Part shown: positions 1 to 64,000 of the stretch, piece by piece
Numbering within the stretch: position 1 is the first letter of the stretch
How the letters are laid out: each line of letters opens with the position of its first letter
Origin: Branchiostoma lanceolatum
Taxonomy: Eukaryota; Chordata; Leptocardii; Amphioxiformes; Branchiostomatidae
Length of the DNA stretch: 64,000 bases
Direction: 5' to 3'
Assembly (NCBI RefSeq): GCF_035083965.1
Contig: NC_089728.1
Span: 21,284,955 to 21,348,954 of the forward strand
Notes under the pieces: model-generated
Database searches by the model: none
What the model was told of the DNA's origin: nothing
Seen by the model: only the letters and a program-made list of their open reading frames with translations
Made by a program: the position numbers and the translations under genes

Positions 1-463
1 TCTGAGCTGAGGAGGGCACTGTTACATGTGTTACTCATCAGTCCTGAGTTTAACATCCTTCTTGAGAAGAGGTTTAAAGCATACTCAGTATGCAATGCAC
101 ATACATACATAACCATACATACATAATCATACTCTTTAGTTGGAGCATACTCAAAGTTTAGTCTCAAGTATTCTCAGTTATACATCATTTCGGACTATTC
201 TTTTCCATTCAAACAGGTTGCTGACTTAATAAAGTTCTTTAATGCAAAGAATGGACGGCCTCCTATCCTTCTCCTATCCTTCTGGTTTCTAGAGATGGAT
301 AGAAGGGTGCCAAACAGTTGGTTGTTTGTTGTGTGTTTCCACCATGGTTAGTTGTACTGTATATGACATGCAGCATGGTGATTTGATTAGAATTGCAGCA
401 GTGCACCTGAGATATGGGCAGCTATTGCTGATGTCGTGACCCACACACATAATATACCTGTTA

Positions 464-600
464 TTACACTTGGGTGGAGTGGGGAAAGTCGTGTAAATTG
501 TCTTTTACCAATGGCACAACATCGGTGGCATCAGGGGATTCGAACCCGGGACCACTGGGTTCTGGGCCGAAAAGCCTTCCGTTATGCCACACGACCCCGA
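464..600 (-). mobile_element. tRNA-derived SINE
   Basis: On the minus strand an A-box-like TGGCATAACGGAAGG (within 578-594) and a B box GGTTCGAATCC (536-546) head a tail with TTTACACGACTTTCCCCACT. The same head-plus-tail occurs at 15190-15400 and 21215-21400, so this is a SINE and not a functional tRNA gene. It truncates the adjacent LINE fragment. Confidence 0.65.
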
Positions 601-639
601 TCTTGGTGAAGGTGCCTTCCAGTTTCCTGGCCTGTGAAG

Positions 640-893
640 TATTCATGAATCATGGTCCACGACTCACAGCCGTTAAGCAAAATTGTAACAACACAAGATT
701 GTAATACTTTAGTTTTTGTTTCTCTTCTGATGTGACTTTTCCAGACTTTTTGGAGAGCATGTACAGCACTCCATGCCTGGCCAATTCTGACGTCCATATC
801 ATGATCATGTTTCGAATCTGTGTAGCCCCCCTCCCCTAGATATCTAAACTCAGTAACCTTCTCGATTGCAAACCCATCAGAGGCACAATGCAC
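640..893 (-). pseudogene. Non-LTR retrotransposon (LINE) reverse transcriptase fragment
   Basis: The minus-strand translation has EFRYLG, IGQAWSAVHALQKVWKSHI and LLNGCESWTM, the conserved thumb region just after the RT domain of many LINEs. No further RT sequence is visible on either side. The frame runs into a SINE at about 600-640. A dead fragment. Confidence 0.75.
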
Positions 894-979
894 AGTGTCA
901 CATTACACAGAGATGTAACATAAATATGGTCTCTTTAGCGGGTATCTTACAGGACTGCGGCACATTGGTGACCTCGCTA

Positions 980-1135
980 CATCCTAAGTTTGTTTCGTGT
1001 TACCCTTGACTTTACAATGGACATATCATGCAAAATTTACAACTAGTGTGACTCAAAAGACAACAAAACACACAATGCGTAAAAAGATTTGTTTTTTATC
1101 AATGAAATTCACTGAGCACTGTTAAATGCTGGTTT
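980..1135 (-). repeat. Dispersed repeat copy 1 (family also at 33990 and 44446)
   Basis: Shares, in reverse complement, strings such as GAGCACT...AACGAAT/TTTCAT..GATAAAAAA and TGTTTTGTTGTCTTTTGAGTC-like sequence with 33990-34240 and 44446-44620. Boundaries are approximate. Confidence 0.4.
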
Positions 1136-1428
1136 GCAGGGAGGTCGCTATTTTTAACTAGCCCCAGTCTAGTGAGATATCCGCTTTACTGACTCCAGGT
1201 TTTAGATGTACATGTAAATGTTTATAACTACCCGTCCTAGCAGTTGATATACCATGATAATGTAACCATGATCTGGTTAGTTAATTGCAGTGTTAGTGAT
1301 GTCTAGTTATTAACTAGTTAACAACCTTGTCATTTTTTCTCAGTTCTTTTAATTTCGTCATTTATCGAACGAAAAGAGATTTCAGCACACGAATCATTGT
1401 TGTGCCTTGTAGAAGAGAGAAGTGAATC

Positions 1429-1683
1429 AACTGCAGTACTTAGCCTCCATAGTAGGCTCTGAACCGGCCTTTTGGGGGGCTAAATAATACACCTTTTGCA
1501 GCCAGCCCGTAACCATCAGCCAACCCCGTAACCATTTTGCCAGTAAAATGGTTACGGGGGTTGCCGGCAAAATGGTTATGGGGGTGGCTGATGGTTACGG
1601 GTTGGCTGCAAAAGGTGTATTATTTAGCCCCCCAAAAAGGCCGGTTCAGAGCCTGCTATGGAGGCTATGCAGTACTGCAGTAC
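1429..1683. mobile_element. Long foldback (palindromic) element
   Basis: Two arms of about 110-120 bp are near-perfect reverse complements around 1547-1554: the left arm carries CCGGCCTTTTGGGGGGCTAA, the right arm TTAGCCCCCCAAAAAGGCCG. Even the outer CTGCAGTACT strings mirror each other. No coding capacity. A foldback MITE is the likely identity. Confidence 0.8.
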
Positions 1684-1888
1684 AGTTCAGAGTTTGCTTT
1701 CATTCTGTGTAGGTGTAGCTTGTTTTAGAGTCGGTTTAGCGTCGGAGTCTGAACTTGAACCGGAGGTGTCTGTCTCTCTGTCCGCAGCCAAGCCACGGGG
1801 CCTGCAGGAAGACAGAGAGACAGTCACAAACTGCAGGGTCAAGTTTTCACTGCTAACGTTACATATAAGATCTACAGTACATGTTGTG

Positions 1889-2197
1889 TACAGTCAAACC
1901 TGCCCAAGAAGACCACTCAGGGGACCAATAAAATCTGGTCTATGTGGACAGGTGGTCATTAAAAACTTTCATATTAGACTAAATAACTATTTCGATTTCC
2001 ATGTATCTCCATGTACTTGTTTGTCTGCAATTAGTCTTTGGGCATGAACTTGCAATAAAAGTTTTTAAAAAGTTACTTATTGCTTGTTGTGTCAATAGGA
2101 AAAATTATCTATATAAGGGACCACCAAAAAGTGGTCATACTATCCAGGTGGTCTTTATACATGTATAGAGGTGGTCACTTGTACAGTTTTGACTGTA
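1889..2197. mobile_element. TIR element of the TACAGTCAAACCTG family
   Basis: Starts TACAGTCAAACCTGCCCAAG and ends ACAGTTTTGACTGTA, an imperfect terminal inverted repeat; inside are GACCACTCAGGGGACC and AAGTGGTCAT. A second near-complete copy lies in TIR-gene intron 2 (43795-43980) and fragments lie at 18236-18413. Confidence 0.7.
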
Positions 2198-2199
2198 GT

Positions 2200-5100
2200 T
2201 TTATAACTTGAGTCGTCATTTGTGTATCTATTGGTTCTTCATAGATCCTTGAGACAAACAGATATTTTCAAATCATTGGTCTTTGATTCAGTGGCAAGAT
2301 TACGAAGATATACACACAGCAGAACATGTGAAGATTTAGCATTTTGAAAATGTACCAACACAAATGAATAATTCACTGGCATGCCACAATTTTCTAAAGC
2401 CCAGTTTTGACAAGAGGCAGAAGTTCTCTCTGGTACGGAGGATGGAAGCTTGCATCTAAAGAGGAGCTGCATGTGGCAATCTGCCAAATAATCCATCAAG
2501 ATATGTTTTGTCTAATGGGTAGTTACTAAGTGTAGCAAGTCTGGTACCATAGCTACGTTACAGTTTTAGACATTGGCCTTTAAACATTATGTAATGTTGC
2601 AGCTTTTTGCTGTAGCATTTAGCAGAGGTTTAGAGTGAGAGAGCTCAACAACAGAAGTTAATTCTACAGAAATGTCTGGGAATTATAAAAACTGGGAAAA
2701 AACACTCCAGGAGAGGTATAATTATAATAAAGTAAACATCTTAACTTTGAAAGTTTCTCCCTGTTTCCTAAACATGTACGTAATTATACATATAAATTGG
2801 ACAGAAAGGGTTCAACCTTGGTACGGAGAAGGTTAAGTTTTCATTAATGTCTGAAACAGATGCCTGTGTTTTCTAGTGGGAATGAAATACATTTATGATT
2901 TACAAAGACACAACAGTTCTCGAAGATGTTCATATTTTCCCTCTTATTTAACACTCATATACAGCAATGTTGTGACTACTTCTTTGAACTTTCTGTGGCA
3001 GTGTTGTGTATAATTTTTGCAGAAGTCAAAACACACAAGTAGAAAACCTTCTGTTGTAAACATTTGAATTGGTATGACGTTGTTTATGGACTAACTTATA
3101 TCTATTCTTGACTTTGGGCTGGATCGTTCTACATTGTAGTTAGTCCGCCTGCTGGTTGTTGAGATGTTTAAGGCCAAGAAGCTCTTATCAATTGTTCCTC
3201 GAGTTGGTCGCTTTTTCAGGTAAGACAGACAAAAATTACATTTTACTATAGTAATGGCACCCTTACAGCAACAGTGCACAGTTGACATATACACTATCAC
3301 ATCAATCTCTAAGCAAAGTCACTAAGACCAACGCCGTTAGGCATACTTATTAGCAGGATTTTAAAGCTGCAGCTATGCAATCTTTTTTATAACCATGTCA
3401 AGATTTCTACATTATCAATGGGAAAATGGTAATACCAAAACAGCTGTTAAAGGCAACAAAATGAAAACAAAAATCAAACTGTTCAGCAGGAGTCCAGAGA
3501 GATGAAACATGATTTGTATTAATGTTCAGACAAAATCGTACAAAGTCAAAACATGAGCATTTTTTTTCCATTGAAACAGGGTTATACAGGATATTGAAGA
3601 ATTCATTCTAACATCGAACTAAACTGTTTCACAAAATTTGCATGATCCTTTCTGAAACTTCTTAATCTCTAGAAAGGACCAGCTCTGCATGCTGATTGGT
3701 CAGACCATGTTTCAGATGCATGCACATCTGACCAATCACCATCATGTAAAGGACGACAGGAACAAGACAAGCGTGGTGATTGGTCAGACCATGTTTCAGG
3801 TGCATGCAAATCTGACCAATCACCATTCGGCTAAGAAGGACAGTGGACACAATCAAAACATACTAATACTGGCCTTTAAGTACTTTTGGTTGGAAATCTG
3901 GGTACAGTTACAAAACAGAATGTTCACACCATCTTACAATGCAGTTCACTGTCCATACAACTAAATACCAGTGGGATATCAGAACAATTGAACAACAATG
4001 TACAATCTTGTGAAATAGACATGTGGGATCTTACCAAAATCAAGCCATTATTCAAATATTGAATATCTGAAAGGCCATTGTCTCCCTGTAGTGGGATCAT
4101 ACTTTTTTTAACCCACAAATTTACGTACAAGTTTGCCACATCGAAAGTTAAGGCTTATAACTAACTGTGGTAGACACTGGGATATTAACTGATTAACTAA
4201 GTCCAATATGTGAAAAAACTCTGTTTTAATAATGTACATGAATGAATCCTTTGCAAAGACTATGATGTAGTATGATAATTGTGATATTACATTTCAGGGA
4301 AGGCAAGATCGTGCAATTTCAGAAATGAAAAACATTCTATATATTCTTTTCCACTATTTCCAAACTAATTGTTTGTCCTGAAATAATTTTTTTCATTTCT
4401 AAGGGAAGTTTAAAAAATCTGTGGCATTTCAAAGTAAGGAATACTTAAAGGAGGACTTTTAATTTTCAGTACTAGTATTTCGACTTGAAGTTTCCAGACT
4501 ATAGTGCTTGAGTACAAACATTATTTGAGAACTTAAAAAGTGCCACACCAACAGAACCATATACAAAACAGTACAATATGTTTTACAAAAATACCGTACA
4601 AAAACATTTTGTTGAAACCTAACACCATGCAGAAATTACAACAATGCCAAATGTACAATATACCAATAAAATAAGGCCATATTAAGGGGGCGTTATATTT
4701 TTTTTTGACCTCTACTAGTAGTGGCTACAAAACTTATTCCTAACCTTAGTATCATGAACTCATACATGTACAGTGTAGTGTTTTGAAATTTCAGGTCACA
4801 ACGATGAACTCCTTGTTTAATCAAATATGACTTATGTGTATTGTTTCCATACTGAAAAAATTATTAAATCAAAGGATAGTGATCGGACATACATGTACGT
4901 GTACATGTGTATGATCCATTTTTTGCTTCTTAGAATGTTCCTTCCATGAAATTTTTCCGGAAAAGTGTTCTAATATTCAAGGAATCATACTGCAGGTAAT
5001 CTGATAGTTGTCGGCCATTTTGGACCACCTGCTTCTTTGGGCCATCTTGAATAATCAGTATATGTAATCCGATATCTGTTGGGTATGCAGTGGGAGTACA

Positions 5101-6272
5101 AGCACCCTGGTCCCTGTTATCTATGAGCATTGCTTGTCAGCCATGTTATGACACAATGACTATACGCAGCGCCTTTTAGAAAACTACCGTTAATTGTATT
5201 CTGTTAACTTTTCCTTCCAGTGAACGGTTTTCAAAAAGGCTAGCTACATGTATTCGGCAACAGTCTTTACAAGACCTCCCATTCCAGCTAAGGCTAAGTC
5301 CATGACAACTGTTCACCCCAGTTTGGGCAATTTCTGCAAGTTTTCTGGCTGGAACGGAAAGTCTAGTAGAGGCTGGTCTTGCACGGCCTCTTTGCCATAG
5401 TATGATTTTTATCTAAATAAATGAATACTGCATGAATGCATGTTTTATGTCTATTGTAAGTGGAAACCTAAATCGTCATACAAAATGATATAACTGTAAG
5501 AAGATAGAACTGAATGAAATATTAGGTGTTACAAATAGTGTTGATGCTGGAAAAGTTACTAAAATGTACTATAAAAATGTCTGTTTTTCCACAACTCAAA
5601 TCATTTTTCTTATTAGAAGACTTAGTGTTCCCTTGCAAAACTGAAGGAAAAACCAGAAGAAACACACAACAGGGCCACTTTGTGGTTTTGTTGGGTGAAC
5701 AAGAATGGTAGAACGTCAAAACCAACATGAGAGGGTTATTCCATTTACTAAGTCAACAGAGGGGTGCACTGTGATTCAACTCGACTACTTCGCTTCATTT
5801 CTTTACAAAGTTTTCCCATCACTCTCTTGCCTTTTTTTTACACATTTGCTTGCACAAACTTTTCCCTTTTCAGTTTTCCAGCCCATTTCCTTCATTTCCG
5901 CATCACCTGTCCTTGCCTACCATAATGGTATACCCCAAGTGCACCTGTGTGCCAGGTGTATGGCAAGTGGAAGCTGTGATAGGGGTCTTGGGTAAAACAG
6001 ACTTGTGGCGAGATGTTAAGAATGTGAGGTATCTTGGTCTTCCCCTAATCTCATCCTATGAGTAGCCAATGAGAAGTTGGGAGAAATTCAAATGATGGAA
6101 GTACTACTCTCTGATTGGTTATGAAAAGGGCCAATCACAAAGTACCATGTTAGGGACCAATCACATCATTACATACTTTCTGAACTAGGCTGGACAGTAT
6201 TTCAGGATTCTTTTGTGGCTTTTCCCGTCATACACCTTTTTTCTGACTTCCACACAAAACTGTTGAAGGCAC
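2200..6272. other. Intergenic/3' flank without recognisable genes
   Basis: AT-rich sequence with short frames only, none resembling a known family. It contains the 85-bp inverted duplication at 3690-3828; I see no other structured element. Confidence 0.5.
3690..3828. repeat. 85-bp direct repeat made of inverted-repeat units
   Basis: GATTGGTCAGACCATGTTTC occurs at 3693 and 3778 (period 85). Each copy is followed by CTGACCAATCAC, so each unit can form a hairpin with an ATTGGTCAG stem. The inverted CCAAT-like motifs are repeated four times. Confidence 0.7.
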
Positions 6273-6278
6273 TTTATT
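6273..6278 (-). terminator. Candidate polyadenylation signal of the phosphatase
   Basis: TTTATT on the plus strand reads AATAAA on the minus strand, about 630 nt beyond the stop codon. It is the nearest canonical hexamer I noticed; no transcript evidence. Confidence 0.4.
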
Positions 6279-6910
6279 TTCTAGGTCCAGGTTTTCTGAA
6301 AACCTCTCGTTACCATATCTAGGTACAGGATACTCAACACCCCTATGCTAGACTCCATCTACTACACAATGTACTGAGAGAATATGTTTAAACCTGACCA
6401 TGTGGTGTGTCCTAGACAATTTGCATCCTTACTAGCTCATGTGATGTTCTGATTTTACCTCGGCTTTGAGCACATTTTTTGTCCTGAAGTTTGTTGAACG
6501 AACAATCGTACTACCTTTACCCTATGAACAACCTGCATGAACAACAGCTAAACCCCCTTCAGATCCTTTCCCTGACCATTTGCTATGTACAACACTTCAC
6601 AAGCAGGTCCCTTAGAACTGCAACAAGAAGCTAGACACCCCTACATTGTCGTAATGAAACAGTCCACAACTAGACAACTGTATGCCAACAAAGTTACCAC
6701 TTTTCACTTAAAGGAAAATAAAAGGAAATAGCACAGGGGAAGATAGACAGTCACAAACAAACTGGAACAAAGACATCCCTCTATAAAAATTTGTGCCAGC
6801 GTTTCCGATAACCCCAAACAGATCCTTTCTTATCCCCTTGTACAAATGAAGATGGACTATTCCATGTGAGACAATATAAGGGGTGTTTAGGTTCTGTTGG
6901 CTAGCTGCCC

Positions 6911-7115
6911 TTACATACTAGTATACCATCTGTGCAACAAGTACAGCCCTCCTGCTAAGGCCACCCCTATAGATGCCTGAATAAGAATAGGCTGCCAGAA
7001 TAACCACCTTTCCCGGTCCGCCTCAGTCTTGCGCTGTTTTCTCTTCATCTCAGCCAGCTTCTCGGACGTACTGCTTATCCTCTCGTCTCGCCTTCTTTTC
7101 CTCAACTCTGCTTCT
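6911..7115 (-). CDS. PTPN1/PTPN2: PTPN1/2-like exon 10 (basic segment and tail anchor)
   Basis: 205 nt. The first base completes an Arg codon begun in exon 9, giving [18 protein letters not shown] lysine/arginine-rich, probably helical stretch follows, then a hydrophobic segment containing [12 protein letters not shown] and the end HRWYTSM before the stop. Position and composition match the ER tail anchor of PTP1B. Confidence 0.88.
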
Positions 7116-10100
7116 CTGTGTGCAAAAAGGAAACGTATGGAAATTCATGTTCTGTGAAAACATTTGATACGGTTATATCACATGGGATTCTAAGTTGTAT
7201 CACATGGGTTTCCATAGAATATTTCAAACGCATTTCGAGTGTGCCGGTTGCGCCACTGTTGAAAATTCGAATGCCGAAATCGGAGGTTGGAATCGACACA
7301 AAACTCTCTCAACTTTAGGCGCATTTTGCATTGAATTGTGTGTTTTTTTGGGTTGATATGACATAAATAGAATACAACAAGGTGTATTCCGCATCCTCCG
7401 GCCTTTGGGCGATGCGACCCGCAGTTGTGTCGGTACCTAGAGTGATACGGAATACCCTGTGTTGTCTTCTATATGTATCCCAATTGTGTTTGCCATACTA
7501 AAAAAGTTCATGTACTTGTAATGCCCCTGTTACACAGAAGGAAAATCAGCTGATGAGCTCTACATGACATTTTTGGCAGTAATAAGCCAGGTGTTCTCTT
7601 GATCATTGCATCATTTTTAGAGACGGGCCGATGTTCACAGGTCCTCCAGACCCATCCAATCCGAGAAAAATAACACTAGAATCTCTGTATAACAAGGGCT
7701 TAATGAAAAGAAGTACTAACGCTCTGTAATGTGGAAAAGGTAAAGCAGTCATCCTTGATTAAAGTGAAACATGATGCTTAAATTTCATTTAGCTTTTAAT
7801 TTTTAGTGCAATGTGGGTCCACTACAGATCTCCTTTTCAGCCAAACACACGGGATCACCCCTCCTGTTCTTACAAGTGTGTTGGGTTCTTTAAAAATGCA
7901 AACCCTGAGGTTTAATGCCTGAGGCTCTCCCTTACACAAGGCAGCCTGCATAACTTTGTTGTAGTTTGGCCGGTATATCTATGGACCAGCGTACAAACAA
8001 CATGGGTTTGAATGCATGGAATGAAAAAATACTATGTACATTGTAGATTATATAGATTAGCCTAATACTAGAACTTTAGTTGTATACCAGTGGATTGCCA
8101 TACTTTGTACCTTGTACATGTACAACTGTTGTGCAATAAAGTTATTATTATATATAAGGTTCTGTGCAACAGAGAAATCCCCCCCCCCCCAATTCGACAA
8201 GTACAATTGAACAGTGTACCACCATTTCATTCTGGATGACTTGTTAATTGTAAAATTACTTGCGCCAGGGCATCCGAAATTGACTTAAATAATGACGTCT
8301 ATATAATGCACTGGTTTCAGCACAGCTTCCCAAAAAGTTATTTTGGTTTTCTTTACGAATCTTGTATAAGATATTAAAGGATAACAACTAAAACTAAAAA
8401 AATGGAAGTAAAATCCCCAAATCTAAAATTCATGTCTGAACTTGAACTTGAGATCCAGGAAGGCTTCTCGCGTCGCCGGCACTTCCAAGAAATCAGCCAC
8501 CCGAGGAAACAGACACGTTACGTGACTAGACATCTAATAACAGTGCACACCATAGGAGTCTGCTATGGTTACTGTAATTCTTGATTTGTTAACTGTAACT
8601 TAAATCAAGCTGATTTAACGGTCACTAATCAACAGCTTAAATTTCATCATCGCAACTCTTTGATCACTAATATTTGAGACAGTTATGTTTGTTCCCACCG
8701 TTAGAATCAAGTGCCATCTCCATTTCCCCCAGCCGCTATATTTTCCTGCCGCTATATTAAAGTGATTTACAGTACACCACTTCAGTGCTTGTTGCCAAAA
8801 TGATGGGGGAAAATTTAAACTAGCCTTTTGACTTTGCAATCTCAGTCTGTAATCAAAAACTAAAATTAATTCAGTACATGGAAACAAATTGACTTGTTTA
8901 TCAATATTCCTTCAATTCAAAAATCAATTCAACTAGACATGTCTCAAACAATGTATCGCTTTATATTTTCATATTTCCTGTTTTCAAAATGGCAATGACG
9001 CTGTATACTGTAAAGGGGGAAATGTTTTGACAGTTTTTGGGGTGACCTCATCGCCGCGAACTTAAAACCACCGCAAACAATCTATTTTCTCCCCACTGCT
9101 AAACTAAATCCCAGCCATATTTTCCCCAGTCTTTTACAGTAAAGTATGAAAAAGAAAATACATTATTCTGTGAATAGTTTCATCAGGTTGTTTGATAAAA
9201 GCCTGAAGGAAGATAGCAGACAGACTATAGAAACGGTGGCAGGTAAATTCCTTTTTGGTTGTGTTAGGCCATGTTGGGTTACATGGATGACATCCTCTGG
9301 GAACCCCAAAACTGATGCGAGCATGCGTATAAAAAAAGTTTAGCCCATAAAAAAGGTTGCCTTCATTATGTAATCTACGTGGTCAGGAAGGTTGAACAAA
9401 TGACTTAACTAAGTTACTGTACTAGAACAACAGTAGCTAATTGAACTATTGGCATAAACTTTGTCTTGAATTAATCTTCTTTCTAAAGACTACTTCAAGA
9501 CATCCTAAATTGTCTTGACCTCATTAACATATCTATTCAGAGTGTTAACTTTTGGTATAAAACCTGGTGTTCTCAGTCCTATCGTTAGTCACTGACGAAA
9601 GACAGTGGATACTGTCTGAAACGTCTGACTGTTTCAAAATCTTATCCAGTTGCTTGAGTAATTATTTTTGGCGTATCTTATTACCTGGATGTCTAACCTT
9701 CATCAATGACTAAACACACAGTATGATATACCGAAATATAGGTTCTTCTTTTTTGTTCTTTCAAAGCTTCCTCTTTGACTTTGGAATAGACATTAGTTTT
9801 CCATTTTTTTTACAATTTATGGCATATATTTGATCTCTTTTTAGCTGCTTTGTATGATTTACAGTATGGTGGAAAACTTCTATTTTTATTTTTGGAAACG
9901 GACGAAAATTGATGCATGCATGGATGTCATCCATATAATAAAATCAACATGGCCTTTACCATGCAAAATAAACTACAGTTTGAAGAGACTTGTGCTGCCA
10001 AAGACACACATGTGGACTCTCACCTCTGTCTTTCCCTGAGGCGTTCTGTGTCTGTGGGATCTTCTGGCTCGTACTCAAACTCGAACTGCTGCGTCCTCTG

Positions 10101-13100
10101 TTTGGAGCTGCGCCGTGACGGGTCCCGCGGGGGCAGCGGCGGCGGTTTGTCTCTCGTGTTCTCCTCGTCGTCCTTCGTCACGAGGTGGTTGTGTCCATCT
10201 TGTAAATCTGGGCTCTGATTGAAAGCGAACGAGAAAAGATAGTTAGACTAGGCATTCAGTGTTACCAGCGAACTGGCATTTGGGCATGTTTGGTTGTCTT
10301 TTTTGTACAGTGGACGCCTTCAATTGTATCCGGTATATTATTTGTCAGAACATCAACAGTGCCTCAAAACTCTTGAGAAATGGGCCAAAGTTGAACAAAA
10401 ATGTTACACGATTATGTGGTGTACGCCAAAAATACTTACTCAAGCAACTGGATAAAATTTCAAAACAGTCAGACGTTTCAGACAGCATCTGCTATCTTTC
10501 ATCTGAAGTGACTGGTGGTGTGTATTTCCATACAAGATGTAGTTTAGAGTTGAAATTTTCTTCTCAAAGTGCAAGAAAAATTCCAAAATTTCCCAGAGAG
10601 CATGCCAATATTTCCCTTATTTGCCCCCCCCCCCTCAATAATGGATGACCCCTATACAGTCGAGAAAGCTGTGGACACTTGACGTCTTTTTAGGATGATA
10701 ACAGAAAACTGCCACAAAGAAAAGTCTTCTCCGACTTGGCCACTTTTATAATCTCCAATACCTGGGTGCCGATACCTTTTGGAACAGCCTGACCAATCAG
10801 GAGTCTCCATTTTGGCTATTCCCTCCCTCCCTCTGGAAAGCTGGATTCTCTGGCCTGGCTGTAATCACTGCTCTGACTGTCAGATAGTATGTTTGCAGAG
10901 GTTATTGACCCGTATGTCACTGTTAGTGCTTGCGTGATTGGGAAAAAAGCAATAATGGCAATTTGGGGTCATTTTACGATTACTAAATGCCAATTTTATT
11001 AATACTACCACTACAGCATGATTTGAAAAGCAATAGTTTGACAAAACTGTATATCATAGGGCAGAAAAAGAAATGCTGTTCTGAGGTTTACCACCTGAAC
11101 TTGCCTCTCACGGGTGGCATAAGCATTTTGATACTTTGATAATGTGTGAGGGCCCACAGAAGGAGGTTCTCATTAAATTATTGAAAAAAATTCACCAAAA
11201 ATTAATTTAAAAAGATATCAATAAAGGAGCCCGTGTATTGACCAATGGCATTATTATGCATCTGTCCCTAAAATATTAGCTTTGTACATTGGATCGTTAG
11301 CGAGGTAGAACCACTTTTGTAAAAAGGGGCGTGGCCCTGTAATTGTTGATGACGTCATCATGACGTCATAAAAATTTGCATAAATTATTGTCTTGCACAG
11401 AGGTACTTGGAGAACAAAAATCAAGAGCCACAAGTAACACTACATGTATATAGTATTTTTAAGACACCCCAGAAGTGCTGCCGCATGCCTGTACCCCACC
11501 TTAACAATGTCTTTCCTACTGAGAATTAGAAGTTAAAGCACTAATTCTTGATCCAATAAGCAAATTTAATCACCTCTCGATATTTGACAATCCTGACAAG
11601 AACACATACATGGGCTGAACAGTGCCTATTCAGTACATGCAAGCACAGCTGTACATTGTCTGTGCATATACACACTGTATAATGTTCGTTATTTCTAAGT
11701 ATGTTACTAGGCCAATTTCACAGTTTTTCATAATACCAGAGCAGCGCTCCACAACACATATATTACTGGGTTCGAAATACTGGGTGCATGTGCACTTCTG
11801 TGCACCCACAATTGGAGACTATGGGTGCACCAGTGCATCTAGATATTTGTGTGGGGTGCATATAATCATATACTGTCGAATTTCAGATTCAAACTCTGAA
11901 GAGAGGCAAAAAGGTTTGAAGTCAGGTTTTGCTGAACATTCTAAACTTTATCTTATGTTGTGCACATTTTTTTCTGTGCACCTACATGTAGATTTTCAGG
12001 CAGGTATTCCCAAAAATGTACTGTAATTCTTTTTTCTTTCACTGTAACTTTATGTTCACTGTTTTCACGGTCACCTCTGAACCATGAACTTATCATCACT
12101 GTGAAAAAATCTGTTGTTATTATTTATGATTCCTTCACACATCCGTTCGGTAAATCACTTGCCGCCACCGTGAAGTTAAAGTTCAGTGAAAATGTCCATT
12201 TTCCCTACACCGTAAAATTTTGCTACCGTGAAGATAAAGTGAATTACAGTATTTCAGGCCCTGGATTAAAAACTGTGCTATAGGGCATTGCCTCAGCAAG
12301 GATAGACCACAGCATAGACATACATATTAAATAAAACATTAAGTAAGTCTATAGGGAGAGTGGGGGATTATAATCACAGCATGGGGGAAGGACACAGACA
12401 CGCACTGTATTATGTTTGCTATGTCAAGTGTACCAAACGTTCAGACAGTAGACTTTTGTCCCAAATCTTTACGAAATAAATTTCCCAATCCCCTGGATTA
12501 TCTAATGTCTATAAATTTGTCTTTTGTCAATAGCAAGGCTTTGTGATGAAAAAAATGTCAGGTACAGGGGTTTGAATATTCAAGTTTTGCCAATTATTTG
12601 AAAGTTATAAAATGTTGTTATTGGTCATTTCTAGTGATAAATTGCCATGATCTTTCTATGAGGATTGACAGATTTTTAACCTCAATGAAAGAATATACAT
12701 AATAACTGTCATGTAGTTACAAGTTCCTCAAAATTTTTTATTACAAAATTTTCATCTTTGAGACAGAATTTACTAATCATCTTCTAAAAAAGAATGTTTT
12801 TTACTTTTAGTACAGGTACTGAACTATTTTACACTGCACCAGTACACATCTAGCCTGGATACCAGACCTTTCGCGCGATGCGATGATGGTAGTAGGGATA
12901 GAGTTGGCACCCAGGCGCTTTGCAGCCGAACCCTGATATCTATCGCGCTCGAGAGATAATTAGTGGGCCGTGTGCTGTCTGTGGCGGCGACGCAAGTTGC
13001 TTCCCCGGCCGAAGGATTAGCGCCAGGAGCGCGGTGGTCTGGCACCCAGGCTAGTACACATCCAAAGGCAGTAGAAAGTGGCAAGGCCTACATTGTACAT

Positions 13101-16100
13101 GTATATATCTAACGCACACTGTACGAAAGTAATAATCGTTCTTGCATCTTTGAAAATTCATACTTTTTGCCTTTCCATATGGCCACAGAGAAAGTTTCAT
13201 AATGTAATCCTGAAAGGTAAATTCTCCTTATCAATATCATTTTAACTACATGTATGCTAAATGTGATGATTTTAGACACAAAAAATGTGCACACTGCACA
13301 ATTTTTCAGACATCGCTACATACATGTTGTATATATGTTGACTTTCTGTGGTCATTAAAAATCTGGAAGAAAACTTAACATGTACGGAGGAAGAAAACTT
13401 TACGACTGAATAGTGCGGAGGCCGTGGTTTCTTTGGCTCTCGTCCCAAAAACGTGATTCTACAAGGGATTAGTAGGCTGACTGAATTGCGCTCCGTCATC
13501 TAACTGGCCCCAGATCAGAGATTGTATAACACAAGTGAGGAGCTTTTCTTCGAATTCCATGTTCCCTAATTATGCAGAACTCCAGTCAAACAAGGTAAAG
13601 CCTTCTTCTCGGAAAACGGCTTGCTGGCTGCTTTCTTCGAAGTAACTAATAGAATGGGAAGAGCTGTTCTTCCGCTTTACATAATGCAGTTCCCAGAAAT
13701 TTCCATTAATCCTGGCAGACTTCCGATGAAATCAAATATTGTCGGGTTACATAATAGATTCAGACAGGAAGGGGAAATGGGGGAAAACCTGTAACATCTG
13801 TGGTGAGGGGTGAGTGAGGGGGGGATATCCATTCATTATCAAAAAGGGGTTCCACACAATTTTTTAAGATTGCAGCTATAAAGGAAGAGTTTCAAGATTG
13901 ATAATTTTACACATTGCAATAATTCTTCATAGTGAAACTATAAACAGATTGTCTGTATTTCAGGTACATGTTTAAGCCAGATTGATAGTAACCTGGCAAC
14001 TCTTTACTAAATAAATACATTCACTGGTGCACCTAACCAGAGAAATTTAGGTGCACAGAAAGAATTTTGTGTGCACTACATAAAATAAAGTAGAAAGTCA
14101 GAAAAACGTAATTACAAAGTTTAAACCTACTGCCTCAACTGAAATCTGTAATTCTATAGCTAACTTCAAAATTTCAAACAAGCGATACATCAAACAAAGT
14201 ACAACAAAGATTATTTCAAGAATTATCTGTATATTTTAAGACAGTGTATAATACATGTAGACAGTACCTATACATGTACCCTATAGCCTACCGAAATATC
14301 TAGGTGCACCAGTGCACCCACAGTCAAAAACTAGGTGCACAGCTCCAATTTTAGTTGAACAAAAGTGCACCCATGCAGTATTTCAAGCCCTACACAGTGT
14401 TCAGATTTAGAAGGCAGCATAATGGCTAAAACTCTCCAGCTAGCAGAGTTCTGCTGGTATTTAGCTTTACTTGAACAGTTCACCATCCATGGTACAGGAA
14501 CTGACTGATTTATTACAAGTGCTTCCACAGGTCACTTGGCTGGTACACCAAGGTTTGGCTTAAATCCTAGTCATGCATGGAAAGGTTAGGTAAAGTAGTC
14601 ATCCTATTGTGAGGTGAGGCATATTGTTTTAAAGTACTGCAAATATTTCAAGGTCTACAGTATGCTATTGAACTGTACAGGGAAACAGACCCTTTCAAAT
14701 GATAAGCGAGGCTCCGCAAACAAGTGCATTTAGTAAAAGTACAAGACTTAGTGTGGTATTCCAACATTCTGCTGAAATCTATGATGAAATGAATTTCCAA
14801 ATTCAAAGTGTTATTTTCCTAAAGTTTTGGACCCAAAGCAACAGTATCATTATAGATATCACAGCTCTACAGTAACGGTAAATTTGTTTAAATTCACGGC
14901 ACTTGAATTTTGAAGCAATGCACCATCTGGAGTGGGAAGGTCTAACTGATTCATGTAATCTGTATCATTGTTTTATCTTGTCGGAACCTTGCCTCCTATC
15001 TCATGACCTCTATTAAAGTAGCCTGCAGGCCGATTTGAATTCTTAATAATGGTTTACTGGTCAGAAATTACCCGTGCAATGGCAGCGAGTGCTGAATTGC
15101 TGCAGGGTTTACAATCACATTATACACAAAAGATACATAATATTATTTGCTTCACACTTGCACTTTGTGGAACTGTCGCAAGGGTCTGGGCGGCTGCCAT
15201 TCGGCGCCAGCAGGTGACCTCAATACGACCTTCCCCAACGAAAGTCAGGTACCCATTCACACCTGGTTGGAGTGAGGAAAGTGGTATAAAGTGCCTTTCC
15301 CAAGGGCACAACATTATGGGCATAGAAGAAGTTTCGAACCCAGGACCTCTCGGTTCTGGGCGAAACACGCTACCGATTGTGCCACACGATGCCACACGAT
15401 GTTCTCCTGAATAAACAAATGTTGAAACAAACAAACCTCCTCCCCCAGGGTGCTGATGACCTGGTCCTCCCCTGTAGTCATCCCGAGGACGGTTCTCGCG
15501 CCCTCGATCACAGCGAGGTACGAGAAGCGTAGCTGGTCGGGCGTCTGGATCAGACCCATCCGGTACTGTCTCATGTCCAGGAGGAGGCGACGGATGTTCA
15601 GGGAGTCCAGGTCTCGCGTCTTCTCCAGCTGGTTAAGGGGGAAGATTCACGGTTTGTTTGTTTATTGGATTGCACAAATGAAATTTAAAAAACAGAGGCA
15701 ACTACATATACAAAATATAACAATAGTGCAGGAGGAGGAGGGGGTAAACCTGGGAGGCATTTCTAGGTCCTCCTCTTATAAACTAACTAATAATCATAAT
15801 GAAATCCAATTATAAAGAAAACCATAGATGTAACCCATTTCTAATACAATTCAACAGAAGCAAATACATTGTAATGGAACACAATTATACATACATGTAA
15901 ATACATCAATATGCATACAACAAATCAATAATAACATGTCAAGAACTGATACGGTTACGACATTTAAACAATCAAGGAGGCTGTAACCCTAACGATTCTT
16001 AATGCCTCTTTGTTTCTTTCATTTTAATTAACATATCTCAAACAACCTGTCACTGTTTTCCCCCAAATTCATTTTTTTCTGGCTCTGTCCCCAAAAAAAT

Positions 16101-19100
16101 CATACACCTAAGAAATATTAACAGACTTGGTGAGTTAGACCGCGGGGCTGACAGGCCAGCCTGCATGTAGACTGCATTCATACAACACCATGAAAGTGAC
16201 TGAACTAATCAGAAATCACACCTGGCCAGCCTGTGTAACTGGCACATATGTGATAAATTCTATGAAAAGTCTAAGCTAGGGGGATAGGCCGCGGGCCTGA
16301 ACAGAACCCCGCAGACTAAAATAAACATAGAATGGGCTTGAAGTACAAGGTAAACCAAAAATGATAAGTATGTCACCAACATGGCTCCAAACATGAGATT
16401 TGGATATGAATCTTGAACTACTATAATACTATATTAAGTAGTCTATTTTGTAGTTTAGCACTGTTTATGTACATGTAAACTGTCTGAAGCACAGTTCAAT
16501 TCAATATTCTTATTGTATGACCGTGATAGTATTTCATGGAACATACTCATAATCTGCCATAATATGCAAATATCTCTAATTTACATATATGCAGTTCAGT
16601 TGTAGGATTCCAATCTGTACTAGTACAGATTGGAATCAGGATTCCAATCTGTCCTAGGACAGATTAGAATTCCAATCTGTACTAGTACAATCTGGAACTG
16701 TACTAGGACAGATTGGAATTCCAATCTGTCCTAGGACATATTAGAATTCCAATCTGTCCTAGGACAGTTCCAGATTGTACTGGATTCCAATCTGTCCTGT
16801 GACATATATATATATTTAAAAAAATATATATATATATATAATTTAACTCTACACTCTCTGAGTAGGTTCATGATTATATGAACAAAACAATTCTCATGTG
16901 GAATATAGTAATTGAGACCAGACAGGGGAGCTGGCAAAATTTCAAAGTTTTGACTTCTTACAAATGTGAAAATGAGCTTTCAAATGTGTGTCTCCCTGCA
17001 TGTTTGGTCACACGACCATTGTGACCTGGGCTTTGGAACTACATGTACATGTACTTTCTTTCTTATTTCCGAATAAAGAATGATTTTACACTTTTCTTGA
17101 TGTGAAGTGGACTAAAGGACAATGGTGAAATTGAGTGCTTAGCTTCGGTTAAGGATGCTCTCTCAGATAGCAGGGGTTTTTCTAGAACAATTAAACAAGA
17201 GGGGGCACACACAGGCAAAGGAGCGAATTCTATGTATTTATGCAAGAATCAATCGCTGAGGGAATGCTGTATGCTGGATATAAGCTAAAATCTGAATTCG
17301 ACAAGGGGGCACTGGGCTGAAACAAGAGGGTGCAGCGCCCCTCTTTCCTGATTTAGATGAAGCCCTGAGATAGGATGTTAAGCGAGAGAGAGGAGAGCCA
17401 CATCTCAAGCATGTTAAAGAACCCACCACACTTATCAAAATGAGTAGGGTTCCATCCTGGTGTGAATGGATCAAACCTAACAGCCTTACGGCTTACACAG
17501 CTTGTACTCACTGTAGAAAACTGGTGTGTTAGGCCTAAAGCTATGTGAAACAAACAAACGAATAAGATGTCACAATACTACTCACCAGTACCAAACAGGT
17601 GTCCACTAAACAGAAGACCCCCGATCTGCCTATCCCCGCGCTACAGTGCACCACGGGGGGTCCTACGTCCGACTCCAGTGACCCCGAACTTCGGACCTCC
17701 AGCAGGAAGTGGAGAAAGGCCGCCGGGGACTCTGGGACGCCAAAGTCCGGCCACCGCGTGTAGTGAAAGTGAAATACTTTTCTGCTCTCATCGGTCTGGT
17801 AGGAACAGAAAAATGATATCATCTTTGGAACTCGGAAGGTCGCCACATAGATTAGATAATAAAGAGAGGCTAGGGCTGTCTCCAGCTATAATCTTTTCTC
17901 CATCCCACTCATTGTATGGAGTTCATGTCATCAATTTTCGTTGTTAACCCTTGTCCTGCTGAAGTTTTTTTTACGAAATCTATTTCATAAAATTGATTTC
18001 TTAATCAGGTCATTTCCCCTTGACTTTTTCTGCACTGCTGTACATGTGGCATGGTTACTTCCACATTCGGTGCGTTTCACTGCGGTGTGATGCGTTCAGC
18101 TGAAAAATACCCCCAACCCGTACATACACAGGACCCACATACAGGCTCTGTTTATATGTTTCATCAATTTCATGTCAATCATGATTTTTGGACAGAGGGG
18201 GTGAAATTTCTGTCCATCCCAACAATCAAATTTCTGTCCCAGTGGTCTTTATGTAGTCAGTAGAGATGGTCACTTGTACAGGTTTTACTGTATATCAATG
18301 GTCAGGTGGTCCTTGCGTAGAGATGGTCACTTGTACAGGTTTGACTGTATATGAATGGTCAGGTCGTCCTTAGAAATAAAGATCATCAATATAGAGGTAC
18401 AGGTTCGACTGTGAAACAAGAGTTTTTTTCTACTCCTGACCTTTAACCTCTGTAGCAGGTAGGTCCTGATGGTAAAATAAGGTCTGACGTCTTCCTCCAA
18501 CAGCGTCACCTTGTACCCCGTGTCCTCAAGGTCAACTTCGTCCGAATGTCCGTTGACCTCCCCTAGGGGCCAGTACTGAGCACATTTGATCTGAAGGAAG
18601 TCAACATCATAATGATTATAATGGCTGTACAAAGTAAATGTGAAAACGATATTGTTAAGCTCAAATGAACTCAATGAACAGATGAGCTAATCTTCCACTG
18701 GTCGTGACAGGAAGACAGACGCTATGTACAGTAGTTACTGGCGTACTGTAACAAGGAAATATCCCTAGCTCTTTAAGTACCATAAACAGTTGAGCATGGC
18801 TTCACGTCCCGTCCCAAGGACTGCCATCCTTTCCAGTAGCGTGCATGTTGGGTGAGCAACACAGCCGGGATGCGAACTCCTGACTTCTTGGTCCAGAGGC
18901 AGCATCACTAACCACTGGACTACACACACTACTTACAGGTACGTACATGACTTTTTTGTGTAAAGCGGCCATCTTCAATTAAGGTGAAGCATAATGCTTA
19001 ATTTTTCAAGTATACTGTAGTAGCAAAATGCAGCTTCACAAGATCTAGACACATGCTTAAAAAGAAACACACACACAGCCCTAAGAACTAAACAAGCTAT

Positions 19101-22100
19101 TTACATACAAAAAAACATGACGATCCGTCAACCCCGTCTTGAGTTATATCTCTTTCAAAGTTTGAAACAAAATCAGCTCCAGCAGTTCCAAAAACGTTAT
19201 GACTTATTCTCCCTGAGGCCTCCCAAGAGCTATCTACCACTGAAATATCATCACCATAGCATGTCCAAAACACAAGATATCAAAACCAGAAGTTCCGCTG
19301 CAGTACCATAACAAGTCACTGGCGGCCTAATCATTTTGAGGTCTTATGAAGACCTACACACATGCCAAATATCAAGACAATTCACCCAGGTATTCTCAAG
19401 TTATCTTGTTCACACACATGACACATGCACCCGAAAACATAACCTTCTTGTCAAAGGTAACAACAGTACTCACTGTTCCCTTCTCAATGACCCTGTTCAG
19501 CATGACGACTGCCTTTGTGCGCTGCTCCCAAACCATTTCCCAGAAGTGACCTATAGTGGACGGAAGTGGTCCCTGTAGAAAAACAAGCATCATGCATTTA
19601 ACACATGGATTATAGACTGATGTCTTTCTTGCTGTATTTCTTAAAGGCATCCAGAGCATTTTATGAGGCTAGAAACTTGAATTAAAAAAACTCGAATTCT
19701 AGTCATTCCTACACAGAGTAAGTTTCAATAACCCTATACCATTACATATCGACATTAAAGGAGCAAAGATATGATGTCGTTGTGTGGGGAGAACTGATAG
19801 AAAATCCAAGCCCTAATATACTGATCCTGAGTGTCCATCACAATTAGTGGTTCGACCAATGAGAGAGTGACTGCATGTCCGTCAATTATCTACATTTCTA
19901 TGATCTGCTTTGCATTTCTACGTTTTGACGGAGATGGGCGGGGCTATGGTATCAGTCTATTTACACTAGGCGCGTGAAACAAAAAGATCACCATGTAGCT
20001 TATTTTTGTGCCGCTTTTGAGCACTTTTGATAAGAAATCCGCACGCAAATATGGTTAACAGTGGCATTAAATGTCAATTTCATAAAGATCACAACAACTA
20101 GAATATTTACAGTTTTCAAGCCACATAAAATGCTCTGGGTGCCTTTAACATTTGCTCCTAGATATTTATTCAATATTCAAATTTATTCAAATTCATGGAT
20201 TTTTGGTTAACTGTCCTGTTACTAAGTGTTAGATCCATATTTCATAAAATCAACTTTTCCAGCAGGGTGCTGCAGGTATGGTTTGTGTGATGCAGGTGAT
20301 TTTGCATTTTACCACTGTGCACTGTGTTTAGGTATGTTGAAAAACTGTTTGGAGCCTTGAAGCTGGTTGAAAGTAAGGCCATGTTGATTTGATTATATGA
20401 ATGACACCATCGCTGGGAAAGTTTGGCAAAATAAATAAAAAATGGCCTTCATTGTGAAATCTACGTGGTAGGAACGTTGAATGAATGATTATAATCACAC
20501 AGGGTATGGTATACTGAATAATATATCTTCATTTTTGTTCTTTCATATCTTCTTCTCTGACTTTGGAATCGACTTTGGCATTCAGTGACATTAGTAGCCA
20601 TTTTCTGATGTGGTAAAGCTTAAGGCTTCGCTCATTTGGTGGTTTTATTCGGTGGTTATAGCACATGACCAGGCGTTATGACACCATATACACCTCGGGG
20701 CGGGTCATTAATCCTTAATTGCGCACCAAAATTTCATCTGTGCACCCAAATTCTTACGTTAGGTTATAGAGGTGTACCGATTCCCAAAAAAATTTGTTGT
20801 AACATGTTACCATTCATTATACATCTGGCGGATTCTAGAGTCACGTTTTCCATTTACATGCATCGCCTGTGGGAGCAACATCTTTTCTGGTCACATCCGC
20901 TCTTTTGTCCAAACAATACGAGCCTTCAGTGTACATTCTTGAACAGATAATGTGGTATGCAGTCAGACATCACATGGCAAGTCCAGCATGAACAAACACG
21001 ATTTTTCCTAGAAAAACTGACTGTTTGACATTCTAAGGGTCTCGAGAAGGGCAAATCTTGATATATAATGGACATGGCAATTGAGTCCAGCATGAACAAG
21101 CATGATTTTTCCTAGAAAAACTGATTGCTTGTCATTCCAAGGGTCTCGAGAAGGGCAAATCCTGATAATATTCTAAATAAAGCATCACAGCTTTTTTCTC
21201 CTTCTTCTGAAGATTGAGAAAATCGTGGTGGCGTAATGGTAGGGTGTTTGGGTCCTGGGTTCAAATCCCGACATGCCACGTTGATCTTATGCCCGTGGGA
21301 AAGGCACTTTACACACAAATTTCCTCACTTCACTCAGGTGAAAATGGGTAGTACCAAGCGTTGGTTAGGGATGTCCCTCGGATAGGACGTCCCATAGTTT
21401 AGTTTTCCACTGATTGACGTCTTTTTTAATGACATCCGGTCTTTGGTCCAAACATTTCTGAGACTTCAGTACACGATTTTTCCTGGAAAAACAGACTGCT
21501 TGACAATCTAAGGGGCCCAATAAGGGAAAATCCTGACAATATTCTAAGTAAAACAAGAGGAACTGTTTGCGTTCCCTCTAACTGTGCCTACAAACTGCAA
21601 CTCCATGCAAATGTCAACAGTACATGTGAAAAAGCTGGTATTCTTTTCAAGTTAAACAGTATCAGCGTTCGAAATACCCGTCTGCAATCTGCAAATTGCA
21701 TAAAGATTTTCAAGATTGCAGAAGAAAAATTAAACAATCTGCAATTTTGCAGAAGAAAAAAATCAGAGTCGGGAATCAATGGCTCTCAATTCAGGAGATT
21801 ATATAGACTTACTAGTACCAAGCAAACTAGCGGCGCTGTAAATAAACTGAAGCCCCCAGCGCCGCCCAAGATGGCGGCGTTTCGGTGCGTTCCGACTGCC
21901 TGGTGCTACTTGAGGTCAGTTTTTTCGGGGGGGTTTCGACACTTTCCGTGATAACTTCATGGACGAATCATGTGAGAAAATGACAAATTCGTGCATTTCA
22001 GTCAACCCTCGCTAATCTCCACGGTCACGATCTCGGGGTCGGCAAAAGTCGGGAAAACAATTCCCGGATGTTTCTATCGTAAACAAGTGACGTTCTGTCG

Positions 22101-25100
22101 CAAGCATGGGGCATGGGCGCGATGACAGAAGGAACGAAACGGTGGCCACTACATTAGCCCGTGGTCCTTGAAGTCCAGATGGTAGCGATGAAGTTGAGAA
22201 CTAATCGGATAGATATTGAGCACCGCCTTGTGTGGAAAAGGCGGAGCATTTTCTCCTGTGCCGACACGGTGGGGAGGGGGGCACCCACGTGAAAAACTAA
22301 CATCGCCGGGACGTCTCTGGAGTCTCCCCGAATGTCCTAAGTCGGAGTCCGATGTTTGAAACCGATATCAATGTTTCAGATTTATACAAAAATCTACACA
22401 GAGGCCAAGGTTTGCATAAGAGCATTTTATTTTGAATCTCATTTTTTTTCTCGGTTTTCGTCATGTTTTCTGTCGGCCGTGGCTGTGACACAGGTCGTAC
22501 GATCTTATTTATTAATCATTATAGGTATCAACACGTATTTCTCGCAAGGATATAATTCCCTTGTCCTTCTTATCAGGCAGGCTGTTGAATTTGTTTTTAA
22601 TTTTGATACACATTCTGAAATGATCAAACGAATATTTCATTTGATTGATATTGAATAAATGTACCTTTGCTGTTGCAATTTTCGCTATCAATTTGAATAT
22701 TTTTCACACACATGCATGTTATTCCTCTTAAAAACTTTGCTAGTGATAATCAAAGATAGAGTGAGAGAATAAAGAATTACAGCAATGTTGCAAAGCTCTA
22801 GATATAATGTAAGTAAGTAGGCATTATTAAGTTGAGAAAGTTGTACATGTAGTATGGAGGCATGTGTATTTGCAGAAAATATTTTCAAATTGCAGAAAAA
22901 ATTTTTGACATTCTGCAATATTGCAGAACACTGAAAATAAGTATTTCTACCACTGCAGTATACAATGTACTAAATGGTCCTTGATAACATCTTAAGTAAA
23001 ACCCTCCAGTTCACACTAAGTAGCAAAAGGTCACTGGAGTCGTTGAAAGGGTGGTTAACTAGAAGGTTGTCACCTTTGGCAAGTTTACGTGACATCGAAT
23101 CCTAGTTTACAAATCAAGGTGGCACAGTGAGTAACTTAAGGTATGTCTTCAGGATTTAGCTGTGTCTTAGGTGTGCCTCCAGGATATAGGTGTGTCTTGT
23201 GGATTTAGGTGACTGTGTTTTATGGATTTTGGTGTGTCTTAAGGACTTAGGAGTGTCTTAAGGGTTGAGGTTTAAGGACTCACGTGTGTCTTATGGACTT
23301 AGGTTCTATTCAAAGGATTCAGGCATAGCTTAAGGGTCCAAGTGTTTCTTAAGGATTCAGGTGTGTCATAACAATTCAGGTATGTCTTGATGACTCAGGG
23401 GTGTCTTAAGGTTTGCAGGGCGGCTAATCCAGTGAAATTGACTTTGTACTATTTTACCAGTAAAGAAGTGAGAGAAAAATTATTTTGTACTGAATATTGG
23501 TAGCAAAGAACATAAGGATTCCAAATATAGTTTTTGGAACCATATGGATGACGTCATCATGTTTTTTGCCCTTGTCATAAATATTTTCGAAGAAAAAATA
23601 CAGAACTTTGGAAAATCCCAACAACACAAAACTTCATTTTTTTGACGGATAATGATAAAAGCTACAAACTGGCGCTGGCGCTAACGAAAATATTGTAATA
23701 AACTATATTTATAGTGAAATTATTGATTTTTAATTAGGTTTAAATTAAGTCTCGGTATCCGCCGAACCGCACATATCACCCCTTGGCGCGAACGCGAGTG
23801 TGAAGATTGAACGGTTCTCTTAATGAATTCGGCATTAAAAGCGATAATTTACCTTCACTTCTTCTTAATTATAGAAAATAAAAATGTGTTATGGCCATAA
23901 AATCTGCTAATCGGCCGCAAAATCGACGTTTTCGCCGCAACATGCAACGAAACAGCACCAAAATCGGCAGCGTGGATCCTCCATACTCGATTGACCTGTT
24001 GTGACCCCAAAACAGCTGCTAAACTCTCGCGAAGTCCCGCAAAATGCAAGAAACTGACGAGATTGTGAGTGTTTGCTGCCGTTCCCGCACTGTACTCCCT
24101 CCCCCATGTTGTTTACGTGCCACGCCGCCTGTCAGCGGGCGGGCGGAAACATTTAAACATGGCGGCCTCCTCGTCACCTCAACTACGGACGCACGTAGGC
24201 CGCCCCAAAACTTGCCCAGCCATGTACAAACCGTAGAAAATGGATATTGTGAAAGAATGGGGTATAGTTTGTATCTAAACTGTAAAAAAAAAAGCTGGGT
24301 GGGCGGTTAAACCGTTCGCGGCTGAGGAAAAGTAGGTCACCTTCTATACCTTGCTCCAGTCATTTACACACACACCCTTCCATTCAATATTTGTTTCATC
24401 CGTTCTTTTTGCTTAGAATACCGATCGCTGCACGTATGGTATTGTATACATATTGCACCTAAGCTACTTTTGCCCCCTTTATGTTTATGAAATTGTATTC
24501 AAACTGTGGGAGGTATTAGTAAGATTATATGCCTCAAGAACAGGACTGAAATGTATTTTTGTTTTCTCTGTTGTATGTAGGGACTAAGGAAGTGGAGGTG
24601 GTTTTCCAAGTGCGATCATGTGGTGGAATGGAAGAGAATGTTCAACCCCATATCTATATAATTTAAGTCATTCAAAATAAGCAATACATATATGGGTGTC
24701 ATCCTTTTTTGTTTCAAGTATCAAGTCTCTTTTGCACTGTACACCTATCAAATGTAAAACAGAATTACTACATGATATTTTTGTGTTTTAGCAGCTGTAG
24801 GTTCTCCATATCAGTTGTTATCTTTTCACTTTTTCAAGAAAGATCTAGAAGTTGAACATGCATATTAAAGGATGTTAACCAGAACAAAAATCAGTGACGG
24901 CTGTTTGACCGATTAGAAAATAAACAGTACCAGCAGGCAGTCCCACGTTTTGAGATTTACTGGTCGAAGACAATAATAAAAATCTGAGGCCAAAACAGAA
25001 CAGATTTAGCTAATTGACGTTGCTCTCTAGATAGGTGTAGATTATACCTAGAAACACTGAAACTGAGTCTTCAGACAGCAAGGCGAGTGTGGTATTAAAG

Positions 25101-25144
25101 TGTCAACTATGGCTGAACCTAAAATTATATCCTTCATGTGATCC

Positions 25145-25182
<38 letters not shown>

Positions 25183-28100
25183 GCATTCATGTAAATTTAC
25201 ACTTGAAACCAAAAATGATATCCAAACTGCAAATCAGGTTACCCCTAGAGTGTGAACATAGTCAGCTTGTTTTCATGTTGGAACAAAAAAATCCCCATCA
25301 CTTGTGTCTCGCCCTCAAAATATGATATAGTACCCTATTCTGCACGATAAAACCCAAAAAAAGCTGGACTTGAATTTTCTTCACCGGTACTTACCCCTAC
25401 AATATATGCATTGTGGTACAAATGACTGCAATACAGCACAACATAGCATAGCATATAAAGATTAGTTCCTTTATTTTTATACAATGTATTACTGTTTCAG
25501 TGTTTGGAAAGTGATGCCATGGGGGGGGGGGGGGGGGGGGGGGAAATAATTGCTGGCTGGCCAGGCCATGCCAATATGTACAATAAAGGTTATTATTATC
25601 ATTACTAATCATCACAACTGTCAAACTTCCATGGTTGCATAGTCTAAAACAGCATTCTACTGTCTTTACTCTAGATCTAGTCCCAGTCTCGTCAGTGTTC
25701 TCTTTGCAAGGTTGAGACACACCTGAATCCTCAAGAAACACCTGAATCCTTAATGCATGCTTGAATCTTTAAACATGCCTGAGTTGTTAAACATGTCTGA
25801 AGACTCAGTTTCAGTGTTTCTAGGTATAATCTACACCTATCTAGCGTCTTGCTGCAACTCCATGGCCAGGTTGACTGCTTTGACTCCGTATACCTTTACA
25901 ATAAAAATAAAAAAACACAGATTTTTTAGGACATACTCGTAGTAGAGAACACACAAGTTCCAGTTTGCACTGTAGTACGTAAAGAAGTTGACCTATCTTA
26001 GCGGCCCTACCAGCGGAATTTCAGTCGGGAGAATCAAGCTTTCATGCCGCCCACCCAACGTGGCCCCTCCCTTAGAGGCCGATATGACAACACTGGCGGC
26101 ACAGGTAAACGGCGTACCGGCTTTAGACTGCGGACTAAATCGGCTAGTGTCCCGCTGAGGTGTGGCAAGTAGGTACATTCTTGTAGAGAACACATTGCTT
26201 GTACGTTACCGAAGACTCTACTCTACTCAGTATACAGTAACCCCGTCCCCCGTCGCAAATCATAACAAAGAAGTGTACAGGCACGAGCCCGACGAAGGGT
26301 CAAATTGGCTGACTTTACGAGATACAAGACCAAAAATAACATTTCGATAGGGTAGTGTATCCTCTGAAGATGTTTATGCATACGTACCAACGCTATAAAA
26401 TCAGTTTTTCCGGTCAAAATCGCGTCGAGTCGGGCCGTAACTTGTGTACAGCATGAGAAAACATGGCCGCCACGCTCTCTCTCTCTCCACGGCGCGAGTG
26501 CGCATAACGCTTCCAGCAAAGCGGCTGCGCCCCTGTGGGAGCGCCTGGGACAAACATTTCCGCGTTTTTCTAGATAATTAATAGGAAGATTTATGGACCT
26601 TTAATGGTCAGAAATATATACTAGAAGTATAAGCGCCACGATATATATTACTTTTTTAGCGCTTAGAGAGAGAAAATCAGCCGCCTTGACAACCTTAAGG
26701 ATTCAAGTGTGTCTTAAGGACTGGATCCTTAAGTATACATGTGTGTTTTAATTCAGGTATGTCTTAAAGATTATGGTGTCTTAAGGGATTAGCTGCATTT
26801 TGAGGATTCAGGTGTCAGATGTCTTAAGAATTCATGTTTGTCTTTAGAATTCATGTTAATCTTAAGGACTCAGGTATTGTCTTAAGGATTCAGGTGTACC
26901 GTAAAATCCCTATTTACGTACGCACTTTTAAAACTTTTCAAGTCGCAAGCAGGTGCTCCAGGCCGACGCCAAAGTCGGGGTGCGTACGTTAGGAGGGGTT
27001 CCTCCTCGTAAAAATCGCATATCAGCTTGAGAGTACGGTATATGTAGAATAAATGATACATATATTTAAATTGTTTAACATTTTGTACCCAGAAACATTT
27101 TCTCAGTAACCCTTTAAGTCGGTAAACATCATCGGAAGGATGATCATGTCAACCTCTAACTATCCACCGAAATGCTGGAGAGGGGGTGCGTACGTTAGGA
27201 GGGTTTTTCCCCTGAACGTTTCAACTCACTGAGTCAGCCCCACAATCGGGGGTGCGTACGTTAGGAGGGGTGCGTACGTAAATAGGAATTTTACGGTATC
27301 TTAAAGACTCTATGTGTGTCCTAAGGACTTAGGTATATTGTACGGCTTCAGGTGTGTCTTAACAACTCAGGCATGTTTAAAGATTCAAGCATGCATTAAG
27401 GATTCAGGTGTTTCTTGAGGATTCAGGTGTGTCTTAAAGATTAAAACATGTCTTAAGAATCCAGGTATGCCTTACCTGTGCGAGAATGTACTGTCTGTTT
27501 GCCTCTGTTGCCTGCAAATGAAAAAGACATGGGTGAGCTACAGCAGTGTAAAAATACATCCCTTTAACAAGCATCCTAAGGCCACACAAATTCATTTCCT
27601 TGGTTTTGAACATTTTGAAGTAAAAATTTAGCTAGGGGCCAAGATGAAAACAGATGGCTAGGAGGAAAACTTGCATCTTATCGTATTGTATAATTCACTC
27701 TCTGAAACTGAACACCCAGAATTGATGTGTTCAAAAATTCACCCTTCCCTAGAACTGTAGTTGAATGGAACTCGTTACCAGCAAGTACTGTAGGAGCTTC
27801 CTCACTAGACAGCTTTAAACAATGCGTACAGTCAGATGTGCAAGGTTAGGTGTGACAGGTCGTTCGGTGTAATATAACCAGCTGCTGCTGTATCGTGCGC
27901 CTGTGAAACTGGTGTGTTACGCCAAATGGCGAGTATACCGGCTACATAGATACAGATACAGAACTTAGGTACAGCCCTCTGACTCTGTTTTCATGGTGAT
28001 ATTTCAACTTAGCGTTAGCAAGAACCAACAAATAAAATTGGTGTGGCCTAAGTTCAGTCTATCAACTCAAGCCTGGTAAACCCCTCACATCTATGCTTAA

Positions 28101-31100
28101 TGTGTGTCGCACACATCACATAACAGAAATAGAACTCATATCAAAAAGCAATATAGAAGTAACTGCAATAGCAATTGCCCTAATTTTTCTGCATGCAAGA
28201 TGGTTACAGTTACAGAGATCTTGTCTTGAAATATTTGGAGAATATAAAACTTTTAAAGAATCAGTGAACAATAAAATGTTACTCTAGTTTTAGCATGGCA
28301 TTTTAACTTCTTCACTGTGTCTGATAGAAATCTTGTACAAGAAAATTTGTACAAGTACCCGAAGATACATGTATGTTTGCAGTCACAAGCAAGACAACTT
28401 TTGGCAAACGTACATATTTCAGCCCCAGTTATAGTTGCCAACATGAAAATGTCCTTAAATGTGTACTTATTTCATATTTTGCAGTGTTCTCGCTAGGCCT
28501 TTTCAGCAAAGGGGCCCCCGATGGTGTGATCTGGACCCTCGATGCTGTGTTTCAATGAGCATAGGGGTGTTTCTTTCTAGGAAAAACCTTTATAAATCTT
28601 GTAAAAAGTTCATATTTGGCTTCAGAATGAGGATGTGGCAGAGGAAAAACTTAACTTCACAAAATTTCTCCCTCAAAATGCAGGAAATAGTGTCTGATTT
28701 GGTTATGAACTTCAAAATTTTGTGCGGGAAGATGCCAGACTCCCAACCGTTATCATGTCTTTGGCACTCCGCGAGTGACTTGCACCGCGCAAAGTTGGCC
28801 TTCTGACCCTATATACATATGCTGTGAAAAAATCCTGGTGAGAACACTGTTTTGGTTGCCAGCGCACCCTTTGCTTTTATACCCCCCACCCCCTTCAAAT
28901 TAGGTTAACGATTTGACCAACCAGCATGTAAACTGCCCCGGGGCCTCTAAAGTAAAGATAAATGCTTTCCACGAAATCATTGACCACTTTTCTTGGAACT
29001 GTTGAGGGCAAGATTTCATTACATGATTCGGGGAAATCTAGCTATGGAGAATTGGAATTCTTAGATTCCAGTCCGCAATAAAATAGAGGCAAGACTTCTT
29101 CAGGTGGTTTTATAAAAGTTCACCAGCTCAACAACTGAAGTACAATCATACATGTACAGTAAAGTCATCTACTTTCAGTGGTTTTATTTTTAACGGTAGG
29201 AGGGAAAATGATTTTTTGCGGTGTTTTGAATTCAATGTTGAAGTAATTCTGTGGTAAAGTATTAAAGGCACCCAAAGCATTTTATGAGGCTTGTAAACTG
29301 GAAATATTATAGCTGCTGCAATCTTTATGAAATTGACATTTAATGCCACTGTTTACCACATTTGGGTGCGGATTTCTTATCAAAAGTGCTCAAAAGCGGA
29401 ACAAAAATAAGCTACATGGTGATCTTTTAGTTTCATACGCCTAGTGTAAATAGACTGATACCATAGTCCCGCCCACCTCCGTCAAAACATAGAAATGCAA
29501 ATTCAAAACATAAAAAAGCAACTATTTGGAGATCATTGGTCACCCATTCACCCTCTCATTGGTCGGACCGCTAATGGTGATAGACAGTCAGGATCAGTCT
29601 ATTAGGGCTGGGATATTCTATCAGTTCTCACCACACAACGACATCGCATCTTTGCTCCTTTAATGTCAATGTGTAATGGTATAGTGTTATTGAAACTTAC
29701 TATGTGTAGGAATGACTAGAAATTGGAGTCTTTTTATTCAAGTTTCAAGCCTCAGAAAATGCTCTGGATGCCTTTAATACAATGGAAACGCACATTCACA
29801 GTTGTCGTGAGTTTGCAGTGGAGAGAAATCGTTAAAACAAAACCGAAGCGAAAGATTTACAGAACCCGGAGGAAGCAGGTGTACTATTATAATCTGATTT
29901 ATGACAGATAAGTACAAAAATAGATATTTTTCTTGGTATTTTACTCCAGTGATGAAGGGGAATAGCCATAGCCATAACAGGACATGTTTGAAGGCATCCG
30001 CCCGCGGGAAGTTAATACCCGAGAGACGCTGGGCTCTGTGAGTGACATCGGTCAGGTTTTCGGGAATGTCGTTCAAACGCGTTCTATTCTTTAAGGACAA
30101 TGCTAGACGACAGTTTGTGAGCAAAATCCCCCTGTGACAAAACCAGTTTTTGTGGTTCAAATTCGTCTAATCTGTGGCAGCTCAACCTAGGTATTAACCC
30201 TTCACCTGCTGCAGTAGGTTTTAGGCAAGAAATTTGTACTACAGGCCTGGGCAGTAGTGAACAGGCTGAAATTAGGGATACTGTGTACGGTTACAGTATC
30301 AGTACCAGGTCCAAAATAGCGAATCTTGATGCACCGGGTACTGTACATGTACATTGTGAATTTACACTAAGTACACACTGACTAAAGTCAAGACACATAA
30401 ATCCTACCTGGAAGCCAAAGACTTAGTACTGGAAAGGACAAAAATAATGTGGCATTGAAATCGGTGCCATATGTTGGGATCTACTTTCCGCGTTAGGCCA
30501 CAACCATTGTGGTCTAGAGTCAGGGGACTTCGGGCACAGGAGAGGCTAGTTCTGTACTGTTTGAAACTTTGATGCCAAGTTTTCAACTGTTCATTGATGT
30601 TTGTGTCATCATTGAAGAGCACATGTTACTTTGTCAAATTGTTCAGGTACAAGTACAGATCCGGACCTGGTCTGGATGCCAGCCTCCCAATATATATCTA
30701 AGATATCTATCGTGTGGTCTGGACCTGTATCTAAACCTCTGCAACCGATTCCTGTACCTGTACCTGATGTTACATGTATGTCTAGGTACACATGCCTAGT
30801 TGAGAGTGTTTCTGGCCATTGTATTGTCTTACCTCAAGGAGACTTGCATTGATGTAGTCGTTGTCGCCATCTTGGAGTTTTACCCTGCTATGATCGTCTG
30901 AAATCACAGAAAACAAAAAAATGAACTAGTAATTTGTAAACCGATGTTAAAGTGCTTGTGAAATAAATGACACTAAAGTACATTTCATAATTTCATTCAA
31001 TGTACTAGTCAATGAACAAAGACATTTGTACAAAATATACACCCTTCTGTTGTTATTTGCTGTCAGATAATCAAATGCAATTCTATCTGTGACGTCACAG

Positions 31101-34100
31101 TGAACACGGCAGCTGGTTCGGAACCTGTCAATGCAGCTAGCGAAAATTGCCTTTCGAGAAGTAAACAGTAACTCATCATCGTGATAACATACATTTGCAA
31201 GTAATTATAATTTTTGCTTTATTTGCTTTCCAGAAGGTTTCTGCAAGCGGCAGTGCTAGGTTCCAAACTGGCTGCTATGCTCAGTGACGTCATGGCTTGT
31301 TCTTGAGTTATCCATTCGTATAACCAGAAATCCAGGGGTGAGATTATGAGATTTGTATAAATTTTATGAGAAACGCACCAATTACTATGTGAAAACACAC
31401 AAATCTTATGAAAAACGCACGAATCACTACATGTATGTGAATACGCACGCATGTTATGGAAAACGTACTGATCATATGAAAAACGCACGAATCACCATGT
31501 GAAAACGCACAAATTTTATGGAAAACACACAAATCTTATGGAAACACGTAGTCGTTTTATGCAACCCAGTGTTGGGGTGCGGCATGTTTCTTAGTGTTTC
31601 TACCCACGATACATTTTGATTTTAAAGCATTGATGATTGAACCGCTGCATACTGTCCCGAGGTCATATTAAATTGCCTGTGAGCTATTCTTTTGCTCCAT
31701 TTCGGCGTGTCACATTGTCTTCTCTGTCGCCGCATCTCGACTACGCCATCTTGAAAATCCCGCTTTGTCACGTGATCTGAGCAGCGGTTGGTCGGTTTGG
31801 ATAAAAAGACTGCGTGTTGCATAAAATTTGTGCGTACTCACATAGTGATTTGTGCGTTTTTTGATAAGATTCATGTGTTTTGGGTAAAAACCCTGCATTT
31901 CAATAGACAAAGAAAAGTTCCGGCGACCCCCCCAAGAATGTTGTAGTGTGCACAGGTGTACTTACATGGGCTGACATCCCGGTACCTGTTCCTGAACTTG
32001 TTCTCCGGTTTCCGCGCACATTTCAACGTGTGGTTGTTCTCCGCCGCTTCTTGACGTATACCCTGTACAATCGATAAACACATTACAGGTCACATGAGGT
32101 CAAGGGCGCAGGGTTATGCATGACAGGTTGTGCTTGAATCCAATGATTAGGTGAAAACTGATGCAAACACCATATTGTGTATAAAGATAACTATTGAACA
32201 GGTTCTAGTTTTAGGTACTGTAAATCACTTTGATATAGCGGCAGGAAAATATAGCGGTTGGGGGAAAATGGAGCTGTAGGTCAAGGTACTTAATTCTAAC
32301 GGTGGGAACAAACATTACTGGCTTAAATATTAAATATCCGTGATCAAATATTAGCGATGATGAAATTTTAGCTGTTGACTAGTGACCGTTGAATTAGCTA
32401 AAATTAAGTTACAGTTAACAAATCAAGAATTACAGTATTACTAAGCTAAATCCATCTTTTGACATAAATTTAAGGGTAAAGCAGCTAGGAGATATTTTAC
32501 ACAATAAGAAAAATGTTTAAATGTTTAAATTACAAAAAACAAAGAAAAAGTTGCTCAAAGTCCCCAAAATATTTGCAGAATCACCTTTTTTAGTTATTTC
32601 ATCTTTCCTACTCTAATAAAAGTGGATCAAATACAGTAAATAAATCTGTCTGGATATGCAGCTTGTTGTAGTTGTACTCTTTAGTACAAGCCTGGTGTGT
32701 TGCACCATGAGGTAGATTATCAGGTATGAAAATTGACATAGAAACAAACCAAAAGCTTTTACCTAGGTGTGTACAGGGACGTTATCTAAAGGTTGGCGTT
32801 GGGTCAAGTTAACAACGATTCCTGGAAAAGTGGTGACACTTTTTTGTTTTGTTTGTTTCTTTCCAGGTGGTACAGTAAATGCATTTAAGTTGGCTTGGTT
32901 TTTATTTCGAGGTAGGTAGAAAATGGAGTGTTTGCGGTGGTTTTAAGTTCGTGGTGGTTTTAATAGCAACATGTACAGTCATAGGTGGGCGAAAGTTTCG
33001 CAGTGGTTTTAAGTTCGCACTGAAGGCTTCACCGCGAAAACAGCGAACTTCAATGTAAAACCACCGCATACATTTCTGCGTCTACAGTAACTTGGAAGTT
33101 ATTCTCAACAAATGTTTGACTTTTCACCAACAACTTACAAGTCATGTTAACTTTTCAGCTTTACGCCGGGTTACCTGGTAACGTGTAGGCTAAAGTCAAA
33201 TATTTGATGAGAATAACTACCAAGTTACCAGGTGACTGGGCGTAAAGCTGAAAAGTTGACATTACGTGATAGTTGTAGCCTTGTAGGTGAAAAGTTAAAC
33301 ATTTGTTGAGAATCACTACTAAGTTTTGTCAACTTTGTAGCTTTACATACTACTAATTTACCTGCAACAGCAAGCTGTATTCTTTTTATTTAAAATCATT
33401 CAAAACAATTCAAGCAGTCTTTTTCCTCCAAATACATCAAGCAACATCTTTTTGTATATCTTTGGATAAAAATTTTTCCTTTCAGTTTGAGTTTCTAGTT
33501 TAGCAATTAGCATGGACTCTAGGTTTTCAGCTTATGCACATGGAAAGAAAGTTTGTTATAATTTTTCAGCACGGTAGACCAAAAAAACAGACAAAAGAAA
33601 CCTTAGTTACATTTAGAATGAAGAGTTACGAATCAACTTTGCTTTCATTTGTGCCGGTTAGAATTTTGACTTTGTATGTGTGTGCATACATAACATGTCT
33701 CTTAGATATGCAAGATCATAATCAAATAGTTTGTAAACCTCCGCAATGCTGTCAAACGTAAATAGACTACAATTTTAATAAAAAAAAAGTTACAGTAAGC
33801 CCACCTGTGACCTTCGTGGTAAGGCCCAAGGGCATATGACATCATATATGCTAAACATCAAGACAATACTAGTACCCTATTATTAAGGCTTTACCTAATG
33901 ATAGTGATCTACACATCTCCCCAGGCAAAATGTTCTTCTGAAGGGGCAAAGATATATGGTTTCTTAAATAGAGCTTTGTTGTTCTACACTTCTTTTCTTT
34001 AAGTTGAGGGGCACCTTGGTGACCTTACTGCAACTGAGCGGTTTGACAGAGCGCTCAACAAGTTTCATTGATAAAAAATAAATCTACGCTTTGTCAGTTT

Positions 34101-36445
34101 GTGTGTTTGCTGTCTTTTTAGTCATACTTGTACGTTTTGCATGATAATTTCCCATTATAAAGTCAGGGTAAGACAAATCCAATTTAGATAGCGACACCCA
34201 GTGAGCTACCGGTTTCACTGGGCCTTACTAACATTTCGAGTTCATATTTTTACTATTCCAAGGGGACCCTGTGAAAGCAAATTTATAGTTTTCATAACCT
34301 ACTGTAAATCCGTCCAGGTTTGCTTCCTAAAGCTCATCTCACAGTGAAAACCGTGCAAATAAAACCATTTCAAACATTTCAAGATATACGGTAACCAACA
34401 GGCTGATTTTTGAGAGATTATTGTACCATTTTGCCCTGCAGTACGGTGCTGAGATTAATGGCTGTTATTAATTATTCATCTGAAAATGTCTACATTAGTG
34501 TCTTATGACACAGCTAGATTAGATTTGCAAGAAAAAAACTATTTCCTACAACTTCTAGTTCTACAATAACTTACTGTGTTTTTTGTCTGGGACTGGCAGT
34601 ATATGTTGCTTTTACCTGGGGACTCCTGAAAATTTATTAGTTTGGGTTTGCCGCATGCAAAAGGTAAAGGTAAAGCGGTCGAACCTCAGACTGAGGACGA
34701 AGCATGACGCTTTTACATTAGCTATATAGTACTAGTACTAGTAGTGCAATGCGGCTTCGCTAGGGCTCACATATTTTTGGCCAAGCACACCGGGTCACCC
34801 CACCTCTTCTCGATAAGTTAGTGTGTTGGGTCCTTTTACGTGCAGAGGTTTAAATAATCAATGCCCTAAATCTCTCTCATACACTGGGCCACCGGCTTTA
34901 CATCCCATTCCAATAGGACGATGGGACTCTTTTCCAGTCGTGTCCAACCTGGATGCGAACTCGGGCCGCTGGCCAGAATTTGAAGCAGATGTGGTGAGAG
35001 GCATAAAAAAAAATCTGTTCTTAATGACATGAAAATTAATACAAATGTATTTTTGTGAGCCCTGAATGATAGATTTAACAATGGAAATCAACAATGTGGG
35101 CTCACAAACAATGAATGGGACAGAAAATAGCTGGAGACAACCCTGATATGCGGGCATCACAAAATCGCATGTACCTTTCACAGTTTCAGCAATGTCTGTA
35201 ATTAGACATTTAGGGGGGTGTCCAATTATCTCTATTTTCCCCATAATTGGTTAGATTGACGTCATGCTACCAGGGCTGCCAAACTACAATGTAGCCAAGG
35301 GCCTTTGTTAAACGCTAACCCATGAGCTAGGGTTTGAGCACTGATACATATAGGGCATTGGCAATTGCAGAACTGAGATGTTCCCCTAGTCTTATTGCAT
35401 GTAATGTATATGTCACAGTAGAGATGGCGACTGTCCTAGGACAGATCGCGATCGTTGTCTGTCCTTGGACAAACTACGATCGCAATCTGTCCTAGGACAA
35501 TCGCCAATTGTCCTAAAACGCCATCTCTACTGTGACATAAACATGATGTGCTAAAGGTGTGGCTAGCCTGGCTTAAGCTGAAATGTGAGGTCAATGACTT
35601 AACACCCCCTACAATGGACTGCCCTATGGGCGGCATGAAAATTTACACCCCTTACAAAAGACTGCCCTTCCACTGGTGTGAAAATTGACACCCCCTACAA
35701 TGGATTGCCTTTCTAACGTCGTGAAAATCACAATTCCCTACAAAGCACTGCCCTTCTAATGGCGTGAAAATTCAAGATTGAAACATGAACTGACCAAGGT
35801 ACGAGCACCGACCTTATGGTCCAGAAGCATGATTGCCAACCACTAGACCTGACCATATCGTACTACTATTGTCAGAGAAGAAAATACCATGTATGCTCAA
35901 CATTATCATATAGAAAAATACATCATTTTTCCAAATACTGTGTACTCAATCTTTACCTACCCCCTTACCTTGTTAGATATGCAAATAATCAAGAAAACAG
36001 TTTATAAATAAGAAGAAAATATAATATGGAAGCCATCAAAACAGCCTTAATAACCAGCCTGTTGCCATGGGTTCCTATGTGTCCTGACTGCTGTACACCA
36101 GTACATACAAATATAATAATTTCTCTAGCACATAGAAAATACGTTTTGCTGTACTGTAAAATAATATATCATCAAACGTAAAGGCAGTTGGGCTGAAGAC
36201 TTGCACGCTGCCAAACACACTTGGCTTTTTTTTTTCACCTTTAAGGTGCTGAGAACCTTAACACGTTGCAGTGTTGTTCTTTCGCTGTCCAGCAGTGGCC
36301 AAAGAAGACGGACAAAAAGCCTGTCCGCCCACGAACTGACCCTTCTAGATCTGCACCAACAAAATCTTGTGAGGAGAGCTCGCCTCACCTGGTAGACCTG
36401 TCCCCATGCGCCGGTTTTGTCGATCTCTCGGAACTCCGCCTCCAT
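6911..36445 (-). CDS. PTPN1/PTPN2: Non-receptor protein tyrosine phosphatase, PTP1B/TCPTP type, tail-anchored (10 coding exons)
   Basis: Hydrolyses phosphotyrosine on receptor and JAK-type kinase substrates; family members sit on the cytosolic face of the ER. Coding exons in order: 36445-36389, 32062-31966, 30897-30833, 27511-27476, 19572-19474, 18590-18441, 17795-17586, 15628-15437, 10214-10024, 7115-6911. The sum is 1302 nt = 433 aa plus stop (human PTP1B is 435 aa). All introns are GT-AG and phases match. Visible motifs: pTyr loop [19 protein letters not shown] loop with Asp185, P-loop [12 protein letters not shown] with Cys219 and Arg225, Q-loop QTPDQLRF. Arg of GIRQEA and Arg of YRMGLIQT match the PTP1B second phosphotyrosine site. 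A proline-rich segment [10 protein letters not shown] (about 324-333) precedes a hydrophobic tail anchor at about 403-430. The gene is probably the single orthologue preceding the vertebrate PTPN1/PTPN2 split (inference). It is divergent from GGCT. Confidence 0.93.
7368..7472. repeat. Short foldback element in phosphatase intron 9
   Basis: ACAACAAGGTGTATTCCGCA on the left and CGGAATACCCTGTGTTGTCT on the right are imperfect inverted repeats around a GC-rich centre. Confidence 0.55.
7730..7995 (+). repeat. SINE-like dispersed repeat
   Basis: Shares GGTAAAG..GTC, AAGCATGATGCTT-like, ACACGGGATCACCC and TGTGTTGGGTTCTTT with 34665-34990; related tails (AAAGAACCCAACACACTT) recur at 17400, 37390 and 39250. 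Boundaries approximate. Confidence 0.5.
8085..8155 (+). repeat. Retrotransposon 3' tail
   Basis: TGTACCTTGTACATGTACAA, then CAATAAAGTTATTATTATA. A similar tail ACAATAAAGGTTATTATTAT occurs at 25578. Probably the 3' end of a LINE or SINE. Confidence 0.4.
8568..8774 (-). mobile_element. Foldback/TIR element, copy 1 (pair with 32216-32438)
   Basis: Begins TTACTGTAATTCTTGATTTG and ends AGTGATTTACAGTA, with CCGCTATATTTTCCTGCCGC inside. The reverse complement of the whole matches 32216-32438. Confidence 0.65.
9006..9141. mobile_element. Short TACTGTAAA-type TIR element
   Basis: TACTGTAAAGGGGGAAA at the left and TCTTTTACAGTA at the right; internal CGCGAACTTAAAACCACCGC is shared with 32871-33090. 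Confidence 0.6.
9565..9690 (+). repeat. Dispersed repeat with GTCTGAAACGTCTGAC core, copy 1
   Basis: ACAGTGGATACTGTCTGAAA and CGTCTGACTGTTTC...TTATCCAGTTGCTTGAGTAA are found inverted at 10430-10515. This looks like the 3' end of a retroelement; class unknown. Confidence 0.5.
9720..9985 (+). repeat. Dispersed repeat (family also at 20370 and 49850)
   Basis: TATACCGAAATATAGGTTCT, GTTCTTTCAAAGCTTC, GACTTTGGAATAGAC and GATGTCATCCATATAATAAA reappear, diverged, at 20370-20620 and in reverse at 49850-50190. Confidence 0.5.
10024..10214 (-). CDS. PTPN1/PTPN2: PTPN1/2-like exon 9 (proline-rich linker)
   Basis: 191 nt from phase 0 to phase 2, coding [20 protein letters not shown], then [13 protein letters not shown] and an acidic stretch. 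The proline-rich block sits where PTP1B has its SH3-binding segment; the sequence itself is not conserved, so the assignment rests on phase and position between exons 8 and 10. Confidence 0.82.
10430..10515 (-). repeat. Dispersed repeat with GTCTGAAACGTCTGAC core, copy 2
   Basis: Reverse complement of the 9565-9690 sequence (CAAGCAACTGGATAAAATTT and CAGTCAGACGTTTCAGACAG). Confidence 0.5.
11757..11990 (+). repeat. GGTGCA-rich dispersed element, copy 1
   Basis: Starts GGGTTCGAAATACTGGGTGC and has many GTGCAC strings; the reverse complement of related sequence is at 14025-14392, which ends GCAGTATTTCAAGCCCT. Confidence 0.55.
12018..12251. mobile_element. Foldback element with CTGTAATTC ends
   Basis: GTACTGTAATTCTTTTTTC at the left and AAGTGAATTACAGTA at the right, with further mirrored strings (CTTTATGTTCACTG / CAGTGAAAATG). 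Confidence 0.55.
12851..13053. mobile_element. GC-rich TIR transposon (MITE) with 9-bp target duplication
   Basis: Terminal inverted repeat TAGCCTGGATACCAGACC / GGTCTGGCACCCAGGCTA (16 of 18 match). Flanked on both sides by GTACACATC (12842-12850 and 13054-13062). The 203-bp interior is GC-rich and has no transposase. A 9-bp duplication suggests a Mutator-like mobiliser; 8 bp (hAT) is possible depending on where the end is drawn. Confidence 0.85.
14025..14392 (-). repeat. GGTGCA-rich dispersed element, copy 2
   Basis: Reverse orientation relative to 11757; CTAGGTGCACCAGTGCACCC is nearly shared with the first copy. Confidence 0.55.
15190..15400 (-). mobile_element. tRNA-derived SINE
   Basis: On the minus strand GTGTGGCACAATCGGTAGCG (A-box part) and GGTCCTGGGTTCGAAAC (B box) lead into a tail AAAGGCACTTTATACCACTT..CCTCACTCCAACCAGGTGTG. 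It lies immediately beyond the donor of exon 8. Confidence 0.7.
15437..15628 (-). CDS. PTPN1/PTPN2: PTPN1/2-like exon 8 (Q-loop)
   Basis: 192 nt, phase 0-0. Begins [19 protein letters not shown]; contains [20 protein letters not shown], with the two Gln residues that position the water, and ends STLGEEV before donor gtttgt. It completes the catalytic domain. Confidence 0.95.
15629..17585. other. Phosphatase intron 7
   Basis: Mostly unstructured; contains the palindromic array at 16608-16800, a short TA/AT run near 16803-16842 and a SINE-like tail around 17395-17480 (TTAAAGAACCCACCACACTT). Confidence 0.6.
16608..16800. repeat. Tandem array of palindromic ATTCCAATCTGTCCTAGGAC units
   Basis: At least six units; each is itself a palindrome centred on CCTAGG or ACTAGT (for example CTGTCCTAGGACAG, CTGTACTAGTACAG) with ATTCCAAT/ATTGGAAT shoulders. 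It can fold into several alternative cruciforms. The CTGTCCTAGGACAG core recurs in the foldback at 35409-35539. Confidence 0.8.
17586..17795 (-). CDS. PTPN1/PTPN2: PTPN1/2-like exon 7 (WPD loop and catalytic P-loop)
   Basis: 210 nt, phase 0-0. Carries [20 protein letters not shown] (general acid Asp185) and [12 protein letters not shown] (nucleophile Cys219, phosphate-binding Arg225). All catalytic residues are intact, so the enzyme should be active. Confidence 0.97.
18236..18415 (-). repeat. Two or three tandem fragments of the TACAGTCAAACCTG element
   Basis: GAGATGGTCACTTGTACAGG followed by TTTACTGTATAT or TTGACTGTATAT occurs twice, about 65 bp apart, then a third diverged end (GTACAGGTTCGACTGTG). 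Confidence 0.6.
18441..18590 (-). CDS. PTPN1/PTPN2: PTPN1/2-like exon 6
   Basis: 150 nt, phase 0-0, beginning [12 protein letters not shown] and ending [18 protein letters not shown] is a family hallmark. Acceptor ccttcag, donor gtcagg. Joined to exon 7 it gives [16 protein letters not shown], which aligns without a gap to human PTP1B. Confidence 0.94.
18800..18925 (-). mobile_element. tRNA-like SINE head
   Basis: Minus-strand TAGTCCAGTGGTTAGTGATG and AGTTCGCATCCC resemble A and B boxes. A relative sits at 35795-35860. No acceptor-stem pairing was found, so not called as a tRNA gene. Confidence 0.45.
19474..19572 (-). CDS. PTPN1/PTPN2: PTPN1/2-like exon 5
   Basis: 99 nt, phase 0 at both ends, coding [17 protein letters not shown] and then [16 protein letters not shown]. 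This is the conserved TxGHFWxMVWE core of classical PTPs. Acceptor ttctacag, donor gtgagt. Confidence 0.95.
19641..20148. mobile_element. 508-bp TIR element with TTAA ends, copy 1
   Basis: Left end TTAAAGGCATCCAGAGCATT, right end AATGCTCTGGGTGCCTTTAA. TTAA at both borders suggests a piggyBac-type target. Interior shared, in inverse orientation, with 29262-29777. No transposase. Confidence 0.8.
20370..20625 (+). repeat. Dispersed repeat (family of 9720 and 49850)
   Basis: AGGCCATGTTGATTTGATTA, ATCTACGTGGTAGGAACGTT, GTTCTTTCATATCTTCTT and GACTTTGGAATCGACTTTGG recur in diverged form at 9236-9985 and, reversed, at 49850-50190. Confidence 0.5.
20980..21560. repeat. Local repeat of about 104 bp, interrupted by a SINE
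   Basis: GTCCAGCATGAACAA followed by CGATTTTTCCTAGAAAAACT and GGGTCTCGAGAAGGGCAAAT occurs at 20979 and about 21083, and a third diverged copy at about 21465. The SINE at 21215-21400 sits between the second and third. Confidence 0.7.
21215..21400 (+). mobile_element. tRNA-derived SINE
   Basis: GTGGTGGCGTAATGGTAGGG (A box region) and GGGTTCAAATCCCGACATGC (B box), then AAGGCACTTTACACACAAAT..CTCACTTCACTCAGGTG, the same tail as the copies at 464 and 15190. Confidence 0.7.
21663..22945. other. Segment bounded by TTGCAGAA-rich ends, enclosing a CpG-rich patch
   Basis: The left edge has GTTCGAAATACCCGTCTGC and several CAATTTTGCAGAAGAAAAA strings; the right edge has AAATTGCAGAAAAAATTTTT and CAATATTGCAGAACACTG. 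Between them, 21825-22340 is CpG-rich. It contains CCAAGATGGCGGCGTTTC, an ATG with YY1-type context, followed 44 nt later by a donor-like GAGGTCAGT. This may be an alternative or nested promoter, or captured promoter DNA. Confidence 0.4.
23100..23415 (+). repeat. Degenerate minisatellite (22-24 bp), block 1
   Basis: Repeated GGTGTGTCTTAAGGACTTAG-type units. The same unit continues at 26692-26896 and 27299-27475. Confidence 0.75.
25146..25177. repeat. (CA)16 microsatellite
   Basis: Uninterrupted AC dinucleotides. Confidence 0.95.
25521..25543. repeat. Poly-G run of 23
   Basis: 23 consecutive G, followed by a retroelement-like tail with CAATAAAGG. Length may be an assembly artefact. Confidence 0.9.
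26692..27475 (+). repeat. Degenerate minisatellite, block 2, up to exon 4
   Basis: Units like CTTAAGGATTCAGGTGTGTC run from 26692 to 26896, are interrupted by a TIR element, and resume at 27299. They end at the donor of the 36-nt exon. Confidence 0.75.
26899..27296. mobile_element. TIR element with TA target duplication, inserted in the minisatellite
   Basis: Ends CCGTAAAATCCCTATTTACG and CGTAAATAGGAATTTTACGG (18-20 bp inverted), flanked by TA on both sides. Internal GGTGCGTACGTTAGGAGGG occurs three times. Tc1/mariner-type non-autonomous element by target site. Confidence 0.85.
27476..27511 (-). CDS. PTPN1/PTPN2: PTPN1/2-like exon 4 (36-nt micro-exon)
   Basis: Only 36 nt, in phase 0, coding [12 protein letters not shown], which aligns with MEEAQRSYILTQ of human PTP1B directly before GPLP. 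Acceptor tttgcag, donor gtaagg. A degenerate minisatellite runs right up to its donor side. Confidence 0.9.
27720..27965 (+). pseudogene. LINE 3' end (5'-truncated retrotransposon)
   Basis: One frame reads [20 protein letters not shown] then [14 protein letters not shown] and a stop. This is the typical C terminus of CR1/L2/Jockey-type ORF2 proteins. About 100 nt later comes a short GATACA microsatellite-like tail, as expected for the LINE 3' end. Confidence 0.75.
27966..29155. other. Phosphatase intron 3, unassigned part
   Basis: Short frames only; I see no recognisable gene, RNA or structured repeat. Confidence 0.5.
29262..29777. mobile_element. 516-bp TIR element with TTAA ends, copy 2
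   Basis: TTAAAGGCACCCAAAGCATT at the left and AATGCTCTGGATGCCTTTAA at the right. The interior matches 19641-20148 in the opposite orientation (for example CGCCTAGTGTAAATAGACTG). Confidence 0.8.
29778..30832. other. Phosphatase intron 3, proximal part
   Basis: No coding similarity recognised. 30609-30800 contains imperfect TACCTGTACCTG/CAGGTACAGG palindromic strings. Confidence 0.4.
30833..30897 (-). CDS. PTPN1/PTPN2: PTPN1/2-like exon 3
   Basis: 65 nt coding the end of the split Tyr codon, then [21 protein letters not shown], matching the classical PTP motif DYINAS. Acceptor tttcag, donor gtaaga; it ends in phase 0. Confidence 0.93.
31330..31890. repeat. Inverted repeat with 20-bp AAAAACGCACGAATC minisatellite arm
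   Basis: 31340-31560 repeats TATGAAAAACGCACGAATCA-like units. 31808-31880 has the reverse complement (CACATAGTGATTTGTGCGTT). The arms enclose a unique stretch of about 240 bp. Confidence 0.65.
31966..32062 (-). CDS. PTPN1/PTPN2: PTPN1/2-like exon 2
   Basis: 97 nt coding [10 protein letters not shown]... to [12 protein letters not shown], plus the first base of a Tyr codon completed by exon 3. It holds the pTyr-recognition loop and the Arg of the second phosphotyrosine pocket. Acceptor tgtacag, donor gtaagt. Confidence 0.93.
32216..32438 (+). mobile_element. Foldback/TIR element, copy 2
   Basis: Same family as 8568-8774, opposite strand: GTACTGTAAATCACTTTGAT, GCGGCAGGAAAATATAGCGG, ending CAAGAATTACAGTA. 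Confidence 0.65.
32871..33090. mobile_element. TACAGTAA-ended element
   Basis: TACAGTAAATGCATTTAAGT to GCGTCTACAGTAA; contains two copies of GGTTTTAAGTTCG and one inverted CGAACTTCAATGTAAAACCA. Related to 9006-9141. Confidence 0.55.
33090..33325. mobile_element. Nested foldback element
   Basis: Outer arms AACAAATGTTTGACTTTTCA / GGTGAAAAGTTAAACATTTG and inner arms TTTTCAGCTTTACGCC / GGGCGTAAAGCTGAAAAGTT form one long imperfect hairpin of about 235 bp. Confidence 0.8.
33990..34240 (+). repeat. Dispersed repeat copy 2
   Basis: GCGCTCAACAAGTTTCATTG and AGTCATACTTGTACGTTTTG are shared with 44446-44620 and, reversed and diverged, with 980-1135. Confidence 0.6.
34665..34990 (+). repeat. SINE-like dispersed repeat
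   Basis: Matches 7730-7995 in order: GGTAAAG, GAAGCATGACGCTT, CAAGCACACCGGGTCACCCC and TGTGTTGGGTCCTTTTACGT. Confidence 0.5.
35409..35539. mobile_element. Foldback element with perfect 21-bp terminal inverted repeats
   Basis: The left arm starting TATGTCACAGTAGAGATGGC at 35409 is exactly mirrored by the right arm ending at 35539. Inside are CTGTCCTAGGACAG, a second CTGTCCTAGGACA and GATCGCGATCG palindromes; the core equals the unit of the array at 16608. Confidence 0.85.
36389..36445 (-). CDS. PTPN1/PTPN2: PTPN1/2-like exon 1 (start codon)
   Basis: Encodes 19 residues beginning [19 protein letters not shown], which align with the N terminus of human PTP1B. The ATG lies at 36445-36443; the donor gtgagg follows in phase 0. 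The surrounding frame stays open for 167 codons, but sequence beyond the donor is intron. Confidence 0.9.
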
Positions 36446-36774
36446 GTCTGCACGGCAGACCTTCACCTTACATCCGCCTGTAGCTGCACAACCGCCTGCC
36501 CGCCTCTTTTCTCTCGTCCTTTCGCTGATTTTTTCCTTGAGAGAGACGGAAAGTGAAAGTCGGCCTTTCCTCGGAGATACCGGTAGCCTGACCGGAAATG
36601 GCGGCACGGGCAGAGCGCATGCGCACAAATCTCGTTCCCAGAAGTTTCAAAGTTCAAAGGTCATATTTTCTCGTTCCCAGACTATTCCACTCTCGTTCCC
36701 AAGAGGTCAAAGGACATGACAAAGGTGGATGTACACAAAAAAAATAACATATGAGAACTTTTGTACGACATATG
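36446..36774. promoter_or_regulatory. Bidirectional promoter between the phosphatase and GGCT
   Basis: About 305-329 bp separate the two divergent start codons. The interval is GC-richer than the flanking introns. It holds a palindromic NRF1-type site GCGCATGCGC at 36615-36624 and an overlapping ETS/YY1-like string ACCGGAAATGGCGGC at 36591-36605. No TATA box is evident. This layout is typical of head-to-head housekeeping gene pairs. Confidence 0.65.
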
Positions 36775-36885
36775 ATGGCTGGAAAGGATACATTTCTGTA
36801 TTTTGGGTATGGCAGTAATCTGCTAAAGGAAAGGATACGGATTAACTCTCCAACCGCCCAGTTTAAGGCTGTTGGAAAAGTGCAG
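36751..36885 (+). CDS. GGCT: GGCT exon 1
   Basis: Encodes the N terminus with TFLYFGYGSNLLKERI. Three in-frame ATGs occur (36751, 36772, 36775); the third gives the best match to family length. Ends AAAGTGCAG before donor gtcagt, phase 0. Confidence 0.9.
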
Positions 36886-39800
36886 GTCAGTATGTTTCAT
36901 GTTGTAGTGGTATTGTTTTATATCAGGCCACATAAGTTTGACTTCAGGATGACCAAGGAGGTTACAGACAGTTCTGCTTCATACTCCAATACCACCTCCT
37001 TGGGATGACATCAGGGAAGACCTGAAATCCGATATTCATTCATACTATCAAGGTTATTGGTGCCGCACTTAGCATTTAACCTTAGTAACACTCTACTTAA
37101 TTAAACTGTACAGCACTGCTACAGGAACTTATGATACAGATTTGATACTGTAAGTTCATGTCCCCGTGGCGCAAGCGGTAACGTGTTACCCCACTGCTTT
37201 GCCATCTTGATCAAATTCCGTGGATCCTGGGGCCCGAGTTCGATCCTGGGGTCGACTCCAGCTCGGACATGTTGTATTAGGGATTGCATTCAACATTTTG
37301 GATGGTGACGAAAAGCCGGCGGCCCCGTGAATGAGGGAGCTTTCAAGGGCATAAGCCTCAAGCGTCACTCAGACCTCTGCACGTAAAAGAACCCAACACA
37401 CTTATCGAGAAGAGTACTAGTACGGATGACCCGGTGTGCTTTGCCAAAAACGCAAGTCGTGGCGAGGCTGCATTGCACTTAAAGGAGGGCCTGCATGGAG
37501 GGGTAGTGATTACGAATTACGGAAAATTTTTGCCGCCGATTACGAATTACGTTAAATTTTCAGAGCCGATTACGAATTACGTTAAATCATGAGGCTTCCC
37601 AACCAACTTAAACAGTTAACGCATGATTCAACTACAGTATCTATTTCTGCATCAAAACTGTTCATTTTTATATTTATTGTGGTGACAATGAATCTGTTGA
37701 TGACCACACTAAACCGTATAACTATAATGAGTAGCCGTGACGGCGGCAGTGAATTTCGTATGGGAAGGGACAGCAAGATATTCCGGAACGTACGTTGTCC
37801 GGGAAAATTGTAAAGAAATCTTGACCCCCTGAAACGCTATAACCTTGATTTTGAGTGCCACATTTTGCTGTTACACTATGTTTGATTACATATCTATAAG
37901 TGAAAAGAATATTCAAGAGTTTAATAGTATGGTGCGCGATGCCGCGCTGGAGCGACCCGGCGATTGCATATTGTAGGTCGATCCGGGAGAATACCCGGGA
38001 AAATGGTAAAATCTTGACCCACTCAGATACATTTTGAGGGGCAATATCTGCACTCATAGTGAAAAGTACACAAGAGTAGATGCACGGTTTGCCCTCCCGA
38101 CATATTTTCGCCGGAGGCGTACATGTAACAATCGCAAGTAGGCACGAGGGCATGCACCCGAGGAGATTTTGAAATCTTTACCCTTTGAAACGCTATTTCT
38201 TGCATTTTTACGGGCACATTAGGCTGGTAATCTAAACTATGTTTTATGGTTTCTCTTTGATTGAAAAATACACAATGATTCCAGCTTGATATTTAGGGGC
38301 GACGCCCTCAGAACGAGGCGCGACAATACTAAGTGGGTCACATGTTTCATGGGAAAATTTTGAGATCTTTACCCTCTGAAATGCTATTTCCTGCATTGTG
38401 AGGGGCAACTTTGCCGGGAGACTTTGCTGGAAATAAACCTACGTTTTTCTAGTAATTCATAGATTACGTTTTACGTTGCATAAAGGTAACTGCCTACGTT
38501 TTACGTAGAATCAAAGTGACCAATTACGCGTTACGGCCAATGTACTGATTACAAATTACGTTGATTTTGGGTGGCTGATTACGGATTACGAAGTCTAAAA
38601 CGGCCTGATTACGCCTTACGGAAAAGGGGCATACAGGCCCTCTTAAAGTACTTGAAAAAACATCATGCTTTACCTCAATCTCCATTATATCCTCTTCAAT
38701 ACTCTTGCTGGATATTCACTGTGGTGGCATGGAATGATTAGTAATACACACAATTTCTTGAAAAGGCAGTACATGTATCTCTTTGTGGGGACCGCAAGAT
38801 CATTCAATGTACATGTTGCATATCTCAACCGTAAAACCAAACCCTCTTCCCTTTATAGGACTACCGGCTGGGTTTCTATGGTTTCTGGAGCCGCTGGGGA
38901 GGAGGCGTGGCCACTATCGACCCCGCCCCTGGCCACACCCTGTGGGGCGTGGTCTGGCAGATTGGCATAGAAAACCTGGAAGCCCTCAACAAGTGACACA
39001 CTTTCTTCTCTTGTGTGATTTGAGTCAGAACACATTGCCTAGCAGTTTCAGACTTTATTTAGTACAGATTTTTAGCTTGGCTACAGGTTTTTCGTCAGGA
39101 AGGAATCTGGTGGTACAATCTCATCCACTACCAAAATGCCTGTGCAGCAGTATAATCAAATACTGGATACGAGTTCTGCTACAGTAACTACATGTACTAG
39201 CTTTTCATTCAAGCCTGTGGGCATGTGTATAGGAGAGCTTAAGTTAAGATTCCAGGTTCAATACTCACGTAAAAGAACCCAGTGCACTTATCATATAGAG
39301 TTCAAGAGTAGGAGTGACCCCGTGAGCTGTAGCAAAGCTGCAATATTTGCACTACAGACACACTTCACTCAAACCTATGAAAGGTGCCCAGTCTCTTTCG
39401 TCCTCTTTCATAAATAGCATCTGCAAAGCACCCTCCTGAGCAGGCCCGATATGGCCAGAAGCGATTTTACAGGCTTGAAATGGCAGGGCCGGTATGGGAG
39501 GTAGCATACCGAGCATATTGTGCCTGCTCGGGAGGGTGTTGCAAAGAGGACAAAAGAATCTCGGCAGCTATAATACCTTTGAATATGAGGCTAACACTGT
39601 ACCTTTTACCCGAACAAGCATCTGATGCTTCACCATGTGGACAACTGCTTTACCTTCAATTTTTACCTAAAATGTGCGAAACAAATTTATCATGTGCATG
39701 TTCCTTTTCCACATTTTCTCTGTCAGTAACACTTGGCAATTGTCCTCTATTGAATGTCTCAAGACTTTTCCTTTTCTTTTCTTACTCCAGACAAGAGGGC

Positions 39801-40070
39801 GTGAAAGGCAATGATCAAGGTGTGTACAGGCCAGTGGAGCTATCGGTGAAAACTTCAACAGGTGAAAACCTCACCTGTAGATCCTACCAGATCATAGACA
39901 CCAGTCAACCCAATCCTCCCTCCCCGCAGTACATGGAGGTTCTGCTAGGAGGCGCTAGACAACAGGGACTTCCTAAGGAGTACATCCAAGAGCTGTCCGA
40001 GATTCAGACCAATGACTACAAGGGACCTGTACAGATCATGGAGGATTTGAAAAAGAACAACAAGAGTTGA
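36751..40070 (+). CDS. GGCT: Gamma-glutamylcyclotransferase (3 coding exons)
   Basis: Cytosolic enzyme that converts gamma-glutamyl amino acids to 5-oxoproline and free amino acid in glutathione turnover. Exons: 36751-36885, 38859-38992, 39791-40070; 549 nt = 182 aa. If the in-frame ATG at 36775 is used (MAGKDTFLYF) the protein is 174 aa, and I consider that start more likely; human GGCT is 188 aa. Visible: the substrate-binding FLYFGYGSNLL at the N terminus, GGVATIDPAPGHTLWGVVWQ in exon 2, and KQEGV at the exon 2/3 junction with the catalytic Glu equivalent to human Glu98. The C-terminal SPQYMEVLLGGARQQGLP and NDYKGP match the family. An AATAAA at 40343 probably ends the transcript. Confidence 0.92.
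37158..37477 (+). mobile_element. Full-length tRNA-derived SINE
   Basis: CCCCGTGGCGCAAGCGGTAA (A box) and GCCCGAGTTCGATCCTGGGG (B box), then a body ending CACGTAAAAGAACCCAACAC and GCATTGCACT. Its A-to-B spacing is longer than in a real tRNA. Confidence 0.7.
37478..38648. mobile_element. 1.17-kb TIR element with GATTACG subterminal repeats and TTAA borders
   Basis: Left TTAAAGGAGGGCCTGCAT; right ATACAGGCCCTCTTAA, inverted. Both subterminal zones carry many GATTACGAATTACG-type repeats (three at the left, at least six at the right). The interior repeats CCCTNTGAAACGCTAT-like units three times. No transposase. Confidence 0.75.
38859..38992 (+). CDS. GGCT: GGCT exon 2
   Basis: Acceptor ctttatag, then DYRLGFYGFWSRWGGGVATI to NLEALN, and two bases of a Lys codon before donor gtgaca. 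The segment between DYRL and GGVAT is a few residues shorter than in human. Confidence 0.92.
39225..39350 (+). repeat. SINE tail in GGCT intron 2
   Basis: CACGTAAAAGAACCCAGTGC, AGAGTTCAAGAGTAGGAGTG and AGCAAAGCTGCAATATTTGC align with the 3' part of the SINE at 37158. The tRNA head is missing. Confidence 0.55.
39791..40070 (+). CDS. GGCT: GGCT exon 3
   Basis: Acceptor tactccag. The first base completes Lys, followed by QEGVKGNDQGVYRPVEL, CRSYQ and the C-terminal helix region; stop TGA at 40068-40070. The frame is open upstream to 39480, but that part is intron. Confidence 0.92.
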
Positions 40071-40342
40071 TTGGTGTGAGAATTGTACTGAAAAAAACAA
40101 TACATGTACATTGTTTAACATACATTTTACAAAATGTAATACTTTGAAATTGTCAAGGCTCAAAATCGTTTTTATTCTGTTCCCCATTATTGCACAGTGG
40201 CAATGTTTTTCTGGAAAAATGGTTTTCTGCAAATACTGTATATAGCCTGATGAATCGTAAATCATCATCATCATACATGGATTTGTAAGTCTTGAGATCG
40301 AGAATGAACTGTATTTGGTGAATTTTGGTCTGACTAGCTGCT

Positions 40343-40348
40343 AATAAA
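40343..40348 (+). terminator. GGCT: GGCT polyadenylation signal
   Basis: AATAAA about 270 nt after the stop codon, on the coding strand. Confidence 0.55.
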
Positions 40349-40349
40349 G

Positions 40350-42740
40350 AAGATTATTATTCATAACATAGCACCTGATTTTTTTTTTAATCTACAAAAA
40401 TGCAACTTGTTGCTTATACTTTTCCTGTAAATGGTAGAGTGCAGGTGGTATTTCAAGCACTGGTAGTGTATGTAGAGACAACAGTATATACTAGTACCAT
40501 ATTGCATGTTAGTGTCAGTTTGTTATAGATACATTTTTTAATTGGTTGTTATCGTACAAACATATATCTTGAAGACACAATTGTAAAATAGGTTATTGTA
40601 GTCTTGATAAATTTGGCTTGAGAATTACATTTTAGAATATGTGAATCTTCCTTGTTTTGAGATTTTGAAATTGGCAACTTCAATGAAGTCATAGTTATAG
40701 AAGGCGTGAGGAAAACCCTATCATGGAAAACGGTAACGAAGGCCGTGCCGTGAAGTTGGTTTGGGTGTAAAATTTTCATTGATCGCTGGAGGTCGCCCCT
40801 GTACGGTGATAAAACCCACCATCAAATACCAATGGAAACGTCGGAGAAATGTGAGCTTTAGGGCACGAAGAAAAGTAGCCGCAAATGTTCTCGGATATAC
40901 AATTCAGTTTCTACATCTGGTTCACTTCATTTCAAGGTCAGCTACGCGGTAGTGATCAATCATCGCCGGGGTCAAGGTCAACCCTGGGGTCAAGGGCCTT
41001 TAGTTACACGTGTTTATTCTCCTGGCAATTTTGGAGGGGACGTTTCAGTACTTAATCTTGAAAATTCTGGAAAAAATTCATTCCGTGTGGGATATCCTAG
41101 CGTCTGTTCAGCTATTTTCGGTTGCCACGAAACCTTGAAAATATTTGCTTAGTTGACGACATTCTAAACACAAATGCCCATATCGTGACATACGAATGCA
41201 TATCATGAAAGTATTGAAACAACGATCATCATTTGCAAAATCCACGAAATTTTACATCAAAATAATGGCAAGTTGATAAAAAGACCTTAACATTTTTAAT
41301 ACAGTAGTCTAGTTTATATTCTCTAAACTAAAGTATAAACCTTCACACCCGGCGAGACCTAAGGCACCCCCAAGTGATAAACTAGTGCGTAATCCGAACT
41401 TGGTGTCTATTCAACTCTAACATCTGGAATCACTCTTGAAGTTGTGAAAACACCCACTTCAAGTTGAACTGCGCAGCAGTACGTGTAAAAACAATCAGAC
41501 GGTTTCACACTCTAAGATTGTAAAGAAAGCTCACGATTCACTGACTAACCCTATTAAGAAACCAATCAAGTCGTAGATTGGCTCTATTTTGATGAGGAAT
41601 ACTGTTGCCCCGCAAACCCCATAGAGAGCCCTGACCCTTTCTTCACTGCAGACGATACGAGACTACGCGGGACCTTGGTAACTCCTTCGGGGTTTTCCTT
41701 CAAACAAACGTCGTTTGGCAGGCGGGTCAAACACGCCAGTGCTAAGATGTCAGTCTTCTTCGTCTTTAAAGGTTTGTGCCAGGCACTGCCAACTGTCAGT
41801 GCAAGGACCCGTCTTCTTTCTTGAAGATTTCTTCGGAGCTCTTGATCCCAAGGAAGGCGCCCCCATGGCAACTGTGTGTTCCACAGGTTGGTAGTACCGT
41901 CAGTTGTGTTGTGTGATTTGTCTCCGGACCTTTCACTACGTTCACGCCATATGTTTTACCTTTAACTCTGGAATGTGGCAGAGGGTGATAGATGGGAGAG
42001 CTGAGATTTCCCAGCGGTGTCAGTGTTCTCAAGCAGAAGGATTTTCTTGGAATAGAACGTTTCTTCAATCATGTGTATGCAGCTTATACATTATAAGGCG
42101 TCGCCCGTGACGTTGTAGGAGGTTGTAAAGTTGTAAACATTATTATTCTTGAGGGGCAACGTTTAAGTACGTGTGTAGTTCTATTATAAAGGAGATGTCA
42201 AAGAGTCAGTCTTTCAGGTCACTGATTGAACTCTCAGATATGTCAGAGGCCTGCAAGATTCTGCATTAGTGTTGTGGCGCCGGTTGCTCTCGCCTTCATG
42301 ATAGTTCTCAGAAACCTCAAAGGACGAAATTCGTAAAGTTTGTATTCCAACAAGGACATTATTGTTTTGTAGAATATTTCAAGATTTTCCCTGAAGGAAA
42401 TGTATATCCAACTGCAGCTACCGTATGATTACCATTACCCCACGGAGAGGAACTCAAGCTTTCTCATGCCAAGACCAACTGAGCTATCGCCTTACCTTAA
42501 TCTGTTACCAATTAAAGAACGCCCGCCCCTTGATACCATACATCCGTGTGGAGTAAGGAGAAAACAGGACCTGTTGGTCTTGGGCGTTCTGTTTGTCCGT
42601 AGCAAAAACGCATGAAAAGATTAACGTTTGCTCCAGCTGGTTTGTTTGCTGTTTGAGTGGACGCAGTTCGCAACTGCATGATGCTGCAGTGCTTGTCTTT
42701 CTCAGCCAGGGGGCGTCACCTTGGCACAGCGCATAGGGTC
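40350..42740. other. Intergenic region upstream of the TIR-NB-ARC-WD40 gene
   Basis: Short overlapping frames only. Presumably contains the promoter and any 5' UTR exon of the TIR gene, which I cannot place. Nothing repeat-like stood out. Confidence 0.5.
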
Positions 42741-42765
42741 ATGGTGCCAGCTGCACACGTGGAAG
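42741..42765 (+). CDS. TIR-NB-ARC-WD40 exon 1 (tentative start exon)
   Basis: ATG followed by VPAAHVE and one base, then donor gtaaac. The phase-1 end exactly fits the acceptor of the TIR exon and yields Ala at the junction. The TIR exon has no in-frame ATG before the domain, so some upstream start exon is required. A different, more distant start exon remains possible. Confidence 0.5.
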
Positions 42766-45700
42766 GTAAACTTGGATGTCAGGATTCAATTCGTCAAATG
42801 TGAGGGTGTTAATGGGGGTAACAGAAGTAACAGAAGGGCGGTTTTCTCTTTTATCCTTCGCTGACAAACGCCATGGCCTAAATAATAAAAAATTATGGTA
42901 TCCCCAGTGAAGACAGTGTGTTGCTAACCAACGTATCATATATTAATAATGTCATTAATATGAAAAAGTGTGCCCTGAGCACATTCCAGTAATCAATTAT
43001 CTTCTGTCATCCCATCCCTTGGTATCGAAGGTCTGACAACAACAACAAAAATAAACTGTTGAAAGATCTTGAAATGTCCGTTGTAATGCATGGTAAGCAT
43101 CGAAGCTGGGTGCAACGATAAACCAAAGTACGAAATAAAATGTTGAACTGGTTCTGTATTTTTGTTTATCTGTTACCTTCAATAAAATGTTTATTGTTTG
43201 TTTATTTCAGCATCAGGCGATGAGGTCCCGGAGACCACCTGTTTCACCCTCGTGTCCTACAGCGACAACGACAAGGATTGGCTACTCAAGCATCTCGTTC
43301 CCAACGTAGAGAGAAACGACGATGTCGTCCGACTTTTCCTTAGAGACAGGGATTTTGAGCCAGGCGTGTCCAAACTCGACGCTTATTCCGAGATAGCCAG
43401 AAACTGTGACAAGATTATCATCTTGTTGTCCCGGAGTTATGTAAAAAATGGCGCGTGTATGTGGGAGCTTGACCAAGCGCTGTCGTCAGGGCACAGACTC
43501 GTTCCCATCGTCCTGAGCGACTGTGACGTCCCGCAGACTCTGAGGCCGTTCAACCCCATGGTCTACCGCGCATGCGCAGGGGATGGTGACTTTTGGGAGC
43601 GACTTCGTGACGCGCTCACCGAAAATAGGAAAGGTTAGTGTCAATCATGCAATGTTTATTATAGAATTTCATAAACATCTACTAATATGTTGCAATTCAA
43701 TATGCGAATTATGCTTGTAACCTGATTTGAATGATCACTCAATTTTGACGTCAATAGGATATTGAAAGATTAGAACAGCTTTTCATTGCTACTACAGTCA
43801 ATACTGCCCAAGAAGACCACTCAGGGGACCGATCAAATCTGATCTATGTGGACAGATGGTCACTATATTGTGTCAATGGGAAAATTACCCAAGGGACTAC
43901 CAAAAAGTGGTCATATAGACCAGGTGGTCCATCTATAAATGTATATGTATAGTTGGTCAATTGTACAGGTTTGACTGAACATGTAACGTTATCACGAAAG
44001 TTGCGGCTTTGGTGTGTTTTGCATGTTTTTACTGAAGCTATGTGGTGTGATGAAATATCTAAGGCGACCCACAAAGCATCCGTTGTGGTCTGCCCAAATT
44101 GATGAAAAATGTTTGAAACAAGTCTATTCTATTTTCATTTCCAGACTCGTCCATTGCAAGAGGCCGCACCAAAACACTCCCCAAAGTCCCGAGCGTTCTG
44201 ATGCCCAGGACCGCTGACGTACGGGCTGTGTTGGGGATGATGCGGGAGTCCCAAGCTCTTCTCCCGCCAACACTGTCGGCTGGTGGCCGGGGAGGACAGC
44301 ACGTTGTGGGGATCTGGGGGATGGGTGGCAGCGGTAAGACCGTACTGGCGGTCATGGTGGCTCAGGCACTGGCGAAAGACGACCGGAGAGAGGTGAAAAT
44401 AGACATTTTCCCTGCTGCCTTAAGCCCCCCCCCCCCCTCACTGAACTCGAATTGACAAAGCACTCAACGAATTTCATCGACAACAAACGAATCTTTTTGA
44501 GCTTTGTGGGTTTTTTTTTTTTGTGTGTCTTTTTTGGTCATACTTGTACGTTTTGGATGATACTACATGTAGTATTCCCATTATTCAAGTCAAGGGTAAC
44601 ACAAATTCAGTTTAGGACGCAGCGACGCCGCCAGCGTGCCGCGGGTCGAGTGAGAGGGGGGCTTAACTCTGTAACCAATAGGGAATTGGGTGCCAAACGG
44701 CTACTTCAATTTTGCTAAAGGTTAAAGGGCACACACTTGTAAGTTCTTTGGTACCTGGTACTTTCATTTGCGGTACATCAAGTACGTATTATGACTGTTG
44801 TTTGAAATCGATTCTCAAGTTCAATATAGTTGTTAAAGGGGGAAAAGAATTAAGTACATTCTTTTCAGATATTTCAGCGTCTTCAATAAACTCCCGAGCC
44901 TGATTGTCATCCTAGTCAGTAAGGTAGAACCTGGAACTAACTAGGTTTTAGACTATAACTGCTCCATTGACTTTGACTGTATTTGAATTGCAACAACACA
45001 GTACAAACTCCATATCCTTTGATAGATATTGTAGGAGGAAAGACGCGTTCCTTTCAGAAATAACTGAAATGTTGTATTATTTCTGTAGGTGTTTTGGATA
45101 ACGGCAGGAAGACAGAATCGTGTGCTGGAACACCTGGCGGATTTGTTTGCCGACATGACCAGCAGTCACCTGCCATTTACAGAACTTAGCGAAGCCATCA
45201 ACGTGCTACGTCACCAAACACGTGACAAGGACTACGTCATCGTCTTGGATGACGTCACGAATGTCGAACATGCTAGGGACGTCATCGACGCGATGACGGG
45301 GAGGTGCCAGGTGCTTGTCACGTCACATGACATTCAGGTGTTCCGCGCGTTGCAGGTGCCCCACGTGCACAACCTGAAGACGTTTGATAAGCGTGAGTCC
45401 GAAGCGCTGCTTCTCAAGAAAATCGGACTGAGCTACGCTTTGGATCCGTTCGACGAAAGGAGGGTGATGGTTGACGTCATCCTGCAGGCGTGCGGCGGGC
45501 TCCCCCTGGCGATTTCCGTTGTAGCTGCCACCGTCGGAAATCCGGAAGATGTCAACGCCTTGAGAAGCATAGCTAGAGCGCTGAAGAGCCACAGTCCCTC
45601 GACAAAGGAAGGCACGGGAAACAGACAAGTTAGCTTATCTTTTGACGCTAGCCTCAAAGCATTGACACCGACGTTGCAGCGGCGTTTCCTTCTTTGTGGG

Positions 45701-48700
45701 GTCTTTCCCGACAACGTTGATATCCCCATGGACGTATTGACTTTGTTATGGCGCACAGAGGACCCGAATCTTTCAGAAGTTGAATCTCAGAAGAATGCTG
45801 AAAGTCTTCTCCTAAGATCGTTGTTACTGGAAGGCGGGAAACCGTCTACATATCTTCTGCACGAGATTGTGCGAGACTTTGCGAGATCTAAGCTCGGCGA
45901 CGAAGAGCCTTCGGTGCACAGACATCTGATTGAGTCGTACAGAGCAAAGTTGGGAAGTGGTTTAGAAGACAGCTGGAACGATGGTTACTGCTTCCAGCAC
46001 ATCTCGTGTCACTTCAGACGGGCCGGAATGACGGACAGACTGATGAAGATTCTTGTGAGCTACTCCTGGCTGAAAGCCAAACTCAAAACCACGGATTTCT
46101 TTGCCCTTCTTTCTGAATTCCAGGACCTTGACCTTGACCTACCAGAATCCGTTGTCCAAGTGCGCGAGGCGCTTTCGTTGTCTGGGCGCGTCCTGTGTTC
46201 GGACAAGAGTCAACTCGGTGCACAACTTCTTGGCAGGTTGTCAAGGTCTACCAACAAAGACATAATTCAGCTTTGTAAAGACGTGGACGAAAGATCTCAG
46301 GTTGCCTTGCATCCTTGTCTACAGTGCTTAACAGCTCCCGGTGGACCCAACATCAGAACCTACAGCAGAAACCGGCATGCAGTTCTCTGTTTTGCCGTGA
46401 CGAATGCGCCGGGGTCTAAGAGGGTCTTCATGGGGTCTGACGACTACACGATCAGAGTGTGGGACTTGAAGTCTTGCAGGGATGTCAGCGTCCTACACGG
46501 TCACCATGGCGACGTATCCGCTTTAGCGATCAGGAAGGACGACACGATCCTAGCGTCTGGATCGCGGGATTCCACGGTGAAGATCTGGGACGTGGATCGA
46601 CTGATCTTGCTCTGCACGCTTGAAGGGCACAAGAGCAGTGTCAACGGAGTTGTTTTTCTGGAAGATGGCGCCACTCTGATATCTGTATCGAGCGATCAAA
46701 CCGTCAAAGTCTGGAAGCTAGACGCCTTACTGGAATCTCAGGCATCGAATGTGCTGCTTTCGGGCAGTCCTTTGACACCGATAACATCCATAATCTGGCC
46801 AACAACCAAGGACTTTGAGATCGAAACTATACCAAGAACCCAGCTCCTGTCGACGTCACCGACAGAAAGTGATGACGCCAGAGACCTACCAGGCCCCAAC
46901 ACGTGGCTGTGCGTGTCGACTTTAGTCGGACACACTGGACAGATTAACGCCGTGTGCGCCTTCCATCATAAGTGCATGGTGGCCACGTGTTCGGACGATC
47001 ACACCGTCAGACTGTGGGACTTGGACAGCCTGCAGTCACACTGTCTGGAGGGACACGAGAGGGCGGTGTGCGACGTTGCCATAACAACGGACGACAGGTT
47101 CCTGGTTTCCGCGTCTGGTGACAGAAAGGTGGGCGTGTGGGACGTGGAGAAGCGCGACTTGCTCCACAAGTTGGTCGGGCACACGGACGTTGTCGCCGCC
47201 ATTGCCATCACCCCGGACGACGCCACACTTGTGTCAGGCGGTGGGATGGACGATACCACTATTCGAATATGGAAACTCAGGGAGGGGGATCAGGTTTGTA
47301 CGTTCAGGGGTCATGGAGGCGGAATAAAGGCATTAACAGTCGTAGACACGGAGAATGGAAGAATACTCCTGTCCGGGTCTGTGGATGCTTCTTGTAGGAT
47401 CTGGAAACTTGAGGAAGATCCGCAAGACGTTGAGCCCCTCCCGGGACACGATAGTCCGGTCTACACTGTTGCCGTGTCAAGAGTGGGAAGGTTGGCGGTG
47501 TCGGGCTCCCGCTCTGGCGAACTCAAGCTGTGGAATCTCCACACCGGAACGATAGAGGCTGTCGTCAGAAACGCTCATTCGAGATCGATTCGCGCCTTAG
47601 CTGTTTCAGAGGATGAAAACATGGTGGTGTCAGGATCTAAGGACAGAAAGGTTAAGATATGGGACGTGAGTCAAGACGCAGAGACCTCTAGCGACATATT
47701 TAGGTCGGTGCAGCCGTCCTACCTGTTCGAGAGGGCGGTCCTCCGTGGTCATGTAGGAGCGGTTCAATGTGTCGCCATCTCCCAGGATTCCAAACTGGTT
47801 GTTTCCGGAGGTTGGGACAACCTTGTTTTCCTGTGGAACGCCAAGAAGGGCAGGTGCGTCCGAAAGCTCTTCCATGTCAGTTACGGCATCATGTCTGTAG
47901 TCTTCTGTAAACAGTCTATCGTGGCATGTGCCAGAGACAACGTCGTCTGCAGGTGGGTCGGTCTGACTGCAGACGATCAGACCAAGCGGACTGTAGTGCG
48001 CGGTCCGAGCGCTAGATGGCTCTCCTACCCGGCGGTGATGCTTCCCAACGAGGCAAAGATTGTGAGCGGCTGTCCCGAAGATGAACGCTACCGCCAGTGG
48101 GACAAAATGGGGCGACAGTCCTGCGGGAACTGCGGCCACCCGAGCGGCTCAGTCCTCACAGCCCTCGCAGTGAGCTGCGATGGAGGCACGCTAGTTTCAG
48201 CCTCTACCACCGGCACCGTAACAGCGCTCAATCTCACACGCAGCAATCACCATGTTACACATTATGTGACCCAAAAAGAAGTGGTGGCACGTTCCGAGCT
48301 GAAGAAACAGACCAGCGCGATCACCATCTTAGAAACAGGCACGGAAGGACACGCGGTTTTCTTGACAGGCGACGTGCAAGGAGCCGTAAAGATGTGGCAG
48401 ACCCACAAGGGAGCAGATGTCGTCCGCTATGTGAAGGACAGGTTTGTGGTACTCGGAGCGGCTCTGGGACAGATCACGTGTTTCTGTAACCTGTCCAGGC
48501 ACCTGGCTGTCTCCGGAAGCGGCGGCGGCACGCTGGCGGTCTGGGACGTTCGCGAGCGGAGACGACGCGACTGCTGGGAGGCGCACGACGCTGTGGTCAC
48601 CGACGTCGTCACGACGGACGGAAGCGGACGTCAGACGATCCTCAGCGTCCCGAACACACGGCTCGTTCTCAGCGCGTCCCTGGATAGAACCATCAAACTG

Positions 48701-49423
48701 TGGTTTGTCTCAGCGTCGTCCTACCAGCCGCTGCATCTCATGTTCCTGCCACGCGATTGTCCGCCCGCCCTCAGGCTAGCCGCCGCTCCGAACGGCTGCC
48801 ACTTCGTCACGGGCTCGGTGGACAACAAACTTCGGGCTTACGACGCCAACACGTTCGAGCTCGTCAAGGAGTACCCGTCTGACTACTACGGCGTCAACTG
48901 CGTTGGCTTTACAGCAGACGGACGGGAAATAATGTGCAGCTACAGCGGCAGCTTTCTCGGTGTCTGGGATTTCAACACGGGCGAGTGTGTGAGCGCAAAC
49001 CGGGACAACACGGAGAGACGCTCAGACACATGGTGTCATTTTTCTGCAGTCGTCCCAACTCCCTCTCAAATAGGGCCTGTAGTTGTCACAGGAGATACAC
49101 AGAACAAGTTAACGGCTTGGGATTACGTCACGGGTGACGTCAAGCATTGCTTACAAGTCCCCAACCGGAAGTTACGTCGTTGTTCACAGGAAGTGACGTG
49201 TGTGGCGGTGACGTCAGACGGCCGGAGAATCGTGTCAGGTTCTGCAGACAAGACGTTGAGGGTGTGGTCCATCGTTCCCTCAGGGGAGAACAGCTTACTC
49301 TGTCAATTCACGTTTGAGCATGCGCCAAGAGCGGCGGCCATCACGGACACAGGACAGATCTGTGTGGGACTGAGTAACGGCCAAGTCTGTTTCCTTAATC
49401 TCAAAGAACCTGTCACGGTGTAG
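42741..49423 (+). CDS. TIR-NB-ARC-WD40 protein, apoptosome-like immune/death receptor (4 coding exons)
   Basis: Proposed exons 42741-42765, 43211-43633, 44145-44392, 45089-49423; 5031 nt, about 1676 aa, all GT-AG with matching phases. Domains: TIR (about 18-145; CFTLVSYS, box 2 RDRDFEPG, box 3 FW); NB-ARC (Walker A GMGGSGKT 208-215, Walker B VIVLDDV about 282-288, CQVLVTSHD, GGLPLA about 368-373); winged helix ending LHEIVRDFA (about 487), the MHD position; a helical arm to about 650; then about 21 WD repeats to the C terminus. The NB-ARC, arm and WD parts resemble APAF1 in order and motifs (CQVLVTS versus CQILLTT), but there is no CARD. Likely a cytosolic ATP/ADP-switched sensor that oligomerises through NB-ARC and signals through TIR; the ligand is unknown. 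Exons 2-4 are firm; exon 1 is tentative. The 3' AATAAA is at 49704. Confidence 0.9.
43211..43633 (+). CDS. TIR-domain exon
   Basis: 423 nt holding the whole TIR domain on one exon. TTCFTLVSYSDNDKD begins it, RDRDFEPG is a TLR-like box 2, and GDFWERLRDAL carries box 3. Acceptor tatttcag, donor gttagt. Introns on both sides are phase 1, so the exon is a symmetrical 1-1 module. At the alpha-C position where NAD-cleaving TIRs have Glu, I see Asp (KLDAYSEIARNC), as in TLRs. Confidence 0.93.
43795..43980. mobile_element. TACAGTCAAACCTG-family TIR element in TIR-gene intron 2
   Basis: CTACAGTCAATACTGCCCAA to TTGTACAGGTTTGACTGAAC; GACCACTCAGGGGACCGATC nearly matches 1889-2197. It sits 160 bp downstream of the TIR exon donor. 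Confidence 0.75.
44145..44392 (+). CDS. NB-ARC P-loop exon
   Basis: 248 nt, coding a linker and HVVGIWGMGGSGKTVLAVMV, the Walker A motif of an NB-ARC ATPase. Acceptor tttccag, donor gtgaaa, ending phase 0 at DDRRE. The frame stays open about 60 nt into the intron without coding meaning. Confidence 0.92.
44446..44620 (+). repeat. Dispersed repeat copy 3 in TIR-gene intron 3
   Basis: GCACTCAACGAATTTCATCG and GGTCATACTTGTACGTTTTG match 33990-34240. Confidence 0.6.
45089..49423 (+). CDS. NB-ARC remainder, helical arm and about 21 WD repeats in one 4.3-kb exon
   Basis: 4335 nt uninterrupted, phase 0, starting VFWITAGRQNRVLEHL directly after acceptor ctgtag. Holds Walker B, GLPLA, winged helix and arm, then WD repeats with GH...WD signatures such as IRVWDLKS, VKIWDVDR, VRLWDLDS, VGVWDVEK, LKLWNLHT, VKIWDVSQ and LRVWSIVP. 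The first seven to ten repeats are canonical; later ones are degenerate. APAF1 in vertebrates is cut into many exons here, so the long exon suggests intron loss. GC content is clearly higher than in the introns. Confidence 0.96.
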   Translation: MFWITAGRQNRVLEHLADLFADMTSSHLPFTELSEAINVLRHQTRDKDYVIVLDDVTNVEHARDVIDAMTGRCQVLVTSHDIQVFRALQVPHVHNLKTFDKRESEALLLKKIGLSYALDPFDERRVMVDVILQACGGLPLAISVVAATVGNPEDVNALRSIARALKSHSPSTKEGTGNRQVSLSFDASLKALTPTLQRRFLLCGVFPDNVDIPMDVLTLLWRTEDPNLSEVESQKNAESLLLRSLLLEGGKPSTYLLHEIVRDFARSKLGDEEPSVHRHLIESYRAKLGSGLEDSWNDGYCFQHISCHFRRAGMTDRLMKILVSYSWLKAKLKTTDFFALLSEFQDLDLDLPESVVQVREALSLSGRVLCSDKSQLGAQLLGRLSRSTNKDIIQLCKDVDERSQVALHPCLQCLTAPGGPNIRTYSRNRHAVLCFAVTNAPGSKRVFMGSDDYTIRVWDLKSCRDVSVLHGHHGDVSALAIRKDDTILASGSRDSTVKIWDVDRLILLCTLEGHKSSVNGVVFLEDGATLISVSSDQTVKVWKLDALLESQASNVLLSGSPLTPITSIIWPTTKDFEIETIPRTQLLSTSPTESDDARDLPGPNTWLCVSTLVGHTGQINAVCAFHHKCMVATCSDDHTVRLWDLDSLQSHCLEGHERAVCDVAITTDDRFLVSASGDRKVGVWDVEKRDLLHKLVGHTDVVAAIAITPDDATLVSGGGMDDTTIRIWKLREGDQVCTFRGHGGGIKALTVVDTENGRILLSGSVDASCRIWKLEEDPQDVEPLPGHDSPVYTVAVSRVGRLAVSGSRSGELKLWNLHTGTIEAVVRNAHSRSIRALAVSEDENMVVSGSKDRKVKIWDVSQDAETSSDIFRSVQPSYLFERAVLRGHVGAVQCVAISQDSKLVVSGGWDNLVFLWNAKKGRCVRKLFHVSYGIMSVVFCKQSIVACARDNVVCRWVGLTADDQTKRTVVRGPSARWLSYPAVMLPNEAKIVSGCPEDERYRQWDKMGRQSCGNCGHPSGSVLTALAVSCDGGTLVSASTTGTVTALNLTRSNHHVTHYVTQKEVVARSELKKQTSAITILETGTEGHAVFLTGDVQGAVKMWQTHKGADVVRYVKDRFVVLGAALGQITCFCNLSRHLAVSGSGGGTLAVWDVRERRRRDCWEAHDAVVTDVVTTDGSGRQTILSVPNTRLVLSASLDRTIKLWFVSASSYQPLHLMFLPRDCPPALRLAAAPNGCHFVTGSVDNKLRAYDANTFELVKEYPSDYYGVNCVGFTADGREIMCSYSGSFLGVWDFNTGECVSANRDNTERRSDTWCHFSAVVPTPSQIGPVVVTGDTQNKLTAWDYVTGDVKHCLQVPNRKLRRCSQEVTCVAVTSDGRRIVSGSADKTLRVWSIVPSGENSLLCQFTFEHAPRAAAITDTGQICVGLSNGQVCFLNLKEPVTV

Positions 49424-49703
49424 ATTTTATCCGGTTTCTAGACTTCAAACTGATAAAATCTATACCATCTCAGCATGTCAATCTTGTTAAGATATAATGG
49501 ATATAAAAGTATTGTTAGATTCCATATGCAGTCTATGGGGGTGTTCTGAGCTACGAAAATTTAGTACTTAGTTCTCTATTTTTGGTTATGCGCTGTATTT
49601 AAATGTACGTAATTTATAATAGTTATTCTCGTGTAAAAGGTTCCTATATGTCTTACAAATGTCAAAAACTAAAGCTATGTTAAAGTAAAAACGTCCTGTA
49701 TGA

Positions 49704-49709
49704 AATAAA
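49704..49709 (+). terminator. Polyadenylation signal of the TIR-NB-ARC-WD40 gene
   Basis: AATAAA about 280 nt after the stop codon in AT-rich 3' sequence. Confidence 0.55.
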
Positions 49710-49849
49710 CAATTTAGAGGTCATCGTTTTGCTGTTGCCTTTTAACATTTGTAAGTACAGGTGAAGGTGAAGTATTACATCTTAAAAACTACGCGTATAT
49801 GCAGTAACAGCTAGTAAAAAAAAGGATACTTTCCGTGCGTGCGGCAATT

Positions 49850-50190
49850 TTCGTCCATTTTCAAAAAAAAAGAAGAAAAAAAACGTTTTCGGCCATACCG
49901 TAAATCGTAACAAGCAGCGGCAAAAGGAGAAAATACATGATTAGCACATTGCAATGTCGTTAAGTGCCAAAGTCAACTCCAAAGTCAAAAAGAAGTTTTG
50001 AAAGAACAAAACTGAAGAACCTATATTTTTAGTATTTCAGAATACCATACTTCCCCTTTGCTGACCATTTAGATTCATAATGAAGGCAATTTTTTTGCCA
50101 AACTTTTTTCTTTCATTTTTGCACGCTCGCAAGTCTTGGGTCGACCGATCCCCAGAGGATGTAATCCATATAAACAAATCAATCTGCATG
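49850..50190 (-). repeat. Dispersed repeat (family of 9720 and 20370), next to the minisatellite
   Basis: Reverse complement carries TTCTTCAGTTTTGTTCTTTC, GACTTTGGAGTTGACTTTGG and GATTACATCCTCTGGGGATC, as in the other copies. The C-rich minisatellite starts directly at its end. Confidence 0.5.
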
Positions 50191-50205
50191 GTGGTACACC
50201 CCGCA

Positions 50206-52525
50206 TGTACACTACACCCGTGTACCCCCTTACACCCCGCACCTTCCGCCCTCCCCCAGCCCCTCTGTGCCCCCTTACACCCCGCGCCCTCCTCCCTCCC
50301 CCATTCCCCCTGTGCCCTCTCAAACACCCCGCACCCTCCTCCCTCCACCATTCCCCCTGTGACCCCCAAACACCCCGCACCCTCCCCCATTCCCCCTGTG
50401 CCGTCCCAACCACCCCGCACCCTCCTCCCTCCACCATTCCCCCTGTGCCCCCCCCCCCAAACACCCCGCACCCTCCCCCATTCCCCCTGTGCCCCCCCAA
50501 ACACCCCGCACCCTCCTCCCTCCACCATTCCCCCTGTGCCCTCCCAAACACCCCGCACCCTCCTCCCTCCACCATTCCCCCTGTGCCCCCCCAAACACCC
50601 CGCACCCTCCTCCCTCCACCATTCCCCCTGTGCCCCCCCAAACACCCCGCACCCTCCTCCCTCCATGATTCCCCCTGTGCCCCCCCCCCAACACCCCGCA
50701 CCCTCCTCCCTCCACCATTCCCCCTGTGCCCCCCCCCCCAAACACCCGCACCCTCCTCCCTCCACCATTCCCCCTGTGCCCCCCAAACACCCCGCACCCT
50801 CCCCCATTCCCCCTGTGCCCTCCCAAACACCCCGCACCCTCCTCCCTCCACCATTCCCCCTGTGCCCCCCCCCCCAAACACCCGCACCCTCCTCCCTCCA
50901 CCATTCCCCCTGTGCCCCCCAAACACCCCGCACCCTCCCCCATTCCCCCTGTGCCCTCCCAAACACCCCGCACCCTCCTCCCTCCACCATTCCCCCTGTG
51001 CCCCCCCCAAACACCCCGCACCCTCCTCCCTCCACCATTCCCCCTGTGCCCCCCCCCCAAACACCCCGCACCCTCCTCCCTCCACCATTCCCCCTGTGCC
51101 CTCCCAAACACCCCGCACCCTCCTCCCTCCACCATTCCCCCTGTTCCCCCCCCCCCAAACACCCCGCACCCTCCTCCCTCCACCATTCCCCCTGTGCCCT
51201 CCCAAACACCCCGCACCCTCCTCCCTCCACCATTCCCCCTGTGCCCCCCCAAACACCCCGCACCCTCCTCCCTCCCCCATTCCCCCTGTGCCCTCCCAAA
51301 CACCCCGCACCCTCCTCCCTCCACCATTCCCCCTGTGCCCTCCCAAACACCCCGCACCCTCCTCCCTCCACCATTCCCCCTGTGCCCTCCCAAACACCCC
51401 GCACCCTCCTCCCTCCCCCATTCCCCCTGTGCCCTCCCAAACACCCCGCACCCTCCTCTCTCCACCATTCCCCCTGTGCCCCCCCAAACACCCCGCACCC
51501 TCCTACCTCCACCATTCCCCCTGTGCCCCCCCCCAAACACCCCGCACCCTCCTCCCTCCATCATTCCCCCTGTGCCCTCCCAAACACCCTCCTCCCTCCA
51601 CCATTCCCCCTGTGCCCTCCCAAACACCCCGCACCCTCCTCCCTCCATCATTCCCCCTGTGCCCTCCCAAACACCCCGCACCCTCCTCCCTCCTCCATTC
51701 CCCCTGTGCCCCCACCCCAAACACCCGCACCCTCCTCCCTCCTCCATTCCCCCTGTGCCCTCCCAAACACCCCGCACCCTCCCCCATTCCCCCTGTGTCC
51801 CTCCCACACACCCCGCACCCTCCTCCCTCCCCATTCTCCCTTACACCCCCTCCCCCCTTTCACCCCGCATCCTCCGCCCTCCCCCGTTCCCCCTGTACCC
51901 CCTCATACCCCGCACCCTCCGCCCTCCCCCGTTCCCTCTGTACCACCTTACACCCCGCATCCTCCGCGTTCCCCCTGTACCCCGCACCCTTCGCCCTTCC
52001 CCGTTCCACCAGTACCCCCCTTACACCCCGCACCCTCCGCCCTTCCCCTTTTCCCCTGTACCCCCCTTACACCCCGCACCCATCTCCCTCCACAAGCCCC
52101 CCCCCCGTGCCCCCTTACACCCCGCACTCTCCACAATTCCCCCTGTGCCCCCGTACACCCCCATCCTCCTCCCTCCCCCGGCTCCCCTGTATCCCACTTA
52201 CACCCCGCACCCTTCGCCTCCCCCCCCCCGCTGTTACAGCCCGCACCCTCCTCCCTTCTCCATTCCCCCTCCGCCCCATCTAACACCCAGCACCAACCGC
52301 CCTCCCCCATTTCCCCTGTGCCCACCCCTTACATCTCGTACCCTCCACCCTCCCCCAGCCCCTCTGTGCCCCCTGACACCCCACCCCCTCGTCCCTCCCC
52401 ATCCCCCCTGTGCCCCACCCCGCACCCTCCACCAACCCCTTTCCCCCTGTGCCCCCTTACACCCCGCACCCTCCCCAATTCCCCTGTGCCCCCGTACACC
52501 CCGAATCCTCCTCCCTCCCTTATTT
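50206..52525. repeat. C-rich minisatellite, unit about 47 bp
   Basis: Unit reads ACACCCCGCACCCTCCTCCC, then TCCACCATTCCCCCTGTGCC and CTCCCAAA. About 33 regular units lie in 50290-51830; more divergent ones continue to 52525. Unit length varies through the poly-C run. The complement is strongly G-rich with repeated G runs (G-quadruplex potential). Period not divisible by three and no stops: hence long frames on both strands that are not genes. Confidence 0.95.
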
Positions 52526-52529
52526 CCCG

Positions 52530-54375
52530 AGTCAGTGCAGACTTATATACTCTGCATGGTCAGTGCAGACTTATCTACTCTGCAGGGTCAGTGCAGACTT
52601 ATCTACTCTGCAGGGTCAGTGCAGACTTATCTACTCTGCAGGGTCAGTGCAGACTTATCTACTCTGCAGGGTCAGTGCAGACTTATCTACTCTGCATGGT
52701 CAGTGCAGACTTATCTACTCTGCAGGGTTAGTGCAGACTTATCTACTCTGCATGGTCAGTGCAGACTTATCTACTCTGCATGGTCAGAGCAGACTTATCT
52801 ACTCTGCATGGTCAGTGCAGACTTATCTACTCTGCAGGGTCAGTGCAGACTTATCTACTCTGCAGGGTCAGTGCAGACTTGTCTATTCTGTAGGGTCAGT
52901 GCAGACTTACCTACTCTGCAGGGTCAGTGCAGACTTATCTACTCTGCATGGTCAGTGCAGACTTATCTACTCTGCAGGGTCAGTGCCGACTTATCTACTC
53001 TGCAGGGTCAGTGCAGACTTGTCTATTCTGCAGGGTCAGTGCAGACTTACCTACTCTGCATGGTCAGTGCAGACTTATCTACTCTGCAGGGTCAGTGCAG
53101 ACTTATCTACTCTGCAGGGTCAGTGCAGACTTATCTACTCTGCATGGTCAGAGCAGACTTATCTACTCTGCAGGGTCAGTGCAGACTTATCTACTCTGCA
53201 GGGTCAGTGCAGACTTAACTACTCTGCATGGTCAGTGCAGACTTGTCTACTCTGCAGGGTCAGTGCAGACGTATCTACTCTGCAGGGTCATTGCAGACTT
53301 GTCTACTCTGCAGGGTCAGAGCAGACTTATCTACTCTGCAGGGTCAGTGCAGACTTATCCTCTGCAGGGTCAGTGCAGACTTATCTACTCTGCAGGGTCA
53401 GTGCAGACTTGTCTACTCTGCAGGGTCAGTGCAGACTTATCTACTCTGCAGGGTCAGTGCAGACTTATCTACTCTGCATGGTCAGTGCAGACTTATCTAC
53501 TCTGCATGGTCAGTGCAGACTTATCTACTCTGCAGAGTCAGTGCAGACTTGTCTATTCTGCAGGGTCAGTGCAGACTTACCTACTCTGCAGGGTCAGTGC
53601 AGACTTACCTACTCTGCAGGGTCAGTGCAGACTTATCTACTCTGCAGGGTCAGTGCAGACTTATCTACTCTGCATGGTCAGTGCAGACTTATCTACTCTG
53701 CAGGGTCAGTGCAGACTTATCTACTCTGCAGGGACAGTGCAGACTTATCTACTCTGCATGGTCAGTGCAGACTTATCTACTCTGCAGGGTCAGTGCAGAC
53801 TTATCTACTCTGCAGGGTCAGTGCAGACTTATCTACTCTGCAGGGTCAGTGCAGACTTATCTACTCTGCAGGGTCAGTGCAGACTTATCTACTCTGCAGG
53901 GTCAGTGCAGACTTATCTACTCTGCAGGGTCAGAGCAGACTTATCTCCTCTGCAGGGTCAGTGCAGACTTATCTACTCTGCAGGGTCAGTGCAGACTTAT
54001 CTACTCTGCAGGGTCAGTGCAGACTTATCTACTCTGTAGGGTCAGTGCAGACTTAACTACTCTGCAGGGTCAGTGCAGACTTATCTACGCTGCAGGGTCA
54101 GTGCAGACTTATCTACTCTGCAGGGTCAGAGCAGACTTATCTCCTCTGCAGGGTCAGAGCAGACTTATCTACTCTGCAGGGTCAGTGAAAACTTATCTAC
54201 TCTTCAGGGTCAGTGCAGACTTATCTACTCTGCAGGGTCAGTGCAGACTTATCTACTCTTCAGGGTCAGTGCAGACTTATCTACTCTGCAGGGTCAGTGC
54301 AGACTTATCTATTCTGCAGGGTCAGTGCAGACTTATCTACTCTGTATGGTCAGTGCAGACTTACTTCCATTCTCT
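52530..54375. repeat. 28-bp minisatellite, about 66 copies
   Basis: Unit GTCAGTGCAGACTTATCTAC followed by TCTGCAGG (or CATG). Very homogeneous, with scattered single-base variants and rare indels (for example near 53359). 28 bp shifts frame every copy, so three units make a 28-residue peptide period in all plus-strand frames. Confidence 0.97.
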
Positions 54376-54395
54376 GCATTATCAGTGCAGACTTA

Positions 54396-54591
54396 TGCTC
54401 CGGTCCGATTTCCAATCTGGGGCCCGGTCGGGTCGTTTGCGAAAACGAAAAATAAATGAAAAATGTCTAAAAATAAAATACGCAATAAATGATTTCGAGT
54501 AATTTGTGTACGTTTTGTTGTCTTTTATATAACATTTTTTGTTCCTACAAGATGCCCGGCCGGGCCCCGGATTGGAAATGGGACCGAGGCA
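54396..54591. mobile_element. 196-bp TIR element with TTA target duplication
   Basis: Ends TGCTCCGGTCCGATTTCCAA and TTGGAAATGGGACCGAGGCA; the inverted repeat extends about 32 bp through GGGGCCCGG. TTA flanks both sides (54393-54395, 54592-54594), as for PIF/Harbinger elements. It marks the end of the 28-bp array. Confidence 0.8.
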
Positions 54592-54607
54592 TTAGTTTAT
54601 ACTATTC

Positions 54608-54726
54608 TAGGTGTGACAGTAGCCTCCGTTGCAGACTCCTTCCGGCCGTTTTCTTTTCTTTGAAGTTACAATAGTAAAACTGTAACTTGAAAGAAAAGAA
54701 AACGGCCGGAAGGCTAGTGTGACAGG
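54608..54726. mobile_element. Near-perfect hairpin element
   Basis: CCTTCCGGCCGTTTTCTTTT..AAGTTACA is mirrored by TGTAACTTGAAAGAAAAGAA..ACGGCCGGAAGG around 54669-54679, flanked by GTGTGACAG on both sides (direct repeats at about 54610 and 54717). Confidence 0.75.
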
Positions 54727-54882
54727 TGGTTCTGCGTTGCATAGCCAAACGCTGTCCTTATGCGACCGCAAATGCTGGTTTGTTTATAAAAGATACGCCG
54801 AAGAAGTTATACCGGTTGAACAACTGCACAGAAACAGACACTACAGCGACCGCCCTTTTAACCCTTTCATTTGTTTCCGTTG

Positions 54883-55250
54883 TTACGTGACCAAAAATTG
54901 CAGCTCCGGATTGCCAATAGTAGCCGCAGTTTCATGATTAGGTGCCAGCTAATGACCTTAGTTTGCTCTTCCAACCTTTCACCTGCTTGGCTTTTTTTTA
55001 CAGACAACAAAACTGAAGCTCGCTTTGTAGCTGAGAGCTATTTCTGCTGTGTTATGTTTAGCGTGACGTGACAAAACCTTATGGTTCCGGAATGCAAATA
55101 GCAGCCGCGGTTTCATGATCAGGTGCCAGCTGATGCCCTTTGCTCTTCCATTACCTTTCACCTGCTTGGCTTAATTTTTTACAGACAACAAAACTGAAGC
55201 TCGCTTTGTAGCTGAGAGCTATTTCTGCTGTGTTATGTTTAGCAGTGTTG
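54883..55250 (+). repeat. 181-bp tandem duplication in the PM20D1 upstream region
   Basis: ACAACAAAACTGAAGCTCGC..GCTGAGAGCTATTTCTGCTG occurs at about 55004 and 55185. The preceding part (CGCAGTTTCATGATTAGGTG / CGCGGTTTCATGATCAGGTG) is also duplicated. The second copy ends 40 bp before the PM20D1 ATG, so promoter and 5' UTR are probably doubled. Confidence 0.85.
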
Positions 55251-55289
55251 TCTACTTAGTCCAGATCACGGCCATGATAAGGTACTGTC

Positions 55290-56604
55290 ATGTCTACTGC
55301 TAAAAGGCTGCTGCAGTGGGTTTGCCTTCCCTTGATGTGTTTCGTTGTTATTGTGGTGGTCCGAACCGTCACGTTCCCTTCCTACCAGACGCGCCCACCG
55401 CCTTGTAACGCCACCGATCAGGACTTCATCCCCGCCACCAAGGACAGGCTGGATAAGCTCAGCCGGGCGGTAACCTTCCGCACGATCTCGTACGAACCGG
55501 GACGAGGAACGCCCGAGGAACTACTCAAGTTCATCGCCTTTATCCGCGAGAGTTTCCCCGTTGTTCACTCCTCCCCGATAGTGACGAGGGAGGTTGTTGG
55601 AAACTTTAGTCTCCTGTATCGTGTGGAGGGTTCGGATAGCTCTCTGAAACCTGGTCTCCTTGCAGGCCACCTTGATGTAGTTCCCGTTACAGAGGAACCT
55701 GGCTGGGACGCGGAGCCGTTTTCCGGGCAGCAAAAAGACGGATTTTTGTACGGCAGGGGGACCATAGATTGCAAACACAACGTCATGGGGCAGCTGGAGG
55801 CCTTGGAGTTTCACCTGAAGAGAGGCCATCGACCGAAACGAACACTGTACCTTGCGTATGGACATGACGAGGAAGTTTCAGGACAATACGGAGCGAAGAG
55901 AATTGCAGAACTGTTGGAGAGTCGTGGAGTGAAACTTGAGTTTCTCCTAGACGAGGGCTTTACCGTAACCAAAGATTACGTGCCAGGGGTGGCAAAGAAA
56001 GTGGCCCTTCTTAGCGTTACAGAGAAGGGCTACTTAACAGTGAAGCTCAGTGTGCGAATGAAGGGAGGACACGGGTCTATGCCTGAGAAAGCGTCGGCTA
56101 TAGGCGTTCTGTCCCAGGCCGTTACCAACTTGGAAAGAAACCCACAGCCGAACCTCTGGGGTTCTGGTCCCGAGCGAGACTTTGCTGTGCACCTTGCTAC
56201 CGAAATGAGCCTCCCCCATCGTGTGATGATTTCTAACCTGTGGTTCTTCACACCCGTTATTCGATGGAGTCTGGCCCAGAAGGCTGGCACTAACGCTTTA
56301 TGCCGAACCACTACGGCCGTCACACGTTTTAACGCCGGGATCAAGGACAACGTCATCGCTCCCGAAGCAGTCGCCATCGTGAACCACCGAGTTCACCCCA
56401 AACAGACGATCCAGGAAGTTCTAGATCACGACGTCAAGGTCATCAACGATCCCAGGGTCAAGATGGAGGTCGTCAAAGCTGTAGTTCCTGCGCCCATCTC
56501 TCCCAGTGGCCCGGAGTCTCCAGCATACATGGTGATACAAGAAAGTATCCAACAGGTCTACCCGGACTCACTTGTGGCACCATTTGTTCTGATAGGCAAC
56601 ACAG
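55290..56604 (+). CDS. PM20D1: PM20D1 exon 1
   Basis: 1315 nt, from MSTAKRLLQWVCLP to IGNT plus one base, donor gtgtgt. It contains all but the last 69 residues; vertebrate PM20D1 splits this into many exons. Confidence 0.94.
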
Positions 56605-57093
56605 GTGTGTTTCTCCTGTACAAATTGTCCAGTTTTTGGTGACGCCTCTGTGGCGAGCCTAATGATATAGTATTGTTTTACTTGGTTTTGTTGTGCCCCA
56701 TGTATGTCCATCTTCCGTATATTCATTTGAAATTGTAGTTTCCTTTTGAATTATCTAATATCGAGGAAAAAACAGGTGTGTCAGAAGATGAGCTCATTTT
56801 CTTTATCATTTATCATTTAATTCACTTTGGCACGTCTCCTTTCATTTCCTGCGTTTCAACAATTTTCCGTTCCTTCCGCAACAGATACTCGTCACTACTG
56901 GAACCTCACGAGCGCCATCTACCGGTTTTCTCCGAACGTCATGAGTCCAGAAGACTTCTCGAGATTTCACGGCGTGAACGAGAGGATCTCCATCGAGGAC
57001 TACGAGAGGGTGATGAACTTCTATTTCCACCTGATGCGGAACGTTGATAAACCGTTGGCGGTTATGAGGCACGAGCATGATGGGGATTTGTAA
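55290..57093 (+). CDS. PM20D1: PM20D1-type M20 peptidase / N-fatty-acyl amino acid synthase-hydrolase (2 coding exons)
   Basis: Known family activity is reversible condensation of fatty acids with amino acids outside the cell; substrates here are inferred. Exons 55290-56604 and 56885-57093, 1524 nt, 507 aa (human 502). An N-terminal hydrophobic segment (about 9-28) is a signal peptide or signal anchor; N-glycosylation sequons lie at Asn40 and Asn105. Metal/catalytic residues seen: His127 and Asp129 in AGHLDVVPV, Asp160 in GRGTID, Glu194-Glu195 in GHDEEVSG, Asp221 in LLDEGF, and His in FHGVNERIS. GNTDTRHYWNLT spans the exon junction and GHGSMPEKASAIGVL marks the dimerisation domain. The usual second Asp of TLDDK is Cys161 here; it is not a metal ligand. 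A 181-bp tandem duplication lies just upstream. Confidence 0.94.
56885..57093 (+). CDS. PM20D1: PM20D1 exon 2
   Basis: Acceptor cgcaacag. The first two bases complete an Asp codon, then TRHYWNLTSAIYRFSP, the conserved FHGVNERIS, and the end EHDGDL before TAA. It is followed at once by a TTTAG microsatellite. Confidence 0.94.
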
Positions 57094-57096
57094 CTT

Positions 57097-57190
57097 TTAG
57101 TTTAGTTTAGTTTAGTTTAGTTTAGTTTAGTTTAGTTTAGTTTAGTGTAGTTTAGTTTAGTTTAGTTTAGTTTAGTTTAGTTTAGTTTAG
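57097..57190. repeat. (TTTAG)n microsatellite
   Basis: About 18 copies beginning right after the PM20D1 stop codon, one variant unit (TGTAG). Confidence 0.95.
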
Positions 57191-57207
57191 CTCTTGAGGT
57201 TAACTAT

Positions 57208-57345
57208 CTACTGATGGGGAACATTGATAAATCGTTGGTTGTTATGAGGCACGAGCATGATGGGGATTTGCAACTTAGTTTAGTTTAGTTATTAAGTTAA
57301 GTTAAGTTTAGTCTAGTCTAGTCTAGTTCTTGAGGTTAAGTATCT
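57208..57345 (+). pseudogene. Duplicated copy of the PM20D1 C-terminal codons and microsatellite
   Basis: CTGATGGGGAACATTGATAA..GTTATGAGGCACGAGCATGA..GGGGATTTG repeats 57031-57090 with a few changes (the stop codon became CAA), followed by another short TTAG-type run. A decayed local duplication. Confidence 0.8.
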
Positions 57346-57686
57346 ACTCAGTATCCTATATGTAGGATATGGAATGTATGTCATAAAATCAGTCGTTACC
57401 TTACAATTCTGTAAACATCTTACAAAGCACATCGTTCTTAGCGTTGCAGTAAAGGTAAAATGCTATTTCGTACAGTTACAATTGTACTGGTTGTTATACT
57501 GTTAGACGATAGAGTAATGCGTCTTAACATTTCTACATAGTCTTACTTCTTACTCTGACTGAATGCCAATATTCTAATACATTGTCGTTACTAGTAGTTT
57601 ATCTGGTGATTAATTCTTACCTTAAAATGTTATAACTATGCAAGTCGGAGTTGGTTGAAGGTTTGGGACTCGTTTCACAGTTTGAA

Positions 57687-57692
57687 AATAAA
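57687..57692 (+). terminator. PM20D1: Candidate PM20D1 polyadenylation signal
   Basis: AATAAA about 600 nt after the stop codon, beyond the TTTAG repeats. Confidence 0.4.
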
Positions 57693-57840
57693 ACTGCTTT
57701 TGATCAAGCCATACATTGTTGAGCATATTTGATGAGTTTTATACTCATTCTGCTTATAAAATGTGTTACCGGGTAAAACTTTTCTTCATCACATGCTAGA
57801 AAGGTGCAATGTACTGATCATGTAAAAGCACCCACCAAAA

Positions 57841-59223
57841 TTTAAACTAAAACTGAAAGAAGCAGTGAAAAAACAGTGCAGAAACCGCAGAGCACTTTGA
57901 TATTGAGAAAAAAAACCCAGCGTCAATTCTAATCAATCGTTTAATTATAATCATTACGGTTTGTAGGAGAGGCACAACCTTTAGGGCACAACGCAGTACA
58001 GAGCCTTCTATATGGTACACAACATAGGAAAACACGCAGCGCCGCACATCACGGACGCACTGCATCGTTTGAAAAGCCTTTGAAAAATTATCAAGCTGTA
58101 TCAAGTTGCCACGCATTTAATGTATCGCCAGTACACACAGGGAACACAATCGATCGATAAATATAAGTGCGCACCTGCAAGGTCAGTACTGCAGACTGAC
58201 CTACTCTGCATGGTCAGCGCAGACCTACTTGCTTATCCAACTGCTTTGCCATACAGATGATATTTTGGCGATCAAGAGGGCGGGGGGATTGCATTAGCAT
58301 TTTTAGATGTCTTTAAACTAGACATTTGAAAGGTGCATAAAAAAGTAGAAACTTATTTGGTTATCAATGTCTTTAGAAATTGGCGCATCTATTTTGTCGC
58401 ATGTACCTTTAAGTCCATCCATCCATCAATCCATCCAACCAGATAGGTTTGATAACATCAGTCCAACACCCTACACCGCACCCCCTCGACTTTCTACGAC
58501 TCTGGGGTCTCCCCAGGGGGCTACCTCCCTGAGACTCTCCAATGCTACTCCTCCCCCCTGTCCCCCATGTGTACCCTTCTTTGTGATTCTCTTACCTTAA
58601 GGATATCCCATTAAAATGTTGCAGAGGGGGAGACAAGTTTACCTAACACCTGTTTGATTGCATTTTGGATTTCGTCATGAAAGAGGGTCGAAACCTTTTA
58701 ATTTACTTATCCCCGTCCCAAGTTTCTAATGGGATATCCTTGATCATATTGGGGAGTTAAACGTGTGTGCAGGGGCTCTATTGGTGTATGTGGGGGGAGG
58801 GGTGAAGGTGCAGTATAAAGGTTGGGGATCAGATCAAGACAGACCAAATCAAGTTCATGCGGGGTTTTAGTTAATTGAAAGGTGGATATCAGAAAAATGT
58901 AGGATTTGGTCTGTCTCAAAATAGAAGTGGGCATAGTCAGGGGGAGTTGTGGGTGTTGTGCTGGTGTGAAATGTGAACTTCTTTTGTTTTTATTTTCATT
59001 TGATAGTAAACAAAGGATCCCACGTGGTCACGGCCTCAGGAGTGCTGTCTGAGTGCCCAGCAGTTGGGTGGGGGACTAACGTCTTGAAAAATAAAACAAC
59101 GCAAACTCCCTCAAATAGCACTAAAAGGGATAGATCAAGAGATCAACGTATGCCAAAATGTAAACGAAAACTGAAAGAAGCGCAGTGCGTAAAATCAACG
59201 TACGCGTATGTCAAAATTCAAAC
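57841..59223. repeat. Tandem array monomer A (about 1.38 kb)
   Basis: From ACTGAAAGAAGCAGTGAAAA to TCAAAATTCAAACTAAA. Contains AGAGCCTTCTATATGGTACA, a piece of the 28-bp minisatellite (58181-58232), a TCCA run, and TGATAGTAAACAAAGGATCC followed by a 190-bp conserved end. No gene recognised. Confidence 0.85.
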
Positions 59224-60667
59224 TAAAAAAACCCTGAGAGAAGCAGTGAAAAGACAATGCAGAACACTTTCAATTGATTTTGAGATACAACGCAGTGTTA
59301 ATTCTAATTAATCGTTTAATTATAATCATTAAGGTTTGTAGGAGAGGGACGATTTTTTGGGCACAACGCAGTACAGAGCCTTCTATATGGTACACAACAT
59401 AGGAAAACACGCAGCGCCGCACATCACGGACGCACTGCATCGTTTGAAAAGCCTTTGAAAAAATTATCAAGCTGTATCAAGTTGCCACGCATTTAATGTA
59501 TCGCCAGTACACACAGGGAACACAATCGATCGATAAATATAAGTGCGCACCTGCAAGGTCAGTACTGCAGACTGACCTACTCTGCATGGTCAGCGCAGAC
59601 CTACTTGCTTATCCAACTGCTTTGCCATACAGATGATATTTTGGCGATCAAGAGGGCGGGGGGATTGCATTAGCATTTTTAGATGTCTTTAAACTAGACA
59701 TTTGAAAGGTGCATAAAAAAGTAGAAACTTATTTGGTTATCAATGTCTTTAGAAATTGGCGCATCTATTTTGTCTCATGTACCTTTAAGTCCATCCATCC
59801 ATCAATCCATCCAACCAGATAGGTTTGATAACATCAGTCCAACACCCTACACCGCACCCCCTCGACTTTCTACGACTCTGGGGTCTCCCCAGGGGGCTAC
59901 CTCCCTGAGACTCTCCAATGCTACTCCTCCCCCTGTCCCCCATGTGTACCCTTCTTTGTGGTTCTCTTACCTTAAGGATATCCCACTAAAAGGTTTCAGA
60001 GGGGGAGACAAGTTTACCTAACACCTGTTTGATTGCATTTTGGATTTCGTCATGAAAGAGTGTCGAATCCTTTTGTATTCTTATCCCCGTCCCAAGTTTC
60101 TAATGGGATATCCTTGATCATATTGGGGAGTTAAACGTGTGTGCAGGGCTCTATTGGTGTATGTGGGGGGAGGGGTGAAGGTGCAGTATAAAGGTGGGGG
60201 TCAGATCAAGACAAATCAAGTTCATTAGGGGTTTTAATTCATCAAAAGGTGGATCTCAGTTTAGTTGTAGTTGACATTACATAAAACAAATTCAAAGGTA
60301 TGGGTCTACATGTGAATCGTGACAAAATCAGGAAAATGTATGATTTGGTCCGTCTTGCAAAGAGAAGTGGGCAAAGTCAGGGGGAGTTGTGGGTGTTGTG
60401 CTGGTGGGAAATGTGAACTTCTTTTGTTTTTATTTTTAGTTGATAGTAAACAAAGGATCCCACGTGGTCACGGCCTCAGGAGTGCTGTCTGAGTGCCCAG
60501 CAGTTGGGTGGGGGACTAACGTCTTGAAAAATAAAACAACGCAAACTCCCTCAAATAGCACTAAAAGGGATAGATCAAGAGATCAACGTATGCCAAAATG
60601 TAAACGAAAACTGAAAGAAGCGCAGTGCGTAAAATCTACGTACGCGTATGTCAAAATTCAAACTAAA
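59224..60667. repeat. Tandem array monomer B
   Basis: Nearly identical to monomer A at an offset of 1375-1380 bp, with an extra segment of about 70 bp (around 60253-60330) that is also in monomer C. Confidence 0.85.
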
Positions 60668-62282
60668 CTAGACTGGCCGTCATTTGCTTTAAGAGCAAAT
60701 TCAGGATGTTTCGCCCATACTCCTCATGCAAGAAGTGGGCTGTCCCAAAATAACTCCTGGGCAAATCCAAGTTTCTGCATAATTTATGGAAATGAGGTCC
60801 TCATGAGCATAAGTTATGTCCAGGTGCTTTCACCTTTCCTACATGTACCTACATGTTCAAGATGACATCCGCAGCTTTTACAGTAAGGGGAATACAATAT
60901 CATGCATGAATTATGCAAATGAGGTCCTCATTAGCATATGTCATGGCCAGGCGTGTGCACCTTTCCTAAAGGTACCTACATCTCAAATATGACATGTGCA
61001 GCTTTTACGGTAAGGGAAATACAAGTTTCTGCATAAATTATGCAAATGAGGTCCTCATTAGCTTAATTTTTGGCCAGGTGCATTCACCTTTCCTAATGGT
61101 ACCTACATCTTAAAGATGACATGCGCAACTGTCACGGTAAGGGAAATACAAGTTTATGCATGAATTATGCAAATGAGGTCCTCATTAGCATAATTCATGG
61201 CCAGGTGTGATCACCTTTGCTAACGGTACGTACATCTCAAATCTGACATCTGCAGCTTTTCCGGTAAGGGAATTACAAGTTTACGCAGAAATCATGCAAA
61301 TGAGGTCCTTATTAGCATAATTTATGGCCAGGTGTGTTCGCCTTTCCTAAAGGTACCTACATCTCAAAAATGACATCCGCAGCTTTTACGGTAAGGCACA
61401 TACAACTTTTTGCATCGATTATGCAAATTAGGTCCTCATTAGCATAATTTATGGCCAGGTGTGTTCGCCTTTCCTAAAGGTACCTACATCTCAAAGATGA
61501 CATCCGCAGCTTTTACGGTAAGAGACATACAACTTTATGCATCGATTATGCAAATTAGGTCCTCATTAGCATAATTTATGGCCAGGTGGGTTCGCCTTTC
61601 CTAAAGGTACCTACATCTCAAAGATGACATCCGCAGCTTTTACGGTAAGGGACATACAACTTTATGCATACATTATGCAAATTAGGTCCTCATTAGCATA
61701 ATTAATTGTCAGGTGTATTCACCTTTCCTATAGGTACCTACATCTGAAATATAACATCCGTACCATGTAACGTACATATAACTTTCTGTAATACCATTAG
61801 TAGAGGTACCCCCTCACATCTACTTGGTTTTAACTCCCAGACAGGGGAAGTGTAGGAGGGCTTATGTTACAAGATGACCTAGTTGTGAGAAAATAACCAA
61901 AAATTCCATCAAAAAATTGCAAAATCAATCATTTTGGAGTAGTGTATACCAAAAAAAATAATGGGGTCCTTTGGGTAAATATCCAATGCACAACTAAACC
62001 AAATTTCAGGTCCTTAGGTTTCAACACCACGGCACTGGAGGCCATAATGTGCGACTTTTGTCGGAAAATGACCAAAAAACCTCGATAAAATCATTTTAAA
62101 AACTTATATCAAAAAAATTTCAAAAGGGTCTAGGGGTATACACGTACTCTACCTCCATACCAAATTTCAGCTAATTTGGTCGACGGACGACCGAGAAGAA
62201 GCGATTTGAAGATTTGACAGGAGAAGAAGAAGGAGAAGAAGAAGAAACCTGACAAAAACAATATGTTTCGTTGGCGAAACAT
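60668..62282 (-). mobile_element. 1.6-kb insertion between monomers B and C, Helitron/Helentron-like candidate
   Basis: Interrupts the A-rich monomer junction (AACTAAA...AAAACCCTGAG). Read on the minus strand it ends in hairpin ATTTGCT-cttaa-AGCAAAT, 10 nt, then CTAG followed by host T. This is the layout of a Helitron 3' end. The other end has hairpin ATGTTTCG-ttgg-CGAAACAT, and I see no TC start, so Helentron-like or another class is possible. No Rep/helicase coding: non-autonomous. Confidence 0.5.
60750..61790. repeat. 127-bp tandem repeat, eight copies, inside the insertion
   Basis: GAGGTCCTCATTAGCATAA recurs at 60794, 60921, 61048, 61175, 61302, 61429, 61556 and 61683, exactly every 127 bp. 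Each unit also has GGTACCTACATCTCAAA and GCAGCTTTTACGGTAAG. Confidence 0.95.
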
Positions 62283-63440
62283 AAAAAACCCTGAGAGAAG
62301 CAGTGAAAAGACAATGCAGAACACTTTCAATTGATTTTGAGAAACAACGCAGTGTTAATTCTAATTAATCGTTTAGTTATAATATTTAAGGTTTGTAGGA
62401 GAGGGACGAATTTTTGAGCATAACGCAGTACAGAGCCTTCTATATGGTACACAACATAGGAAAACACGCAGCGCCGCACATCACGGACGCACTGCATCGT
62501 TTGAAAAGCCTTAAAAAGTATCAAGCTGTATCAAGTTGCCAGGCATTTGATATATCGTTAGTACACACTGGGAACAAAATCGATCGACAAATATAAGTGC
62601 GCACACCCTCGACGTGGTCAGTACTGCAGACTGACCTACTCTGCATGGTTATCCATCCATCCATCCATCCATCCATCCATCCATCCAGATAGCTTTGATA
62701 ACATCAGTCCAACACCCTACACCGCACCCCCTCGACTTTCTACGACTCTGGGGTCTCCCCAGGGGGCTACTTCCCTGAGACTATCCAATGCTACTCCTCC
62801 CCCCTGTCCCCCATGTGTACCCTTCTTTGTGGTTCTCTTACCTTAAAGTTATCCCACTAAAAGGTTTCAGAGGGGGAGACAAGTTTGAAAAGACACCTGT
62901 TCGATTGTATTTAGGATTTTCTCATGAAAGAGTGTCGAATCCTTTTGATATTCTTATCCCCGTCCCAAGTTTCTAATGGGATATCCTTGATCATATTGGG
63001 GAGTTAAACGTGTGTGCAGGGGCTCTATTGGTGTATGTGGGGGGAGGGGTGAAGGTGCAGTACAGTATAAAGGTGGGGATCAGATCAAGACAGACCAAAT
63101 CAAGTTCATGCGGGGTTTTAGTTCATTAAAATGGAGATATCAGTTTTATTACATAAAACAAATTCAAAGGTATGGGTCTATATGTGAATCATGATAGAAT
63201 CAGGAAAATGTATGATTTGGTATGTCTGAAGAGAGGAGTGGGCAAAGTCAGGGGGAGTTGTAAGTGTTGTGTTGGTGGGAAATGTGAACTTCTTTTGTTT
63301 TTATTTTCATTTGATAGTAAACAAAGGATCCCACGTGGTCACGGCCTCAGGAGTGCTGTCTGAGTGCCCAGCAGTTGGGTGGGGGACTAACGTCTTGAAA
63401 AATAAAACAACGGAAACTTTCTCAAAGTGTGATAGCTCTA
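62283..63440. repeat. Tandem array monomer C
   Basis: AACCCTGAGAGAAGCAGTGA onward matches B, but lacks part of the sequence around the 28-bp fragment and has an expanded (TCCA) run at 62646-62686. Confidence 0.85.
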
Positions 63441-63750
63441 AATAAAACCTGATTAGGGGACTAACGTCTTGAACAAAAGAAAAACTCAAACTTTCTCAAA
63501 GTCCGATAACACTAAAGAAAGTGAGAGAAGCGGTGGGAAAACAGTGCAGAACACTTTGATTTTAAAAAACTTTAACGGTAGGTTACGTTAATGTTTATCC
63601 CGATCGCTTGATTGAATATTAAGACACTATGTTATACAACAGTAGCAGTACTACAAGAACTAGAATGAAGAAATGAGAAAAAATAACATAGGCAAACACG
63701 CATCACACGGCATCGCGCGTTGCATTGCTTGAAAAATGACGCAAATCAAC
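63441..63750. repeat. Diverged fourth monomer (D), partial
   Basis: GGGGACTAACGTCTTGAA is repeated, then AGAGAAGCGGTGGGAAAACA, AACATAGGCAAACACGCATC and GCATTGCTTGAAAA match the monomer start with many changes and gaps. Confidence 0.65.
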
Positions 63751-64000
63751 TATTCAAGCTTTCTGGATGTCTATCATCTCCGTTCAAAGTACGGTCATCA
63801 ACACATCCAGAAAACAAAACTGAAGGATGAAAAGAAGCGCTCAAAACATAAAAAAGACTGTTCAAAACAGGAAATTTGTTTTGTTTATGTTTCGGATGTT
63901 ACCGAACCTGTAAGCAACCCTGTTGCGCTCAAAACACAAACAAAGCAAAGCTAACCTAACATCTGCTCTAGGACCTAAAAGAATGTATGCCTTTATTTGC
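63751..64000. other. Window end, unassigned
   Basis: A 72-codon frame (63736-63954), rich in Lys, overlaps the decayed monomer; no similarity recognised. The window stops here. Confidence 0.4.

Follow-up and report, generated by a model that had tools for sequence, protein, structure and literature searches.

APAF1 (3sfz, 1z6t), the protein of the caspase-9 apoptosome, which binds cytochrome c and forms a heptamer, carries an N-terminal CARD followed by NB-ARC, a winged-helix region, a helical arm and a WD40 part of about 640 residues; CED-4, placed in the same family, is without WD40 propellers. Plant TIR-NLRs such as ROQ1 (7jlv) have a TIR domain and then NB-ARC, with an LRR in their layout. 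By published description, the red alga Chondrus crispus has a TIR-NBARC-WD40 architecture, nominally the one considered here, with an NB-ARC that is sister to plant NB-ARCs (PMC9806590). Fungal HNWD proteins (HET-NACHT-WD40) resemble it in joining a TIR-related effector, a STAND ATPase and a WD40 sensor, but have NACHT and HET domains in place of NB-ARC and TIR (PMC12881547). In amphioxus itself, TIR can replace the CARD of APAF1 homologues, one protein being given as TIR-NB-ARC (PMC2246300), and TIR-[NB-ARC]-WD40 proteins have been read as a direct link between innate immunity and apoptosis (PMC2575513). Both the architecture and the immunity-apoptosis idea are thus already in print for amphioxus, from 2007 and 2008, and the novelty implied by a first-pass annotation of the present DNA falls away. 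Section 9 of PMC2575513 names cDNAs for other hybrids and none for TIR-[NB-ARC]-WD40. Among the papers listed by the literature searches, which covered few subscription journals, we noticed none that tests such a protein functionally.

How does the present locus compare? The window (the whole 64-kb stretch of Branchiostoma lanceolatum DNA that was analysed) contains four exons on the + strand (42741-42765, 43211-43633, 44145-44392 and 45089-49423) that join in phase into a CDS of 5031 nt, encoding 1676 amino acids with no internal stops. All three introns are of the GT..AG type, with agreeing phases of 1, 1 and 0. The predicted protein has TIR, then NB-ARC, the APAF1 helical arm and WD40, so that it shares three domains and their order with the amphioxus TIR-[NB-ARC]-WD40 proteins, as these are described in print (PMC2575513, PMC2246300). 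The features are, in order along the DNA:

42741..42765, + strand: candidate for the first exon of the CDS, with an ATG, 8 codons and a single further base before the donor GTAAAC; weak, placed by in-phase joining
43211..43633, + strand: exon 2, which encodes the TIR domain and has phase 1 on either side (Pfam, phases, frame openness, codon score)
43465..43467, + strand: Glu94, in the same column as the Glu of TLR2 WCKYEL (alignment to 1fyw)
44145..44392, + strand: exon 3, encoding a linker and the N-terminal portion of NB-ARC (in-phase joining; Pfam NB-ARC)
44318..44341, + strand: Walker A, GMGGSGKT, aligned to APAF1 GMAGCGKS
45089..49423, + strand: exon 4, remaining NB-ARC, winged-helix region, APAF1 helical arm, WD40 array and stop codon (1444-codon open frame; Pfam)
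45233..45256, + strand: Walker B, YVIVLDDV, aligned to APAF1 SLLILDDV
45320..45331, + strand: TSHD, which we take to be the sensor-1 motif (VTSHD against LTTRD in APAF1 alignment rows u54842 and u20425; Arg to His)
45860..45865, + strand: His-Glu of a presumed MHD-like motif (LHE aligned to APAF1 LHD; Asp to Glu)
45911..46207, + strand: APAF1 helical (arm) domain, APAF1_C, PF17908 (E = 9.8e-11, 42.2 bits, cut-off 22.8)
46343..49270, + strand: WD40 array of 12 clear and 4 weak repeats (Pfam; self-built repeat HMM)
49704..49709, + strand: AATAAA polyadenylation-type signal, about 280 bases 3' of the stop

Judged from genomic DNA, the four-exon model looks real: it is well-formed, intact and animal-type. 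One of the three forward frames of the TIR exon is open, the other two carrying 5 and 9 stops, and the GC content is 0.54–0.63 in exons 2–4 versus 0.36–0.40 in the introns. A codon model was trained on the WD40 part of the predicted gene, with introns 2 and 3 in its background. It gives the predicted frame the top score in the TIR exon, in the portion of exon 4 that encodes NB-ARC, and in exon 3, where the lead is small (0.418, with 0.362 for the next best frame). All six frames of introns 2 and 3 score negatively, which is no independent test, since these introns belonged to the model background. The assignment of exon 1 is insecure: its support is weak because 24 ATG-to-phase-1-donor choices were counted within 40201-43200, and further in-frame ATGs lie 5' of its start, at 42678 and 42681. 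The first-pass annotation had described TIR, NB-ARC with Walker A and B, arm and WD40 in one phase-consistent gene, and the 1676-residue frame, the Pfam matches and the APAF1 alignment bear this out.

Could the TIR exon normally be used apart from the APAF1-like body? It might belong to another transcript, or intron 2 might be retained, in which case the frame would end one codon past the donor (RKG-stop, 43634-43638) and leave a TIR-only protein. The uncertain exon 1, and a gene model drawn from DNA alone, would leave room for such an arrangement. However, the TIR exon lies on the same strand as the body, intron 2 is 511 bases long with GT/AG ends and matching phase, and the same architecture has been predicted in amphioxus (PMC2575513, PMC2246300), so that a TIR normally separate from the body appears very unlikely.

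A search of the window with the predicted protein, made with no high-identity filter, gave three alignments, each of which falls on exons of the gene itself; no second copy of the gene was found within the 64 kb. A neighbouring + strand ORF (39414-40067) matches AIG2_2 (PF13772, 1.4e-16) and is presumably gamma-glutamylcyclotransferase-like. On the - strand, 17544-18686 holds a protein-tyrosine phosphatase exon (PF00102, 1.4e-21 at 17544-17885, with a weak match of 0.038 at 18330-18686). Two large minisatellites follow closely on the 3' side of the gene, at 50232-51941 (a 47-base C-rich unit, 36.8 copies) and at 52531-54396 (a 28-base unit, 66.6 copies). A 127-base tandem repeat of 7.9 copies occupies 60763-61760, with an A+T-rich near-palindrome visible by eye in its unit. 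Rfam (at the gathering threshold) and a tRNA scan gave no matches.

The ATPase and arm are nearest to APAF1. Pfam places NB-ARC (PF00931) across exons 3-4 at 5.3e-21, above its curated cut-off, and the best PDB match of the ATPase-arm part is APAF1 (1.2e-15, query residues 54-452), with an alignment that continues through the arm, where SWLKAK stands for the APAF1 DWIKAK. The next matches are NB-ARC proteins, mostly plant NLRs, at 3.7e-15 to 9e-15 (9h2l at 3.7e-15, an RPW8-domain protein at 3.9e-15, NRC2a at 8.2e-15), and their alignments end earlier, at 312-392. With E-values this nearly equal, score barely separates APAF1 from plant NLRs, and it is the arm domain that decides. A profile scan of the kind suggested in the first-pass annotation, run on pieces of the protein, put TIR_2, TIR, NB-ARC, APAF1_C and WD40 above their cut-offs and the winged helix below: APAF-1-like_WHD (PF21296) reached only 0.026 and 15.1 bits against a cut-off of 27. 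The winged helix claimed in that annotation is therefore weak by Pfam, while the APAF1 alignment runs through the region. At the sensor-1 position, a third APAF1 row (u54870) reads TTSD. Given the His at sensor-1 and the Glu in the MHD-like motif, APAF1-style nucleotide switching may be altered. The NB-ARC/arm part gave 21 pattern matches in prokaryote genomes, none of them confirmed, a result that rules out close relatives alone. In PADLOC, a weak P-loop match to PifA (0.0031) and a match of the WD40 region to HEAT-ARM_XIII (5.2e-24) were both uninformative.

The WD40 array completes the set of APAF1/CED-4 family features found here, namely NB-ARC with Walker A and B, the helical arm and C-terminal WD40. 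Pfam WD40 (PF00400) matches exon 4 at 7.8e-95 in 12 stretches, above the curated cut-off, and a repeat HMM seeded with 12 repeats chosen by hand from the same protein gave 16 matches, namely its own 12 seeds and four weak ones. Generic WD40 proteins top the sequence search (best 60 of 340 matches inspected; APAF1 is among the 340), so this part does not discriminate between relatives, and its fold model (pLDDT 34.2) is unusable.

The TIR exon has other kin. Pfam reports TIR_2 at 4.7e-13 and TIR at 1.9e-11, both above curated cut-offs, and the sequence holds LVSYSDNDKDW, RDFEPG and FW, which we take to be Box-1-, Box-2- and Box-3-like motifs, respectively. The best PDB matches are Toll-receptor-related 2, TLR15/2, TLR10, TLR2, TLR6, TLR1, TLR3 and MyD88, at 4.2e-9 to about 2e-5. 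Antibody light chains enter the phmmer list from E = 0.013 on, so matches weaker than this carry little weight. Among the 47 PDB chains matched up to E = 10, SARM1 and ROQ1 are absent (ROQ1 was present in the sequence library searched), and the single plant-type entry is 7xoz, at E = 1.5. The fold model of the TIR is of low confidence (pLDDT 54.6); Foldseek puts TLR2 and TLR10 nearest to it, with eight matches at E <= 0.001 (three TLR2 chains, two TLR10, two of a Bacillus cereus TIR and one MyD88) and a SARM1 chain from the Foldseek copy of the PDB at 5e-3. Phage records searched with the TIR gave no match at 1e-5. By closest relatives and Box motifs, then, the predicted domain is a TIR of TLR/MyD88 type. 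The first-pass annotation had proposed MyD88/SARM-like partners; the sequence favours the MyD88-like half of that proposal over the SARM-like half.

Might the TIR be an enzyme? Glu94 falls in the column that we take to be the position of the TIR NADase catalytic glutamate. A conserved glutamate is needed for TIR NADase activity (PMC9806590), ROQ1 aligns to the NB-ARC at about 1e-9, and a bacterial TIR is among the close Foldseek matches to the low-confidence model. Ring assembly could then switch on the cleavage of NAD+, the mode of action of plant TIR resistosomes and of SARM1, with direct killing or signalling as the result. However, TLR2 bears a Glu in the same column, so Glu94 is not diagnostic of NADase activity, and the sequence matches are to TLRs and MyD88, with SARM1 missing from the 47 chains matched and the lone plant-type TIR at 1.5. 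A NADase TIR is therefore unlikely. A more particular form, in which a TLR-type TIR exon was captured independently, its catalytic glutamate kept or regained, and an animal apoptosome-type ring carries NADase TIRs, is less probable still; if true, a single protein would combine a sensor of APAF1 type with an enzymatic output like that of plant resistosomes. As predicted from the DNA, the sensor-1 His, the LHE and the Glu kept at the NADase position are details that we did not see in the literature consulted.

Was a CARD retained elsewhere? In Pfam, neither the TIR piece (2 families matched) nor the ATPase-arm piece (19 matched) showed a CARD or death-fold family, and none stands among the best 25 of 59 families for exon 4 as a whole. 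The ten + strand ORFs of at least 60 codons that lie in intron 2 or from 40051 up to the TIR exon likewise matched no family (10 of 10), though shorter exons could escape such a search. Thus, the N-terminal CARD of APAF1 proper was not found in the regions scanned. The arrangement first annotated, an APAF1-like body whose CARD is replaced by a TIR, is supported by this result, by the best PDB match, which is to APAF1 through the arm, and by APAF1_C above its cut-off. Since its ATPase-arm part is nearest to APAF1 and its TIR exon nearest to Toll/TLR and MyD88, the predicted protein belongs to the APAF1 family, has a TIR of TLR/MyD88 type and shows no CARD in the regions scanned. It differs from APAF1 in the TIR, the sensor-1 His, the LHE motif and a longer WD40 part (about 1000 residues), and from plant TIR-NLRs in the APAF1-type arm, the WD40 and a TIR that is not plant-type by sequence. 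A caspase apoptosome might nevertheless still be fed, with the TIR forming the bridge to a death-fold adaptor. The body is of APAF1 type, an immunity-apoptosis link has been proposed (PMC2575513), and lancelet MyD88 has death and TIR domains (PMC6526094), but no CARD was found in the TIR piece, the ATPase-arm piece or the neighbouring ORFs, and we consider this route improbable.

By a modest margin, the analysis favours a member of the APAF1 family that has a TIR of TLR/MyD88 type at the CARD's place and works by a WD40-gated ring that clusters TIRs. While gene structure, domain order and the kinship of the parts are read in the DNA, we infer the gating, the ring, its partners and its output. 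By analogy to APAF1, the WD40 propellers would hold NB-ARC closed with nucleotide bound, and a ligand on the propellers would open it. Nucleotide exchange would then drive the formation of a ring through NB-ARC. The ring would gather the TIR domains at its hub, where they would seed a joint TIR assembly with adaptors of MyD88 type. The output would be of NF-kB type, in place of caspase-9 recruitment. Lancelet, fly and mammalian APAF1-like molecules have been reported to bind DNA (PMC11747288), and DNA is a possible ligand class for the predicted protein.

How did the TIR come to lie in front of this body? That the gene as a whole is of bacterial or plant-type origin is not favoured, since it has introns, an APAF1 arm and a TIR of TLR type. 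Exon shuffling in lancelets favours 1-1 phase exons with promiscuous domains (PMC4284660), and the TIR exon, with phase 1 at both ends, is of that class. From this phase and this bias, we infer that the TIR exon was captured in front of an APAF1-like body. The gene would then be a clean example of effector swapping, in which the STAND ATPase body is conserved, switch and sensor are APAF1-like, and a symmetric-phase exon changes the output. It would also allow a test of whether an APAF1-type assembly can drive TIR signalling.
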